DNA of 42,659 nucleotides from positions 1 through 42,659 of the forward strand of contig CAMZKT010000070.1 of the NCBI GenBank assembly GCA_947311435.1, given 5' to 3'. The notes under the pieces are model-generated. The model ran no database searches. It worked only from the letters and a program-made list of their open reading frames with translations, and was not told the origin of the DNA. The translations under genes were made by a program, and so were the position numbers. The stretch is from an uncultured Desulfocapsa sp. (GTDB lineage: Bacteria; Desulfobacterota; Desulfobulbia; Desulfobulbales; Desulfocapsaceae). Of this stretch, positions 1 to 42,659 are shown piece by piece (position 1 is the first letter of the stretch; every line of letters begins with the position of its first letter).

Positions 1-99
1 GGCGCGTATTTTCTTTTTGATTTCAGAGTACTAGGGCACGTCTCGATTAAACAAAAAATACAGTAACGAAGCAGGTGAATAGTTTTTACGACGTCATCA
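1..99 (-). repeat. Dispersed intergenic repeat, copy 1 (truncated by the window start)
   Basis: Bases 1-99 are the exact reverse complement of 16041-16139, with no mismatch or gap. The 16041 copy continues to about 16168, so this copy probably extends off the left edge of the window. Its outer end (about 99) carries the TGATGACGTCGTAAAAACT-type terminus. It does not encode a convincing protein. Confidence 0.9.
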
Positions 100-361
100 A
101 CTATTAATAAAGCTATGGAGAATCTAATAAAAAGAAAAACCTACCTTTTTCGTGAAGGCTATGCAAGAAAAAAAACGGTAAAGATAAAAGGCTGTAGGCG
201 GATTAAAAGATATGCTCTATTTTTTTCTGAATATCTCAAAATAATGGGACGAGTCGGCTGGCCTGCACTTGCATGGATGTAGTAGTTTTGTTATGATTTT
301 CCTGGTTCTGATTATATTTTTAAAGTGCTTCTTGGGGGGATGAAAATGATTGCTCATTCAC

Positions 362-390
362 TTGACAAACGCACTTGATTATAGTAATTA
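362..390 (+). promoter_or_regulatory. Possible dsrC promoter
   Basis: A perfect TTGACA lies at 362-367. At 17-nt spacing the -10 position reads TAATTA (385-390), which is a poor match; closer T/A-rich hexamers sit at non-optimal spacing. The site is about 65 nt upstream of the dsrC start. Only the -35 box is convincing. Confidence 0.3.
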
Positions 391-455
391 GGCTGTCGTT
401 ACTAGCGAAACAGAAACGGTGAAAGCCATAAAACAATATTTTACGGAGGAATGAA

Positions 456-776
456 ATGCCTACAATCGAACATAATGGAAACAGCTACAACTGTGATGAA
501 GATGGATTCCTGCTCAATGGTATGGATGATATGAATGATGATTGGATTGATTACGTTAAAGGTGTTGAAGGTATAGATGAGCTTACCGATGAACACCATA
601 AAGTGATTGATGCCCTTCGTGAATACTATAAGAAAAATGGTATCGCTCCAATGGTACGTATTCTTTCTAAAACCACAGGTTTTCCATTGAAAAGAATCTA
701 CGAGTTGTTCCCATCAGGACCTGGTAAAGGTGCTTGTAAGATGGCTGGTCTTCCTAAACCTACTGGTTGTGTTTAA
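456..776 (+). CDS. dsrC: DsrC, sulfur-trafficking partner of dissimilatory sulfite reductase
   Basis: 106 residues, the usual size of DsrC/TusE proteins. The C-terminal arm carries the two redox cysteines of true DsrC: the penultimate Cys105 and Cys94, with ten residues between them, in a GKGACKMAGLPKPTGC context. TusE homologues that act only in tRNA thiolation keep just the last cysteine. In sulfate reducers DsrC receives sulfite-derived sulfur from DsrAB as a trisulfide, which is then reduced through the membrane complex DsrMKJOP; it acts in the cytoplasm. A good ribosome site (ACGGAGG, 6 nt upstream) fixes the start. The gene is monocistronic: no dsrAB or dsrMKJOP is present, and a strong terminator follows. 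Orphan dsrC genes are normal in this group. Identification is secure; the redox role is inferred from family knowledge. Confidence 0.96.
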   Translation: MPTIEHNGNSYNCDEDGFLLNGMDDMNDDWIDYVKGVEGIDELTDEHHKVIDALREYYKKNGIAPMVRILSKTTGFPLKRIYELFPSGPGKGACKMAGLPKPTGCV

Positions 777-811
777 TTCGTAACTGATAGGCGCTTTAGT
801 TAGTCGAAAAA

Positions 812-849
812 GGCGTTATCTCCTGATTGGAGATAACGCCTTTTTTTTT
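812..849 (+). terminator. Rho-independent terminator after dsrC (probably bidirectional)
   Basis: A perfect 12-bp stem (812-823 with 829-840) closes a 5-nt loop and is followed by nine T residues (841-849). On the opposite strand the hairpin is followed by TTTTCG, so it may also end the minus-strand operon whose last gene stops at 887. Confidence 0.93.
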
Positions 850-886
850 GATTGGGCTTGTTGAGAATGGAAAAGCAGACCTTTTT

Positions 887-1654
887 CTATCGTAGACTGC
901 CTTGAAGTAGTTTTTGCTCTATGTTTGTGATAGCTCTTTTGTAGGATTCTGGAGTTATTTTCGCTCCACGAATCCCGGCGCGTAAGTTAATTTCCGCAAG
1001 AACCGTGTTTTGTTTTTCAGTAATCATTAGATCAAGGTGAGCATAGGGGAATAGCGCCCGTTGCATGATAGTTTTGCAGAGGTTGAGTTGTCCCGTACTA
1101 AGTTGGATAGCGTTAGCTTTTCCTCCGCAATGGAGATTGTTACGGAAATTATCTGGGTTCCATCGTTCGTAGGCTTCTATGTAATCATCAAGAATAATAA
1201 CCCGAATGTCACGACTATCAGCAATAAAGGGTTGGATGACAAAGGGGTATTGGATACCGTTGTTGGCGGCCTGATTGTAAACATCTTCGATGTCTCTATA
1301 CAGATGAATACCAAGGCCTGCATTTTTATGATCGTGTTTTAGGACAACTTTTCCAACAGTATGGTGGCCGAAGAATGATATGGCATCGAGAAGATCGTGA
1401 TTATCATACACAACTCGTGTGTGCGGAACCATGTATTGGGACAATAAACGTGCCTGGAATGTCTTGGAGCGACTAGCCAACTGTGAGGTGGCAGAAGGGA
1501 TAAGGTTTACACCTCGTTCCACGAGGTCGAGAAGAAGGTGCTCTTCTCCTTGTTTAAGGCGAATCCTACAGGAAACAATATCCCCTGCTGTAAGGGTAGG
1601 GTACAGCCTGGAAAGGTCAGTGTTGTTTTTGATAACACATGCGCAAGGGGTCAA
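887..1654 (-). CDS. RimK-like ATP-grasp protein
   Basis: About 255 residues with an ATP-grasp layout: an N-terminal alpha/beta part; the nucleotide-binding core with KVVLKHDHKNAGLGIHLY and the hinge-like YPFVIQPFI; then SRDIRVIILDDYIEAYER; and the C-terminal metal-site segment LAEINLRAGIRGAK. RimK and glutathione-synthetase-type enzymes ligate a carboxylate to an amine using ATP; this substrate is unknown. An open frame continues up to a GTG at 1705, but I prefer the TTG at 1654: a GGAG lies 7 nt upstream, and the TTG overlaps the stop of the preceding zinc-ribbon gene in a TTGA arrangement typical of translational coupling. It is the last gene of the M23-bactofilin-zinc ribbon operon, so a cell-envelope or protein-modification role is possible but unproven. 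Confidence 0.75.
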   Translation of the reverse strand: MTPCACVIKNNTDLSRLYPTLTAGDIVSCRIRLKQGEEHLLLDLVERGVNLIPSATSQLASRSKTFQARLLSQYMVPHTRVVYDNHDLLDAISFFGHHTVGKVVLKHDHKNAGLGIHLYRDIEDVYNQAANNGIQYPFVIQPFIADSRDIRVIILDDYIEAYERWNPDNFRNNLHCGGKANAIQLSTGQLNLCKTIMQRALFPYAHLDLMITEKQNTVLAEINLRAGIRGAKITPESYKRAITNIEQKLLQGSLR

Positions 1655-1896
1655 AAGAGCATCTCCGAAAAGCGTTGATGAAAAACAGAGAGATCTTTTT
1701 GGCACTGTCCGCAGATGAGTCTGATCTCCCCAAGTATTTGGGAAGCATTCTCTTCGGGTGTAAAGCTGCCGTCATCATTTTGTGTGTATAGTGTGGTGAT
1801 AGTGGCATTTTCTGCAACTTCATAGAAGTCTTCATTATTTCCACATTCCGGGCAGGCGATTCGGTTGACAGGTGATGGGAGGTCACTTGGCTGCAT
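1651..1896 (-). CDS. Small two-CxxC zinc-ribbon protein
   Basis: 81 residues from the ATG at 1896. Two knuckles, CPEC near residue 16 and CGQC near residue 61, would bind one zinc; between them is a short acidic/threonine-rich stretch. The longer frame (ATG at 1950) would overlap the end of the bactofilin gene by 47 bp, whereas the ATG at 1896 lies 7 bp after that stop, so I chose it. The stop overlaps the start of the ATP-grasp gene. I recognise no named family. Position between bactofilin and ATP-grasp genes suggests co-translation, perhaps as an adaptor for the ATP-grasp enzyme; that is inference only. Confidence 0.65.
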   Translation of the reverse strand: MQPSDLPSPVNRIACPECGNNEDFYEVAENATITTLYTQNDDGSFTPEENASQILGEIRLICGQCQKDLSVFHQRFSEMLF

Positions 1897-1903
1897 AGAA
1901 CGC

Positions 1904-2335
1904 TCAGTTTCCTGCGATAAGGGGCAACTCTTTGTCGCGATTTTTACCATTTATCAGGTGAAGATCCTTTGTTGCTATTTTTACTTCTCCATCGAGTCTT
2001 GCCCCCGGCTCAACACTAAGGCTGTTGCTTTCGATACACCCATGAATGCGGCATGTTTTTCTGGCAGTTAGCATGCTTGATTTGACATTTCCCTCAAGGC
2101 TGCCATGGCAGACAAAAGTGGATACCTGGACATCACCAATTATCTTTCCACATTCGTTGAGGACAAGATGCTCTCCTTTAATGTTGCCTTCAACCGTGCC
2201 GTCTATCTGGGCTTTCCCCTCAAAGATCAGTTCGCCTTTCATGACCATTTTTGTGTCAATAATGGAGGAAATAGTCAGCTTTTCGGCTTTTTCACTTTTC
2301 TGTTCAAATCGGTCTTGTTTATTGAAAAGAGGCAT
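1904..2335 (-). CDS. Bactofilin (polymer-forming cytoskeletal protein)
   Basis: 143 residues. A charged N-terminal tail is followed by the bactofilin (DUF583) core from about residue 25 to 120, a beta-helix with repeating short strands and glycines (MVMKGELIFEGKAQIDGTVE, then GKIIGDVQVSTFVCHGSLEG, then RLDGEVKI). Bactofilins polymerise without nucleotide and act as membrane-associated scaffolds for cell shape and local peptidoglycan work. The upstream gene is an M23 peptidase and the two overlap by 17 bp, a pairing seen in many bacteria where the scaffold positions the hydrolase. It sits second in a four-gene minus-strand operon. Confidence 0.92.
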   Translation of the reverse strand: MPLFNKQDRFEQKSEKAEKLTISSIIDTKMVMKGELIFEGKAQIDGTVEGNIKGEHLVLNECGKIIGDVQVSTFVCHGSLEGNVKSSMLTARKTCRIHGCIESNSLSVEPGARLDGEVKIATKDLHLINGKNRDKELPLIAGN

Positions 2336-3341
2336 CTCGGTTCTCCAGGGTGGCTGCGTGAGAGGCTTGATTGGCTGCAGTTTGTGTATGTTTGATCTTC
2401 AGGTTTTTCTTAGCGTGAAGTTTTACAGGAGTGGTGAGTAACTTTTTAATAAACATAAATTTATTCGGGTTGATGGGATTTCCATAAAGGCATATTTCGT
2501 AGTGAAGGTGTGGCCCTGTGGATCGACCGGTGTTTCCAATAGTCCCGATGGTCTGTCCTCGTTTAACTCGGGCACCTTTTTTGACGAGTCTTTTTTGCAT
2601 GTGGGCAAATTTGGTAATGTATCCGTTAGCGTGACTTATTTCGACGTATTGGCCATAGTTTCCGTTAACACATGATTTTTTAACAACTCCGTCTGCCGTA
2701 GCAATAATTTTTTGTCCATACCGGCCTTGTATATCAACACCGGTATGGAATCCACTTTTGCCGTTAATGGGCTCGGTACGGTGGCCAAATCCGGATGTTA
2801 TAGTACCGGTTACGGGGCGGCCAAGTGGAATGAAATTTACCGTATCTATGTAACGATCGGAGCGATACAGAACCTCTTGGCCGGTTGAATTGTCTGAAGA
2901 TATAAAAGGCCCCCCGGAGTTCTCGTTCTGTTTGGGAATGTCCTCAGGGGTAATCCCAATGTTAAGCATGATGCGTTCAATCACACTGCTTCGTTCTTCT
3001 AATTCAGTAACAGCGGTATGAATAAGGACATCTTTTTCCTGTTGAAGCTGCTTGAGCTGGACACTGTCTCTGGTGTGAAGTTTTTGAAGCTTCTGTAGTT
3101 GCGCCGTTAGTGTTTCTTTAGCACGTAGATTGTTATCGAGTTCCTTGCTGAGTATTTGCACCTGTTTGTCTAATGACCTGTTGGAGTTAAAGAAATGTAA
3201 GGTATAGTAACTGGCACAAGTTAAGGTGATGAAGAGTGAAATGGTCAGGAAAACGAATGTTTGCAGTTTGCGCTTCGAGAAAAGCATCCTGCGGGTTTTA
3301 TTGTTATCTTCTGCAATAATAATATGTAGGAGGTCACTCAT
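2319..3341 (-). CDS. Membrane-anchored M23 (LytM-type) peptidoglycan endopeptidase
   Basis: About 340 residues from the ATG at 3341; an in-frame ATG at 3407 would add 22 residues that look untranslated, though neither start has a strong ribosome site. One membrane helix spans about residues 27-47, followed by a periplasmic coiled coil (about 55-125). The M23 domain (about 175-295) keeps the zinc ligands His199 and Asp203 (GFHTGVDIQG) and the HLH pair His278/His280. Intact ligands indicate an active endopeptidase cleaving peptide cross-links rather than an EnvC/NlpD-type activator. The overlapping bactofilin gene downstream suggests the scaffold localises this enzyme. Confidence 0.9.
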   Translation of the reverse strand: MSDLLHIIIAEDNNKTRRMLFSKRKLQTFVFLTISLFITLTCASYYTLHFFNSNRSLDKQVQILSKELDNNLRAKETLTAQLQKLQKLHTRDSVQLKQLQQEKDVLIHTAVTELEERSSVIERIMLNIGITPEDIPKQNENSGGPFISSDNSTGQEVLYRSDRYIDTVNFIPLGRPVTGTITSGFGHRTEPINGKSGFHTGVDIQGRYGQKIIATADGVVKKSCVNGNYGQYVEISHANGYITKFAHMQKRLVKKGARVKRGQTIGTIGNTGRSTGPHLHYEICLYGNPINPNKFMFIKKLLTTPVKLHAKKNLKIKHTQTAANQASHAATLENRDASFQ

Positions 3342-3433
3342 TGCGATTTGATAGGTTTTGATGTATATGCTAGGTGGTTGCCGGTGGTAAAGGTGTGGGA
3401 ATTCCATACCCTTGCCGCATGTACTTGTAGTTT

Positions 3434-3462
3434 GTTATACTCGTCAATAGTTTAAAATACAA
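3434..3462 (-). promoter_or_regulatory. Possible promoter of the M23-bactofilin operon
   Basis: On the minus strand TTGTAT (3462-3457) and TATAAC (3439-3434) are separated by 17 nt, about 95 nt upstream of the chosen M23 start. The -10 is a 5/6 match; the -35 is weak. Confidence 0.4.
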
Positions 3463-3657
3463 TAAAAAATAGGTTGTTGACTTATGATGGTAATCTCACG
3501 GAAAGTTTGAATAACTGATGGTTTAGTGAAGCTCTTCATATACGATCCCCGTTTTCATTGGCGTAATTCCAGTATGTTAGTGTGTGTTGTAATGGGTAGG
3601 GAATGTGCTGGGGAAAGAGGTGAAGAATCTTTTTATGTGCCATTATATTATGTGTAT

Positions 3658-3685
3658 CCTCTGTGTGAACAGAGGGTCATCCTCT
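3658..3685 (+). promoter_or_regulatory. Two mutually exclusive hairpins just before the uup start
   Basis: CCTCTG (3658-3663) can pair with CAGAGG (3670-3675); alternatively AGAGG (3671-3675) can pair with CCTCT (3681-3685). The two hairpins share the AGAGG strand and end 14 nt before the ATG at 3699, which lacks a clear Shine-Dalgarno. This could be a translational control element, or chance in a short AT-rich leader. Confidence 0.35.
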
Positions 3686-3698
3686 ATACGTTTTCGCT

Positions 3699-5549
3699 AT
3701 GTCAAATATTCTTGTCTGTCAAGAGCTTGAAAAGTCTTTTGGTTCTCAAAACCTATTTAAAAAAATTGATCTTGCAATTAACCAAGGTGACAGGGTTGGT
3801 GTTGTAGGGCCAAATGGTAGTGGTAAGTCCACGTTGTTGAAAATTATTTGTGGATATCTGGATCCTGATGTTGGGCAAGTGCTGTGTAAGAAAACGCTTA
3901 AGACTTCCTATCTGGCGCAAGCTGAACACTTTAATGAGAGTGCTTCTGTAGCTGAGAATCTTGAGGAACCACTTGGTTCTTTAGGGCTTGATGGGGTTGG
4001 GTCTTATACTAGGGTGCAAGCCTTGTTATCCAGAGCGGAATTTCCTGATTCTTCCCTTGCGGTAAAACTTCTTTCCGGAGGCTGGCGAAAACGGCTTGCC
4101 ATTTGTCAGAGCTTGGTGGTGCAGCCTGATCTTCTGGTAATGGACGAACCAACAAATCACCTTGATATTGAAGGGGTGATTTGGCTTGAACGATTACTGT
4201 CCGGTGTACTCCCCAAAAACCCTGAAGCCTTTTTAGTGGTGAGCCATGATCGTCGTTTCCTTGAAAATATAGCCAATCGAGTAGTGGAACTCTCCGCTGT
4301 TTATCCCGGAGGATCTCTACAGGTAGAGGGGGATTATTCACAGTTTGTTGAAGAAAGACAATTGTTTCTAGCCCAACAGCAAAGTCTGGAAGAACGTCTT
4401 TCCAATAAAATGCGCCGTGAGGCAGAATGGCTCAGTCGTGGTCCAAAGGCTCGGGCAACCAAGGCTCGTTATCGTACCAACGAGGCGTACAAATTACAGA
4501 GCCATTTAAGTGAAGTAAAAAATAGGAATCGATCCATAAAACAGGTTCGGATTGATTTTGATTCAACTGGCAGGAAAACAAAAAAGCTGTTTGAGGCGAA
4601 AGGTATCAGTAAAAGCTATGATAAGCGCCTACTTTTTGCTGGTCTTGATATTGTGCTTTCGCCTGGGGCACGCCTTGGGTTACTGGGAAGAAATGGATGT
4701 GGAAAATCAACCCTTATGAAAATTATCGCAGGAAGTGTGGGCGATACTGGACACAAGCCGGATGCAGGGGTGATAGAAACAGCACCGAACGTGAAAATAG
4801 TCAGTTTTGAACAAAACCGTGAGTCCATTAATCCTGAAATAACATTGCGGCAGGCTCTTGCACCCGATGGCGATTCCATTGTTTTCCGAGACTCTTCGCT
4901 CCACGTTGTTTCCTGGGCGCAGCGATTTCTCTTTCGTCCAGACCAGCTCGACACACCGGTAGGCCAATTATCCGGAGGGGAACAGGCGAGAATTCTTATT
5001 GCGGAATTGATGCGTCAACCTGCCGATATTCTGTTACTCGATGAACCCACGAATGACTTAGATATCCCCTCTCTTGATGTTTTGGAAGAAAGTCTTCTTA
5101 GTTTTCCCGGTGCATTAGTGCTGGTTAGTCATGATCGGTTTTTGCTGGATTCTGTCTGTGATCGCGTACTTGGTTTTGATGGAAGCGGAGGGGTGTCCTT
5201 TTATGCCGACTATGAACAGTGGTTGGACGATCTGGAAAAGAACAGAAAAGAGCAGGCAAGCACTGATCGGTTGCCTCGCAGAAAGAGGAATTCTAATAAA
5301 GAAAAAAAGATAAAATCGGGTAAGCTCTCTTATATGGATCAACGAGAATATGACCAGATAGAAGAAAAAATAATGGAAAGTGAGGAAGAGCAGGAACGTT
5401 TGCAAACACTCATGGATAAGCCTGAAACAACAACTAATCCACAACTGCTTGAGTCAGTCTGGGCCGATCTTGAGAAGGCCAGAAAAGAGGTCGCAAAGCT
5501 GTATGAACGATGGGACGATCTTGAAAAGAAGAAGGCTGGTGGTTTTTAA
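3699..5549 (+). CDS. uup: ABC-F family ATPase, Uup-like
   Basis: 616 residues with two ABC cassettes and no membrane segment. Cassette 1 has Walker A GPNGSGKST at 37-45, signature LSGGW and Walker B LLVMDEPTNHLD; cassette 2 has GRNGCGKST, LSGGEQ and LLLDEPTNDLD. A linker rich in Arg/Lys (the P-site tRNA interaction motif region) lies between them. The C-terminal 85 or so residues form a Lys/Glu-rich coiled coil like the DNA-binding tail of Uup. ABC-F proteins act on ribosomes; Uup is linked to ribosome function and to suppression of transposon excision. All catalytic motifs are intact. The gene is alone on its strand, divergent from the M23 operon, and has paired hairpins in its leader. Confidence 0.88.
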   Translation: MSNILVCQELEKSFGSQNLFKKIDLAINQGDRVGVVGPNGSGKSTLLKIICGYLDPDVGQVLCKKTLKTSYLAQAEHFNESASVAENLEEPLGSLGLDGVGSYTRVQALLSRAEFPDSSLAVKLLSGGWRKRLAICQSLVVQPDLLVMDEPTNHLDIEGVIWLERLLSGVLPKNPEAFLVVSHDRRFLENIANRVVELSAVYPGGSLQVEGDYSQFVEERQLFLAQQQSLEERLSNKMRREAEWLSRGPKARATKARYRTNEAYKLQSHLSEVKNRNRSIKQVRIDFDSTGRKTKKLFEAKGISKSYDKRLLFAGLDIVLSPGARLGLLGRNGCGKSTLMKIIAGSVGDTGHKPDAGVIETAPNVKIVSFEQNRESINPEITLRQALAPDGDSIVFRDSSLHVVSWAQRFLFRPDQLDTPVGQLSGGEQARILIAELMRQPADILLLDEPTNDLDIPSLDVLEESLLSFPGALVLVSHDRFLLDSVCDRVLGFDGSGGVSFYADYEQWLDDLEKNRKEQASTDRLPRRKRNSNKEKKIKSGKLSYMDQREYDQIEEKIMESEEEQERLQTLMDKPETTTNPQLLESVWADLEKARKEVAKLYERWDDLEKKKAGGF

Positions 5550-5662
5550 TAATGGCGTTTGTATTTTTCAATACCGTAGGGATATAAATCCTACACTCCA
5601 GAACAGAACAAGATAAGCATATTTGAGTGAATATACATTTTATATTTTCTTTGCCCTACGGG

Positions 5663-5761
5663 ATTGACAACTTCTACGAATTTACTTCGTTATCAATGGC
5701 ATATGAAATATGCGTATACGTCGGCGTCATTGAACTTCGAACCGTCGGTAAACGTGTCAAT
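5663..5761. repeat. Structured intergenic repeat-like element
   Basis: About 99 bp bounded by ATTGACA (5663-5669) and its complement TGTCAAT (5755-5761). Inside are ACTTCGTTATCAA, which pairs with the left end (TTGACAAC with GTTATCAA, 7 of 8), and a GCATATGAAATATGC palindrome. It resembles REP/MITE-like palindromic units but no second copy occurs in the window. The remaining gap sequence (5550-5809) holds nothing else I can support. Confidence 0.45.
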
Positions 5762-5809
5762 TGCAGGTTTTTAGGTGGAAAAAAATAAGCTGTAAAACAC
5801 TACTATCTG

Positions 5810-6151
5810 TCAGCCGGGAGGCCAGCTAAAAGGTCTTCCACCCAGTACGTGCATGTGGAGATGAAAAACAGTTTGTCCGGCGCTCGCACCGTTGTTGTAG
5901 ACGAGGCGAAAAGCTGAAATACCCTCTTCCTTGGCAAGATTAGACCCCACTCGCATCATTTTGCCGATTAATTCCTCGTCGTCCGAGCCCACTCCCGCAG
6001 GATCCTGAATATGTTTTTTGGGGATGACCAGGAAGTGCGCAGGGGCTTGGGGGCTAATGTCACGAAATGCGAGTATGTCATCATCTTCAAAGAGCTTTTC
6101 AGCAGGAATCTCACCTGCTGCTATTTTGCAAAAGAGACAGTCGGTACTCAT
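5810..6151 (-). CDS. HIT-family nucleotide-binding protein (HinT-like)
   Basis: 113 residues, normal for HinT. The histidine triad is His97-Leu-His99-Met-His101 in TVFHLHMHVLGG. An N-terminal CxxC (Cys5, Cys8) resembles the zinc site of Hint-like proteins, and LVIPKKHI is the usual central strand. Family members hydrolyse purine phosphoramidates and aminoacyl-AMP. The start overlaps the stop of the preceding 188-residue gene in an ATGA arrangement (6148-6151), so the two are translationally coupled. Confidence 0.94.
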   Translation of the reverse strand: MSTDCLFCKIAAGEIPAEKLFEDDDILAFRDISPQAPAHFLVIPKKHIQDPAGVGSDDEELIGKMMRVGSNLAKEEGISAFRLVYNNGASAGQTVFHLHMHVLGGRPFSWPPG

Positions 6152-6714
6152 GATTGTGGTGTTTTGTTAATTATGCAGGAATCGTCAAACAGTTTTTGGA
6201 TAGCATCCCGACCGGCGTCACTGAGGTAACGGGTTCCCGAGCCGACAAAAGTGTCGTATTCAATAACAGGAGCATCTTCTACCCATTCGTTGTCTTTCCA
6301 GGTAAACCATTGTGTTTTATGCTGATCAAAAACATGTAAGGGACGATTGAATAGTTTAGCCAGCTCAACAGCCCAGCCGGTCCCGCCTTTGACAGAGTTG
6401 TCTTCCAAGATGTGACCAATAACGAATACCTGATGTCCGTTGTTGACCATGTGGAAGATAGTTTGCAGAACCTTACGAATCTTTTCAGTTTCGTAGTACG
6501 TTCGGTTGAGCATTCTTGAGGCAAGTTCCATGGAGATGTCCCCACGCTCAAGTTCTTCTTTGCTCAAGATGACGGAGTTTTTATTGCGGTTTAGTTTGTG
6601 GCCCTCAAAAGTGAATATTACTTCTTTGATGCCATGTTGTTCGGCTGCTTCTCCAAAGCTTGCTTCAGCACCTTTGAGGCCGCCACTGTAGAGGGTACAT
6701 TTTTTTTGATCCAT
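6148..6714 (-). CDS. Rossmann-fold protein of SLOG/LOG-like appearance, function unknown
   Basis: 188 residues; I do not recognise a named family with certainty. It opens with CTLYSGGLKGAEASFGEAA, a glycine-rich nucleotide-binding loop. A later GGTGWAVELAKLFNRPLHVFDQ resembles the second phosphate-contacting loop of SLOG/DprA/LOG-type folds (GG-G-ae-a-----p). There is no signal peptide or membrane segment. A strong AAGGAG lies 8 nt upstream of the ATG. The ATGA overlap with the HIT gene suggests the pair handles the same nucleotide or nucleotide conjugate. That shared job, and the fold itself, are inferences from motifs. Confidence 0.55.
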   Translation of the reverse strand: MDQKKCTLYSGGLKGAEASFGEAAEQHGIKEVIFTFEGHKLNRNKNSVILSKEELERGDISMELASRMLNRTYYETEKIRKVLQTIFHMVNNGHQVFVIGHILEDNSVKGGTGWAVELAKLFNRPLHVFDQHKTQWFTWKDNEWVEDAPVIEYDTFVGSGTRYLSDAGRDAIQKLFDDSCIINKTPQS

Positions 6715-6849
6715 TAAGTATACTCCTTGAAAATGTATAATGCTAACCGGATTAATCGGATAAGATTTCGTTATGCTGTGCTCTTCCCAGTATTTTGTCG
6801 AGAGTCTAACACACTTGTGACCAAAGGCAAGAAAACCCGCCAGCTTCGT

Positions 6850-7809
6850 TTATTTTTTCCGTGCAATGATGAAAACACGGTGGGGAGCCGGGTATCCTTC
6901 CACTGTTTTTTGGGGATTATCCGGATCAATAAAGTCAGAATAGGATTCGAACTGCATCCAGTCGGTACGGCGTTGTTCGATACTGGACATTGGGTGTTGA
7001 CAGAAGAGCTCAATGTCTGAAAACCCTGCGCGGCGCAGCCAGTTCTGCAGGCAACTTCCGGTAGGGACAAAATAGGTTCCTGGGACCTTAGCGTATGTTT
7101 TTTCCGGAAACAGTGCAGTCGGGGGATCTCCGGGAATAGCCTGAGATTCAAGGATAAGGGTTCCGCCTCCTGCAAGGGATGTGAAAACATCCCGAAGTGT
7201 ATCAACTGGTGAGCTTCTGTGGTAAATGATGCCCATGAGGAAAAGAACATCGAAGCATTCCGGGAAGAGTGGCAGATGTTCCACACCTAAAAGATCTATG
7301 TGAAGATTGTCTTGCCTGGCCATGGCGTTGAGTCCTTTGAAACAATAGTAGTGCTGAATAGAGGGTTCAAGACCAATGACAAGGTCAGGACGATAGGGGG
7401 TCATCCTGAACATATAGTATCCGTTACTACAGCCAATGTCGGCAACTATTTTTCCTTTCAGTTCAGGTAGCTTGGGGAGGAGACGCTTCCATTTTCGCTG
7501 GCTTTGCCATTCGGTGTCGATCTCAGTTCCAAAAATAGAAAAAGGGCCTTTCCGCCAGGGGATGAAACCCTCAAGTGCAGAAATAATTTGTTTCTGTTCC
7601 TGGGGTGTAATCTCTGCCGGGTCGCCAATGACAACAGTGTCATCAGTGCAATCAACATGTTCTGCCGGGAATGCTTGCAGTATCTCACAAGGGGTACGGT
7701 AGCGAAGGAAACCTTTTTTTTGTTGCGTTATCCAATCCTGCTTTTCTTTGTGTAGTGTGGAGATTTGATCCCTTCTGGCGGAGTCCGGAAGCTGTTCTAT
7801 GTAGTTCAT
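6850..7809 (-). CDS. cmoB: tRNA U34 carboxymethyltransferase CmoB
   Basis: 319 residues, typical of CmoB. The SAM-type Rossmann core starts with VADIGCSNGYYMFRM; PWRKGPF and the following EWQSQRKW match the CmoB-specific segment, and MGIIYHRSSP fits the carboxy-SAM pocket region. CmoB uses carboxy-S-adenosylmethionine to turn 5-hydroxyuridine-34 into 5-oxyacetyl-uridine in several tRNAs, widening wobble decoding. It lies 14 bp after cmoA in the same operon, so substrate maker and user are co-expressed. The 135 bp between its end and the 188-residue gene hold nothing clear. Confidence 0.96.
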   Translation of the reverse strand: MNYIEQLPDSARRDQISTLHKEKQDWITQQKKGFLRYRTPCEILQAFPAEHVDCTDDTVVIGDPAEITPQEQKQIISALEGFIPWRKGPFSIFGTEIDTEWQSQRKWKRLLPKLPELKGKIVADIGCSNGYYMFRMTPYRPDLVIGLEPSIQHYYCFKGLNAMARQDNLHIDLLGVEHLPLFPECFDVLFLMGIIYHRSSPVDTLRDVFTSLAGGGTLILESQAIPGDPPTALFPEKTYAKVPGTYFVPTGSCLQNWLRRAGFSDIELFCQHPMSSIEQRRTDWMQFESYSDFIDPDNPQKTVEGYPAPHRVFIIARKK

Positions 7810-7823
7810 AATTACTATTAATG

Positions 7824-8570
7824 TCAGGAGAATGGCTTTATAGCCACAAAAGAAACGAAATTAAACCATTGGAAGAATGTTTCGACCTCAGCAAATCCAG
7901 CAGATCGAAGCATTTTCTTGTTTTCCTCGAGAGAACAGGGGATTAAGATGTTTTCAAGGGCCTCCCTTTTTTTTGCGATCTCAAGTTCCGAGTAGCCTTT
8001 CTCCTTTTTAAAGCTGTGGTAGATATTTATGAACTTTCTATTTAAACCAGGGCTGTGGGAGATGGTTTTCTCGCTGAGTATACAAATTCCACCTGGGATG
8101 AGGTTGTGTAATATCTGTCGTAATACCTTCTCCCGGTTGATGGGGCGGATAAACTGCAGGGTGTAGTTAAGAATGAAAGCAGAGGTTCCCGGACGCTTCA
8201 TATTCATAATATCTTCTTTGCTGAAGTGAAGGTGCTTCTGTTTTGAAAAAAGTTCTGCCTTAAGGCATGCCTTGTTTAGCATGGATGACGAATTATCTAT
8301 CCCAATGTATTTAAATTTTCTTTTTTCAAGAAGAGTACTCAACTGTAAAAGGGTGCTCCCAGTGGAGCAACCAAGATCCACAATCTGGCTTTTATCTTCA
8401 AGAGTGGCATCCAAAATACGGGAAATGGAGTGGATGACTTCCCGATAAAAGGGGATGGAACGATCAAGCATATCATCAAAAACTTGTGCAACACGTTCGT
8501 CGAAAATAAAGTCCTCGTTTATTTGCTCTACTTGGTAAAGAGAATCTTTTTGCTGATGCTTTATTGGCAT
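7824..8570 (-). CDS. cmoA: Carboxy-S-adenosylmethionine synthase CmoA
   Basis: 248 residues. FDERVAQVFDDMLDRSIPFY is the family N-terminal signature, SQIVDLGCSTGSTLLQL the cofactor loop, and NYTLQFIRP the conserved active-site region. CmoA converts SAM and prephenate to carboxy-SAM, the donor for CmoB encoded immediately downstream. First gene of the cmoA-cmoB pair. The 281-bp gap to the divergent gene at 8852 must hold promoters for both directions, but I cannot pick a convincing box pair. Confidence 0.96.
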   Translation of the reverse strand: MPIKHQQKDSLYQVEQINEDFIFDERVAQVFDDMLDRSIPFYREVIHSISRILDATLEDKSQIVDLGCSTGSTLLQLSTLLEKRKFKYIGIDNSSSMLNKACLKAELFSKQKHLHFSKEDIMNMKRPGTSAFILNYTLQFIRPINREKVLRQILHNLIPGGICILSEKTISHSPGLNRKFINIYHSFKKEKGYSELEIAKKREALENILIPCSLEENKKMLRSAGFAEVETFFQWFNFVSFVAIKPFS

Positions 8571-8851
8571 TTTTGCGCAGAGAGTTAGAATTTGATTTGT
8601 TACACCTGTTGTTAAGAGATGCTATATACCATTGTCTGGCGGCCTGTGAAAGCTCAAAATCGCTTCTGTTTGTATACGAATAGGCTTGCCAACAAATGAT
8701 TATATAAGTATAGAATGAAGGCCAAACGGTTGCATTTTATGAGCGACAAATGTTAGCTGTTACCTGAATAATTACAATAATCTTTACATTGTCACACGAA
8801 GTAGGCTCGTTTGTTGATTAAAAAAAAGTGTGGCTGATGGGGGAAGTGGGT

Positions 8852-9391
8852 ATGGATGGAAAGTTCTGGGGTAATGTTGGTTTAAGTACAATTCTTGTTT
8901 TTCTTCTGGCTTTTACTGTGTCAAAGATTAGTGAGTCTCCGACTGGCATTACAGGTCTTTTGCTTCCTGAAATTACTGTCTCTGAGTCAGCGGAGGAATT
9001 GTCGGATTCAGTGAATCTCGACCATTTTTCTGTTACAATTCCCCAAACAGGACATATGGTGGAAGCTTCCTTTTCCATCGATAACAAAGGGGCCGATGAC
9101 ATAAAAAATGTGGTGATTCTTTGTCGGCTGTTTGATGAGAGAGGGAATGAGCAGGGGCGTAATAAGTGGATTGTCTATGATTCCATTAAGTCTCAAAAAT
9201 CAGAAAATTTTAGCTTTGTTGGGAAAATGTTTATAAGTAAACGGACCACTGTAGCAGACTGTAGCATTGTTGATATGCAGGCAGTCAGGGCTTCAAAATC
9301 CAAGGTGCACCATGGCTCGTCAGTTGTGCATGGGAATGAAGAGGCGGGTGGTTCTGAACACGTTGTACCTGTACATGAAACCCAGCATTGA
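8852..9391 (+). CDS. Membrane-anchored periplasmic protein of unknown function
   Basis: 179 residues from the ATG at 8852, which has a GGGGGAAG purine run just upstream; two earlier in-frame ATGs (8828, 8837) are less well placed. One hydrophobic segment (about residues 7-22) is followed by an extracytoplasmic domain with alternating strands (HFSVTIPQTGHMVEASFSID, then VVILCRLFDERGNEQGRNKW), suggesting an immunoglobulin-like sandwich as in DUF3426/FxLYD-type proteins. The tail is rich in His, Ser and Glu. No enzyme motif is visible. It stands alone 128 bp before the biotinyl-domain gene. Confidence 0.6.
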   Translation: MDGKFWGNVGLSTILVFLLAFTVSKISESPTGITGLLLPEITVSESAEELSDSVNLDHFSVTIPQTGHMVEASFSIDNKGADDIKNVVILCRLFDERGNEQGRNKWIVYDSIKSQKSENFSFVGKMFISKRTTVADCSIVDMQAVRASKSKVHHGSSVVHGNEEAGGSEHVVPVHETQH

Positions 9392-9519
9392 TGTGCATGC
9401 TTTCAGGATGGATTTCGTTTTTTTGATGGAATAACAACTGGCGAAAAACGTATTTTGAAGATAAAGAGTTTTTACGAATCCATAAATTATTACTTTTAAA
9501 AACAGAAAATATATATACG

Positions 9520-10176
9520 ATGTCTGATGAAATAGATTTTGACAAAATTTTAGCGCAGTATCATTCCGATCCATACGAATATATAGATGTTTACGCAAGC
9601 CACACAGGTAAAATACGGTTTCTCGTTCAGGAAGGCGATGAAGTAGATGCCGTGAGTGGTGAGTGGCAGCATATCCCTGGTACTGCGTTGTTTGAAATTA
9701 CAAGAGAACGGAACTCTAAGAAAATTACAGCCACCATCAATGGCGTAATTTCGTCTCTTGGCGTTGAATTTGAAGGAAAATTTGTAGAGGCTGGTGAGAA
9801 GCTGCTGACCATTCGTCACCCCTTGAAGAAGAGAGAGATCATCGAAGCCATTTTGAAAGAGGTTCTTTATGTCTTTCGTGCGCCTGAGCGTGCGAAATAC
9901 TTTTTTTCTCCTGATGTGCAGTCAAGGGTGGAGAAAAAGAGTGACCGAGAAGTATCTGTTAAAACTGGTGATGATATTATTATCATGTCTTTAATGAAGC
10001 GAGATACTCCCGTGTACTACAGCGGGGAGAAGGGAGTTATTCATTCCATCTATTTTAAACCTGGTGTGTCTGTTGATCAGGGGGCTCCACTGATAGGTGT
10101 TTGTCCCTTGGAGAAGCTACCGCTCATTCAAAAAATCATCAATAAAGTGAAGGCTGACTGGGATAAAAAAGATTGA
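9520..10176 (+). CDS. Biotinyl/lipoyl-domain protein, candidate biotin carboxyl carrier protein
   Basis: 218 residues with two biotinyl-like lobes. The N-terminal lobe (about 22-100) has GKIRFLVQEGDEVDAVSG and NGVISSLGVEFEGKFVEAGE but no modifiable Met-Lys. The C-terminal lobe (about 145-195) has IIIMSLMKRDTPV, where Lys160 follows Met as in biotin/lipoyl acceptor sites, then GVIHSIYFKPGVSVDQGAPL. The motif is SLMKR rather than the common EAMKM. The next gene, 4 bp downstream, is a biotin ligase, which strongly suggests biotinylation. The acetyl-CoA carboxylase genes at 27-31 kb lack any biotinyl domain, so this is a reasonable candidate for their carrier. A structural or lipoyl role cannot be excluded. 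Confidence 0.75.
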   Translation: MSDEIDFDKILAQYHSDPYEYIDVYASHTGKIRFLVQEGDEVDAVSGEWQHIPGTALFEITRERNSKKITATINGVISSLGVEFEGKFVEAGEKLLTIRHPLKKREIIEAILKEVLYVFRAPERAKYFFSPDVQSRVEKKSDREVSVKTGDDIIIMSLMKRDTPVYYSGEKGVIHSIYFKPGVSVDQGAPLIGVCPLEKLPLIQKIINKVKADWDKKD

Positions 10177-10180
10177 TGGC

Positions 10181-11116
10181 GTGAATACTAGTCTTGCCCT
10201 CCTGATTCCTTCTATTCTTGACGATTATGTTCAAACTGTCGAGCTTCCCTGGTGCAGGAAAAACAAATTACCGGATAGTGAAATAATCTTTCGCTATGGA
10301 GCCTATGTTGGCTCTGTTATCCGTATTTATCCCCGGCTTGATCGTGCCATGGATACTATACGGGATCACATTCGTTCGTGTGAGGAGTCCGGGACTTCCG
10401 TTGCCAACGGAAGTCTAGTCCTTGCTTCTTCACTTTCTTTTTCGAAGGGGCGTTTTAGCCGTACCTGGTATGCCCCTCCTGGTGGCTTGTGGGGGTGTCT
10501 TCTTCTTGCAGACACTTTCCTCCCTCAATTTCGAAATTTCCTGCCACTTATTCCTGGTATTGCCTGTTGCGAAGCTTTGCATCAGGAGGGAGCATCGACT
10601 GCTACGATTCGCTGGGTCAATGACGTCTTACTGGACGGAAAGAAACAGGCCGGTTTTCTTATGGAAGGCTTTTGTAGTCCGATTCATAAGGAGAATTACC
10701 ACTTGCTTGGTTTTGGTCTGAATATTAATAATGATTCTTTTCCAGCAGAACTTCGGGGGATTGCCATTTCTCTCTCTCAAGTGTTGGGACGCTCTGTCGA
10801 ACTCTCTTCGTTTGCCCTCTCTTTCCTGGCGAAACTACGATATTACATCGGTCTTCTCTTACATGAAGAGGTGCAGTGGCTAGAACGGGGTGGGGGCGAC
10901 GAATATCTTGACGAACACCCTATCATCAAACGGTGGAAAGAGTTGTCCGACACGCTGGGCAGACGGGTTCAATTTGGCTATGATGTGGTGAAAAAACCTC
11001 AATATGAGGCATTTGCGAGTGATATTGCAGGAGATGGAGGTCTGGTTTTGCAACATGACAACGGGACATGCAGTGTGGAGCATAGCGGAGAAATACGCTA
11101 CTGTGTGAAGAGTTAA
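10181..11116 (+). CDS. birA: Biotin--protein ligase (BirA/LplA catalytic domain, no HTH)
   Basis: 311 residues, GTG start 4 bp after the biotinyl-protein stop. The ligase signatures are diverged but clear: SKGRFSRTWYAPPGGLW for the biotinyl-AMP loop (usually GRGRxWxSPxGG), RWVNDVLLDGKKQAGFLME for the catalytic Lys strand (usually KWPNDvl...K-aGiL-E), and HLLGFGLNIN. A C-terminal SH3-like domain is present (about 250-311). There is no N-terminal winged helix, so it should not act as a repressor. The unusual N-terminal 90 residues, which replace the repressor domain, have no clear match. It activates biotin as biotinyl-AMP and attaches it to the carrier lysine; the neighbouring gene is the obvious substrate. 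Confidence 0.88.
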   Translation: MNTSLALLIPSILDDYVQTVELPWCRKNKLPDSEIIFRYGAYVGSVIRIYPRLDRAMDTIRDHIRSCEESGTSVANGSLVLASSLSFSKGRFSRTWYAPPGGLWGCLLLADTFLPQFRNFLPLIPGIACCEALHQEGASTATIRWVNDVLLDGKKQAGFLMEGFCSPIHKENYHLLGFGLNINNDSFPAELRGIAISLSQVLGRSVELSSFALSFLAKLRYYIGLLLHEEVQWLERGGGDEYLDEHPIIKRWKELSDTLGRRVQFGYDVVKKPQYEAFASDIAGDGGLVLQHDNGTCSVEHSGEIRYCVKS

Positions 11117-11161
11117 TTACAGTAGGATGTGCCACTTAAGGCTGGGCAACGATTGGTCGGT

Positions 11162-11923
11162 TTAGACTTTATCAAGAAATGGCCAGGAAATTATTTCACG
11201 TTGAAAAAGTTGCCGTCCGTAGGAGTGTAGGAAGGAAAGGGCTTCCCGTTGACTACTTATTGAAAACTGGAGTCGATGGAGGCGTTTTAATGGTTGGCTC
11301 AGGGCTGCTGTTAAAGATTTAAGGGTTCCTTGGGAAAGTTCAGTGTTTGTCGCTCTACCCCGTGTTTGGCAGGTATTACAGTGTATTCCTCCAGTTTCGG
11401 AATGAAAGTAATATTTTTTTTTTGCCTGAATTTCCTCTCCACACTGGAGACAGCTTGTCAGCTGCGGACTGTATCCTATTATGGTATAAAATCGGATGAG
11501 AAAAAGGATAAGAAGTTGCGAAGGGGGTTGCTCATTGTTCAGCTTGGAGTAGGCGTACTCAAGAAGGGGATAAAGTTCAGTATCGCCTTCAAGTTCCTTT
11601 GTAGCCAGAAGAATTACTTCGCGGATAACACTTGCGGTGGTGTAGCAACTGATATTTTCGCGAAGTGTAAGGTATCCGTTTAACAGGTCGGCTTCTGCAA
11701 TAAATGCCAGGCGATTGTTTTGCGGGATGGTGTGGCGAATACGTAGAGAGCTGAATATTTCCAGTTTGTTGACGAAACGTTTTTTACTTCGTTTAGCTCC
11801 TTTGGCGATGCCTGTCAGTTTCCCGAGTCCCTGACAAAAAAAGGTGACAATAAGATCCGATTCTCCGTGGTCACGAGAGTTGAGAACAATTGCAGCAGTT
11901 TCAGAATGTTGTTTGTTGCTCAC
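11162..11923 (-). CDS. recO: DNA repair protein RecO
   Basis: 253 residues. An N-terminal OB fold (AIVLNSRDHGESDLIVTFF, LGKLTGIAKGAKRSKKRF) is followed by a helical domain and a zinc finger with two CxxC knuckles (CLQC and CNTC, 28 residues apart overall). RecO works with RecF/RecR to load RecA onto SSB-coated single-stranded DNA. It is the last gene of the surA-like/rodZ-like/recO operon; its ATG lies 3 bp after the rodZ-like stop. It converges with birA; the 45-bp gap shows no good terminator. Confidence 0.96.
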   Translation of the reverse strand: MSNKQHSETAAIVLNSRDHGESDLIVTFFCQGLGKLTGIAKGAKRSKKRFVNKLEIFSSLRIRHTIPQNNRLAFIAEADLLNGYLTLRENISCYTTASVIREVILLATKELEGDTELYPLLEYAYSKLNNEQPPSQLLILFLIRFYTIIGYSPQLTSCLQCGEEIQAKKKYYFHSETGGIHCNTCQTRGRATNTELSQGTLKSLTAALSQPLKRLHRLQFSISSQREALSFLHSYGRQLFQREIISWPFLDKV

Positions 11924-11926
11924 CTT

Positions 11927-12550
11927 TCAAAGAGACTGTTCTTGATCAAGAAGGTCTTTGGGGAGGGGAGGCTGTTGATTGTTCTCCTCCTGATAGGTAA
12001 CCGTATGGGGCTGTCCCGAAGAGGAACTGCCTGAATTATCGGAAGTATTTGTTTGTTCTTGTTGGGTAAAGGAAGCTGATAGAGCAGAAAGCTTGTCACT
12101 GAAGTATAGTACAGGGTTCCAACTGAAATAGAGACAGCTTCCGACAATACCAATTAGTAAAAGGGCAATAAAAACTCCTCTCCCGGAAATGGATGGGACG
12201 TTGGATGGCTCCAGAAACGAATTGAAAGTCTGGCTTTTGTTTAATGGAGGCCTTGCTTGTTTTGAGTAACCTGTGTCTCTCAAGGACATTGTTTGAGTGT
12301 ATCTCTCAAGAATTTCTTTTGTGTCAAGCTCGAGATAGTCGGCATAGAGCGAGTAAAAGCCACGGCAAAACGCCATGGCAGGCATACGCTCATAGTTGTC
12401 TTCTTCAATGGCCTCAAGTACTGGCATGGAAATTTTGGTTTCCTGTGCGACATCAGCGAGTGAAACGCCCTTTTGTTTCCGCTGGTCACGGAGATATGCT
12501 CCCAGTGTCTGTACTTCTTCCTGTCCTTTTATCTGAACGATACTTGTCAC
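11927..12550 (-). CDS. RodZ-like helix-turn-helix membrane protein
   Basis: About 207 residues from the GTG at 12550. The open frame continues to 12640, but that would overlap the surA-like gene by 89 bp; the GTG sits 1 bp after that gene's stop and has AAAAGG 8 nt upstream. An N-terminal HTH of the Xre/RodZ type (LGAYLRDQRKQKGVSLADVA, then ALEAIEEDNYERMPA-like turn and FCRGFYSLYADYLELD) is followed by a linker, one membrane helix (about residues 128-146) and a short Ser/Gln-rich periplasmic tail. RodZ couples MreB to the cell-wall elongation machinery. This protein is shorter than enterobacterial RodZ and lacks the beta-rich DUF4115 domain. Confidence 0.82.
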   Translation of the reverse strand: MTSIVQIKGQEEVQTLGAYLRDQRKQKGVSLADVAQETKISMPVLEAIEEDNYERMPAMAFCRGFYSLYADYLELDTKEILERYTQTMSLRDTGYSKQARPPLNKSQTFNSFLEPSNVPSISGRGVFIALLLIGIVGSCLYFSWNPVLYFSDKLSALSASFTQQEQTNTSDNSGSSSSGQPHTVTYQEENNQQPPLPKDLLDQEQSL

Positions 12551-12551
12551 T

Positions 12552-13565
12552 TTACAGCCTTTTGATGTATGCTTGTTCCTTGATCTTTGTGACCCATTCC
12601 TCGAATTGCTCCCTGAGTTGCTCATCGTATAATTTGGCACGTATCTTTTCTTTTACAGAATCGAAAGAGGTCTGGACAACAATTTTTCCATCTTTACTGG
12701 AGAGGAGTTTGAAAAACTGGTAGCCGGAAGGAGTTTCAATGATTTCACTGATTGTCCCTGGAGCGAGTGTGAGGACGGCATCACGCATATAGGGGGCCAT
12801 GTCATCTTTCTGGAAAACACCAAGATCGCCTCCATCAGAGGCGGATGGCAAGTCTGAGAATTTTTCTGCAAGAGTTCTGAAGTCTTGGCCGTTGCTGGCA
12901 AGTGCATGCACGCGTTCCGCTCGTTTTCTGGCATCAAGCTTTTTTGCATCGAGTCCCAGGGAGGTACTTTTCTGGTCTGATGTATTCCAGGAAAATCCTA
13001 TTTGTAAAAGATAATATCCGCCCTTGTTTATATGTTTGGTGTAGTGAGTATCGTAATAATCAAGAATCATATCATCGGTAATGATAATTTTTGAGCGCAC
13101 TTCATAATTGACAAGTTTGCTTTGCAAAATTTGATTGCGCAAGGTATCAAGATAGCCGTCAAAGTCCATGCCCATTTGATCCAGTTGCTGGAGTAACGTT
13201 TCTTTTGTGATTTTATTTCTAATAAGCATTTGCTCTGTTGCGGCTTGGAGTTCTTTCGGTGAAACACTGACGCCCATTTTTGCGGCCTCCTGGGCAATGA
13301 GTTTTTTGTCAATCAGGTTCGCAAGTATTTCTTCCCGAGCACGATTTAGAGCCTCTTCGAGTTGCGATGGCGGAGCTTTGTCGGTGATTTTTTTGAAGTA
13401 ACCTGCTCCCTCGTCGTTCAACTCAGACATAGTGATGACATCATCATTCACCACTGCAACGACTCGATCGACTAAGTGCGCGGCGGGCAGGCTGTGTGGC
13501 AGGAATATGATGGAAATGAGAAAAAGGCAACCGGGCCAATGGCGATGGAAAAGGGAATTTTTCAT
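12552..13565 (-). CDS. SurA-like periplasmic peptidyl-prolyl isomerase/chaperone
   Basis: 337 residues. Signal peptide about 1-29 (hydrophobic core LFLISIIFLPHSLP, cleavage near AAH). The SurA N-terminal chaperone region begins VDRVVAVVNDDVITMSEL and includes LANLIDKKLIAQEAAKMGV. A single parvulin domain follows (about 180-285; DFRTLAEKFSDLPSASDGGDLG and GYQFFKLLSSKDG), then a C-terminal helix that completes the chaperone module. It helps fold outer-membrane proteins in the periplasm. First gene of the operon with the RodZ-like gene and recO. The region upstream (13566-13794) contains a GTATCC/GGATAC hairpin at 13654-13672 but no promoter I can defend. Confidence 0.88.
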   Translation of the reverse strand: MKNSLFHRHWPGCLFLISIIFLPHSLPAAHLVDRVVAVVNDDVITMSELNDEGAGYFKKITDKAPPSQLEEALNRAREEILANLIDKKLIAQEAAKMGVSVSPKELQAATEQMLIRNKITKETLLQQLDQMGMDFDGYLDTLRNQILQSKLVNYEVRSKIIITDDMILDYYDTHYTKHINKGGYYLLQIGFSWNTSDQKSTSLGLDAKKLDARKRAERVHALASNGQDFRTLAEKFSDLPSASDGGDLGVFQKDDMAPYMRDAVLTLAPGTISEIIETPSGYQFFKLLSSKDGKIVVQTSFDSVKEKIRAKLYDEQLREQFEEWVTKIKEQAYIKRL

Positions 13566-13794
13566 GATCTGGATGTTTGTGTTGTGAAATAATTAATGCC
13601 CCAGGGAGCTGATTTCAAGACTCTGTGACTGTACGCCGCTCACGGAAAAGTGTCGTATCCTGTGAGTGGATACACTCTAACACAAATAGTTTTTGGGGAC
13701 ATAAAAAAATGGAATGGGTCAAAGATGTAATATTTAGGGAAAATAGGTGCGTCCTGTAATTGTAACGGATGCCCTGAGTGAACTTTTTAAGAGG

Positions 13795-13948
13795 GGGGGC
13801 AATACAAAAAAGTAACAATGCTGAGTCCGCCATGCTCCGATGAGTTCATGTGCTACGCTTACCTGTTCGACATTAGAAATTCAAATTACATCGTTAAGTC
13901 ACCACATAACATGCTTTCTCGATTTATCACTTTATTGTATTGCACCCT
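13795..13948 (-). mobile_element. MITE, short form (about 154 bp), with 9-bp target duplication
   Basis: The element begins GGGGGGCAATACAA and ends TTGTATTGCACCC, giving terminal inverted repeats of about 13 bp that stay recognisable to about 21 bp. It is flanked by direct repeats TTTTAAGAG at 13786-13794 and 13949-13957, a 9-bp target-site duplication (one extra G at the left junction blurs the edge). It is related in inverted orientation to both ends of the longer element at 26587-26930 and lacks that element's central ~190 bp. No ORF. It lies between the divergent surA-like and tlpA-like genes. Confidence 0.88.
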
Positions 13949-13973
13949 TTTAAGAGTTAACCTGTAAAAGGGA

Positions 13974-14138
13974 CTGCTCACAAGATATATTTTTCTGTTA
14001 AGCCTGCGTAACGAAAAATGATGCGGTGCTCCATGAGCAGTTTACGCACAAACTGGTTGACTTTCTTCGGAGAAAGAATACTTTCATTTAAGGATAAGCT
14101 AAGGTTGAAAAACTCAACCGAGAACTTCTTGAGAGGAT
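13974..14138 (+). promoter_or_regulatory. Structured 5' leader before the TlpA-like gene
   Basis: Several complementary segments occur in about 165 nt. ACTGCTCA (13974-13981) pairs with TGAGCAGT (14035-14042). TGCGTAA (14006-14012) pairs with TTACGCA (14043-14049), which interleaves with the first stem like a pseudoknot. A local TGCTC/GAGCA hairpin (14028-14040) competes with stem 1. Two simple hairpins follow: CTTTCT/AGAAAG with a TCGG loop (14062-14077) and GGTTGA/TCAACC (14104-14120). The Shine-Dalgarno GAGAGGA is at 14132-14138. It matches no riboswitch class I know; it may be an RNA control element. Confidence 0.4.
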
Positions 14139-14144
14139 TTACTA

Positions 14145-14648
14145 ATGAAACAAATCATCTACTTTAATAAATTAAGTGTACTATTGGCCGCCTTTTTCTT
14201 CTTGACGGTATTTTCTCAGTCCACTATGGCTGCATCAAAGATGCCCGCTTTTGCGCTTTCAGATGTTGTTACAGGGGAATCTGTAGACAGTGATTTCTTT
14301 TCAGGAAAGGCCCTTCTGGTGACTTTCTTTGCCACTTGGTGTCCTCCCTGTATGCAGGAGGTTCCGGATTTGATCAGATTGCAGAACAAGTATGAGGGGA
14401 GGGGGTTCTCGGTGGTTGCGCTTTCTGTGGATGAGGGTGGCTCCAAAACGGTACGAAAATTCATCGAACGGAGATCAGTTAATTACCCTGTGCTTATGGC
14501 GGATAGAAGTACTGCCCAAAAATTCGGGGGAGTGGTGGGTATTCCCACTTCATTCTTAATAAACAGGAATGGAACCGTGGTAAAGAAGTATCCTGGTTAT
14601 GTACATCATATGATACTTGAAAATGACATTAAAAAGATATTGAATTAG
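14145..14648 (+). CDS. TlpA-type periplasmic thiol-disulfide oxidoreductase
   Basis: 167 residues. A signal peptide or uncleaved anchor (about 1-30, ending near STMAAS) precedes a thioredoxin-fold domain of the TlpA/ResA type. The active-site motif is WCPPC (Cys66, Cys69) in LLVTFFATWCPPCMQEVPDL, and GIPTSFLINRNG carries the cis-proline. Such proteins reduce disulfides in the periplasm, for example apocytochrome c haem-binding cysteines. The CcsA-type cytochrome c assembly gene 3 kb away makes that role plausible but there is no operon link. The ribosome site GAGAGGA is 6 nt upstream. An unusually structured region, abutting a MITE, precedes it. Confidence 0.9.
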   Translation: MKQIIYFNKLSVLLAAFFFLTVFSQSTMAASKMPAFALSDVVTGESVDSDFFSGKALLVTFFATWCPPCMQEVPDLIRLQNKYEGRGFSVVALSVDEGGSKTVRKFIERRSVNYPVLMADRSTAQKFGGVVGIPTSFLINRNGTVVKKYPGYVHHMILENDIKKILN

Positions 14649-14668
14649 TGGTGCTCCAGCGATAAAGG

Positions 14669-14697
14669 TTGACAATTACAGTCTTGGTTTTTATATT
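14669..14697 (+). promoter_or_regulatory. Sigma-70-type promoter of the 67-residue exported protein
   Basis: TTGACA (14669-14674, 6/6) and TATATT (14692-14697, 5/6) are separated by 17 nt. It begins 20 nt after the TlpA-like stop and lies 75 nt upstream of the next start, so the small gene can be expressed independently and strongly. Confidence 0.75.
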
Positions 14698-14771
14698 CCC
14701 TTTTTAAGAAAATAGATATTGTTATGGAGCTGTTCCATGGCAACCCCCCCCTGTTAATAGAGGAGAAGACA

Positions 14772-14975
14772 ATGAAGAAAGCTATTGTATCCGTAATTTT
14801 GGTTCTGACATTTGCAGTAAGTACCGTGGCTATCGCAGCAAAGGTTAAGTGCACCGTTGATTCTGTTGAAGGTGATAAGGTAACAATGACTTGCAAGAAG
14901 GCAGACAAGGTGAAGGCTGGTGATAAAGTAAAAGTTATGCTTCCCAAGAGTGGTGGTGCCATCGAGGGATGTTAA
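14772..14975 (+). CDS. Small exported protein of unknown function
   Basis: 67 residues from the ATG at 14772, which has GAGGAGA 6 nt upstream; the frame is open further upstream but without such a signal. A clear signal peptide (about 1-21, AVSTVAIAA) is followed by a mature part of about 46 residues: KVKCTVDSVEGDKVTMTCKK, then KVKAGDKVKVMLPKSGGAIE and a final Cys. This looks like a small beta barrel with three cysteines (two internal, one C-terminal). Similar tiny exported proteins in sulfate and metal reducers are sometimes labelled ExtJ; I cannot confirm that here. Near-consensus promoter and strong ribosome site suggest abundant expression. The TlpA-like thiol oxidoreductase next door could act on its cysteines. 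Confidence 0.8.
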   Translation: MKKAIVSVILVLTFAVSTVAIAAKVKCTVDSVEGDKVTMTCKKADKVKAGDKVKVMLPKSGGAIEGC

Positions 14976-15089
14976 TTGGCATAGCCCCTTCTTCAGTACC
15001 GTATGAGATCTTCATTTTCCGGGAAAAAGAATTAGGGTGCTGCCAGCGTAACTAATACTATTATTCTAGTCTGGTTAGTTAGGTTATTG

Positions 15090-15137
15090 AGGCCGATTGA
15101 TTGCTGGTTAACAGCATGTATCAATCGGCCTTTTTTT
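15090..15137 (+). terminator. Rho-independent terminator after the small exported protein
   Basis: AGGCCGATTGA (15090-15100) pairs with TCAATCGGCCT (15121-15131) around a 20-nt loop that can itself fold (GCTG...CAGC), followed by a run of T (15131-15137). It lies upstream of the uppP start adopted here (15188), consistent with that start being correct. Confidence 0.85.
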
Positions 15138-15187
15138 GTTCTTACAAGCTTGCCGGTAATGTGTGCGGCTTTTTTGAGGTGACTTTT

Positions 15188-15997
15188 TTGGAATTGATTA
15201 AAGCAATTTTTTTGGGTGCGTTGCAAGGTTTGACCGAATTCCTGCCAGTATCCAGTTCCGGGCATCTTGTTCTTGGGTCCGAGCTGCTTAATTTCCAGGA
15301 ACAGGGATTGGCCTTTGATGTCTTTCTCCACCTTGGTACCTTGATTTCTGTATGTATTGTGTTTCGAAAAGAGCTGGCTGCCATGGTTTCGGCTCCTTTT
15401 GCGGTCATTCGTGGAAGCGCAGACGAAGAGCTGAAACGTTATTTTCTCTGGGATATATATGTGGTGGTAGCCACCCTGCCAGCCGTTGGGGCAGGTCTGT
15501 TTTTAAAGGACTCCATTGAAGGAATATTTACTAATATTCTGCTGGTCTACTGCATGCTGTTTGTGACTGGAATAATTATGACGGTCACACCATATATCAA
15601 GGAGCGGAAGGTATCGTTGAACTGCCCGCGAGCACTGTTGATCGGGTGCGCACAGGCCATGGCTATCTTCCCTGGTCTTTCAAGATCCGGTTCAACTATT
15701 TTCACTGGGATGCTGTTGGGGGTTAATCGTGAGACTGTGGCCAGGTTCTCTTTTATAATGTCCATACCTGCTATTCTTGGAGCTGTGGTTTTGCAGTCAA
15801 GTGATTTGCTGCAAAACCCACCTGATTCAGGGAGTTTAGTTGTGATTGTTGCTGGAACAATAGCTTCCGCCATAGCCGGGTATTTTGCTATTGTGCTACT
15901 CTTGAATGTTATTCGTAGAAATAAATTGCAGTATTTTGGGTACTATTGTCTTTTCCTCGCATCTTCAGGCCTTTTGTACACTTTTTTTACTGGTTAA
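15188..15997 (+). CDS. uppP: Undecaprenyl-diphosphatase UppP (BacA)
   Basis: 269 residues from a TTG at 15188. The open frame starts at 15101, but that lies inside the terminator stem-loop; GAGGTGA at 15176-15182, five nt before the TTG, gives the family-typical N-terminus MELIKAIFLGALQGLTEFLP. Signature motifs are intact: the Glu-rich LQGLTEFLPVSSSGHLVLG and, in the second half, FPGLSRSGSTIFTGMLLGVN. About eight membrane helices. It dephosphorylates undecaprenyl pyrophosphate to recycle the lipid carrier for peptidoglycan and gives bacitracin tolerance. The gene is monocistronic; a dispersed repeat follows 43 bp after the stop. Confidence 0.95.
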   Translation: MELIKAIFLGALQGLTEFLPVSSSGHLVLGSELLNFQEQGLAFDVFLHLGTLISVCIVFRKELAAMVSAPFAVIRGSADEELKRYFLWDIYVVVATLPAVGAGLFLKDSIEGIFTNILLVYCMLFVTGIIMTVTPYIKERKVSLNCPRALLIGCAQAMAIFPGLSRSGSTIFTGMLLGVNRETVARFSFIMSIPAILGAVVLQSSDLLQNPPDSGSLVVIVAGTIASAIAGYFAIVLLLNVIRRNKLQYFGYYCLFLASSGLLYTFFTG

Positions 15998-16040
15998 TAA
16001 TCAAAGTGGGACAGGACGCTTTTATACACATTTCCTTAGA

Positions 16041-16168
16041 TGATGACGTCGTAAAAACTATTCACCTGCTTCGTTACTGTATTTTTTGTTTAATCGAGAC
16101 GTGCCCTAGTACTCTGAAATCAAAAAGAAAATACGCGCCTCGCATCTGAAGTTTTTTTACTTACCATC
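16041..16168 (+). repeat. Dispersed intergenic repeat, copy 2 (complete, about 128 bp)
   Basis: Bases 16041-16139 are the exact reverse complement of 1-99. The full unit seems bounded by imperfect inverted termini: GATGACGTCGTAAAAACT at the left and AGTTTTTTTACTTACCATC (16150-16168) at the right. It is noncoding and sits between uppP and the methyltransferase gene, in the intergenic position typical of REP-like elements. Confidence 0.88.
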
Positions 16169-16209
16169 TCTCAATCGACCTTTTTACGAGTTTATTTTAG
16201 ATAGAAAAC

Positions 16210-16902
16210 ATGGACATAAGAACATTACCAGAAGAAGAGCGCCGGATTTATAACAGTCTTCGAGCCAAATACAAATTGACGTTTGATACGTTGAAGGTGC
16301 AGGAAAAAACAATTCGTTTATTGAAAGTAGCGGATATAGAGGAATTTCTTGATGGAAAAGATCCCTTTGCCAATGTGGAGGAGTTTCCATTTTGGGTAAA
16401 ACTTTGGGAGGCGGCCATGGTTCTTTCCTATGTTCTTGCTTCCGTTCCCGATGCCAAAGAGAAAACTCTGCTTGAAATTGGTGCAGGCCTTGGTGCTCCA
16501 GGGATTACAGCGGCTGGATGTGGCTTTTCTGTTACACTTTCCGATTATGAAGACATCATCATGGATTTCCAGAAGGTTAGTGTTGCTGCATCTGGGTTGA
16601 GCAATGTTCGTTGCATTCATCTGGACTGGCTGAATCCTCCCAAAATGGAATCTTTTGATATCCTCACTGCGGCTGAAGTGTTGTTTCGGGAAGAATTTTT
16701 TGACCCGCTCCTCAATGTGTTCCGCCGCTATCTCAAACCTGGTGGCACTATCTATCTTGCCCATGATGCACGAAGGAAATGCCTTCCTCTTTTCATGGAG
16801 CGTGCGAAGGAAGAATACGATATTGCAGGGAGTAAACAGTGTATTAATAAGGATGGGGAGAAAATCACCATTATCGTCAATCGTCTTCGTGCCAAGGGTT
16901 AG
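16210..16902 (+). CDS. SAM-dependent methyltransferase (METTL21/lysine-methyltransferase-like)
   Basis: 230 residues. Motif I is LLEIGAGLGAPGITAAGCG at about residues 91-109, followed by VTLSDYED with the acidic ribose-binding residues, then FDILTAAEVLFREEFFDPLL as the motif IV/post-motif region. The preceding PFWVKLWEAAMVLSYVL (Trp-Lys-Leu-Trp-Glu) is characteristic of the protein-lysine/nicotinamide N-methyltransferase-like group rather than small-molecule enzymes. The target is unknown. It lies 11 bp before sirC and may be co-transcribed with the tetrapyrrole cluster. Confidence 0.82.
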   Translation: MDIRTLPEEERRIYNSLRAKYKLTFDTLKVQEKTIRLLKVADIEEFLDGKDPFANVEEFPFWVKLWEAAMVLSYVLASVPDAKEKTLLEIGAGLGAPGITAAGCGFSVTLSDYEDIIMDFQKVSVAASGLSNVRCIHLDWLNPPKMESFDILTAAEVLFREEFFDPLLNVFRRYLKPGGTIYLAHDARRKCLPLFMERAKEEYDIAGSKQCINKDGEKITIIVNRLRAKG

Positions 16903-16913
16903 CGAGGTTTGTC

Positions 16914-17609
16914 ATGCGGCTGTATCCTGTTAATCTGGACGTTCACGACCAGCTTTGTATTGTTGTCGGAGGGGGTGCTGTGGCAGGAAGAAAGGTAGCA
17001 TCACTTCTTTCCTGTGGCGCGAGGGTTTCTGTTATCAGCCTAGAGGTGACACCGCGTATTGCAAAATGGGCAGGGTCAGGCTTGCTGGACTTAAAACAAC
17101 GGAAGTACAATAAGGGGGACTTGGCTGGTGCTAAACTGGTATTTGCTGCAACCAATAGTCTGGCTATCCAGAAACAAATTATAGCCGAGGCCAAGGGTGC
17201 AGGTATCCTTGTGAATGTCGTAAACATGCCGGAATCATGTGACTTTTATGTTCCTGCCTCATGTCGGCGGGGAAGTTTGTTGATAAGTGTGGCAACTGGT
17301 GGTGGCAGTCCGGCTCTTTCTGCACGTATTCGAAAAGAACTTGAAGAATCCTATGGGCCTGAATATGAAGTGCTTGTTGCCTTAATGGGAGCTGTTCGAA
17401 AACAAATTGTTGGGGCAGAAAGAGATACCGTCAGAAACAAGCAGCTCTTCGATCAGCTTCTGGACAGCGATATTCTACATTTCATTAAACAGAAGCAGTG
17501 GAGTGAACTGAAAAAATTGTTGCAGCAAATTTTGCCATCTGAAATTGATGTCAAAAGTTTGCTGAATACGCTGCGAAAGGCTTTCAATGAAGAGGTTCTG
17601 TCATGTTAA
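16914..17609 (+). CDS. sirC: Precorrin-2 dehydrogenase / sirohydrochlorin ferrochelatase-type (SirC/Met8-like)
   Basis: 231 residues. The NAD-binding Rossmann fold starts at the N-terminus (MRLYPVNLDVHDQLCIVVGGGAVAGRKVASLL) and is followed by VNVVNMPESCDFYVPASCRRGSLLISVATGGGSPALSARIR, the hallmark of the CysG-N/Met8 family. The C-terminal region (about 150-231) is the helical dimerisation part. It oxidises precorrin-2 to sirohydrochlorin and may insert iron. Sirohaem is the cofactor of dissimilatory sulfite reductase, which fits a sulfate reducer. The end overlaps the ccsA start by 7 bp; the block continues to hemA. Confidence 0.92.
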   Translation: MRLYPVNLDVHDQLCIVVGGGAVAGRKVASLLSCGARVSVISLEVTPRIAKWAGSGLLDLKQRKYNKGDLAGAKLVFAATNSLAIQKQIIAEAKGAGILVNVVNMPESCDFYVPASCRRGSLLISVATGGGSPALSARIRKELEESYGPEYEVLVALMGAVRKQIVGAERDTVRNKQLFDQLLDSDILHFIKQKQWSELKKLLQQILPSEIDVKSLLNTLRKAFNEEVLSC

Positions 17610-18433
17610 GTGAAGTCAACAGATTGTTATTTGATGCGGTGTTATTTAGTTCTGTTGTAGCCTGTGTTGTTTATCTGCTATTCTTTTTTAGTCAGAAAGA
17701 GGAAATTCGTAAAATAGCCAGAATGATACTTGTCATGTCCGGCTTGTTACAGACGCTCTATATTTTTTCACGGTACATGATTGCAGGGCACACTCCCATA
17801 ACATCACAACATGAGGCTGTTGTTTTTTTTGCCTGGTCTGTGACTTGGGCGTATCTATCTTTTCACTGGCGGTATTCGGTGAAGAATTTTGGGACTTTCG
17901 TCTCGGTTTTTTTACTTGTTATGATGTGCATAGCCGCATCTGTCTCCCGGGATTTTCATCCCCTTCCTCCAGCCTTGCAGTCCATCTGGTTGCCAATTCA
18001 TGCAGGAGTAGCGGTGTTGGCCTATGGCTTTCTAGCCTTGGCTTTTTGTGGTGCCCTGATGTATCTTCTACAGGAATGGGAACTTAAATCTAAGAGATTG
18101 GGCTTCTTTTTTAGTCGGCTACCATCTCTTGGTGCACTGGATCAGTTGAATAATCATTGCCTGGCTGCTGGATTTGCCTTTCTTACGCTTGGTATTATCA
18201 CAGGTTCAATTTGGGCTCGGCAGGCCTGGGGTACCTATTGGCACTGGGATCCCAAGGAAACATGGTCGCTTATTACCTGGTTCCTCTATGCAGCACAGAT
18301 TCATCAGCGTTTCACCCTGGGGTGGCGAGGGAAGAGAGCGGCACTTATGTCCATAGTGGGATTCTGCTCTGTCCTTTTTACCATGTGGGGAGTCACGTAT
18401 GTGCTTGGGGGGATACATAGTTATGCCCAATGA
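17603..18433 (+). CDS. ccsA: Cytochrome c biogenesis protein, CcsA/ResC/HemX type
   Basis: 276 residues with about eight membrane helices. The haem-handling WWD motif WGTYWHWDPKETWSLITWF is complete, and flanking histidines lie in helices on either side (HTPITSQHEAVVFF, and LPIHAGVAVLAYG). CcsA-type proteins carry or export haem for attachment to apocytochromes by CcsB/ResB; the shorter, hemA-linked version has also been called HemX. The start overlaps sirC and the stop overlaps hemA by 11 bp, so all three are translationally coupled. No ResB partner occurs in the window. Confidence 0.9.
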   Translation: MLSEVNRLLFDAVLFSSVVACVVYLLFFFSQKEEIRKIARMILVMSGLLQTLYIFSRYMIAGHTPITSQHEAVVFFAWSVTWAYLSFHWRYSVKNFGTFVSVFLLVMMCIAASVSRDFHPLPPALQSIWLPIHAGVAVLAYGFLALAFCGALMYLLQEWELKSKRLGFFFSRLPSLGALDQLNNHCLAAGFAFLTLGIITGSIWARQAWGTYWHWDPKETWSLITWFLYAAQIHQRFTLGWRGKRAALMSIVGFCSVLFTMWGVTYVLGGIHSYAQ

Positions 18434-19697
18434 GACACTTCTACTTCTTGGAGTTAATCATAAGAATACTCCATTGGAGGTACGTGAAAAACTGGCTCTG
18501 AACAGTGGCTACGAAGCCCCCTTGCAGGCTCTGGGGAAAATTGACGGATTACGGGAGTTTTATCTTCTTTCTACCTGTAATCGTGTTGAAATTCTTGTCT
18601 TGGCCGCTGATGGAGAAGATGTTGAAAAAACACTTGCAAGCTTTTTGTTTGCGGATTCCCTCCCACCGGAACAGTACGAACAGTTTTTATATTGTTATCG
18701 GAATGAGCAGGCTGTTCATCATCTGTTCATGGTGGCAACCAGTCTTGATTCCATGGTTGTTGGTGAATCGCAGATTCTCGGGCAGTTGAAAGAAGCATAT
18801 CGCTGGGCATCTGCTGAGAAATCAACTGGGCCCATCCTGAATAAACTTTTGCATAAATCCTTCTCCGTTGCCAAACGGGTACGCAGTGAGACCCGTATTG
18901 GCTCGTCTGCTGTATCCATAAGCTATGCCGCCATTGAACTTGCAAAAAAAATATTTGGATCTCTTGAGAATAAACGGGTATTGCTTATCGGAGCCGGAGA
19001 AATGGCAGAACTTGCCGCAGAGCATTTGGTCGGCAATGGTGCAAAAAATGTTGTGGTTGCCAATAGAACTCTCGAGCGGGCTCTTGATCTGGCTAAGCGT
19101 TATAATGGAAGGGCAGTAGGCTTAGATGAGATTTTAGAGCAGCTGGAACATGTTGATATTATAATAAGTTCAACCGGATCTCCTGGAATTGTCCTACATA
19201 AGAAGGAAGTGAAGCCTCTTATGCGGAATCGTCGCAACAAACCGTTATTCTTTATTGATATTGCGGTTCCAAGAGATTTGGAGCCTGCCTTGAACGACCT
19301 TGAAAACGTCTATCTCTACGATATTGACGATCTCAGCAATGTGGTGGAGTTGAATAGGGAGGAGCGTGAAAAAGAGGCCATTAAGGCGTGCAGAATTGTG
19401 GATGAAGAGGCTCTGAAATTTAAAGACTGGCTTGAAGGTCTTTTTATCACACCAACCATTGCAGCTCTTCGTGCCAAGGGAGATAAAATCAGGCAAATGG
19501 AGCTTGAACGTACACTGCCGAGATTGAAGAATGTGACTGGCAAGGAGCGGGAAAGTATAGAAAAAATGGCGTCTGCCATAGTCTCAAAACTTCTTCACGA
19601 TCCGGTTCTTTTTCTCAAAAGAGAAAGTTGCAAGGATCAGTCGGAGATGAAAGTCTCTCTCTTTCGTTCGGTTTTTGATCTGGAGGAAAAGCAGTGA
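18423..19697 (+). CDS. hemA: Glutamyl-tRNA reductase
   Basis: 424 residues from the ATG at 18423 (an ATG at 18399 would lie deeper in ccsA). The catalytic-domain motif LLSTCNRVEIL holds the nucleophilic Cys; SLDSMVVGESQILGQLKEAY and VLLIGAGEMAELAAEHL (NADPH site) are intact, and the C-terminal dimerisation helices are present. It makes glutamate-1-semialdehyde, the first committed step of C5-pathway tetrapyrrole synthesis. Third gene of the sirC-ccsA-hemA block, which supplies sirohaem and haem. The stop overlaps the GTG start of the following unknown gene by 4 bp. Confidence 0.97.
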   Translation: MPNETLLLLGVNHKNTPLEVREKLALNSGYEAPLQALGKIDGLREFYLLSTCNRVEILVLAADGEDVEKTLASFLFADSLPPEQYEQFLYCYRNEQAVHHLFMVATSLDSMVVGESQILGQLKEAYRWASAEKSTGPILNKLLHKSFSVAKRVRSETRIGSSAVSISYAAIELAKKIFGSLENKRVLLIGAGEMAELAAEHLVGNGAKNVVVANRTLERALDLAKRYNGRAVGLDEILEQLEHVDIIISSTGSPGIVLHKKEVKPLMRNRRNKPLFFIDIAVPRDLEPALNDLENVYLYDIDDLSNVVELNREEREKEAIKACRIVDEEALKFKDWLEGLFITPTIAALRAKGDKIRQMELERTLPRLKNVTGKERESIEKMASAIVSKLLHDPVLFLKRESCKDQSEMKVSLFRSVFDLEEKQ

Positions 19698-20215
19698 CGG
19701 AGGAAGAACGAAGGGCTCTTCTTGCGGATGAATGGCTTATTATCCGTGATTCTGGAGAAATCCCCGAGATTACATTTCATTCATCCCTGTATTTTTTAAC
19801 TGAAGAAAAAGATGGCCCTTGTCTGGTTCTTGCTGATGAAGAGATTAGAAATCTGCAAAATGCAGCTATCCAACGCTATAATGAAATAATTCTTCGTGAT
19901 ATTACACTGGAAAATTATCACAAAACGATCTATCGCGGTGTGCGTAGAAGCCTATACAACTGGTACCGGTATCAGGCTTTTTTGTTAAGACAATCCGTGG
20001 TTGATGCTGCCTTTTTAGAAACAGGGAGAAAAGCGTTGTTACATTTTCTTGAACAGGGCGTAGCCTCCGCCGGGCAGGAGTTACCTGAGAAATTTATTAA
20101 TTGCAGTCTAGAAGAACTGCTGGAACTGGCCGGGGCTTTTGGAGTATCTCCTGGGAGACTGCCTGCCAATATTGCACAGTTTTGTGTGCAGAACCCTCAA
20201 GACACAGAGCCTTAA
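19694..20215 (+). CDS. Conserved-looking protein of unknown function after hemA
   Basis: 173 residues, GTG start overlapping the hemA stop (GTGA) with TGGAGG about 8 nt upstream. No signal peptide, membrane helix, cysteine cluster or nucleotide motif. The middle is strongly helical and aromatic/basic (NYHKTIYRGVRRSLYNWYRY), followed by acidic amphipathic helices, suggesting a protein- or RNA-binding helical bundle. Tight coupling to hemA implies a link to tetrapyrrole synthesis or its control. I do not recognise the family. Confidence 0.7.
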   Translation: MTEEERRALLADEWLIIRDSGEIPEITFHSSLYFLTEEKDGPCLVLADEEIRNLQNAAIQRYNEIILRDITLENYHKTIYRGVRRSLYNWYRYQAFLLRQSVVDAAFLETGRKALLHFLEQGVASAGQELPEKFINCSLEELLELAGAFGVSPGRLPANIAQFCVQNPQDTEP

Positions 20216-20225
20216 AGGAGAAAAT

Positions 20226-20414
20226 ATGCCTTATGTAAATATTCGAGTTGCCGGAAAACTCTCTCAAGATCAAAAAAAAAATATCTGCAAGGGTGTGACG
20301 GATGTTATTTCCAAAGAAGCAGGGAAACCGCCCGAGGCAATTTTGATTTTTATTGATGAAGTTGAACATGAGAATATCGCCAAGGGTGGTGTATTGTTGA
20401 CTCCTCCCAAATAG
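20226..20414 (+). CDS. 4-oxalocrotonate tautomerase-family enzyme
   Basis: 62 residues from the ATG at 20226, with AAAGGAG 5 nt upstream; the longer frame from 20139 would extend into the previous gene. After Met removal Pro1 is the catalytic base (PYVNIRVAGKLSQDQKKNIC), and the usual conserved helix/strand pattern follows. The substrate cannot be told from sequence. It lies 10 bp after the unknown gene and 3 bp before ligA, so all three probably form one transcript. Confidence 0.93.
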   Translation: MPYVNIRVAGKLSQDQKKNICKGVTDVISKEAGKPPEAILIFIDEVEHENIAKGGVLLTPPK

Positions 20415-22412
<1,998 letters not shown>

Positions 22413-22758
22413 TTGCGCACCATCTGTATATTTAGTTGTTGGTGAGAATTTAGCTGAGAGCTAAAGAATCCACTTTTATTTCGAATCTTTGGATGATCTG
22501 GTCAAATAATAGTGGGCATTTTATTGAGCGACTTTTTGAAAAACTACGACTACCTTGAATTCCATGAGGGTTAAATATCTCGGATAAGACTATTGTCTTT
22601 AGCTGTTGCAAAACATTTTAAGATACTTGATGATGTTTCCTTTTGCTTGCGTGCGCGTGGTTCGGCTGGAAAAAGATCCTCTTAATCATTGTCTCCTAAG
22701 GTTCGTAAGCAGATTGAGAAACGGATACATAATACTCTACAAACAATAAGGGCTTTGT
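22413..22758. other. Intergenic gap without recognisable gene
   Basis: 346 bp between ligA and the next gene. It contains a short TTAGCT/AGCTAA hairpin at about 22448-22462 with no T-tract. I see no repeat, RNA gene or good promoter pair; the promoter of the 22759 gene probably lies in its right half. Confidence 0.4.
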
Positions 22759-23493
22759 ATGGATGAGTCGATGGTTGATGCAGGAGCAGGGCAGGAAGAG
22801 GAACGAAAATTTGGGTGTTTGCAAGTGTTTGCAATTGTTTTGTTGACTGTACTTGTGACAGCAGGTGTTACCCTTTGGATTGCTAGAATCTATATTTTCC
22901 CGTCACAGTTTGAGCCTGTTGTACTGACTGCCCAGGAAGAACAACAATTATCCGTAAAGCTCAACAGCGTTGGCATCTTGCAGAAAACCGAGTTAGCCAG
23001 GAAAAGATCTGTCGAAAAAGAGGCGCGCGTTGAGGTGGAGAAGAAAGAGGACGGTCTTGACCAGAATCTTGAGCCTGAAGCGTACACTGAAGAAGGTGCC
23101 AGCCGGGATATTATATTCACAGAGCGTGAATTAAATGCAATGATCGCAAGAAATACCGATTTGGCCACAAAGGTTGCTGTTGATTTGGGCAATGAGCTTA
23201 TAAGTGCCAGGCTGAGGATTCCTGTGGATCAGGATTTCCCCATATTTGGCGGCAAGACGTTACGGGCAGCTGCCGGTTTGGAGCTTGCGTACAGGGAAGG
23301 ACAGCCGGTGGTGGTTTTGAGAGGGGTTAAACTCATGGGTGTTCCTATCCCCAATGCCTGGCTTGGTGGCTTGAAAAATATTGATCTTGTTCGAGAGTTC
23401 GGGGGAGATACAGGCTTCTGGAAGACTTTTTCTGATGGTGTCGAATCCATTGAAGCGCAGGAAGGTCAGTTAAAGATTTCGCTCAAGGAGTAA
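22759..23493 (+). CDS. Membrane-anchored protein of unknown function
   Basis: 244 residues. A short acidic N-terminus precedes one membrane helix (about 21-45). A charged linker (about 70-112, Glu/Lys-rich) leads to a periplasmic domain (about 113-244) with FTERELNAMIARN, then long amphipathic strands and GVPIPNAWLGGLKNIDL. The strand pattern recalls lipid-binding DUF2140/DUF2993-type barrels, but I cannot assign it. It converges with the PilZ gene 12 bp away and is not in an operon. Confidence 0.65.
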   Translation: MDESMVDAGAGQEEERKFGCLQVFAIVLLTVLVTAGVTLWIARIYIFPSQFEPVVLTAQEEQQLSVKLNSVGILQKTELARKRSVEKEARVEVEKKEDGLDQNLEPEAYTEEGASRDIIFTERELNAMIARNTDLATKVAVDLGNELISARLRIPVDQDFPIFGGKTLRAAAGLELAYREGQPVVVLRGVKLMGVPIPNAWLGGLKNIDLVREFGGDTGFWKTFSDGVESIEAQEGQLKISLKE

Positions 23494-23505
23494 GAACAGT
23501 GAGGA

Positions 23506-23865
23506 CTACGCCTCTTCCCGTAGCAGTTGCTCCAGACATTCTTCAAAATTGAGCCCTTGAAGCCCGGTGAATTCAAAAAACTCCAAGCCCATTCCTCTTG
23601 GTTTGCGAAAGCGTTGTGTCCATCGTACAATGGCCTGAGCTTCGATGGTAATTTCCTTTCCCGCCTGGTCAACATATTTAAACTTGAGTGAAATAACACT
23701 GCCCTTCGGCATCAGGTGTTCAGTCGTAAGAAACATACCACTGAGCCCACAATCCTCTGCGATGCCTTGGAAATATTCTTGTGTCTCTTTGTCAACCTGC
23801 TGCTTGTTGAACCTGACACGAACATTAGTCGCGACACGTTTGAACTTGCGTTTTTCTTCGAACAT
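23506..23865 (-). CDS. PilZ-domain protein (probable c-di-GMP receptor)
   Basis: 119 residues from the ATG at 23865, preceded by GGAGAG at 4 nt; a TTG at 23877 would add four residues but has no better signal. The N-terminal RKFKR supplies the RxxxR arginines; GLSGMFL is the second PilZ motif (D/N-x-S-x-x-G), here DCGLSGMFL, and GMGLEFFEF closes the barrel. PilZ proteins bind cyclic di-GMP and relay it to a partner. The stand-alone form and distance from motility or polysaccharide genes leave the target unknown. AsmA-like gene lies just upstream on the same strand (20 bp). Confidence 0.9.
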   Translation of the reverse strand: MFEEKRKFKRVATNVRVRFNKQQVDKETQEYFQGIAEDCGLSGMFLTTEHLMPKGSVISLKFKYVDQAGKEITIEAQAIVRWTQRFRKPRGMGLEFFEFTGLQGLNFEECLEQLLREEA

Positions 23866-23885
23866 CAATCTCTCCAAGTAGTTTT

Positions 23886-26051
23886 TTAGTTCCCAAAGAG
23901 CCCTTTCAAGCCTTTGTTGATTAAAGAGTTTATGTCGTCACTTTTCGACTTCTCTTCTCTTTCTTTACCGTCGCCAAAATGTTTGTCCAGGGTATCGAAT
24001 AAAAGCTCTTTTGCCTTGGTTTTGACCATTTCCTCAATGGCGGCAGATTGTTGAAGCTCTGTAAAATTGCCTTTGATTCTATAGGGAATGGGAGTGTTTC
24101 CCATATCAACAAGCCCAGTATTTTTCTCACGTTCGATGCGATCGATCAGGTTGATAGTAAGCAGGTAGTCAATGTGTTCCTTTGTAAAATCAACTTTACC
24201 TTTTCCCGTGACCTTCATTAAATCAGACGCGGCTTGGAGATCGTTATTTATAAAGACACCATTTGTTAATATGCCGCTGGCTGTTAATGTTGCAAACCCG
24301 GTTGGTTGTGATGTGGCATTACTGGTGATGGCTTCCTTGCTGATCAGGGATTTGGCCAGACGAATAGTCTGGAGAATCTGGAGTTTGGCAATTTTCCCAT
24401 CAGAAAGTGAGAGCTTTAGCTTTCCATTCGCATTTCTGGTCAGTGCTGCTTTGTCAATTCCCCTGGTGACAACGTCTACATTGATATCTGCCCTACCACT
24501 GAATTCTTCCTTGCCAAGCATATCGACAAACAGTGGGCCAAGTTGTACGCCCTGTAGTCGTTTATTCAACCTCATCTGAGGAATATCCGGGCGGGCATCG
24601 ATTTGTCCGGTTATTGTAAGGTTCCCATCATACAACTGCGCCGAGAAAGGTCGTAAATTGATTAGGCCATCCTTTCCATCGGCCTTTACATTAATGTCTG
24701 TAAGAGTGAGTTTGGCAGCCTTAAGAGTGTCAATCTTAATATCAGTATTGAAGGTGAGTCCACGCAGCAACTGTACCGGGACTGCGATCTGTTGTTTTCC
24801 TGGGTTTTTCTGTGGTACTTCTTGTCTGGTGGAGGAGGAGATGGAGTTCTTTTCAATTGCATACCGATCTAAATCGAATCGGTCGATATGAAGGTTCAAT
24901 GCATAGGAAGGCTGTTGAAGGTTCGCTACAGAGGCCTCGGCAGTAATTTTTGTGTCATCAAGTTGGATGAAAAGCTTTTTGACCTCAAGTTGATCGTTAT
25001 TTAGACTGAAGTTAAGAGAAACAGAGAGTCGATCCAGTACGTTCTGACTGGTGAATTTAGGTAGAGCGATTCCCAGTTGTGCAAGATGCTTTTGGGGAGA
25101 ATATTCGGCGATTGCAAGTCTGCCTTGAACTGCAGGAGATTTGAAATTGGCCATGGATAGCGTAGTCTCAGCTTTCAGGTCACCTTGTTGGACGACAAGT
25201 TTATGGATGCTTACTTTTTCATCAGGGATACTGATTTCGGCATCTGCCATTAGGCTGATTTCGAGTTTGGACGCCGGGAACATTTCTCCCTGGAAGAGGC
25301 CGTTCAGGGAAAGACCAGCAATGTTGAAGTGCTGTTTGGAGAGGTCGATGGTCAAATCGCATGTGGTTTTAATGGTTGCGGCTAATGATTGCTTATTGTC
25401 ATCCAACCTAAAATCGAAATCAGCTTTCACAGGAAAAGGAGAATCTTCTTGTAGGTGGCCAATACTCAAATTGAAGTTGTGTAAAGCGATACTTCGTTTT
25501 GCCTGTTGGTCGAGATATTGGACATTAATATCTTTTATGGAGATTCCACCAATATCCATCTCTGGAAGATCACTTTTGGGAGACGTATCGGGATTTTTCC
25601 CCGAGGATGGAGGAGATGTGTCGTTGTTTTTCGCTTTATCCCCAGTCAGGTCTCCCCAGTTTGTTTTTCCTTCACTGTTACGAATGAGGTTGAGTTGGAC
25701 CCCTCTGAGGGCAATAGTGTTAACCTGGAGCCGTCGTTCCTTTATTAATGGCCAGATAGCGAGTTTGATTTCGGCAAGTTCGCTTGATAGAAAAGAGGTG
25801 TCGGGAAATGCATCACTGGAGGCCAGTTGAATTTTGCCAAGTGAAAAAGATACGTCCAGTTTTGGTGAAACCTGCAGTTTGATGTCACCGGGAATGGAAA
25901 GCACCCTTCCGGTTTGTTTATGAACGACTTTACTTATCTGGTCTTTATAATCATTGGGGTCAATAATAAAGGGGAGGCTGACAATAACGACGCCAAAAAG
26001 GATACCTGCACCAGCGATGCAGATTAACAGCCATTTAATTGTTTTGTTCAT
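23886..26051 (-). CDS. AsmA-family inner-membrane/periplasmic protein
   Basis: 721 residues from the ATG at 26051, which has AAAAGGAGG 5 nt upstream; an ATG at 26165 in the same frame lacks this. One N-terminal membrane helix (IKWLLICIAGAGILFGVVIV) is followed by PFIIDPNDYKDQISKVVHKQTG, the AsmA N-terminal signature, and a long periplasmic beta-groove region. The C-terminal AsmA domain includes GRADINVDVVTRGID and NANGKLKLSLSDGKI. AsmA-like proteins are bridge-like lipid carriers between inner and outer membranes. Probably co-transcribed with the PilZ gene downstream. Confidence 0.92.
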   Translation of the reverse strand: MNKTIKWLLICIAGAGILFGVVIVSLPFIIDPNDYKDQISKVVHKQTGRVLSIPGDIKLQVSPKLDVSFSLGKIQLASSDAFPDTSFLSSELAEIKLAIWPLIKERRLQVNTIALRGVQLNLIRNSEGKTNWGDLTGDKAKNNDTSPPSSGKNPDTSPKSDLPEMDIGGISIKDINVQYLDQQAKRSIALHNFNLSIGHLQEDSPFPVKADFDFRLDDNKQSLAATIKTTCDLTIDLSKQHFNIAGLSLNGLFQGEMFPASKLEISLMADAEISIPDEKVSIHKLVVQQGDLKAETTLSMANFKSPAVQGRLAIAEYSPQKHLAQLGIALPKFTSQNVLDRLSVSLNFSLNNDQLEVKKLFIQLDDTKITAEASVANLQQPSYALNLHIDRFDLDRYAIEKNSISSSTRQEVPQKNPGKQQIAVPVQLLRGLTFNTDIKIDTLKAAKLTLTDINVKADGKDGLINLRPFSAQLYDGNLTITGQIDARPDIPQMRLNKRLQGVQLGPLFVDMLGKEEFSGRADINVDVVTRGIDKAALTRNANGKLKLSLSDGKIAKLQILQTIRLAKSLISKEAITSNATSQPTGFATLTASGILTNGVFINNDLQAASDLMKVTGKGKVDFTKEHIDYLLTINLIDRIEREKNTGLVDMGNTPIPYRIKGNFTELQQSAAIEEMVKTKAKELLFDTLDKHFGDGKEREEKSKSDDINSLINKGLKGLFGN

Positions 26052-26098
26052 CACGCCTCCTTTTGAGGAAGAATACAACCCACGTACGTTCTGCGTAC

Positions 26099-26128
26099 AG
26101 GATAGGAGAAAAGAGGTATGGAAGTCAA
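26099..26128 (-). promoter_or_regulatory. Possible promoter of the AsmA-PilZ operon
   Basis: On the minus strand TTGACT (26128-26123) and TATCCT (26104-26099) have an 18-nt spacer, about 50 nt upstream of the AsmA start. A small GTACG/CGTAC hairpin lies in the predicted leader. Confidence 0.5.
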
Positions 26129-26363
26129 GTTTACTGTGAGATTTTTTACAGTCAGAGGTCGACACATCTCATCTTTGTCATGTGACGAATGGTTTTAGAG
26201 GGGGGGGAGTTTAAATTATTTGTCTTTTTCAATACGGTGTTTACGGAAGATTTCAGAGCTACTGATTGGAAACTCTCTGGATTCTCAATTTCCCAAGGGG
26301 GGACTGTATGAGCTGAAAGCCAAGGGTTTGGGCGGATGATACAATCTCAAGATTGTCAAGGAG

Positions 26364-26439
26364 TGGTGGGCCGTCGGGGAGTCGAACCCCGGACCTGCTG
26401 ATTAAGAGTCAGATGCTCTACCAATTGAGCTAACGGCCC
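26364..26439 (-). tRNA. tRNA-Lys(CUU)
   Basis: 76 nt on the minus strand. Acceptor GGGCCGT pairs with ACGGCCC; D arm AGCTCAATTGGTAGAGC; anticodon loop CTCTTAA with anticodon CUU (lysine); T arm GGGGTTCGACTCCCC. Discriminator A and the CCA end are encoded. It stands alone with its own promoter; downstream sequence has an ACAATC/GATTGT hairpin (26341-26356) without a T-tract. Confidence 0.97.
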
Positions 26440-26471
26440 ATGTGTTCCAAGTGAAAAAATAAAGAAGGATA

Positions 26472-26500
26472 CTAATAGCACAAGGTGAATCATTCGTCAA
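26472..26500 (-). promoter_or_regulatory. Promoter of tRNA-Lys
   Basis: Minus-strand TTGACG (26500-26495) and TATTAG (26477-26472) are 17 nt apart; transcription would start about 25 nt before the tRNA. Good spacing and position. Confidence 0.7.
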
Positions 26501-26586
26501 GCATGGTACGGGGTGCTAGGAAAATACATTCCCTTAGATCTTCGTTTGGATACCACGGAAAATTATTGTTTGAATGAGTTACTTGG

Positions 26587-26930
26587 GGGTGCAATACAAT
26601 AGAGTGCTAAATCGAGAAAGCATGTTATGTATTGATTTAACAATGTAATTTGAATTTCAAATGTTGAACAGGTAAGCGTGGACTCCGAGGAATATCGAAT
26701 GAAGAAGGAAAATAAAAAATTTGAACCGGAAGATTGGTTAATTAAGTTTGCGGTATGAATTGCTCAAAAGGTGTTTTTTAATGAAAACAGCCTGTTGACA
26801 TCTGATTTTTTGGCCAATCTACAAGTTTCCAGGGAGAAAACTTCGTAATTCGATATTCGACATTCTACGTAGCACGTTAATTCATCAGAGCATGGCGGAT
26901 TCAGCATTGTTTCTGTTTTGTATTGCACCC
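26587..26930 (+). mobile_element. MITE, long form (344 bp), with perfect 9-bp target duplication
   Basis: Starts GGGTGCAATACAA and ends TTGTATTGCACCC, perfect 13-bp terminal inverted repeats. Direct repeats GTTACTTGG at 26578-26586 and 26931-26939 form a 9-bp target duplication. The left about 95 bp and right about 60 bp match the short element at 13795-13948 in inverted orientation (close to 90 % by eye); a central block of about 190 bp is absent there. That block contains the start of a decayed small ORF. No transposase gene, so movement must have been driven in trans. Confidence 0.92.
26699..26758 (+). pseudogene. Remnant of a four-helix-bundle (23S rRNA intervening-sequence type) ORF inside the MITE
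   Basis: An ATG at 26699 with GAGGAA about 8 nt upstream encodes 19 residues, MKKENKKFEPEDWLIKFAV, then TGA. The start EDWLIKFAV-stop-I resembles the N-terminus of bacterial four-helix-bundle proteins (DxLIxFAVRI), where the TGA would replace the Arg codon CGA. The frame then runs 31 more codons to TAA without obvious family similarity, so much of the gene seems deleted. The resemblance is from memory and short; treat as tentative. Confidence 0.4.
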
Positions 26931-26954
26931 GTTACTTGGGCATAGGGACAAGAG

Positions 26955-27000
26955 CTACTGGCATCGAATGGGACAGGCTTACCTGTTTCGATACCAGTAG
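26955..27000 (-). terminator. Hairpin downstream of the carboxyltransferase gene, possible terminator
   Basis: CTACTGG/CCAGTAG, ATCGAA/TTCGAT and ACAGG/CCTGT stack into a long stem with a 4-nt bulge and a CTTA loop, 10 bp past the minus-strand stop at 27011. No T-tract follows on either strand, so it may be an mRNA 3'-end stabiliser rather than an intrinsic terminator. Confidence 0.4.
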
Positions 27001-27010
27001 TACAGGAAAA

Positions 27011-29287
27011 CTATCTATAATAAAGATTATGGCTCCCCATGGTCATCAGGGATTTGTGCAGATTACGGCGGAAATCCCGACGATCCCATATTCCTTGTAT
27101 ATGCCCGCGTTTGAGTGCATTTCGCGCAGAATGATAATCTGGTGGGATCGTAGTTCCTGTGGTTTCCCTGATTACACGGGGACCGGCAAAGCCTACCCGA
27201 CTGGAGCGGATGGCAAACTGATAAGGAGAACAACCGAGGAAGCTAGCAACCGGCCCTGCGTATGAATTGTTGTCATAAACAACTATGTAAAGGCCGCCAG
27301 CATCAATATACTCACGGACTGCCATGGTGCATTTGGGCATCTGAACGACTCCAAGCGTACCCTCCTGGATGCGGATACCGCCGGTGGTGTGTACATAGGA
27401 GAGCAGTGGGCGTTTCTTTCGTGTCGCAAGCTCACAAGCCTGAACGAACTTCTCTCCCTCTGCAGATCCCACTGTTCCGCTTCGAAAGTCACGGTACAGC
27501 ATGGAAACAACAATCTTGATATCCATTACTTTTGCAGTAAAGGTGAGGTTTCCGGAGCTGCGACCAGTATTCTTCTTACAACTGTTGAGGCGAGCATTCA
27601 AACCTGTATATTTTAGAGGATTCCCGGAAGTTATGTCAGTTGCAAAGAAAAAGATGGAATTCGGGTCAAAGATGTTGTGTAAATACCACTGATACTCCAT
27701 GGGGAAATGGTGTCCGCAAGTTTCGCAGACACCGCTAAATTCACCAAAGAGGTCGGGAACCCAAAGATCTTTACAGCCACTTTTCTGAGTGTTGGGACAG
27801 GTAAGAGTTCGATCCTCATTGGCGCGGGGACTTGTATAGATGTCAACCAGATTAAGCGGATCTTGAGTGGGCGTTGGAAGCGTCGGAGCAATTGTTTTAC
27901 TGTGTGTTATGCGTAGTGGGGGGGTGTTTTTTGCACTGCCCTTTTCAAAAAATGCCTTTAATGTGTTGAGTGGGCTGGTGATACGTTGCATCACCACGGA
28001 CCCTTCTCCAGACATATCTCTAACGACTTTTTTGAGGTATTTCTGTGAGTTCTTCACCACATCGTAGCGTAGGTTGTAGTAGATCTTCTCGCTTTTCTCT
28101 TGAAATTGTTTGAAAAATGTTTCGGCGGGATCGGGGTGTCCACCAAAGCCAAGCATGGCCATGTCACGATATTTTTTTGAACGGATGTTGAGCAGTCTTC
28201 TTTGTTCTTCCAGAGTGAGATCCCAGGGAATATCAATGGCGAGGTCTTTGCGTTCCTCTTTTTTCTTTCGCCTTCTATTTTCCCAGTCGCGTAAAGCCTT
28301 GAAACTCTTGGCACTGAGTACAACCTTGTCAGTGGCACGAGTGATTTCTGAGCGAATTTGGTTAAAAAACGCGAAGTCATCGTGTCGTGCACCGAGCTGC
28401 GGTTCTTTAACAATGGCATCAATGGTTCCAAGACTACGGTTATCAACAGCAGTAAGCTTCAGCCGTTCGGCACATACTTCCACCAGCTCTTTTGGTACTT
28501 TTTCACCTTCGGGGATTTTTCCTTCAATGGCAGCAGCACCTTCCGGAGATATTACCGAATAGTAACCGTGAGAACACATAAGACGGAAATCAGACAAACC
28601 AATAGCTTCGGCTCCACCAGATCCTCCTTCGGAGATGAGAGATACCATGGGAACCCGCAGTTTAGACATGGCGTAAATATTTCTGGCAATCTGCTGTGCA
28701 GCTCCGGGATACTCTTCGACGGGGAAGGAGCCTGGAGTAAAAATATAAAAATGGATGGGAATGCCTTCGGTTTCAGCAACCTTCATATAGCGAAGAGCTT
28801 TCTCGTTTCCTTCAGGTTTACAGGAACCTCCGTTACGGAACTCCTCCCCATGCCCGGTCTCCTGCCCGATAACCATAACAGTGGCAGTGTATGGTTTGTT
28901 TTTTATTCGTCGGACAATAGTTGCTTTTGCACAGACCATGGCAGGATCAATATTAGCTTCATCCTGCCCGCCAAGCTCGGTGTAATCTTCGTACACATTT
29001 TCCAAAATGTCTTTGAGGCTGAACCGTTCAACGGTACGAACAATGCGGACACGCTCCATGGGAGTCAACTGCTCCTCGGCACGTTCTTCCAGGAAACTAA
29101 TTGACTCGTCCAGCTTGCGTATTTCGGTCTGGAATTGTTCTTCGTGATATTCGTATGGGTTTTGTTTAAGTTCTGCGCAGGTCTTCTGGAAGTCAAAGAG
29201 ATTTCCCCAATTGGTGAAATCTTTAATTTGAATAAGGTAGTTGATGCGCTCTTCTATTTTCTGGAGAGCTTTAAGTAGTTCGTTCAT
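27011..29287 (-). CDS. Fused acetyl-CoA carboxylase carboxyltransferase, alpha-beta order (AccA-AccD)
   Basis: 758 residues, about the sum of AccA and AccD. Residues 1-330 are AccA-like: N-terminal helical region, PMERVRIVRTVER, GHGEEFRNGGSCKPEG, EGGSGGAEAIG (220-230) and ISPEGAAAI. A charged linker (about 335-480) leads to an AccD-like part with a four-cysteine zinc ribbon (Cys497, Cys505, Cys521, Cys524) and TTGGIRIQEGTLGVVQMPK in place of the usual SGGARMQEG. Separate accA and accD are the bacterial norm; propionyl-CoA-type fusions put beta first. It transfers CO2 from carboxybiotin to acetyl-CoA. The biotin carboxylase gene is 152 bp upstream on the same strand; no biotinyl domain is present in either. 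The substrate could also be another acyl-CoA. Confidence 0.88.
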   Translation of the reverse strand: MNELLKALQKIEERINYLIQIKDFTNWGNLFDFQKTCAELKQNPYEYHEEQFQTEIRKLDESISFLEERAEEQLTPMERVRIVRTVERFSLKDILENVYEDYTELGGQDEANIDPAMVCAKATIVRRIKNKPYTATVMVIGQETGHGEEFRNGGSCKPEGNEKALRYMKVAETEGIPIHFYIFTPGSFPVEEYPGAAQQIARNIYAMSKLRVPMVSLISEGGSGGAEAIGLSDFRLMCSHGYYSVISPEGAAAIEGKIPEGEKVPKELVEVCAERLKLTAVDNRSLGTIDAIVKEPQLGARHDDFAFFNQIRSEITRATDKVVLSAKSFKALRDWENRRRKKKEERKDLAIDIPWDLTLEEQRRLLNIRSKKYRDMAMLGFGGHPDPAETFFKQFQEKSEKIYYNLRYDVVKNSQKYLKKVVRDMSGEGSVVMQRITSPLNTLKAFFEKGSAKNTPPLRITHSKTIAPTLPTPTQDPLNLVDIYTSPRANEDRTLTCPNTQKSGCKDLWVPDLFGEFSGVCETCGHHFPMEYQWYLHNIFDPNSIFFFATDITSGNPLKYTGLNARLNSCKKNTGRSSGNLTFTAKVMDIKIVVSMLYRDFRSGTVGSAEGEKFVQACELATRKKRPLLSYVHTTGGIRIQEGTLGVVQMPKCTMAVREYIDAGGLYIVVYDNNSYAGPVASFLGCSPYQFAIRSSRVGFAGPRVIRETTGTTIPPDYHSARNALKRGHIQGIWDRRDFRRNLHKSLMTMGSHNLYYR

Positions 29288-29439
29288 TTAAGAGTATTCC
29301 AGTATGGTTTTTTTAGTGCCTTACTCCATAAAAACTGTAACAAAAGCGAGAAACCGGGAGAGTTTTTGTGAATCATGAATTTAGAGATGCTGCCAAGGCA
29401 CTTATCCAGCGACTCTAAAAATTCTTTTGGTTAATCGTG

Positions 29440-30843
29440 TTAGAAGGTCAGTAGTCGATCCAGGTTGTTCTTCAAGTAAGCAAGATTGGTTATAATTGCT
29501 TCGCCCTGTGAATCTTTACCCTTGATGCTTACCTCATCAATAAAGCGTGCTGCACGTTGCTTGGCCTCATCCATGTTTTCTCCCCAGACGAGTGCAAGCG
29601 CTAGATTCGGGTCATATTCGCTGGGAATGGTGTAGGGGCGGTCGAAAGGAACGTGTGTATAAACAGTGGACCATTCGTGTTTTGGGAAAGTGAAATCGGT
29701 GATTGTGCCTATCCATGGTGCAAATCCTCGTCTGGTGTCTTCTGCTACGATTCGCAGTTCGATGGATGCCCCCCGGAATTCGATACTGTCCTGGCTGTAA
29801 CCAATTTTTTCACCAAGTCCCAGTCTGATCTGTTCGCGGATGAGGTTTGGGTGTTTATTTTCCTGGTAACTTATTCGGGCTGAGACGTCATTTTCCACTT
29901 GAATCCTGGTGTTAACTTCAAGTAGATACGGTTGACCCTGGCGGGAAACGATCCATTCCCAGGTGCCTACGTTGTCGTAGTTCACGTGTTTTGCCAGTTT
30001 TAGTGAATATTCGACAACCTGATCAAGTACTTTTTGTTCATCAAATTCATAGTCAAAGCAGGATGCGTGGAATCCGGGAGCAGCCTCCACTCTTTTTTGG
30101 CGACCTGTGGACTGGATGGTACAATTACGTGAGCCAAAATGAATTCGTTCACCATGTTTTGAACAGAGGAGCTGTACCTCCAGATGGTTGTAGTCTGTGA
30201 GACATTGCTCAATAAGTACTCCGCCATCCCCAAACTGCCGTTTTGCGTAACTCTGAACCTGCCTGTAGATACGTCTGAATTCTGCTATTTCGATAACTTC
30301 TTCTATTCCCATGCCACCGCCACCGGCCGCAGCTTTAATGAGAATCGAAGGGCGTTCAACACCTTGCATTCTTTGACTTTCATGGAGTTTAAGAGCAATT
30401 TCTTCCGCATCCATTTCATTGTAGATGGGGCTGTCTGTTCCCGGAATGGTGGGGATTTTTAATTTATTGGCAACTTTTTTGGTGTTGATCTTATCACCAA
30501 GATCTCTGATGACTTCCCAGTTGGGACCGATAAATATAAGTGAGTGGTCTCGGGTGGCAGCACGCCTTGCAAAACGGTAATCCTCGGAGAAAAAACCGTA
30601 ACCGGGGTGTACTGCAGTGCAATGCGTGTGTGTGGCCACGGCAAAGAGATCGTTTGGATCGGTGTAGCTGTCTATTCGCCAGGCGTTTTGGCCAGGGCCA
30701 CTGGTAATATTACGTTGGACATGTTCTGAATCTTTGTCCGCATCAGTGTATACAACCACGTACTCAAGATCTAAATCCTTACAGGCTTCCATTATTCGGA
30801 TGGCGATTTCGCCCCTGTTTGCTATAGGAACCTTTCCTTCCAA
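29440..30843 (-). CDS. accC: Biotin carboxylase subunit of acyl-CoA carboxylase
   Basis: About 467 residues from a TTG at 30843 with AGAGGA 5 nt upstream, giving MEGKVPIANRGEIAIRIMEAC; another TTG at 30891 opens the same frame but lacks a ribosome site. Biotin carboxylase fold in order: IANRGEIAIRI, ATP-grasp with IKAAAGGGGMGIEEV, IQSTGRQKRVEAAPG (usually C-S-xQRR-QK), LEVNTRIQVEND (usually EhNtRiQVEH), and a BC C-terminal domain. EMKM-type biotin site absent, so the carrier must be separate. It carboxylates biotin with bicarbonate and ATP. The substitution CTIQSTGRQKRVEAAP and IQVEND is a mild departure from canonical AccC and is typical of a pyruvate/acyl-CoA carboxylase side branch. Confidence 0.88.
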   Translation of the reverse strand: MEGKVPIANRGEIAIRIMEACKDLDLEYVVVYTDADKDSEHVQRNITSGPGQNAWRIDSYTDPNDLFAVATHTHCTAVHPGYGFFSEDYRFARRAATRDHSLIFIGPNWEVIRDLGDKINTKKVANKLKIPTIPGTDSPIYNEMDAEEIALKLHESQRMQGVERPSILIKAAAGGGGMGIEEVIEIAEFRRIYRQVQSYAKRQFGDGGVLIEQCLTDYNHLEVQLLCSKHGERIHFGSRNCTIQSTGRQKRVEAAPGFHASCFDYEFDEQKVLDQVVEYSLKLAKHVNYDNVGTWEWIVSRQGQPYLLEVNTRIQVENDVSARISYQENKHPNLIREQIRLGLGEKIGYSQDSIEFRGASIELRIVAEDTRRGFAPWIGTITDFTFPKHEWSTVYTHVPFDRPYTIPSEYDPNLALALVWGENMDEAKQRAARFIDEVSIKGKDSQGEAIITNLAYLKNNLDRLLTF

Positions 30844-30959
30844 TGTAATCCTCTTATCGTGAAGCAGGGTTGGAAAAAGAGATTTTTGCAACCTGCATCT
30901 TAGTGTTATCGTTGAAATGTTATATAAGGTTTAATCCTTTATCAAGACAAGCTTTTTTT

Positions 30960-30988
30960 TTGCAACAGTTTTAAATTTTGCGTACTAT
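30960..30988 (+). promoter_or_regulatory. Possible promoter of corC-lnt
   Basis: TTGCAA (30960-30965) and TACTAT (30983-30988) with a 17-nt spacer, about 145 nt before the corC start. Each box is a 4/6 match. The leader between contains a four-codon ORF (see corC). Confidence 0.4.
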
Positions 30989-31133
30989 AGTCATACGGGA
31001 GCAATTAGAAAAGGAAAAAGCTAACTGGTTAGGAGCATTCATGGCTATTGCAACCTTCCAAACGAAAAGAAATGTAATGCTCGGCCTCAATAATGGAAAC
31101 TTATTAAAAGGATAGGGTTATGGTGGCCAGATA

Positions 31134-32054
31134 ATGGGATTTGCGAAGCCACCACAGCAAAACACTATGACAAAAGAAAAATTGGTTGATCAGGAAGTCC
31201 AGGTAGAGAAAAAGACTCTGTTGTGCCGGTTGTTTTCCCTCCTCCGTGTTGGGCGTTCTCCAGAAACCACGGAAGATCTGGAGCAGGAAATTCAGGAATT
31301 GCTCGAAGAGGGGGAAGAACAGGGGCTCATTTCCTCATTTGAAGAGCGAATGATTAATTCCATTTTTGATTTTCATGATACCCTTGCTGGAGAAGTCATG
31401 ACTCCTTCAACAGAGATTGTCAGTGCCGAGGTTACCATTGATGTAAATGACCTTGTGGATATGGTAATCGAAAAAGGCTTCACGAGGATACCTGTATACG
31501 AAGAAAATACAGATAACATAGTTGGTATTGTTCATGCTAAGGACTTACTGCAGATGTGTGCCAGAGGGCAGGAGAACAGGGGGTTGGCCGATTACTTAAA
31601 CCCACCATTGCTTATTGCAGAGGACAAACCCATTGGCGACCTGCTAAAGGATTTCCAAAAACAAAAGGTTCATATGGCTGTTGTCGCCGATGAATTTGGT
31701 ACAGTGCGAGGTCTGGTCACTCTTGAAGATATTCTGGAAGAAATTGTAGGTGAAATTGATGATGAGCACGATGTCGACAGGAGTCTGTTGCAGGAGGTGG
31801 ATGTGGATAGTGTGCAAGTGAAGGCTCAGGCGGATATCGAAGTCATTGAAGATCGGTTTGGGGTTGAAATGGCGGAGGGAGCATACGAATCCATTGGTGG
31901 TTTTGTCATTTTTAAACTTGGGCGTCTGGCTCGGGTGGGTGATACCGTTGAGGCTGAGGGCCTGTGTTTTACAGTGCTCAGTGCCACGAAACGGCAGATT
32001 GATCTGTTACGGGTTGACAGGTTGCCTGTATCGCCTGCAAAGGAAACAGAATGA
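31134..32054 (+). CDS. corC: CorC/YbeX-type CBS-domain protein
   Basis: 306 residues with no membrane segment. Two CBS domains (about 80-200: GEVMTPSTEIVSAE...RIPVYEENTDNIVGIVHAKDL; then HMAVVADEFGTVRGLVTLED) and the C-terminal CorC_HlyC domain (about 215-300). It resembles YbeX/CorC, which lacks the CNNM membrane domain and is tied to magnesium/cobalt balance and ribosome maturation. corC-lnt is a common pair; here the stop overlaps the lnt start. An upstream four-codon ORF (ATG at 31120, Met-Val-Ala-Arg-stop) with AAGG before it overlaps the corC start as TAATG, suggesting reinitiation. Confidence 0.92.
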   Translation: MGFAKPPQQNTMTKEKLVDQEVQVEKKTLLCRLFSLLRVGRSPETTEDLEQEIQELLEEGEEQGLISSFEERMINSIFDFHDTLAGEVMTPSTEIVSAEVTIDVNDLVDMVIEKGFTRIPVYEENTDNIVGIVHAKDLLQMCARGQENRGLADYLNPPLLIAEDKPIGDLLKDFQKQKVHMAVVADEFGTVRGLVTLEDILEEIVGEIDDEHDVDRSLLQEVDVDSVQVKAQADIEVIEDRFGVEMAEGAYESIGGFVIFKLGRLARVGDTVEAEGLCFTVLSATKRQIDLLRVDRLPVSPAKETE

Positions 32055-33610
32055 GCGGAGTTGCCACCCGCAACGCAGTGCTGCTTAGTAGTCTCTCCAT
32101 TTTTCTGCTTTGGCTGGGCATGCCCGGTGGCGGCGGGATATGGCCTCTTCTTCCTGTGGCCTGTGTTCCTTTTTTACTCATTGTGTTTCAGGGAAACAGG
32201 AAGCAGCTTGTTGTTTTTAGTATGCTTGTGGGTACCGGTCATTTTCTCCTGCAGCTTTACTGGATAGTGTTTGTTCTTGGTCACTATGGCGGCTTGCCTC
32301 TGTTTGCATCGATTCCTGCACTGCTTCTGTTGAGTATGTATATGGCATGCTATTTTATGATGTTTGGGCTTCTGGCGAATCGTTTTTTCCATTCCTTCTC
32401 TCCCTCTCTTTGCCTGTGGCTCATACCATCAATATGGGTGGCACTGGATTGGATACGGTCTCTCCCTGAGAGTGCTTTCCCGTGGATGGATCTTGGTTAT
32501 GGTTTTGCTCAGGTCCCGCTTTTGTGTCAGTCGGCCGATGTTTTGGGACATCATGGACTGACCTTTTCAGTCTTGCTGATGAATACTTTTTTTTCCCTTT
32601 TGCTGGTGCCTGGCAGTGAAAGAAGACCTGTTGTCAGGCTGGCTGTCCCTCTTGTTGCGGTACTGTGTACGCTTGTGTTGTATTCAGGACTGCGATGGCA
32701 GCAGCTGGAGAAATGCTTGCAGGATGCCGATGTTATGACCGTTGGTATTGTTCAGGGAAATGTGTCCCAGGAGCAGAAATGGAAACCGGCGGAGCAGGAA
32801 AGTACCGTTAAATCCTATGTGGATCAGAGCAGGAAACTCATGGGCAGCAAGCCCCGACCGGAGCTGCTGGTCTGGCCTGAAACCTCATTACCTTTTCATC
32901 CGGTCAGACATCCACTTCTCATCCCCATTCGTGATTTGCTGGAACAGGAGCATGTCATGTTGATGGCGGGTGCCCCTTGGTATGAAAAAGGGACGTCTGG
33001 AAATAATCAGTTTTTGTTTTATAATTCCAGTGTTCTTTTTAATAGCAACGGAGACATCGTTGCCCGTACATCTAAGAGTCAGCTTGTGCCCTTTGGAGAA
33101 TATGTCCCCTTTGCTGAATTGATTCCATTTGTTGCTCCTCTTGTGGAGGCTGTGGGGAATTTTAGCCGGGGTGAAATCGCCAATCCTCCCGCTTGTAAGA
33201 AGGCACGAATTGGAGTATTAGTCTGTTTCGAATCCGTCTTTGCTGATATTTCCAGAAAGTGGGTGGATGCTGGAGCAAATCTTCTTGTGAATATAACAAA
33301 TGATGCCTGGTATGGAAAATCGAGTGCTCCTCACCAGAGCCTGGCAATGACCAGGTTAAGGGCGGTGGAAACACGGCGTTCCGTCGTACGTTCGGCAAAC
33401 ACTGGTTTTTCTGGTTTTATTGATCCCATGGGACGTGTTTTTCAGGTGTCGTCGTTGTTTGTTCCCTGGGAAGGAAGCCAGCAGGTTCAGATAATGGAGG
33501 GACGAACCATTTTTGTGCGGGGGGGCTATCTTTTTGCGCCTCTTTGTTTCGTACTCACGGGATTGTTTTTTATCATTGCCATTATCAAGAAAAGCGATAC
33601 TGCTCAGTAA
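32051..33610 (+). CDS. lnt: Apolipoprotein N-acyltransferase Lnt
   Basis: 519 residues. About six membrane helices in the first 200 residues are followed by a periplasmic nitrilase-type domain (about 225-480) with the Glu-Lys-Cys triad: Glu in LLVWPETSLPF, Lys in ARTSKSQLVPFGEY, Cys in GVLVCFESVF. A last membrane helix ends the protein. It adds the third acyl chain to the N-terminal cysteine of lipoproteins. ATG overlaps the corC stop (ATGA). All catalytic residues are visible. Confidence 0.96.
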   Translation: MSGVATRNAVLLSSLSIFLLWLGMPGGGGIWPLLPVACVPFLLIVFQGNRKQLVVFSMLVGTGHFLLQLYWIVFVLGHYGGLPLFASIPALLLLSMYMACYFMMFGLLANRFFHSFSPSLCLWLIPSIWVALDWIRSLPESAFPWMDLGYGFAQVPLLCQSADVLGHHGLTFSVLLMNTFFSLLLVPGSERRPVVRLAVPLVAVLCTLVLYSGLRWQQLEKCLQDADVMTVGIVQGNVSQEQKWKPAEQESTVKSYVDQSRKLMGSKPRPELLVWPETSLPFHPVRHPLLIPIRDLLEQEHVMLMAGAPWYEKGTSGNNQFLFYNSSVLFNSNGDIVARTSKSQLVPFGEYVPFAELIPFVAPLVEAVGNFSRGEIANPPACKKARIGVLVCFESVFADISRKWVDAGANLLVNITNDAWYGKSSAPHQSLAMTRLRAVETRRSVVRSANTGFSGFIDPMGRVFQVSSLFVPWEGSQQVQIMEGRTIFVRGGYLFAPLCFVLTGLFFIIAIIKKSDTAQ

Positions 33611-33723
33611 TCAGTTGGTAATATGATGGTATGCAAAATGAGAGTTGCATACTCAAGTGGGTGGTTAAAAATAAAAAACAAATAAAAAAAAATAAACAAA
33701 ACGAAAAAAATTGGAGAAAGGAA

Positions 33724-34834
33724 ATGTCTATAGAAACTGGAGCTGCGGTCTCAAAACAGAAACTTCAGGATCTCAAAGGTCGGATGCTGGCCTTGAAGGA
33801 GCATCTTTGACTTAGCTCGACTAAAAGATGATCTGGAAAATCTGGAGCAACAGACTTTGATGCCCGGGTTTTGGGATGATGCAGAGCGAGCAAAAAAGGT
33901 ACAGAAGGAATTGGGGCGACTTCAGGATAGTATAAAAGGCTGGGAAGATCCCTGGGCCGAGCTGGAAGAGGCTGGACTCTTACTCGAAATGGCAAGTGAA
34001 GAAAACGACGCCGATACAGAGAGTGAAGTGGCTGCTCTTTTGCCTGAGATGGAAAAAGCCATTGAAATTGCGGAACTCGAATGCATGTTCTCAGGAGAGC
34101 ATGATTCGTCGAATGTGATAATATCAATTCATGCTGGAGCTGGTGGCACCGAAGCTCAGGACTGGGTCGGGATTTTACTTCGCATGTATTTGCGTTGGGC
34201 GGAAACAAAGGGGTTTTCAGCTGATATTCTTGACTTTCTTGCAGGAGATGAGGCCGGTACCAAAAGTGTCACCTTCATAATAAAAGGACGATATGCATAT
34301 GGATATATGCGTTCGGAGCTGGGTATCCATCGCCTGGTTCGTATTTCTCCTTTTGATGCCAGTGGAAGGCGTCACACCTCTTTTGCGTCTGTCATGGTTA
34401 TGCCCGAGCTTGACGATGATATTGATATTGCAATTGATGAGAAGGATCTGCGTATTGATACATATCGCGCCAGTGGCTCAGGTGGACAGCATGTCAACAA
34501 AACGGACTCTGCCATTCGGATAACGCATTTACCCACGGGTGTTGTTGTGCAGTGCCAGAATGAACGCTCCCAGCACAGAAACAAGGATATGGCCATGAAG
34601 ATGCTTGTTTCCCGGCTTTATGAATTGGAGAAGGAAAAACAGGCAGAACAGCAGGAAGGTCTGCACGGAGACAAGAAGGAGATTTCCTGGGGAAGCCAGA
34701 TACGATCCTATGTTTTACAGCCATATCGGTTGATTAAAGATCACCGAACTGAAGTTGAGATGGGGAATGTTGACGCTGTACTCGATGGTGATCTGGATTC
34801 CTTTATTAAGGCGTATCTGCTGTGGGCCAAATAA
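33724..34834 (+). CDS. prfB: Peptide chain release factor 2, with programmed +1 frameshift
   Basis: 369 residues if translation shifts +1 at 33808. Frame 0 runs from ATG at 33724 (GGAGAAAGGAA before it) for 28 codons to TGA at 33808-33810; the +1 frame resumes with GAC. RF2 motifs are intact: ISPFDASGRRHTSF (SPF recognition) and SGSGGQHVNKTDSAIR (GGQ catalytic). It recognises UGA and UAA. The frameshift makes synthesis autoregulated: low RF2 lets the ribosome slip at its own UGA. A GlcF-like gene follows 22 bp after the stop. Confidence 0.97.
33796..33811 (+). promoter_or_regulatory. RF2 programmed frameshift site
   Basis: AAGGAG (33796-33801), a 3-nt spacer, then CTT TGA C (33805-33811). 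Both the internal Shine-Dalgarno with 3-nt spacing and the slippery CTT followed by TGA C match the classical site. Confidence 0.97.
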
Positions 34835-34856
34835 ATCAGAGACAGGAGTAAGGGGG

Positions 34857-36059
34857 GTGTCAACCTGCGCCAAGTGCGGAGCCTGTGCAACAGTTTGCCC
34901 GGTTTTCCGAATCAGTGGCAGAGAATCACATACGGCCCGGGGAAAATTACATTTACTCCACACGCTTGGGCTTGAACGCAGCAGTTCCGTTTTTATAGAT
35001 ATTTTTTCTGCCTGCCTTCTTTGCGGGGCATGTACCAGGGTTTGTTCGAGGAACATTGATATTCATACGGAATTTCTCGAAGCGAGGACAAGTTTCTCTT
35101 CGTTGACTGGTCCTCACGCCTACGAAAAATATCTGGCCCGTAAGTTGTTGGATTACCCGACAAGCCTGGCGGGCTTTCGTATTTTGGGCAGGGCTTGCGG
35201 GAAAATATTGGGGAACACACTTCCTCGTGACTCCGGGCTCAGGCTACGACTGGCTCTTTTTGCTGATACTCCGTTTTTGTCGGGTGAAGAATGCCATGGG
35301 GAGGGGGGTGTTTCGGTCAATGATGGTCTGACCTGGTTTGCCGGGTGCGCGGCACGATATCTTTTTCCCGATGTTCTCCGTTCATGTAAAGCACTTTTCT
35401 CTCGGAAAGCGGTGCCATTGCATACTCCAGATGCCCTTGTCTGTTGTGGGCTGGCAGATTGTGCTGCTGGAGATTTTAAAGCTGCTAGAAGGAAGGCTGT
35501 CAGGAATATTGAAATCCTGGAGGCGACAGATGGGCCGATTCTGGTCAGCTGTGCTTCCTGTTATGCTCATTTGAAAAAATACCCGGTACTTTTTGCGACG
35601 GATGAAGGGTGGCAGGCGCGTTCCGGAAAAGTGGCTTCACGGGTGGTGGAACTCAGTGCCTTTCTTGAAGAACAGTCTGTTGTCGAAACTTCTCAAAACG
35701 CACAGGAGAAGAAAAAACTCCGCGTTTTTTACCATGACCCCTGCCATCTTCGTCATGAGAAAGTTCCCGTTGACAAAGCAAGAGAACAATTAAAAAAGAC
35801 AGGTACAATAAAGTTACTCGAACTTCCCGATGGGCCACGGTGTTGTGGGCAGGGTGGGCTTTTTCATGTGGCCCAACCTGAAATATCTGCTTTAATCCGC
35901 GATCAATTAGTCAGGGATGTACTGGAGCTTCACCCGGATGTGGTGTGCTCTACCTGCTCCGGGTGCCTTATGCAGTGGCATCAGGGGCTTACTGCGGTAG
36001 ACAGTGATGTCAAGGTGCTGCATCTCTCACAGCTTTTGCAGCAGAAAAATGTCGTATAA
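34857..36059 (+). CDS. GlcF/LldE-like (Fe-S)-binding protein with two CCG domains
   Basis: About 400 residues from the GTG at 34857, AGGAG 8 nt upstream; an ATG-initiated frame reaching 34755 would overlap prfB. Two ferredoxin-like 4Fe-4S motifs open it (CAKCGACATVCP and CLLCGACTRVCS). Then two cysteine-rich CCG domains: the first with FAGCAARYLFPDV, VCCGLADCAAGD and VSCASCYAHL, the second with YHDPCHLRHEKVP, PRCCGQGGLFH and CSTCSGCLMQW. This is the layout of the glycolate/lactate oxidase iron-sulfur subunit and heterodisulfide-reductase D-like proteins. No flavoprotein partner (GlcD/LldG) is next to it, so its electron donor and substrate are unknown. Confidence 0.88.
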   Translation: MSTCAKCGACATVCPVFRISGRESHTARGKLHLLHTLGLERSSSVFIDIFSACLLCGACTRVCSRNIDIHTEFLEARTSFSSLTGPHAYEKYLARKLLDYPTSLAGFRILGRACGKILGNTLPRDSGLRLRLALFADTPFLSGEECHGEGGVSVNDGLTWFAGCAARYLFPDVLRSCKALFSRKAVPLHTPDALVCCGLADCAAGDFKAARRKAVRNIEILEATDGPILVSCASCYAHLKKYPVLFATDEGWQARSGKVASRVVELSAFLEEQSVVETSQNAQEKKKLRVFYHDPCHLRHEKVPVDKAREQLKKTGTIKLLELPDGPRCCGQGGLFHVAQPEISALIRDQLVRDVLELHPDVVCSTCSGCLMQWHQGLTAVDSDVKVLHLSQLLQQKNVV

Positions 36060-36108
36060 ACCCGTGAATGCTTACGTTAACAGATACTATAAATTATGGA
36101 ATTACTGA

Positions 36109-36783
36109 ATGAAAAAAACACATGCGTTCTCTGCTGAACAGAGGGAAGGAGTATATAGGGCCATCGTTCAACGTCGTGATATAAGGGCGCAGTTTATTGA
36201 TGAGGATGTTTCCGACGAAATGTTGGACAAACTGCTTCGCGCCGCCCATCATGCTCCGTCTGTGGGTTTTATGCAGCCATGGAATTTTTTGGTTATAAAA
36301 GATGCTGATACTAAAAAACGGGTACATGAAGATTTTTTACAGGCACACGAAGAATCGGCCAAAATGTTTGATGAGAAAAAAAGAGAACAGTACAGGGGCT
36401 TTAAACTTGAAGGTATCCAGGAATCGCCTGTAAATCTGCTGATTACCTGTGACAGAGCCAGGACAGGATCCGTCGTGATTGGTCGTACTGTGCAGCCTGA
36501 AATGGACTTGTATTCAACTGTGTGTGCGGTGCAAAATCTGTGGCTTGCTGCAAGAGCCGAGGGGCTTGGAGTGGGGTGGGTATCTATTATTCACGAAGAG
36601 GTATTACGGGAAATCTTTAAGCTGCCGGATTCTGTGGTTGTTATCGCCTATCTTTGCATTGGTCATGTGAGTCATTTTCCGGAGATGCCTGAACTGGAAA
36701 AGGCTGGTTGGCTTCCCCGGTTGAATCTTGAAGAGTTGGTTTTTTATGAGGAGTGGGGTGAAACCAGGATGAAAGAGGTGTAA
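36109..36783 (+). CDS. bluB: 5,6-dimethylbenzimidazole synthase BluB
   Basis: 224 residues, nitroreductase-like fold. IVQRRDIRAQFIDEDVSDE with AAHHAPSVGFMQPWNFLVI is the BluB signature, and the lid segment GFKLEGIQESPVNLLITCDR and LGVGWVSIIHEEVL complete it. It consumes FMNH2 and oxygen to make the lower ligand of vitamin B12. Oxygen dependence is notable in a presumed anaerobe. No cob genes, cobalamin riboswitch or corrinoid operon is nearby. A nitroreductase of other function is possible but the motifs favour BluB. Confidence 0.88.
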   Translation: MKKTHAFSAEQREGVYRAIVQRRDIRAQFIDEDVSDEMLDKLLRAAHHAPSVGFMQPWNFLVIKDADTKKRVHEDFLQAHEESAKMFDEKKREQYRGFKLEGIQESPVNLLITCDRARTGSVVIGRTVQPEMDLYSTVCAVQNLWLAARAEGLGVGWVSIIHEEVLREIFKLPDSVVVIAYLCIGHVSHFPEMPELEKAGWLPRLNLEELVFYEEWGETRMKEV

Positions 36784-36892
36784 AATCCTTGCAGAGTCGT
36801 ATGAGTAGGTGTAAAAAAATATTTTGTGGGGGGATTGTCACTGGTGACCAAAGAGGGCAGTATGCTTATACTCCCCTATGAAAGTGAAAAAT

Positions 36893-36919
36893 TTGTTCCC
36901 GGTTCTTCTCTGATATAAT
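36893..36919 (+). promoter_or_regulatory. Possible promoter of the dGTPase gene
   Basis: A perfect TATAAT (36914-36919) with TTGTTC (36893-36898) 15 nt upstream, slightly short spacing. It lies about 44 nt before the ATG at 36963. A GTCAC/GTGAC palindrome is at about 36837-36848. Confidence 0.5.
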
Positions 36920-36962
36920 TTAAAAAAACACACGAACCTGCATTGTTGTATTTGAGGTAATC

Positions 36963-38057
36963 ATGGCATACACACCTGTTTTGGGAAAGTCTATCCGGCG
37001 GCAACTGGAAGAGAGGGAGGAACAAATCCTATCCCCCCATGCCTGTTTGAATAAAAACAGTGCTGGTCGCATGCGTGTTGAGAAAGACGACGAGAGTGAT
37101 ATTCGTATGCCTTTTGAACGTGACAGGGATCGGATTACTCACTCGAAAACATTTCGTCGTCTAAAGCATAAAACTCAAGTGTTTCTTGCCCCGGCAGGTG
37201 ATCATTACCGAACACGTCTTACTCATGTTCTCGAGGTCTCGCAAATCGCTCGAACGGTTGCTTCGGCACTTTGTTTGAATGTGCCTTTAACTGAAGCCAT
37301 AGCCCTTGGTCATGACCTGGGGCATACTCCCTTTGGCCATGCTGGTGAAGCGACCTTGAATGAATTACATCCAAGTGGATTTCGTCATTATGTCCACAGT
37401 CTCCGGGTTGTTGATTCTCTTGAAAACGATAAAAAAGGGTTGAATCTCACTTTTGAGGTGCGTAACGGAATAGTAAAACACTCGAAGGGAAGGAATGATA
37501 TTTTGCCCGAAAATGATTCAGCGTTGCCTACAACACTTGAAGGGCAGGTGGTACGAGTGGCCGATATTATTGCCTATGTGAATCATGATATGGATGACGC
37601 ACTCCGAGCAGGAATCTTGACGGAGACTGATTTGCCGGCTGATATCCGGGGTGTGGTTGGTGGGCGGCATTCTAAACGAATTGGAGCCATGGTGCGGGAT
37701 CTCATTGTTGAAACTCTCGATGCCGGAGACGGAAGGCTTCATGCCAGTAAGAAAATGATGGGGGCGATCACTGATCTCCGGACATTTTTATATGAAAATG
37801 TCTATCGGTATTACCGGGTACATAATGAGTTTGAAAAAGCACAACGTGTTATTCGTGACCTCTATCAGTATTTTATGGAGAATGGTTCAGGTCGCTTTGC
37901 TGATAATCATTGGCAACCTGACGGGGCTGAGGCGTGGGCCAGTGAAAAACAGGCTCACAGGCAGGTTTGTGATTTTATAGCAGGAATGACGGATCGCTAC
38001 GCCATGCGTATTTATGATCAGATTTTTTTGCCCAAGGCCTGGAACTCACAGATATAA
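36963..38057 (+). CDS. dgt: dGTPase-like HD-domain triphosphohydrolase
   Basis: 364 residues. FERDRDRITHSKTFRRLKHKTQVF is the family N-terminal motif; the HD metal site is RTRLTHVLEVSQ, LGHDLGHTPFGHAGE and NHDMDDAL. It hydrolyses dNTPs to nucleoside and triphosphate, controlling the dNTP pool. Length and sequence fit the type common in non-enteric bacteria. AGGTAATC-type ribosome signal before the ATG is modest. It has its own promoter and a GTTCGG...CCGAAC hairpin after it (38077-38112) without T-tract. Confidence 0.94.
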   Translation: MAYTPVLGKSIRRQLEEREEQILSPHACLNKNSAGRMRVEKDDESDIRMPFERDRDRITHSKTFRRLKHKTQVFLAPAGDHYRTRLTHVLEVSQIARTVASALCLNVPLTEAIALGHDLGHTPFGHAGEATLNELHPSGFRHYVHSLRVVDSLENDKKGLNLTFEVRNGIVKHSKGRNDILPENDSALPTTLEGQVVRVADIIAYVNHDMDDALRAGILTETDLPADIRGVVGGRHSKRIGAMVRDLIVETLDAGDGRLHASKKMMGAITDLRTFLYENVYRYYRVHNEFEKAQRVIRDLYQYFMENGSGRFADNHWQPDGAEAWASEKQAHRQVCDFIAGMTDRYAMRIYDQIFLPKAWNSQI

Positions 38058-38173
38058 TGGAAGAATAAGGGTAGTTGTTCGGCTTATAAGAAAAGTTAGG
38101 CTAAGCCCGAACCAGTAAATTATTGTTAACCAATAAGACTCACTATAGAACAAGTAGGCACAACAAAAGGTTT

Positions 38174-40846
38174 ATGGAAAATCAAGAACAGGAGAAAACC
38201 CTGGCAAAGAGCTATGAATTTGCCAATGTGGAAGAAAAATGGCTGGATCGCTGGGATAGAGATGGCTCTTTTGCTGCGAAGATGGAAGACGGGAAGCCCT
38301 CATTTTCTGTGGTAATTCCTCCTCCAAATGTCACTGGTGTCCTGCATGTTGGGCATGCTCTGAACAATACCATGCAGGATGTTCTGGTACGTTACCATCG
38401 TATGTGCGGAGACAACACCCTTTGGGTGCCAGGAACTGACCACGCGGGGATTGCCACTCAGAATGTTGTCGAACGGCAGCTCGCAAAAGAAGGAAAAGGA
38501 CGACACGATCTCGGGCGTGATGCATTTATCGAACGTGTTTGGGAATGGCGCAGGGAAAAAGGCGGAACCATCATAGAGCAACTCAAACGAATGGGTGCCT
38601 CCTGTGACTGGGAGCGGGAACGCTTCACCATGGATGAGGGGCTGTCGAAGGCTGTTCGTGAGGCCTTTGTCAAGTTGTATCGTGATGGTCTTATTTACAA
38701 GGGGGATTACATTGTTAACTGGTGTCCTCGCTGTCATACAGCACTTGCCGATGATGAGGTCGAGCATGAAGATAAAAAAGGAAAGCTCTATCACATACGG
38801 TATCCTTTTGCTGATGGCTCCGGGCATGTGATTGTTGCCACCACCAGGCCTGAAACCATGCTTGGTGATACTGGGGTGGCTGTGCATCCCGATGATGAGC
38901 GCTATTCCCATCTTGCTGAAGTGGGGATCAACCTTCCTCTTACAGGTCGAACGATACCTGTGGTTTTTGACCATCATGTTCAGAAGGATTTTGGAACTGG
39001 TGCCTTAAAAGTCACTCCTGCCCATGATCGTGATGATTATGAGATTGGTCTCCGTCACTCTCTACCCATTGTGAAGGTGATGGATGATCATGGTGTGATG
39101 AATGAGAAAGCGGGAGCCTACCAGGGGCTTGATCGATTTGACTGTCGTAAGAAAATCGTAGAAGATTTAGATAATCTAGGTTTTCTTGAAAAGATTGAAG
39201 ATTACGACCATGCCGTTGGCCAGTGTTACCGCTGTGCAACGGTAGTCGAACCCACCACGTCTTTGCAGTGGTTTGTTTCAGTAAAACCCCTGGCAGAAAA
39301 AGCCGTTACGGCAGTTCGTGATGGGCGTATCAATATCTACCCGAAAACCTGGTATAATACCTACTATTCATGGATGGATAACATTCGTGACTGGTGTATT
39401 TCCCGTCAGATCTGGTGGGGACACAGAATTCCTGCCTGGACCTGCAACGATTGTCAGGAACTGATGGTGGAATCTGTTGCGCCTGAGAAGTGCAGCAAGT
39501 GTGGGGCGACAGACCTTAGTCAGGAAAAAGATGTCCTTGATACCTGGTTTTCTTCTGCCCTCTGGCCTTTTTCAACCATGGGCTGGCCGGAAAATACGAA
39601 AGAACTCCAGACTTTTTATCCCACTTCGGTGCTTATCACTTCCTTTGATATTCTCTTTTTCTGGGTTGCACGAATGGTGATGTTCGGTTTGCATTTTATG
39701 GAGGGTGAGGTGCCGTTTAAGGATGTGTATCTTCATGCACTGGTGCGCGACAAGCATGGGAAGAAGATGTCAAAGTCCACAGGGAATGTTATTGATCCGC
39801 TTGTTATTATGGAGCAGTACGGCACAGATGCCATGCGATTTACTCTCACCGCCTTTGCTGCTCAGGGGCGTGAAATAAAACTGGATGAAGAACGGATTGA
39901 GGGCTACCGGTTTTTCATTAATAAGCTTTGGAATGCAGCTCGATTCACCCTCATGCATGTTGAAGAGTGCGAAGCTTCAATCGTGAATGTGGTGAACATA
40001 CCTGAAGAGTTGCCGCTTATTCATCAATGGATTTTAAGCAGAACTGCAAAGGCCACTGCGGGGGTTCGTCAAGCTCTTGACGAATATCGCTTTAATGATG
40101 CGGCATCTGTGATCTATCAATTTGTGTGGCATGAGTTTTGTGACTGGTACCTGGAATGGATCAAAGCCGATCTGTTTAGTAAAGATGAAGCACTTCGAGA
40201 CCAGGCACGTGGGGTGCTGCTTCATGTGTTGGAGACCATACTTCAACTTATCCATCCCATTACTCCTTTTGTCACAGAAGAAATATGGAACTCACTGCCG
40301 GGTGAACGTGCAATGTTGGTGACCAGTGATTTTCCTGTGGTTAAGGCTTGGCAGAATGAAACTGTTGAGGGGCAGGTGGAGCTGTTGATGGGCGTGATTA
40401 CCGGGTTTCGTAATATCAGATCCGAGGCTGACGTACACCCTTCTGCAAAAATCGAAGCCTTTGTTCTCTGCGGAGACGCAGGGAAGAGAGGTTTAATCGA
40501 AGACTTTAGTACGGCCATATCGTCCATGACTCGATTGGAGTCTCTTCATGTTCTGAGGGAAGGGGGAAAACCGGCCGATGCAGCCACCTACATCTATCAG
40601 GATATGGAACTGTATGTGCCTTTAAAGGGGCTGGTAGATGTTGAGAAGGAGCGGGAGAAGCTAGGTCGTGAGAGAAACAAGATAGAGAAATCCCTCAAAC
40701 AGATAGATACCAAACTTGCGAATAAAAAATTCCTGGCCAATGCACCTGCGGAAATTGTTACAAAGGAAAAGGCGAAGCAGGAAGAGCTTGTGGCAAAGCT
40801 TGCAAAAGTAGCTGCTGCAGAACAGAGGTTGGCTGAAATTGGATAG
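38174..40846 (+). CDS. valS: Valyl-tRNA synthetase
   Basis: 890 residues from the ATG at 38174 with AAAAGG 5 nt upstream; an ATG at 38123 in frame would add 17 residues unlike the family. Class I motifs: PPNVTGVLHVGHALN (HIGH) and GKKMSKSTGN (KMSKS). The editing domain includes ATTRPETMLGDTGVAVHP. Two zinc-like Cys clusters appear (CPRC...; CNDC...CSKC). The C-terminal coiled-coil arm (about 820-890) is present. It charges tRNA-Val. The stop overlaps the nadC TTG start. Confidence 0.98.
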   Translation: MENQEQEKTLAKSYEFANVEEKWLDRWDRDGSFAAKMEDGKPSFSVVIPPPNVTGVLHVGHALNNTMQDVLVRYHRMCGDNTLWVPGTDHAGIATQNVVERQLAKEGKGRHDLGRDAFIERVWEWRREKGGTIIEQLKRMGASCDWERERFTMDEGLSKAVREAFVKLYRDGLIYKGDYIVNWCPRCHTALADDEVEHEDKKGKLYHIRYPFADGSGHVIVATTRPETMLGDTGVAVHPDDERYSHLAEVGINLPLTGRTIPVVFDHHVQKDFGTGALKVTPAHDRDDYEIGLRHSLPIVKVMDDHGVMNEKAGAYQGLDRFDCRKKIVEDLDNLGFLEKIEDYDHAVGQCYRCATVVEPTTSLQWFVSVKPLAEKAVTAVRDGRINIYPKTWYNTYYSWMDNIRDWCISRQIWWGHRIPAWTCNDCQELMVESVAPEKCSKCGATDLSQEKDVLDTWFSSALWPFSTMGWPENTKELQTFYPTSVLITSFDILFFWVARMVMFGLHFMEGEVPFKDVYLHALVRDKHGKKMSKSTGNVIDPLVIMEQYGTDAMRFTLTAFAAQGREIKLDEERIEGYRFFINKLWNAARFTLMHVEECEASIVNVVNIPEELPLIHQWILSRTAKATAGVRQALDEYRFNDAASVIYQFVWHEFCDWYLEWIKADLFSKDEALRDQARGVLLHVLETILQLIHPITPFVTEEIWNSLPGERAMLVTSDFPVVKAWQNETVEGQVELLMGVITGFRNIRSEADVHPSAKIEAFVLCGDAGKRGLIEDFSTAISSMTRLESLHVLREGGKPADAATYIYQDMELYVPLKGLVDVEKEREKLGRERNKIEKSLKQIDTKLANKKFLANAPAEIVTKEKAKQEELVAKLAKVAAAEQRLAEIG

Positions 40847-41678
40847 GACAATTCTGCGCAAACAACTGGAATCTTTTTTACTGGAAGATATTGGTCATGG
40901 GGATTTGAGTAGTGAGGCTCTTTTTCGCAACTCCGAAGAGGGAATGGCACAGCTTGTCGCAAGAGAGCCTTGTGTTGCTGCTGGTGCGATGGATGTGGCA
41001 GCTCAGGTGTTTTATCTGCAAAACCCCTTGATTCAATGTTCCGATGCGGCGCCTGATGGGGCCATTGTCGCCAAAGGAGAATGCCTCCTGAGCGTCAATG
41101 GGCCGGTTGTGGACCTGTTGAAGGCTGAGCGGGTGGCGCTGAATCTTTTACAGCGTTTATCCGGGATAGCAACACTTACAGCCAGTTTTGTTCAGAAAAC
41201 CTGTGAGTTCCCTGTGCGAATTACCGATACTCGAAAAACCACCCCTGGTTTACGAATATTTGAAAAATATGCAGTACGGGTTGGGGGGGGCTATAATCAT
41301 CGGTTCAATTTGAGTGATGGCGTTCTGATTAAAGATAATCACATCGCTGCATGTGGTTCCATAGCAAGAGCTGTTGAACGTATACGGGAAAGAATTCCTC
41401 ATACCATTAAAATTGAAGTTGAAACGGATACAATCAAGCAGGTTCGGGAGTGTTTAGCGTGTGGCGCTGATATTATCATGCTTGATAATATGGATATTGA
41501 TACCATGAAACAGGCTGTTTCCCTCATTGGTGGTAGGGCTCTAGTGGAGGCCTCGGGTGGTGTGAATCTGGAAACGGTGGCAGGAATTGCAGCAACCGGG
41601 GTGGATATTATTTCAATCGGTGCACTTACACACTCTGCACCAGCCTGTGATATCGGAATGGATTGGGATAGCTGCTGA
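40839..41678 (+). CDS. nadC: Nicotinate-nucleotide pyrophosphorylase (quinolinate phosphoribosyltransferase)
   Basis: 279 residues. The start is a TTG at 40839 overlapping the valS stop by 8 bp; an AGAGG lies about 10 nt upstream. LLEDIGHGDLSSEAL, RLSGIATLTASFV, TRKTTPGLRIFEKYAV, GVLIKDNHI and EVETDTIKQV are NadC signatures. It makes nicotinate mononucleotide from quinolinate and PRPP in NAD synthesis. Translationally coupled to valS; no nadA/nadB in the window. Confidence 0.96.
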   Translation: MDRTILRKQLESFLLEDIGHGDLSSEALFRNSEEGMAQLVAREPCVAAGAMDVAAQVFYLQNPLIQCSDAAPDGAIVAKGECLLSVNGPVVDLLKAERVALNLLQRLSGIATLTASFVQKTCEFPVRITDTRKTTPGLRIFEKYAVRVGGGYNHRFNLSDGVLIKDNHIAACGSIARAVERIRERIPHTIKIEVETDTIKQVRECLACGADIIMLDNMDIDTMKQAVSLIGGRALVEASGGVNLETVAGIAATGVDIISIGALTHSAPACDIGMDWDSC

Positions 41679-41846
41679 AACGGTTTTTGGCGTGTGAAGA
41701 TGGGTACCTGTGAACAGACACGAATTTTTCTTGATTCTTTAAGTGGGAATGTGCAATACTGTAAAAAGATGTGGAAGTGTTTGTTCTTCACATAAGGCTC
41801 CTGGGAAAGAAGTGGTAATACTTGAATACAGCGAAGGTGTTCCAAT

Positions 41847-42644
41847 ATGCGTTGCCCTAAATGCGGTTACATTTCATTTGATCATATAGATACTTGTCTG
41901 AAGTGCAATAAAGATATAACGGGTGTTGCAGAGATTGAGGGGACGACTTATCATGCAGCTCCTCCGTCATTTCTCAAAATACCTGAAAAGAATAGTTCTG
42001 AGATCGAGGTAGAGCCCGAGGCTACTGGAACGAGTGGTATTGCCTTTGAGGAAAATGATACTTTTTCTGAAGAAGAATATGATTTTTCTGATCCGGAGCT
42101 GGATTCTCTTGACGTTGGCAGTGAAGAAGACGAGGGAACAATTTCTTTTGACGGCACAGGGACTGAAGATTTTTTGCTTGAACCAGAGGATGAAAGTAAC
42201 GAAGAAGGGAATTTTGAATTCGAATTGGATGACGATGAGGATTCATCCGCGGTGGCATTAAATGATTCACCGATTTTAACTCTTCCGGATGAATTGGAAG
42301 ATATTACTGATCTTACGCCGCCTAAAGAGCTGGAGTCAGAGGCATTAAATCCAATCGCAACAAAGCTTACCATTGATGACGAATTGGAGTTGGGTGACGA
42401 CCTTGACAGTCTTGATTTTGACCTGGGACTAGGCGACTCTGAGAATATATCAGATGCTGAAGTTTCGCTGTCACTGGATGATCTGGGCCTCTCGGTAGAA
42501 GATATTGTTGAAGAGGATGATGATCTTGATGAGCTTGCTTGCATCAATATGGATTTGGAAATTGATACCCTTGCGCCACCCTCTGGTTCATCAAAGGATA
42601 AGTCTTCTGATAGTCTTGATGATATCTTTCTTTCCCTTGATTAA
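41847..42644 (+). CDS. Zinc-ribbon protein with long acidic low-complexity tail
   Basis: 265 residues. The first 20 form a double-CxxC zinc ribbon (CPKC and CLKC). The rest is dominated by Asp, Glu, Ser and Leu, with short repeats such as DLDSLDFDLGLGD and hydrophobic LSLDDLGLS motifs, and no membrane segment. Such proteins are usually hypothetical in this phylum; an interaction scaffold or membrane-targeting function is conceivable. The gap before it (41679-41846) has no clear promoter or terminator. It ends just before the window edge, which may hold a third repeat copy. Confidence 0.75.
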   Translation: MRCPKCGYISFDHIDTCLKCNKDITGVAEIEGTTYHAAPPSFLKIPEKNSSEIEVEPEATGTSGIAFEENDTFSEEEYDFSDPELDSLDVGSEEDEGTISFDGTGTEDFLLEPEDESNEEGNFEFELDDDEDSSAVALNDSPILTLPDELEDITDLTPPKELESEALNPIATKLTIDDELELGDDLDSLDFDLGLGDSENISDAEVSLSLDDLGLSVEDIVEEDDDLDELACINMDLEIDTLAPPSGSSKDKSSDSLDDIFLSLD

Positions 42645-42645
42645 T

Positions 42646-42659
42646 TGATGGCGTCGTAA
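42646..42659 (+). repeat. Probable start of a third dispersed repeat copy, cut by the window end
   Basis: TGATGGCGTCGTAA differs at one base from the first 14 bases of the 16041 copy and is in the same orientation. It begins 2 bp past the last stop codon, the same intergenic setting. Too short to be certain. Confidence 0.5.

Follow-up and report, generated by a model that had tools for sequence, protein, structure and literature searches.

What is the 344-bp repeat at 26587-26930 of this window, and what did its core once encode? By the window we mean the whole stretch of 42,659 nt that was analysed, contig C70 of an uncultured Desulfocapsa sp. genome (2.45 Mb in 134 contigs, 89% complete). 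A sequence-only reading had described the repeat as the longer of two forms of an active or recently active MITE family. We conclude that it is very probably a dead, non-autonomous remnant of a mobile cassette in which a gene of the four-helix-bundle type, familiar mainly from unexplained insertions into bacterial rRNA, was carried between ISKra4-type ends. The core, which the earlier reading overlooked as a remnant of that cassette, would mean that the long form derives from a gene-carrying unit and not directly from an insertion sequence (IS).

The parent unit would have been about 557 bp long. It would have begun with an ISKra4-type end, a short arm and an array of TTCGATATTCG micro-repeats, followed by a gene of the TIGR02436, or 23S rRNA intervening sequence protein (IVP), family; after the gene would have come a micro-repeat array in inverted orientation, and a further short arm would have led to the second end. 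An ISKra4-related, Mutator-like transposase, supplied by an IS elsewhere in the cell, may have recognised the ends of about 20 bp and inserted the unit with a duplication of 8-9 bp. Repeated internal deletions would then have removed most of the gene, giving the long form, and later the core, giving the short form. The four-helix-bundle gene may have been mainly a passenger.

The element and its copies in the genome

The perfect inverted termini and the 9-bp duplication described earlier are real: the terminal inverted repeats (TIRs) are identical over 13 bp, and GTTACTTGG stands on both sides (Table 1). The inverted ends are not a product of chance. In the window's genome there are 9 exact matches to the 13-mer, against 0 for the reversed control, and 15 against 1 when one mismatch is allowed. 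With its length of 344 bp, a 13-bp TIR, a 9-bp duplication, no transposase inside it and 10 places in the genome, the element has the make-up of a MITE. Its neighbours are a tRNA-Lys gene (26364-26439, minus strand) and a 758-aa ORF (27011-29287, minus strand); it is thus not inside rRNA, and the tRNA alone reached the Rfam gathering score in the window. As RNA the element folds strongly (z -4.4), partly because of its inverted ends.

Table 1. Features of the long element and the short copy, in window coordinates.
Feature	Position	Strand	Remark
Left target-site duplication GTTACTTGG	26578..26586	.	
Left terminal inverted repeat GGGTGCAATACAA	26587..26599	+	matches ISKra4-related IS ends
Outer left arm	26600..26649	+	L142, a four-helix-bundle element of 556 bp, aligns with the inner part at an equal offset
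Left micro-repeat flank of the former gene cassette, GAATTTCAAATGTTGAAC...GAATATCGA	26650..26698	+	
17-bp module GGTAAGCGTGGACTCCG inside the left flank	26671..26687	+	missing from the C53, C12 and C97 copies
Remnant 5' end of four-helix-bundle (23S rRNA IVP) ORF, MKKENKKFEPEDWLIKFAV then stop	26699..26758	+	family via intact relatives
Remaining core, 90 bp past the remnant's stop	26759..26848	+	
Right micro-repeat flank TTCGATATTCGACATTC	26849..26865	+	
Outer right arm	26866..26917	+	
Right terminal inverted repeat	26918..26930	-	
Right target-site duplication GTTACTTGG	26931..26939	.	
Duplication TTTTAAGAG of the short copy	13785..13793	.	
Short copy, 154 bp, internal deletion derivative	13794..13947	-	orientation opposite to the long copy
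Duplication TTTTAAGAG of the short copy	13948..13956	.	

Both ends of the long element resemble those of the short copy in inverted orientation, as had been noted (93 nt at 91% and 63 nt at 87%), and the extra core of about 190 bp is borne out by the two lengths, 344 against 154 bp. A separate and equally perfect 9-bp duplication flanks the short copy. Because its left end is degenerate (GGGGGGCAATACAA), its two ends make no perfect pair. When the element was used as a query against its own genome, 13 matches were returned at 10 distinct places, seven of them two-ended and three partial copies, and the expectation of a wider MITE family was correct. Three copies (the two of the window and the one at C102:18433) are flanked by a perfect 9-bp duplication and those on C96 and C12 by a perfect 8-bp one, whereas for the copies on C97 and at C102:8363 the match is 7 of 9 positions; five of the seven two-ended copies therefore keep a perfect duplication of 8-9 bp. 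Eight of the 10 places, the two shortest partial copies being excluded, were aligned; the copies are 84-92% identical over shared columns, and a near-identical pair is absent.

Alignment of the copies was the earlier reading's way of asking whether deletion junctions are shared or independent. The internal gaps of C12, C97, the short window copy and the two C102 copies (C102a and C102b) all differ, and the deletions therefore look independent. From the left flank of the core the short copy retains some 25 bp, among them part of the 17-bp module that is otherwise common only to the long copy and C96, and its breakpoint lies at a CGT/CGTAG micro-homology. Because it holds the left flank and the partial module, the short copy is a deletion derivative of the subgroup formed by the long copy and C96, the kind of origin that had been proposed for it, and not an empty precursor. 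The same two features rule out a nested repeat inserted into a short MITE, with the short copy as the empty site.

Two further observations deserve a record. At L005 (G000:C53:38774-38930) a copy of the element ends in the middle of the core. The next six bases, CGAACT, are identical to those just before its left end, as though the right part had been deleted as far as the duplication. An inverted repeat of 103 nt (99%) lies at 1-103 and 16037-16139 of the window, of the type GTCGTAAAAA...TTTTTTTACTTACCATC; the contig begins inside one copy, and by eye the repeat looks like one in G016 (L039).

The core and its gene-carrying relatives

The short ORF in the core starts at 26699, with TTCGATATTCG-like micro-repeats before and after it. 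The same arrangement surrounds an intact gene of the TIGR02436 / PF05635 family, the four-helix-bundle or 23S rRNA intervening sequence protein family, at locus L030 of the relative G014. The copy on C53 aligns with the gene-carrying element L142 from 48 to 151 in both (104 bp), running from the arm through the micro-repeat flank into the ORF, with a score of 84; the best of 300 shuffles keeping dinucleotides reached 30. Against L142 the same control gave best shuffles of 34 for the long window copy (score 52), 27 for the short copy (51), 32 for C96 (48), 30 for C12 (47) and 34 for C97 (39). Against L198, a second gene-carrying element, C12 scored 40 and C97 scored 36, with a best shuffle of 33 in each case, and with both references these two copies surpass their shuffles by a smaller margin. 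The alignments with L142 make a gene-carrying cassette the most likely ancestor of the window's family.

Apart from the end, the right arms of the window's family have little in common with that of L198. The motif TCGAACARGGAATNTCGAA, allowing up to 3 mismatches, occurs at 4 places in the window's genome against 5 for the reversed control; the exact and two-mismatch places are inside element copies, and both three-mismatch places are outside. The window remnant alone, in a query typed one residue off, had no Pfam match above the cut-off, and PF05635 found nothing above the cut-off in the window's genome. The gene assignment of the remnant rests on comparison with intact relatives.

A candidate four-helix-bundle gene in the window's genome, the lone match below the cut-off, was rejected as it scores better as bAvd. 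A bAvd protein (PF22296, 52.2 bits) is encoded at L076 (G000:C104:18103-21408), together with, as judged by eye, a reverse-transcriptase-like ORF with YVDD and a variable-looking C-terminal ORF. This combination suggests a diversity-generating retroelement in the window's genome; a direct repeat of at least 40 bp was not found within the L076 stretch. The 17-bp module is itself part of a dispersed short repeat of about 25 bp, CAGGTAAGCGTAGACTCCGAGGA, that is found in several families of the order, with and without surrounding TTCGA micro-repeats (window 26671-26687; L031, L035, L039, L042, L047, L055), and that some copies of the element have within their left flank.

The extended end sequence was scanned over 84,980 species genomes and returned 84 stretches, 80 of which were examined as loci (L122-L201), mostly from Deltaproteobacteria or organisms with Desulfo- names. 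Four-helix-bundle homology (E up to 1e-3) lay in or beside the TIR element at 14 of the 80 loci; L141, where the homology is outside the TIR element, is left out of this count. Two elements of 557 bp are intact. L198 (Desulfobulbaceae S145_10) has a perfect 9-bp duplication, CTTTCCACC, and an ORF that scores 83.6 bits with TIGR02436 (cut-off 24) and 57.4 with Pfam (cut-off 33.8); as RNA it folds strongly (z -4.8), again partly because of the inverted ends. L236, from the Ca. Desulfaltia genome that also holds L123, has an intact 126-aa frame, a perfect 9-bp duplication, AGCATTTAC, and ends with 2 and 1 mismatches. L142 (Desulfobulbaceae S143_11), of 556 bp, has one stop and no exact duplication.

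Two-ended TIR elements of 60-700 bp number 30 in the 80 loci, with only identical sequences merged beforehand. Exact duplications of at least 8 bp flank 14 of them and are absent from 16; random placements in related loci gave such a duplication in 4 of 6,000 cases. Micro-repeats stand inside 23 of the 30 and are missing from 7, with 82 motifs in 9,335 bp inside elements against 1 in 32,219 bp of flank. Three loci of one genome (L131, L155 and L189) have common flanks, as would be expected of a single insertion within a larger repeat; counted once, they bring the figures to 14 of 28 for duplications and 21 of 28 for micro-repeats.

Four cassettes in S145_10 are 94-98% identical and have four different flanks; because contigs stop, three of the four are visible from one end only. 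Two of the four, L150 and L154, have in common an inner insertion of about 155 bp that interrupts the four-helix-bundle gene; since their flanks differ, it is probable that the unit moved together with its cargo. Several of the S145_10 and S143_11 copies contain stops. Between L198 and L236 dN/dS is about 0.06 (pS 0.72, pN 0.14, with dS near saturation); the S143/S145 copies, with few changes among them, give 0.29-0.38. Judged by these sequence comparisons, the cassette's gene is apparently under purifying selection between lineages.

Four-helix-bundle cassettes beyond transposon ends

Four-helix-bundle genes above the Pfam cut-off are present in 77 of the 144 relatives. Borders were compared at 77 loci, including the TIR loci L198, L142, L153 and L150, and among the 73 with enough flank, which represent highest-scoring matches and not a random sample, 53 have flanks that are inverted copies to a degree that none of 100 shuffles reached; for other ORFs at these loci the figure is 4 of 69. 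The micro-repeat unit varies by locus in four-helix-bundle genes across the order (L088-L117, L206-L265). Close relatives of the cassette gene at L206-L209 have the same kind of flanks, with no TIRs in the 200-250 bp on each side. As RNA, the TIR-free cassette at L030 folds so that its flanks pair into a single long stem enclosing the gene (z -5.5).

It is possible, at somewhat less than an even chance, that a cassette bounded by inverted micro-repeats is mobile by itself and that ISKra4-type MITEs acquired it on more than one occasion, so that their ends would be just one of its vehicles. The frequent inverted borders, the TIR-free relatives and the long stem of L030 all speak for this, as does a quick tree of 47 proteins in which the TIR-borne ones need two changes and L236 groups with the TIR-free L208 (support 87 by the quick method). 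Two changes allow either two captures or one capture and one loss, and the starred branches of the tree force just one change, so that a single capture followed by TIR loss also fits. Self-mobility is compatible with, rather than opposed to, descent of the window's element from a cassette borne on ISKra4-type ends.

The ISKra4-related transposase and known systems

The ends of the element lead to a transposase. The exact 13-mer is present in 12 of the 144 genomes, the window's own included, at 29 places against 3 for the reversed control. On contig C66 of G004, a genome of the same genus, it lies 17 nt past the last codon of a 468-aa transposase with a DruA-family ORF (PF14236) beside it. The protein matches the NCBIfam ISKra4 model with E 1.5e-33 and 116.6 bits, under the equivalog cut-off of 205 bits, and for this reason we call it ISKra4-related. 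A related transposase is found in 4 of the 144 genomes (E up to 1e-20) and in 12 of 26 genomes picked for carrying the end sequence (E up to 1e-6). The exact 13-mer follows after 17 nt at 9 of 9 distinct places where the transposase match reaches residue 468, two of these places coming from the 144 relatives and seven from genomes chosen for carrying the end sequence. Remoter transposases in G028 and G145, 35-41% identical over matches that stop short of residue 468, are accompanied by an end that is akin to the 13-mer yet distinct from it, GGGTGCATTCCCA.

L266 is a complete IS that spans 2,438 bp, has both ends and encodes DruA and the transposase; the ends of the IS and of the window element agree over about 20 bp. 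In G004 the IS is found together with a MITE of 362 bp that is flanked by a perfect 9-bp duplication, AGTGTTTCC. A transposase with matching ends, which the sequence-only reading had proposed to look for, is therefore present in the genus; a search of the window's own genome, which is 89% complete, gave no hit with E up to 1. Repeats are often missing from MAGs. Target duplications were sought at two full IS copies and were absent from both. With no transposase found in the window's genome and no duplication at either full IS, movement of the cassette in trans by the transposase of an ISKra4-related IS is something that we infer.

In the ISKra4-related IS the DruA-family ORF stands ahead of the transposase, and a second DruA-like ORF lies a few kb off on the same contig (L077 1442-3872; L266 294-2731; L158 6025-6900). 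In G093, from another family of the order, MITE-like sequences have the same 13-bp ends with and without a TTCGA cassette remnant (L057, L071, L069, L073).

An ordinary MITE, formed by internal deletion of an ISKra4-related IS and with leftover or random DNA as its core, would have the same ends. The agreement with the IS over about 20 bp, the internal deletions that are clearly common in the window's family and the remnant's failure to match Pfam above the cut-off by itself are all in keeping with such an origin. We nevertheless consider it very unlikely, and it is largely refuted by the alignment of the core with a gene-carrying element at the same offset (84, best shuffle 30). The transposase query went unmatched in the window's genome, and the cassette's micro-repeats stand in 23 of the 30 related two-ended elements. 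Searches of the 80 TIR loci with the transposase and DruA queries matched at L125, L158 and L200 only, in no case within a short two-ended element. Current or recent activity of the family in the window's organism, which had been suggested earlier, is most unlikely in spite of the perfect duplications in five of seven two-ended copies, given identities of 84-92%, the absence of a near-identical pair and of any transposase found in this genome, and better support for activity in S145_10.

Several known systems resemble the remnant of a gene-carrying cassette that we favour here. A mobile insertion cassette (MIC) is a gene between IS-type ends without a transposase. L198 and L236 are alike in having an intact gene between IS-type ends with a duplication, and the window copy is a gutted derivative of such a unit; they differ from MICs in a four-helix-bundle passenger with its own inverted micro-repeat borders and in the ISKra4-like ends. 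Pack-MULEs likewise carry gene sequence non-autonomously between Mutator-superfamily ends. The elements described here differ in being bacterial and in carrying one recurrent type of gene, apparently under purifying selection between lineages; TIR-free close relatives of the cassette gene exist, and the tree gives no direction of capture.

According to the passages of PMC3942029 drawn on here, elements of the Mutator-like superfamily have inverted repeats 18-39 bp long with C at the terminus and produce duplications of 8 or 9 bp, and four ISKra4 elements contain extra genes. The likeness to the ISKra4 family, or p-MULT 4, of those passages lies in a related transposase beside the same ends, duplications of 8-9 bp, terminal G/C and the presence of extra genes in some elements. 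In contrast, the window element has no transposase, the linked transposase falls below the NCBIfam cut-off, and the IS has a DruA-family ORF. Insertion upstream of promoters, reported for part of the ISKra4 group, was not seen: there is no peak at 15-17 nt upstream among 116 distinct junctions (121 before near-duplicates were dropped), with both ends pooled and orientation unresolved.

The 23S rRNA intervening sequences with an S23p ORF, as treated in the part of PMC4990558 cited here, have the same protein family and complementary borders able to close a stem; the elements here differ from them in being intergenic, on transposon ends with target duplications. The origin and movement of the rRNA intervening sequences and of their S23/four-helix-bundle genes were unsettled in 2016, when that source named two hypotheses, a remnant of transposition and an element mobile by itself. 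Among the matches listed, titles and abstract lines of open-licence PMC papers contained no report of four-helix-bundle cassettes with inverted micro-repeats or ISKra4 ends, which is weak evidence of novelty. It is tempting, if rather doubtful, to go further and to suppose that four-helix-bundle genes with inverted micro-repeat borders are widespread, unrecognised mobile cassettes, that the rRNA intervening sequences are copies that landed in rRNA, that the protein or the hairpin borders act in mobility, and that such cassettes have come to lie repeatedly inside ISKra4-type ends here.

Ancestry in a gene-carrying cassette would account for the TTCGATATTCG repeats that most related MITEs in this analysis contain. 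The S23/four-helix-bundle gene family is found intact between transposon ends with target duplications, which gives it a physical vehicle and provides a testable system, and the several copies of 94-98% identity at different sites of one genome add to the case for that vehicle. The cassette is one concrete route by which four-helix-bundle genes may spread.
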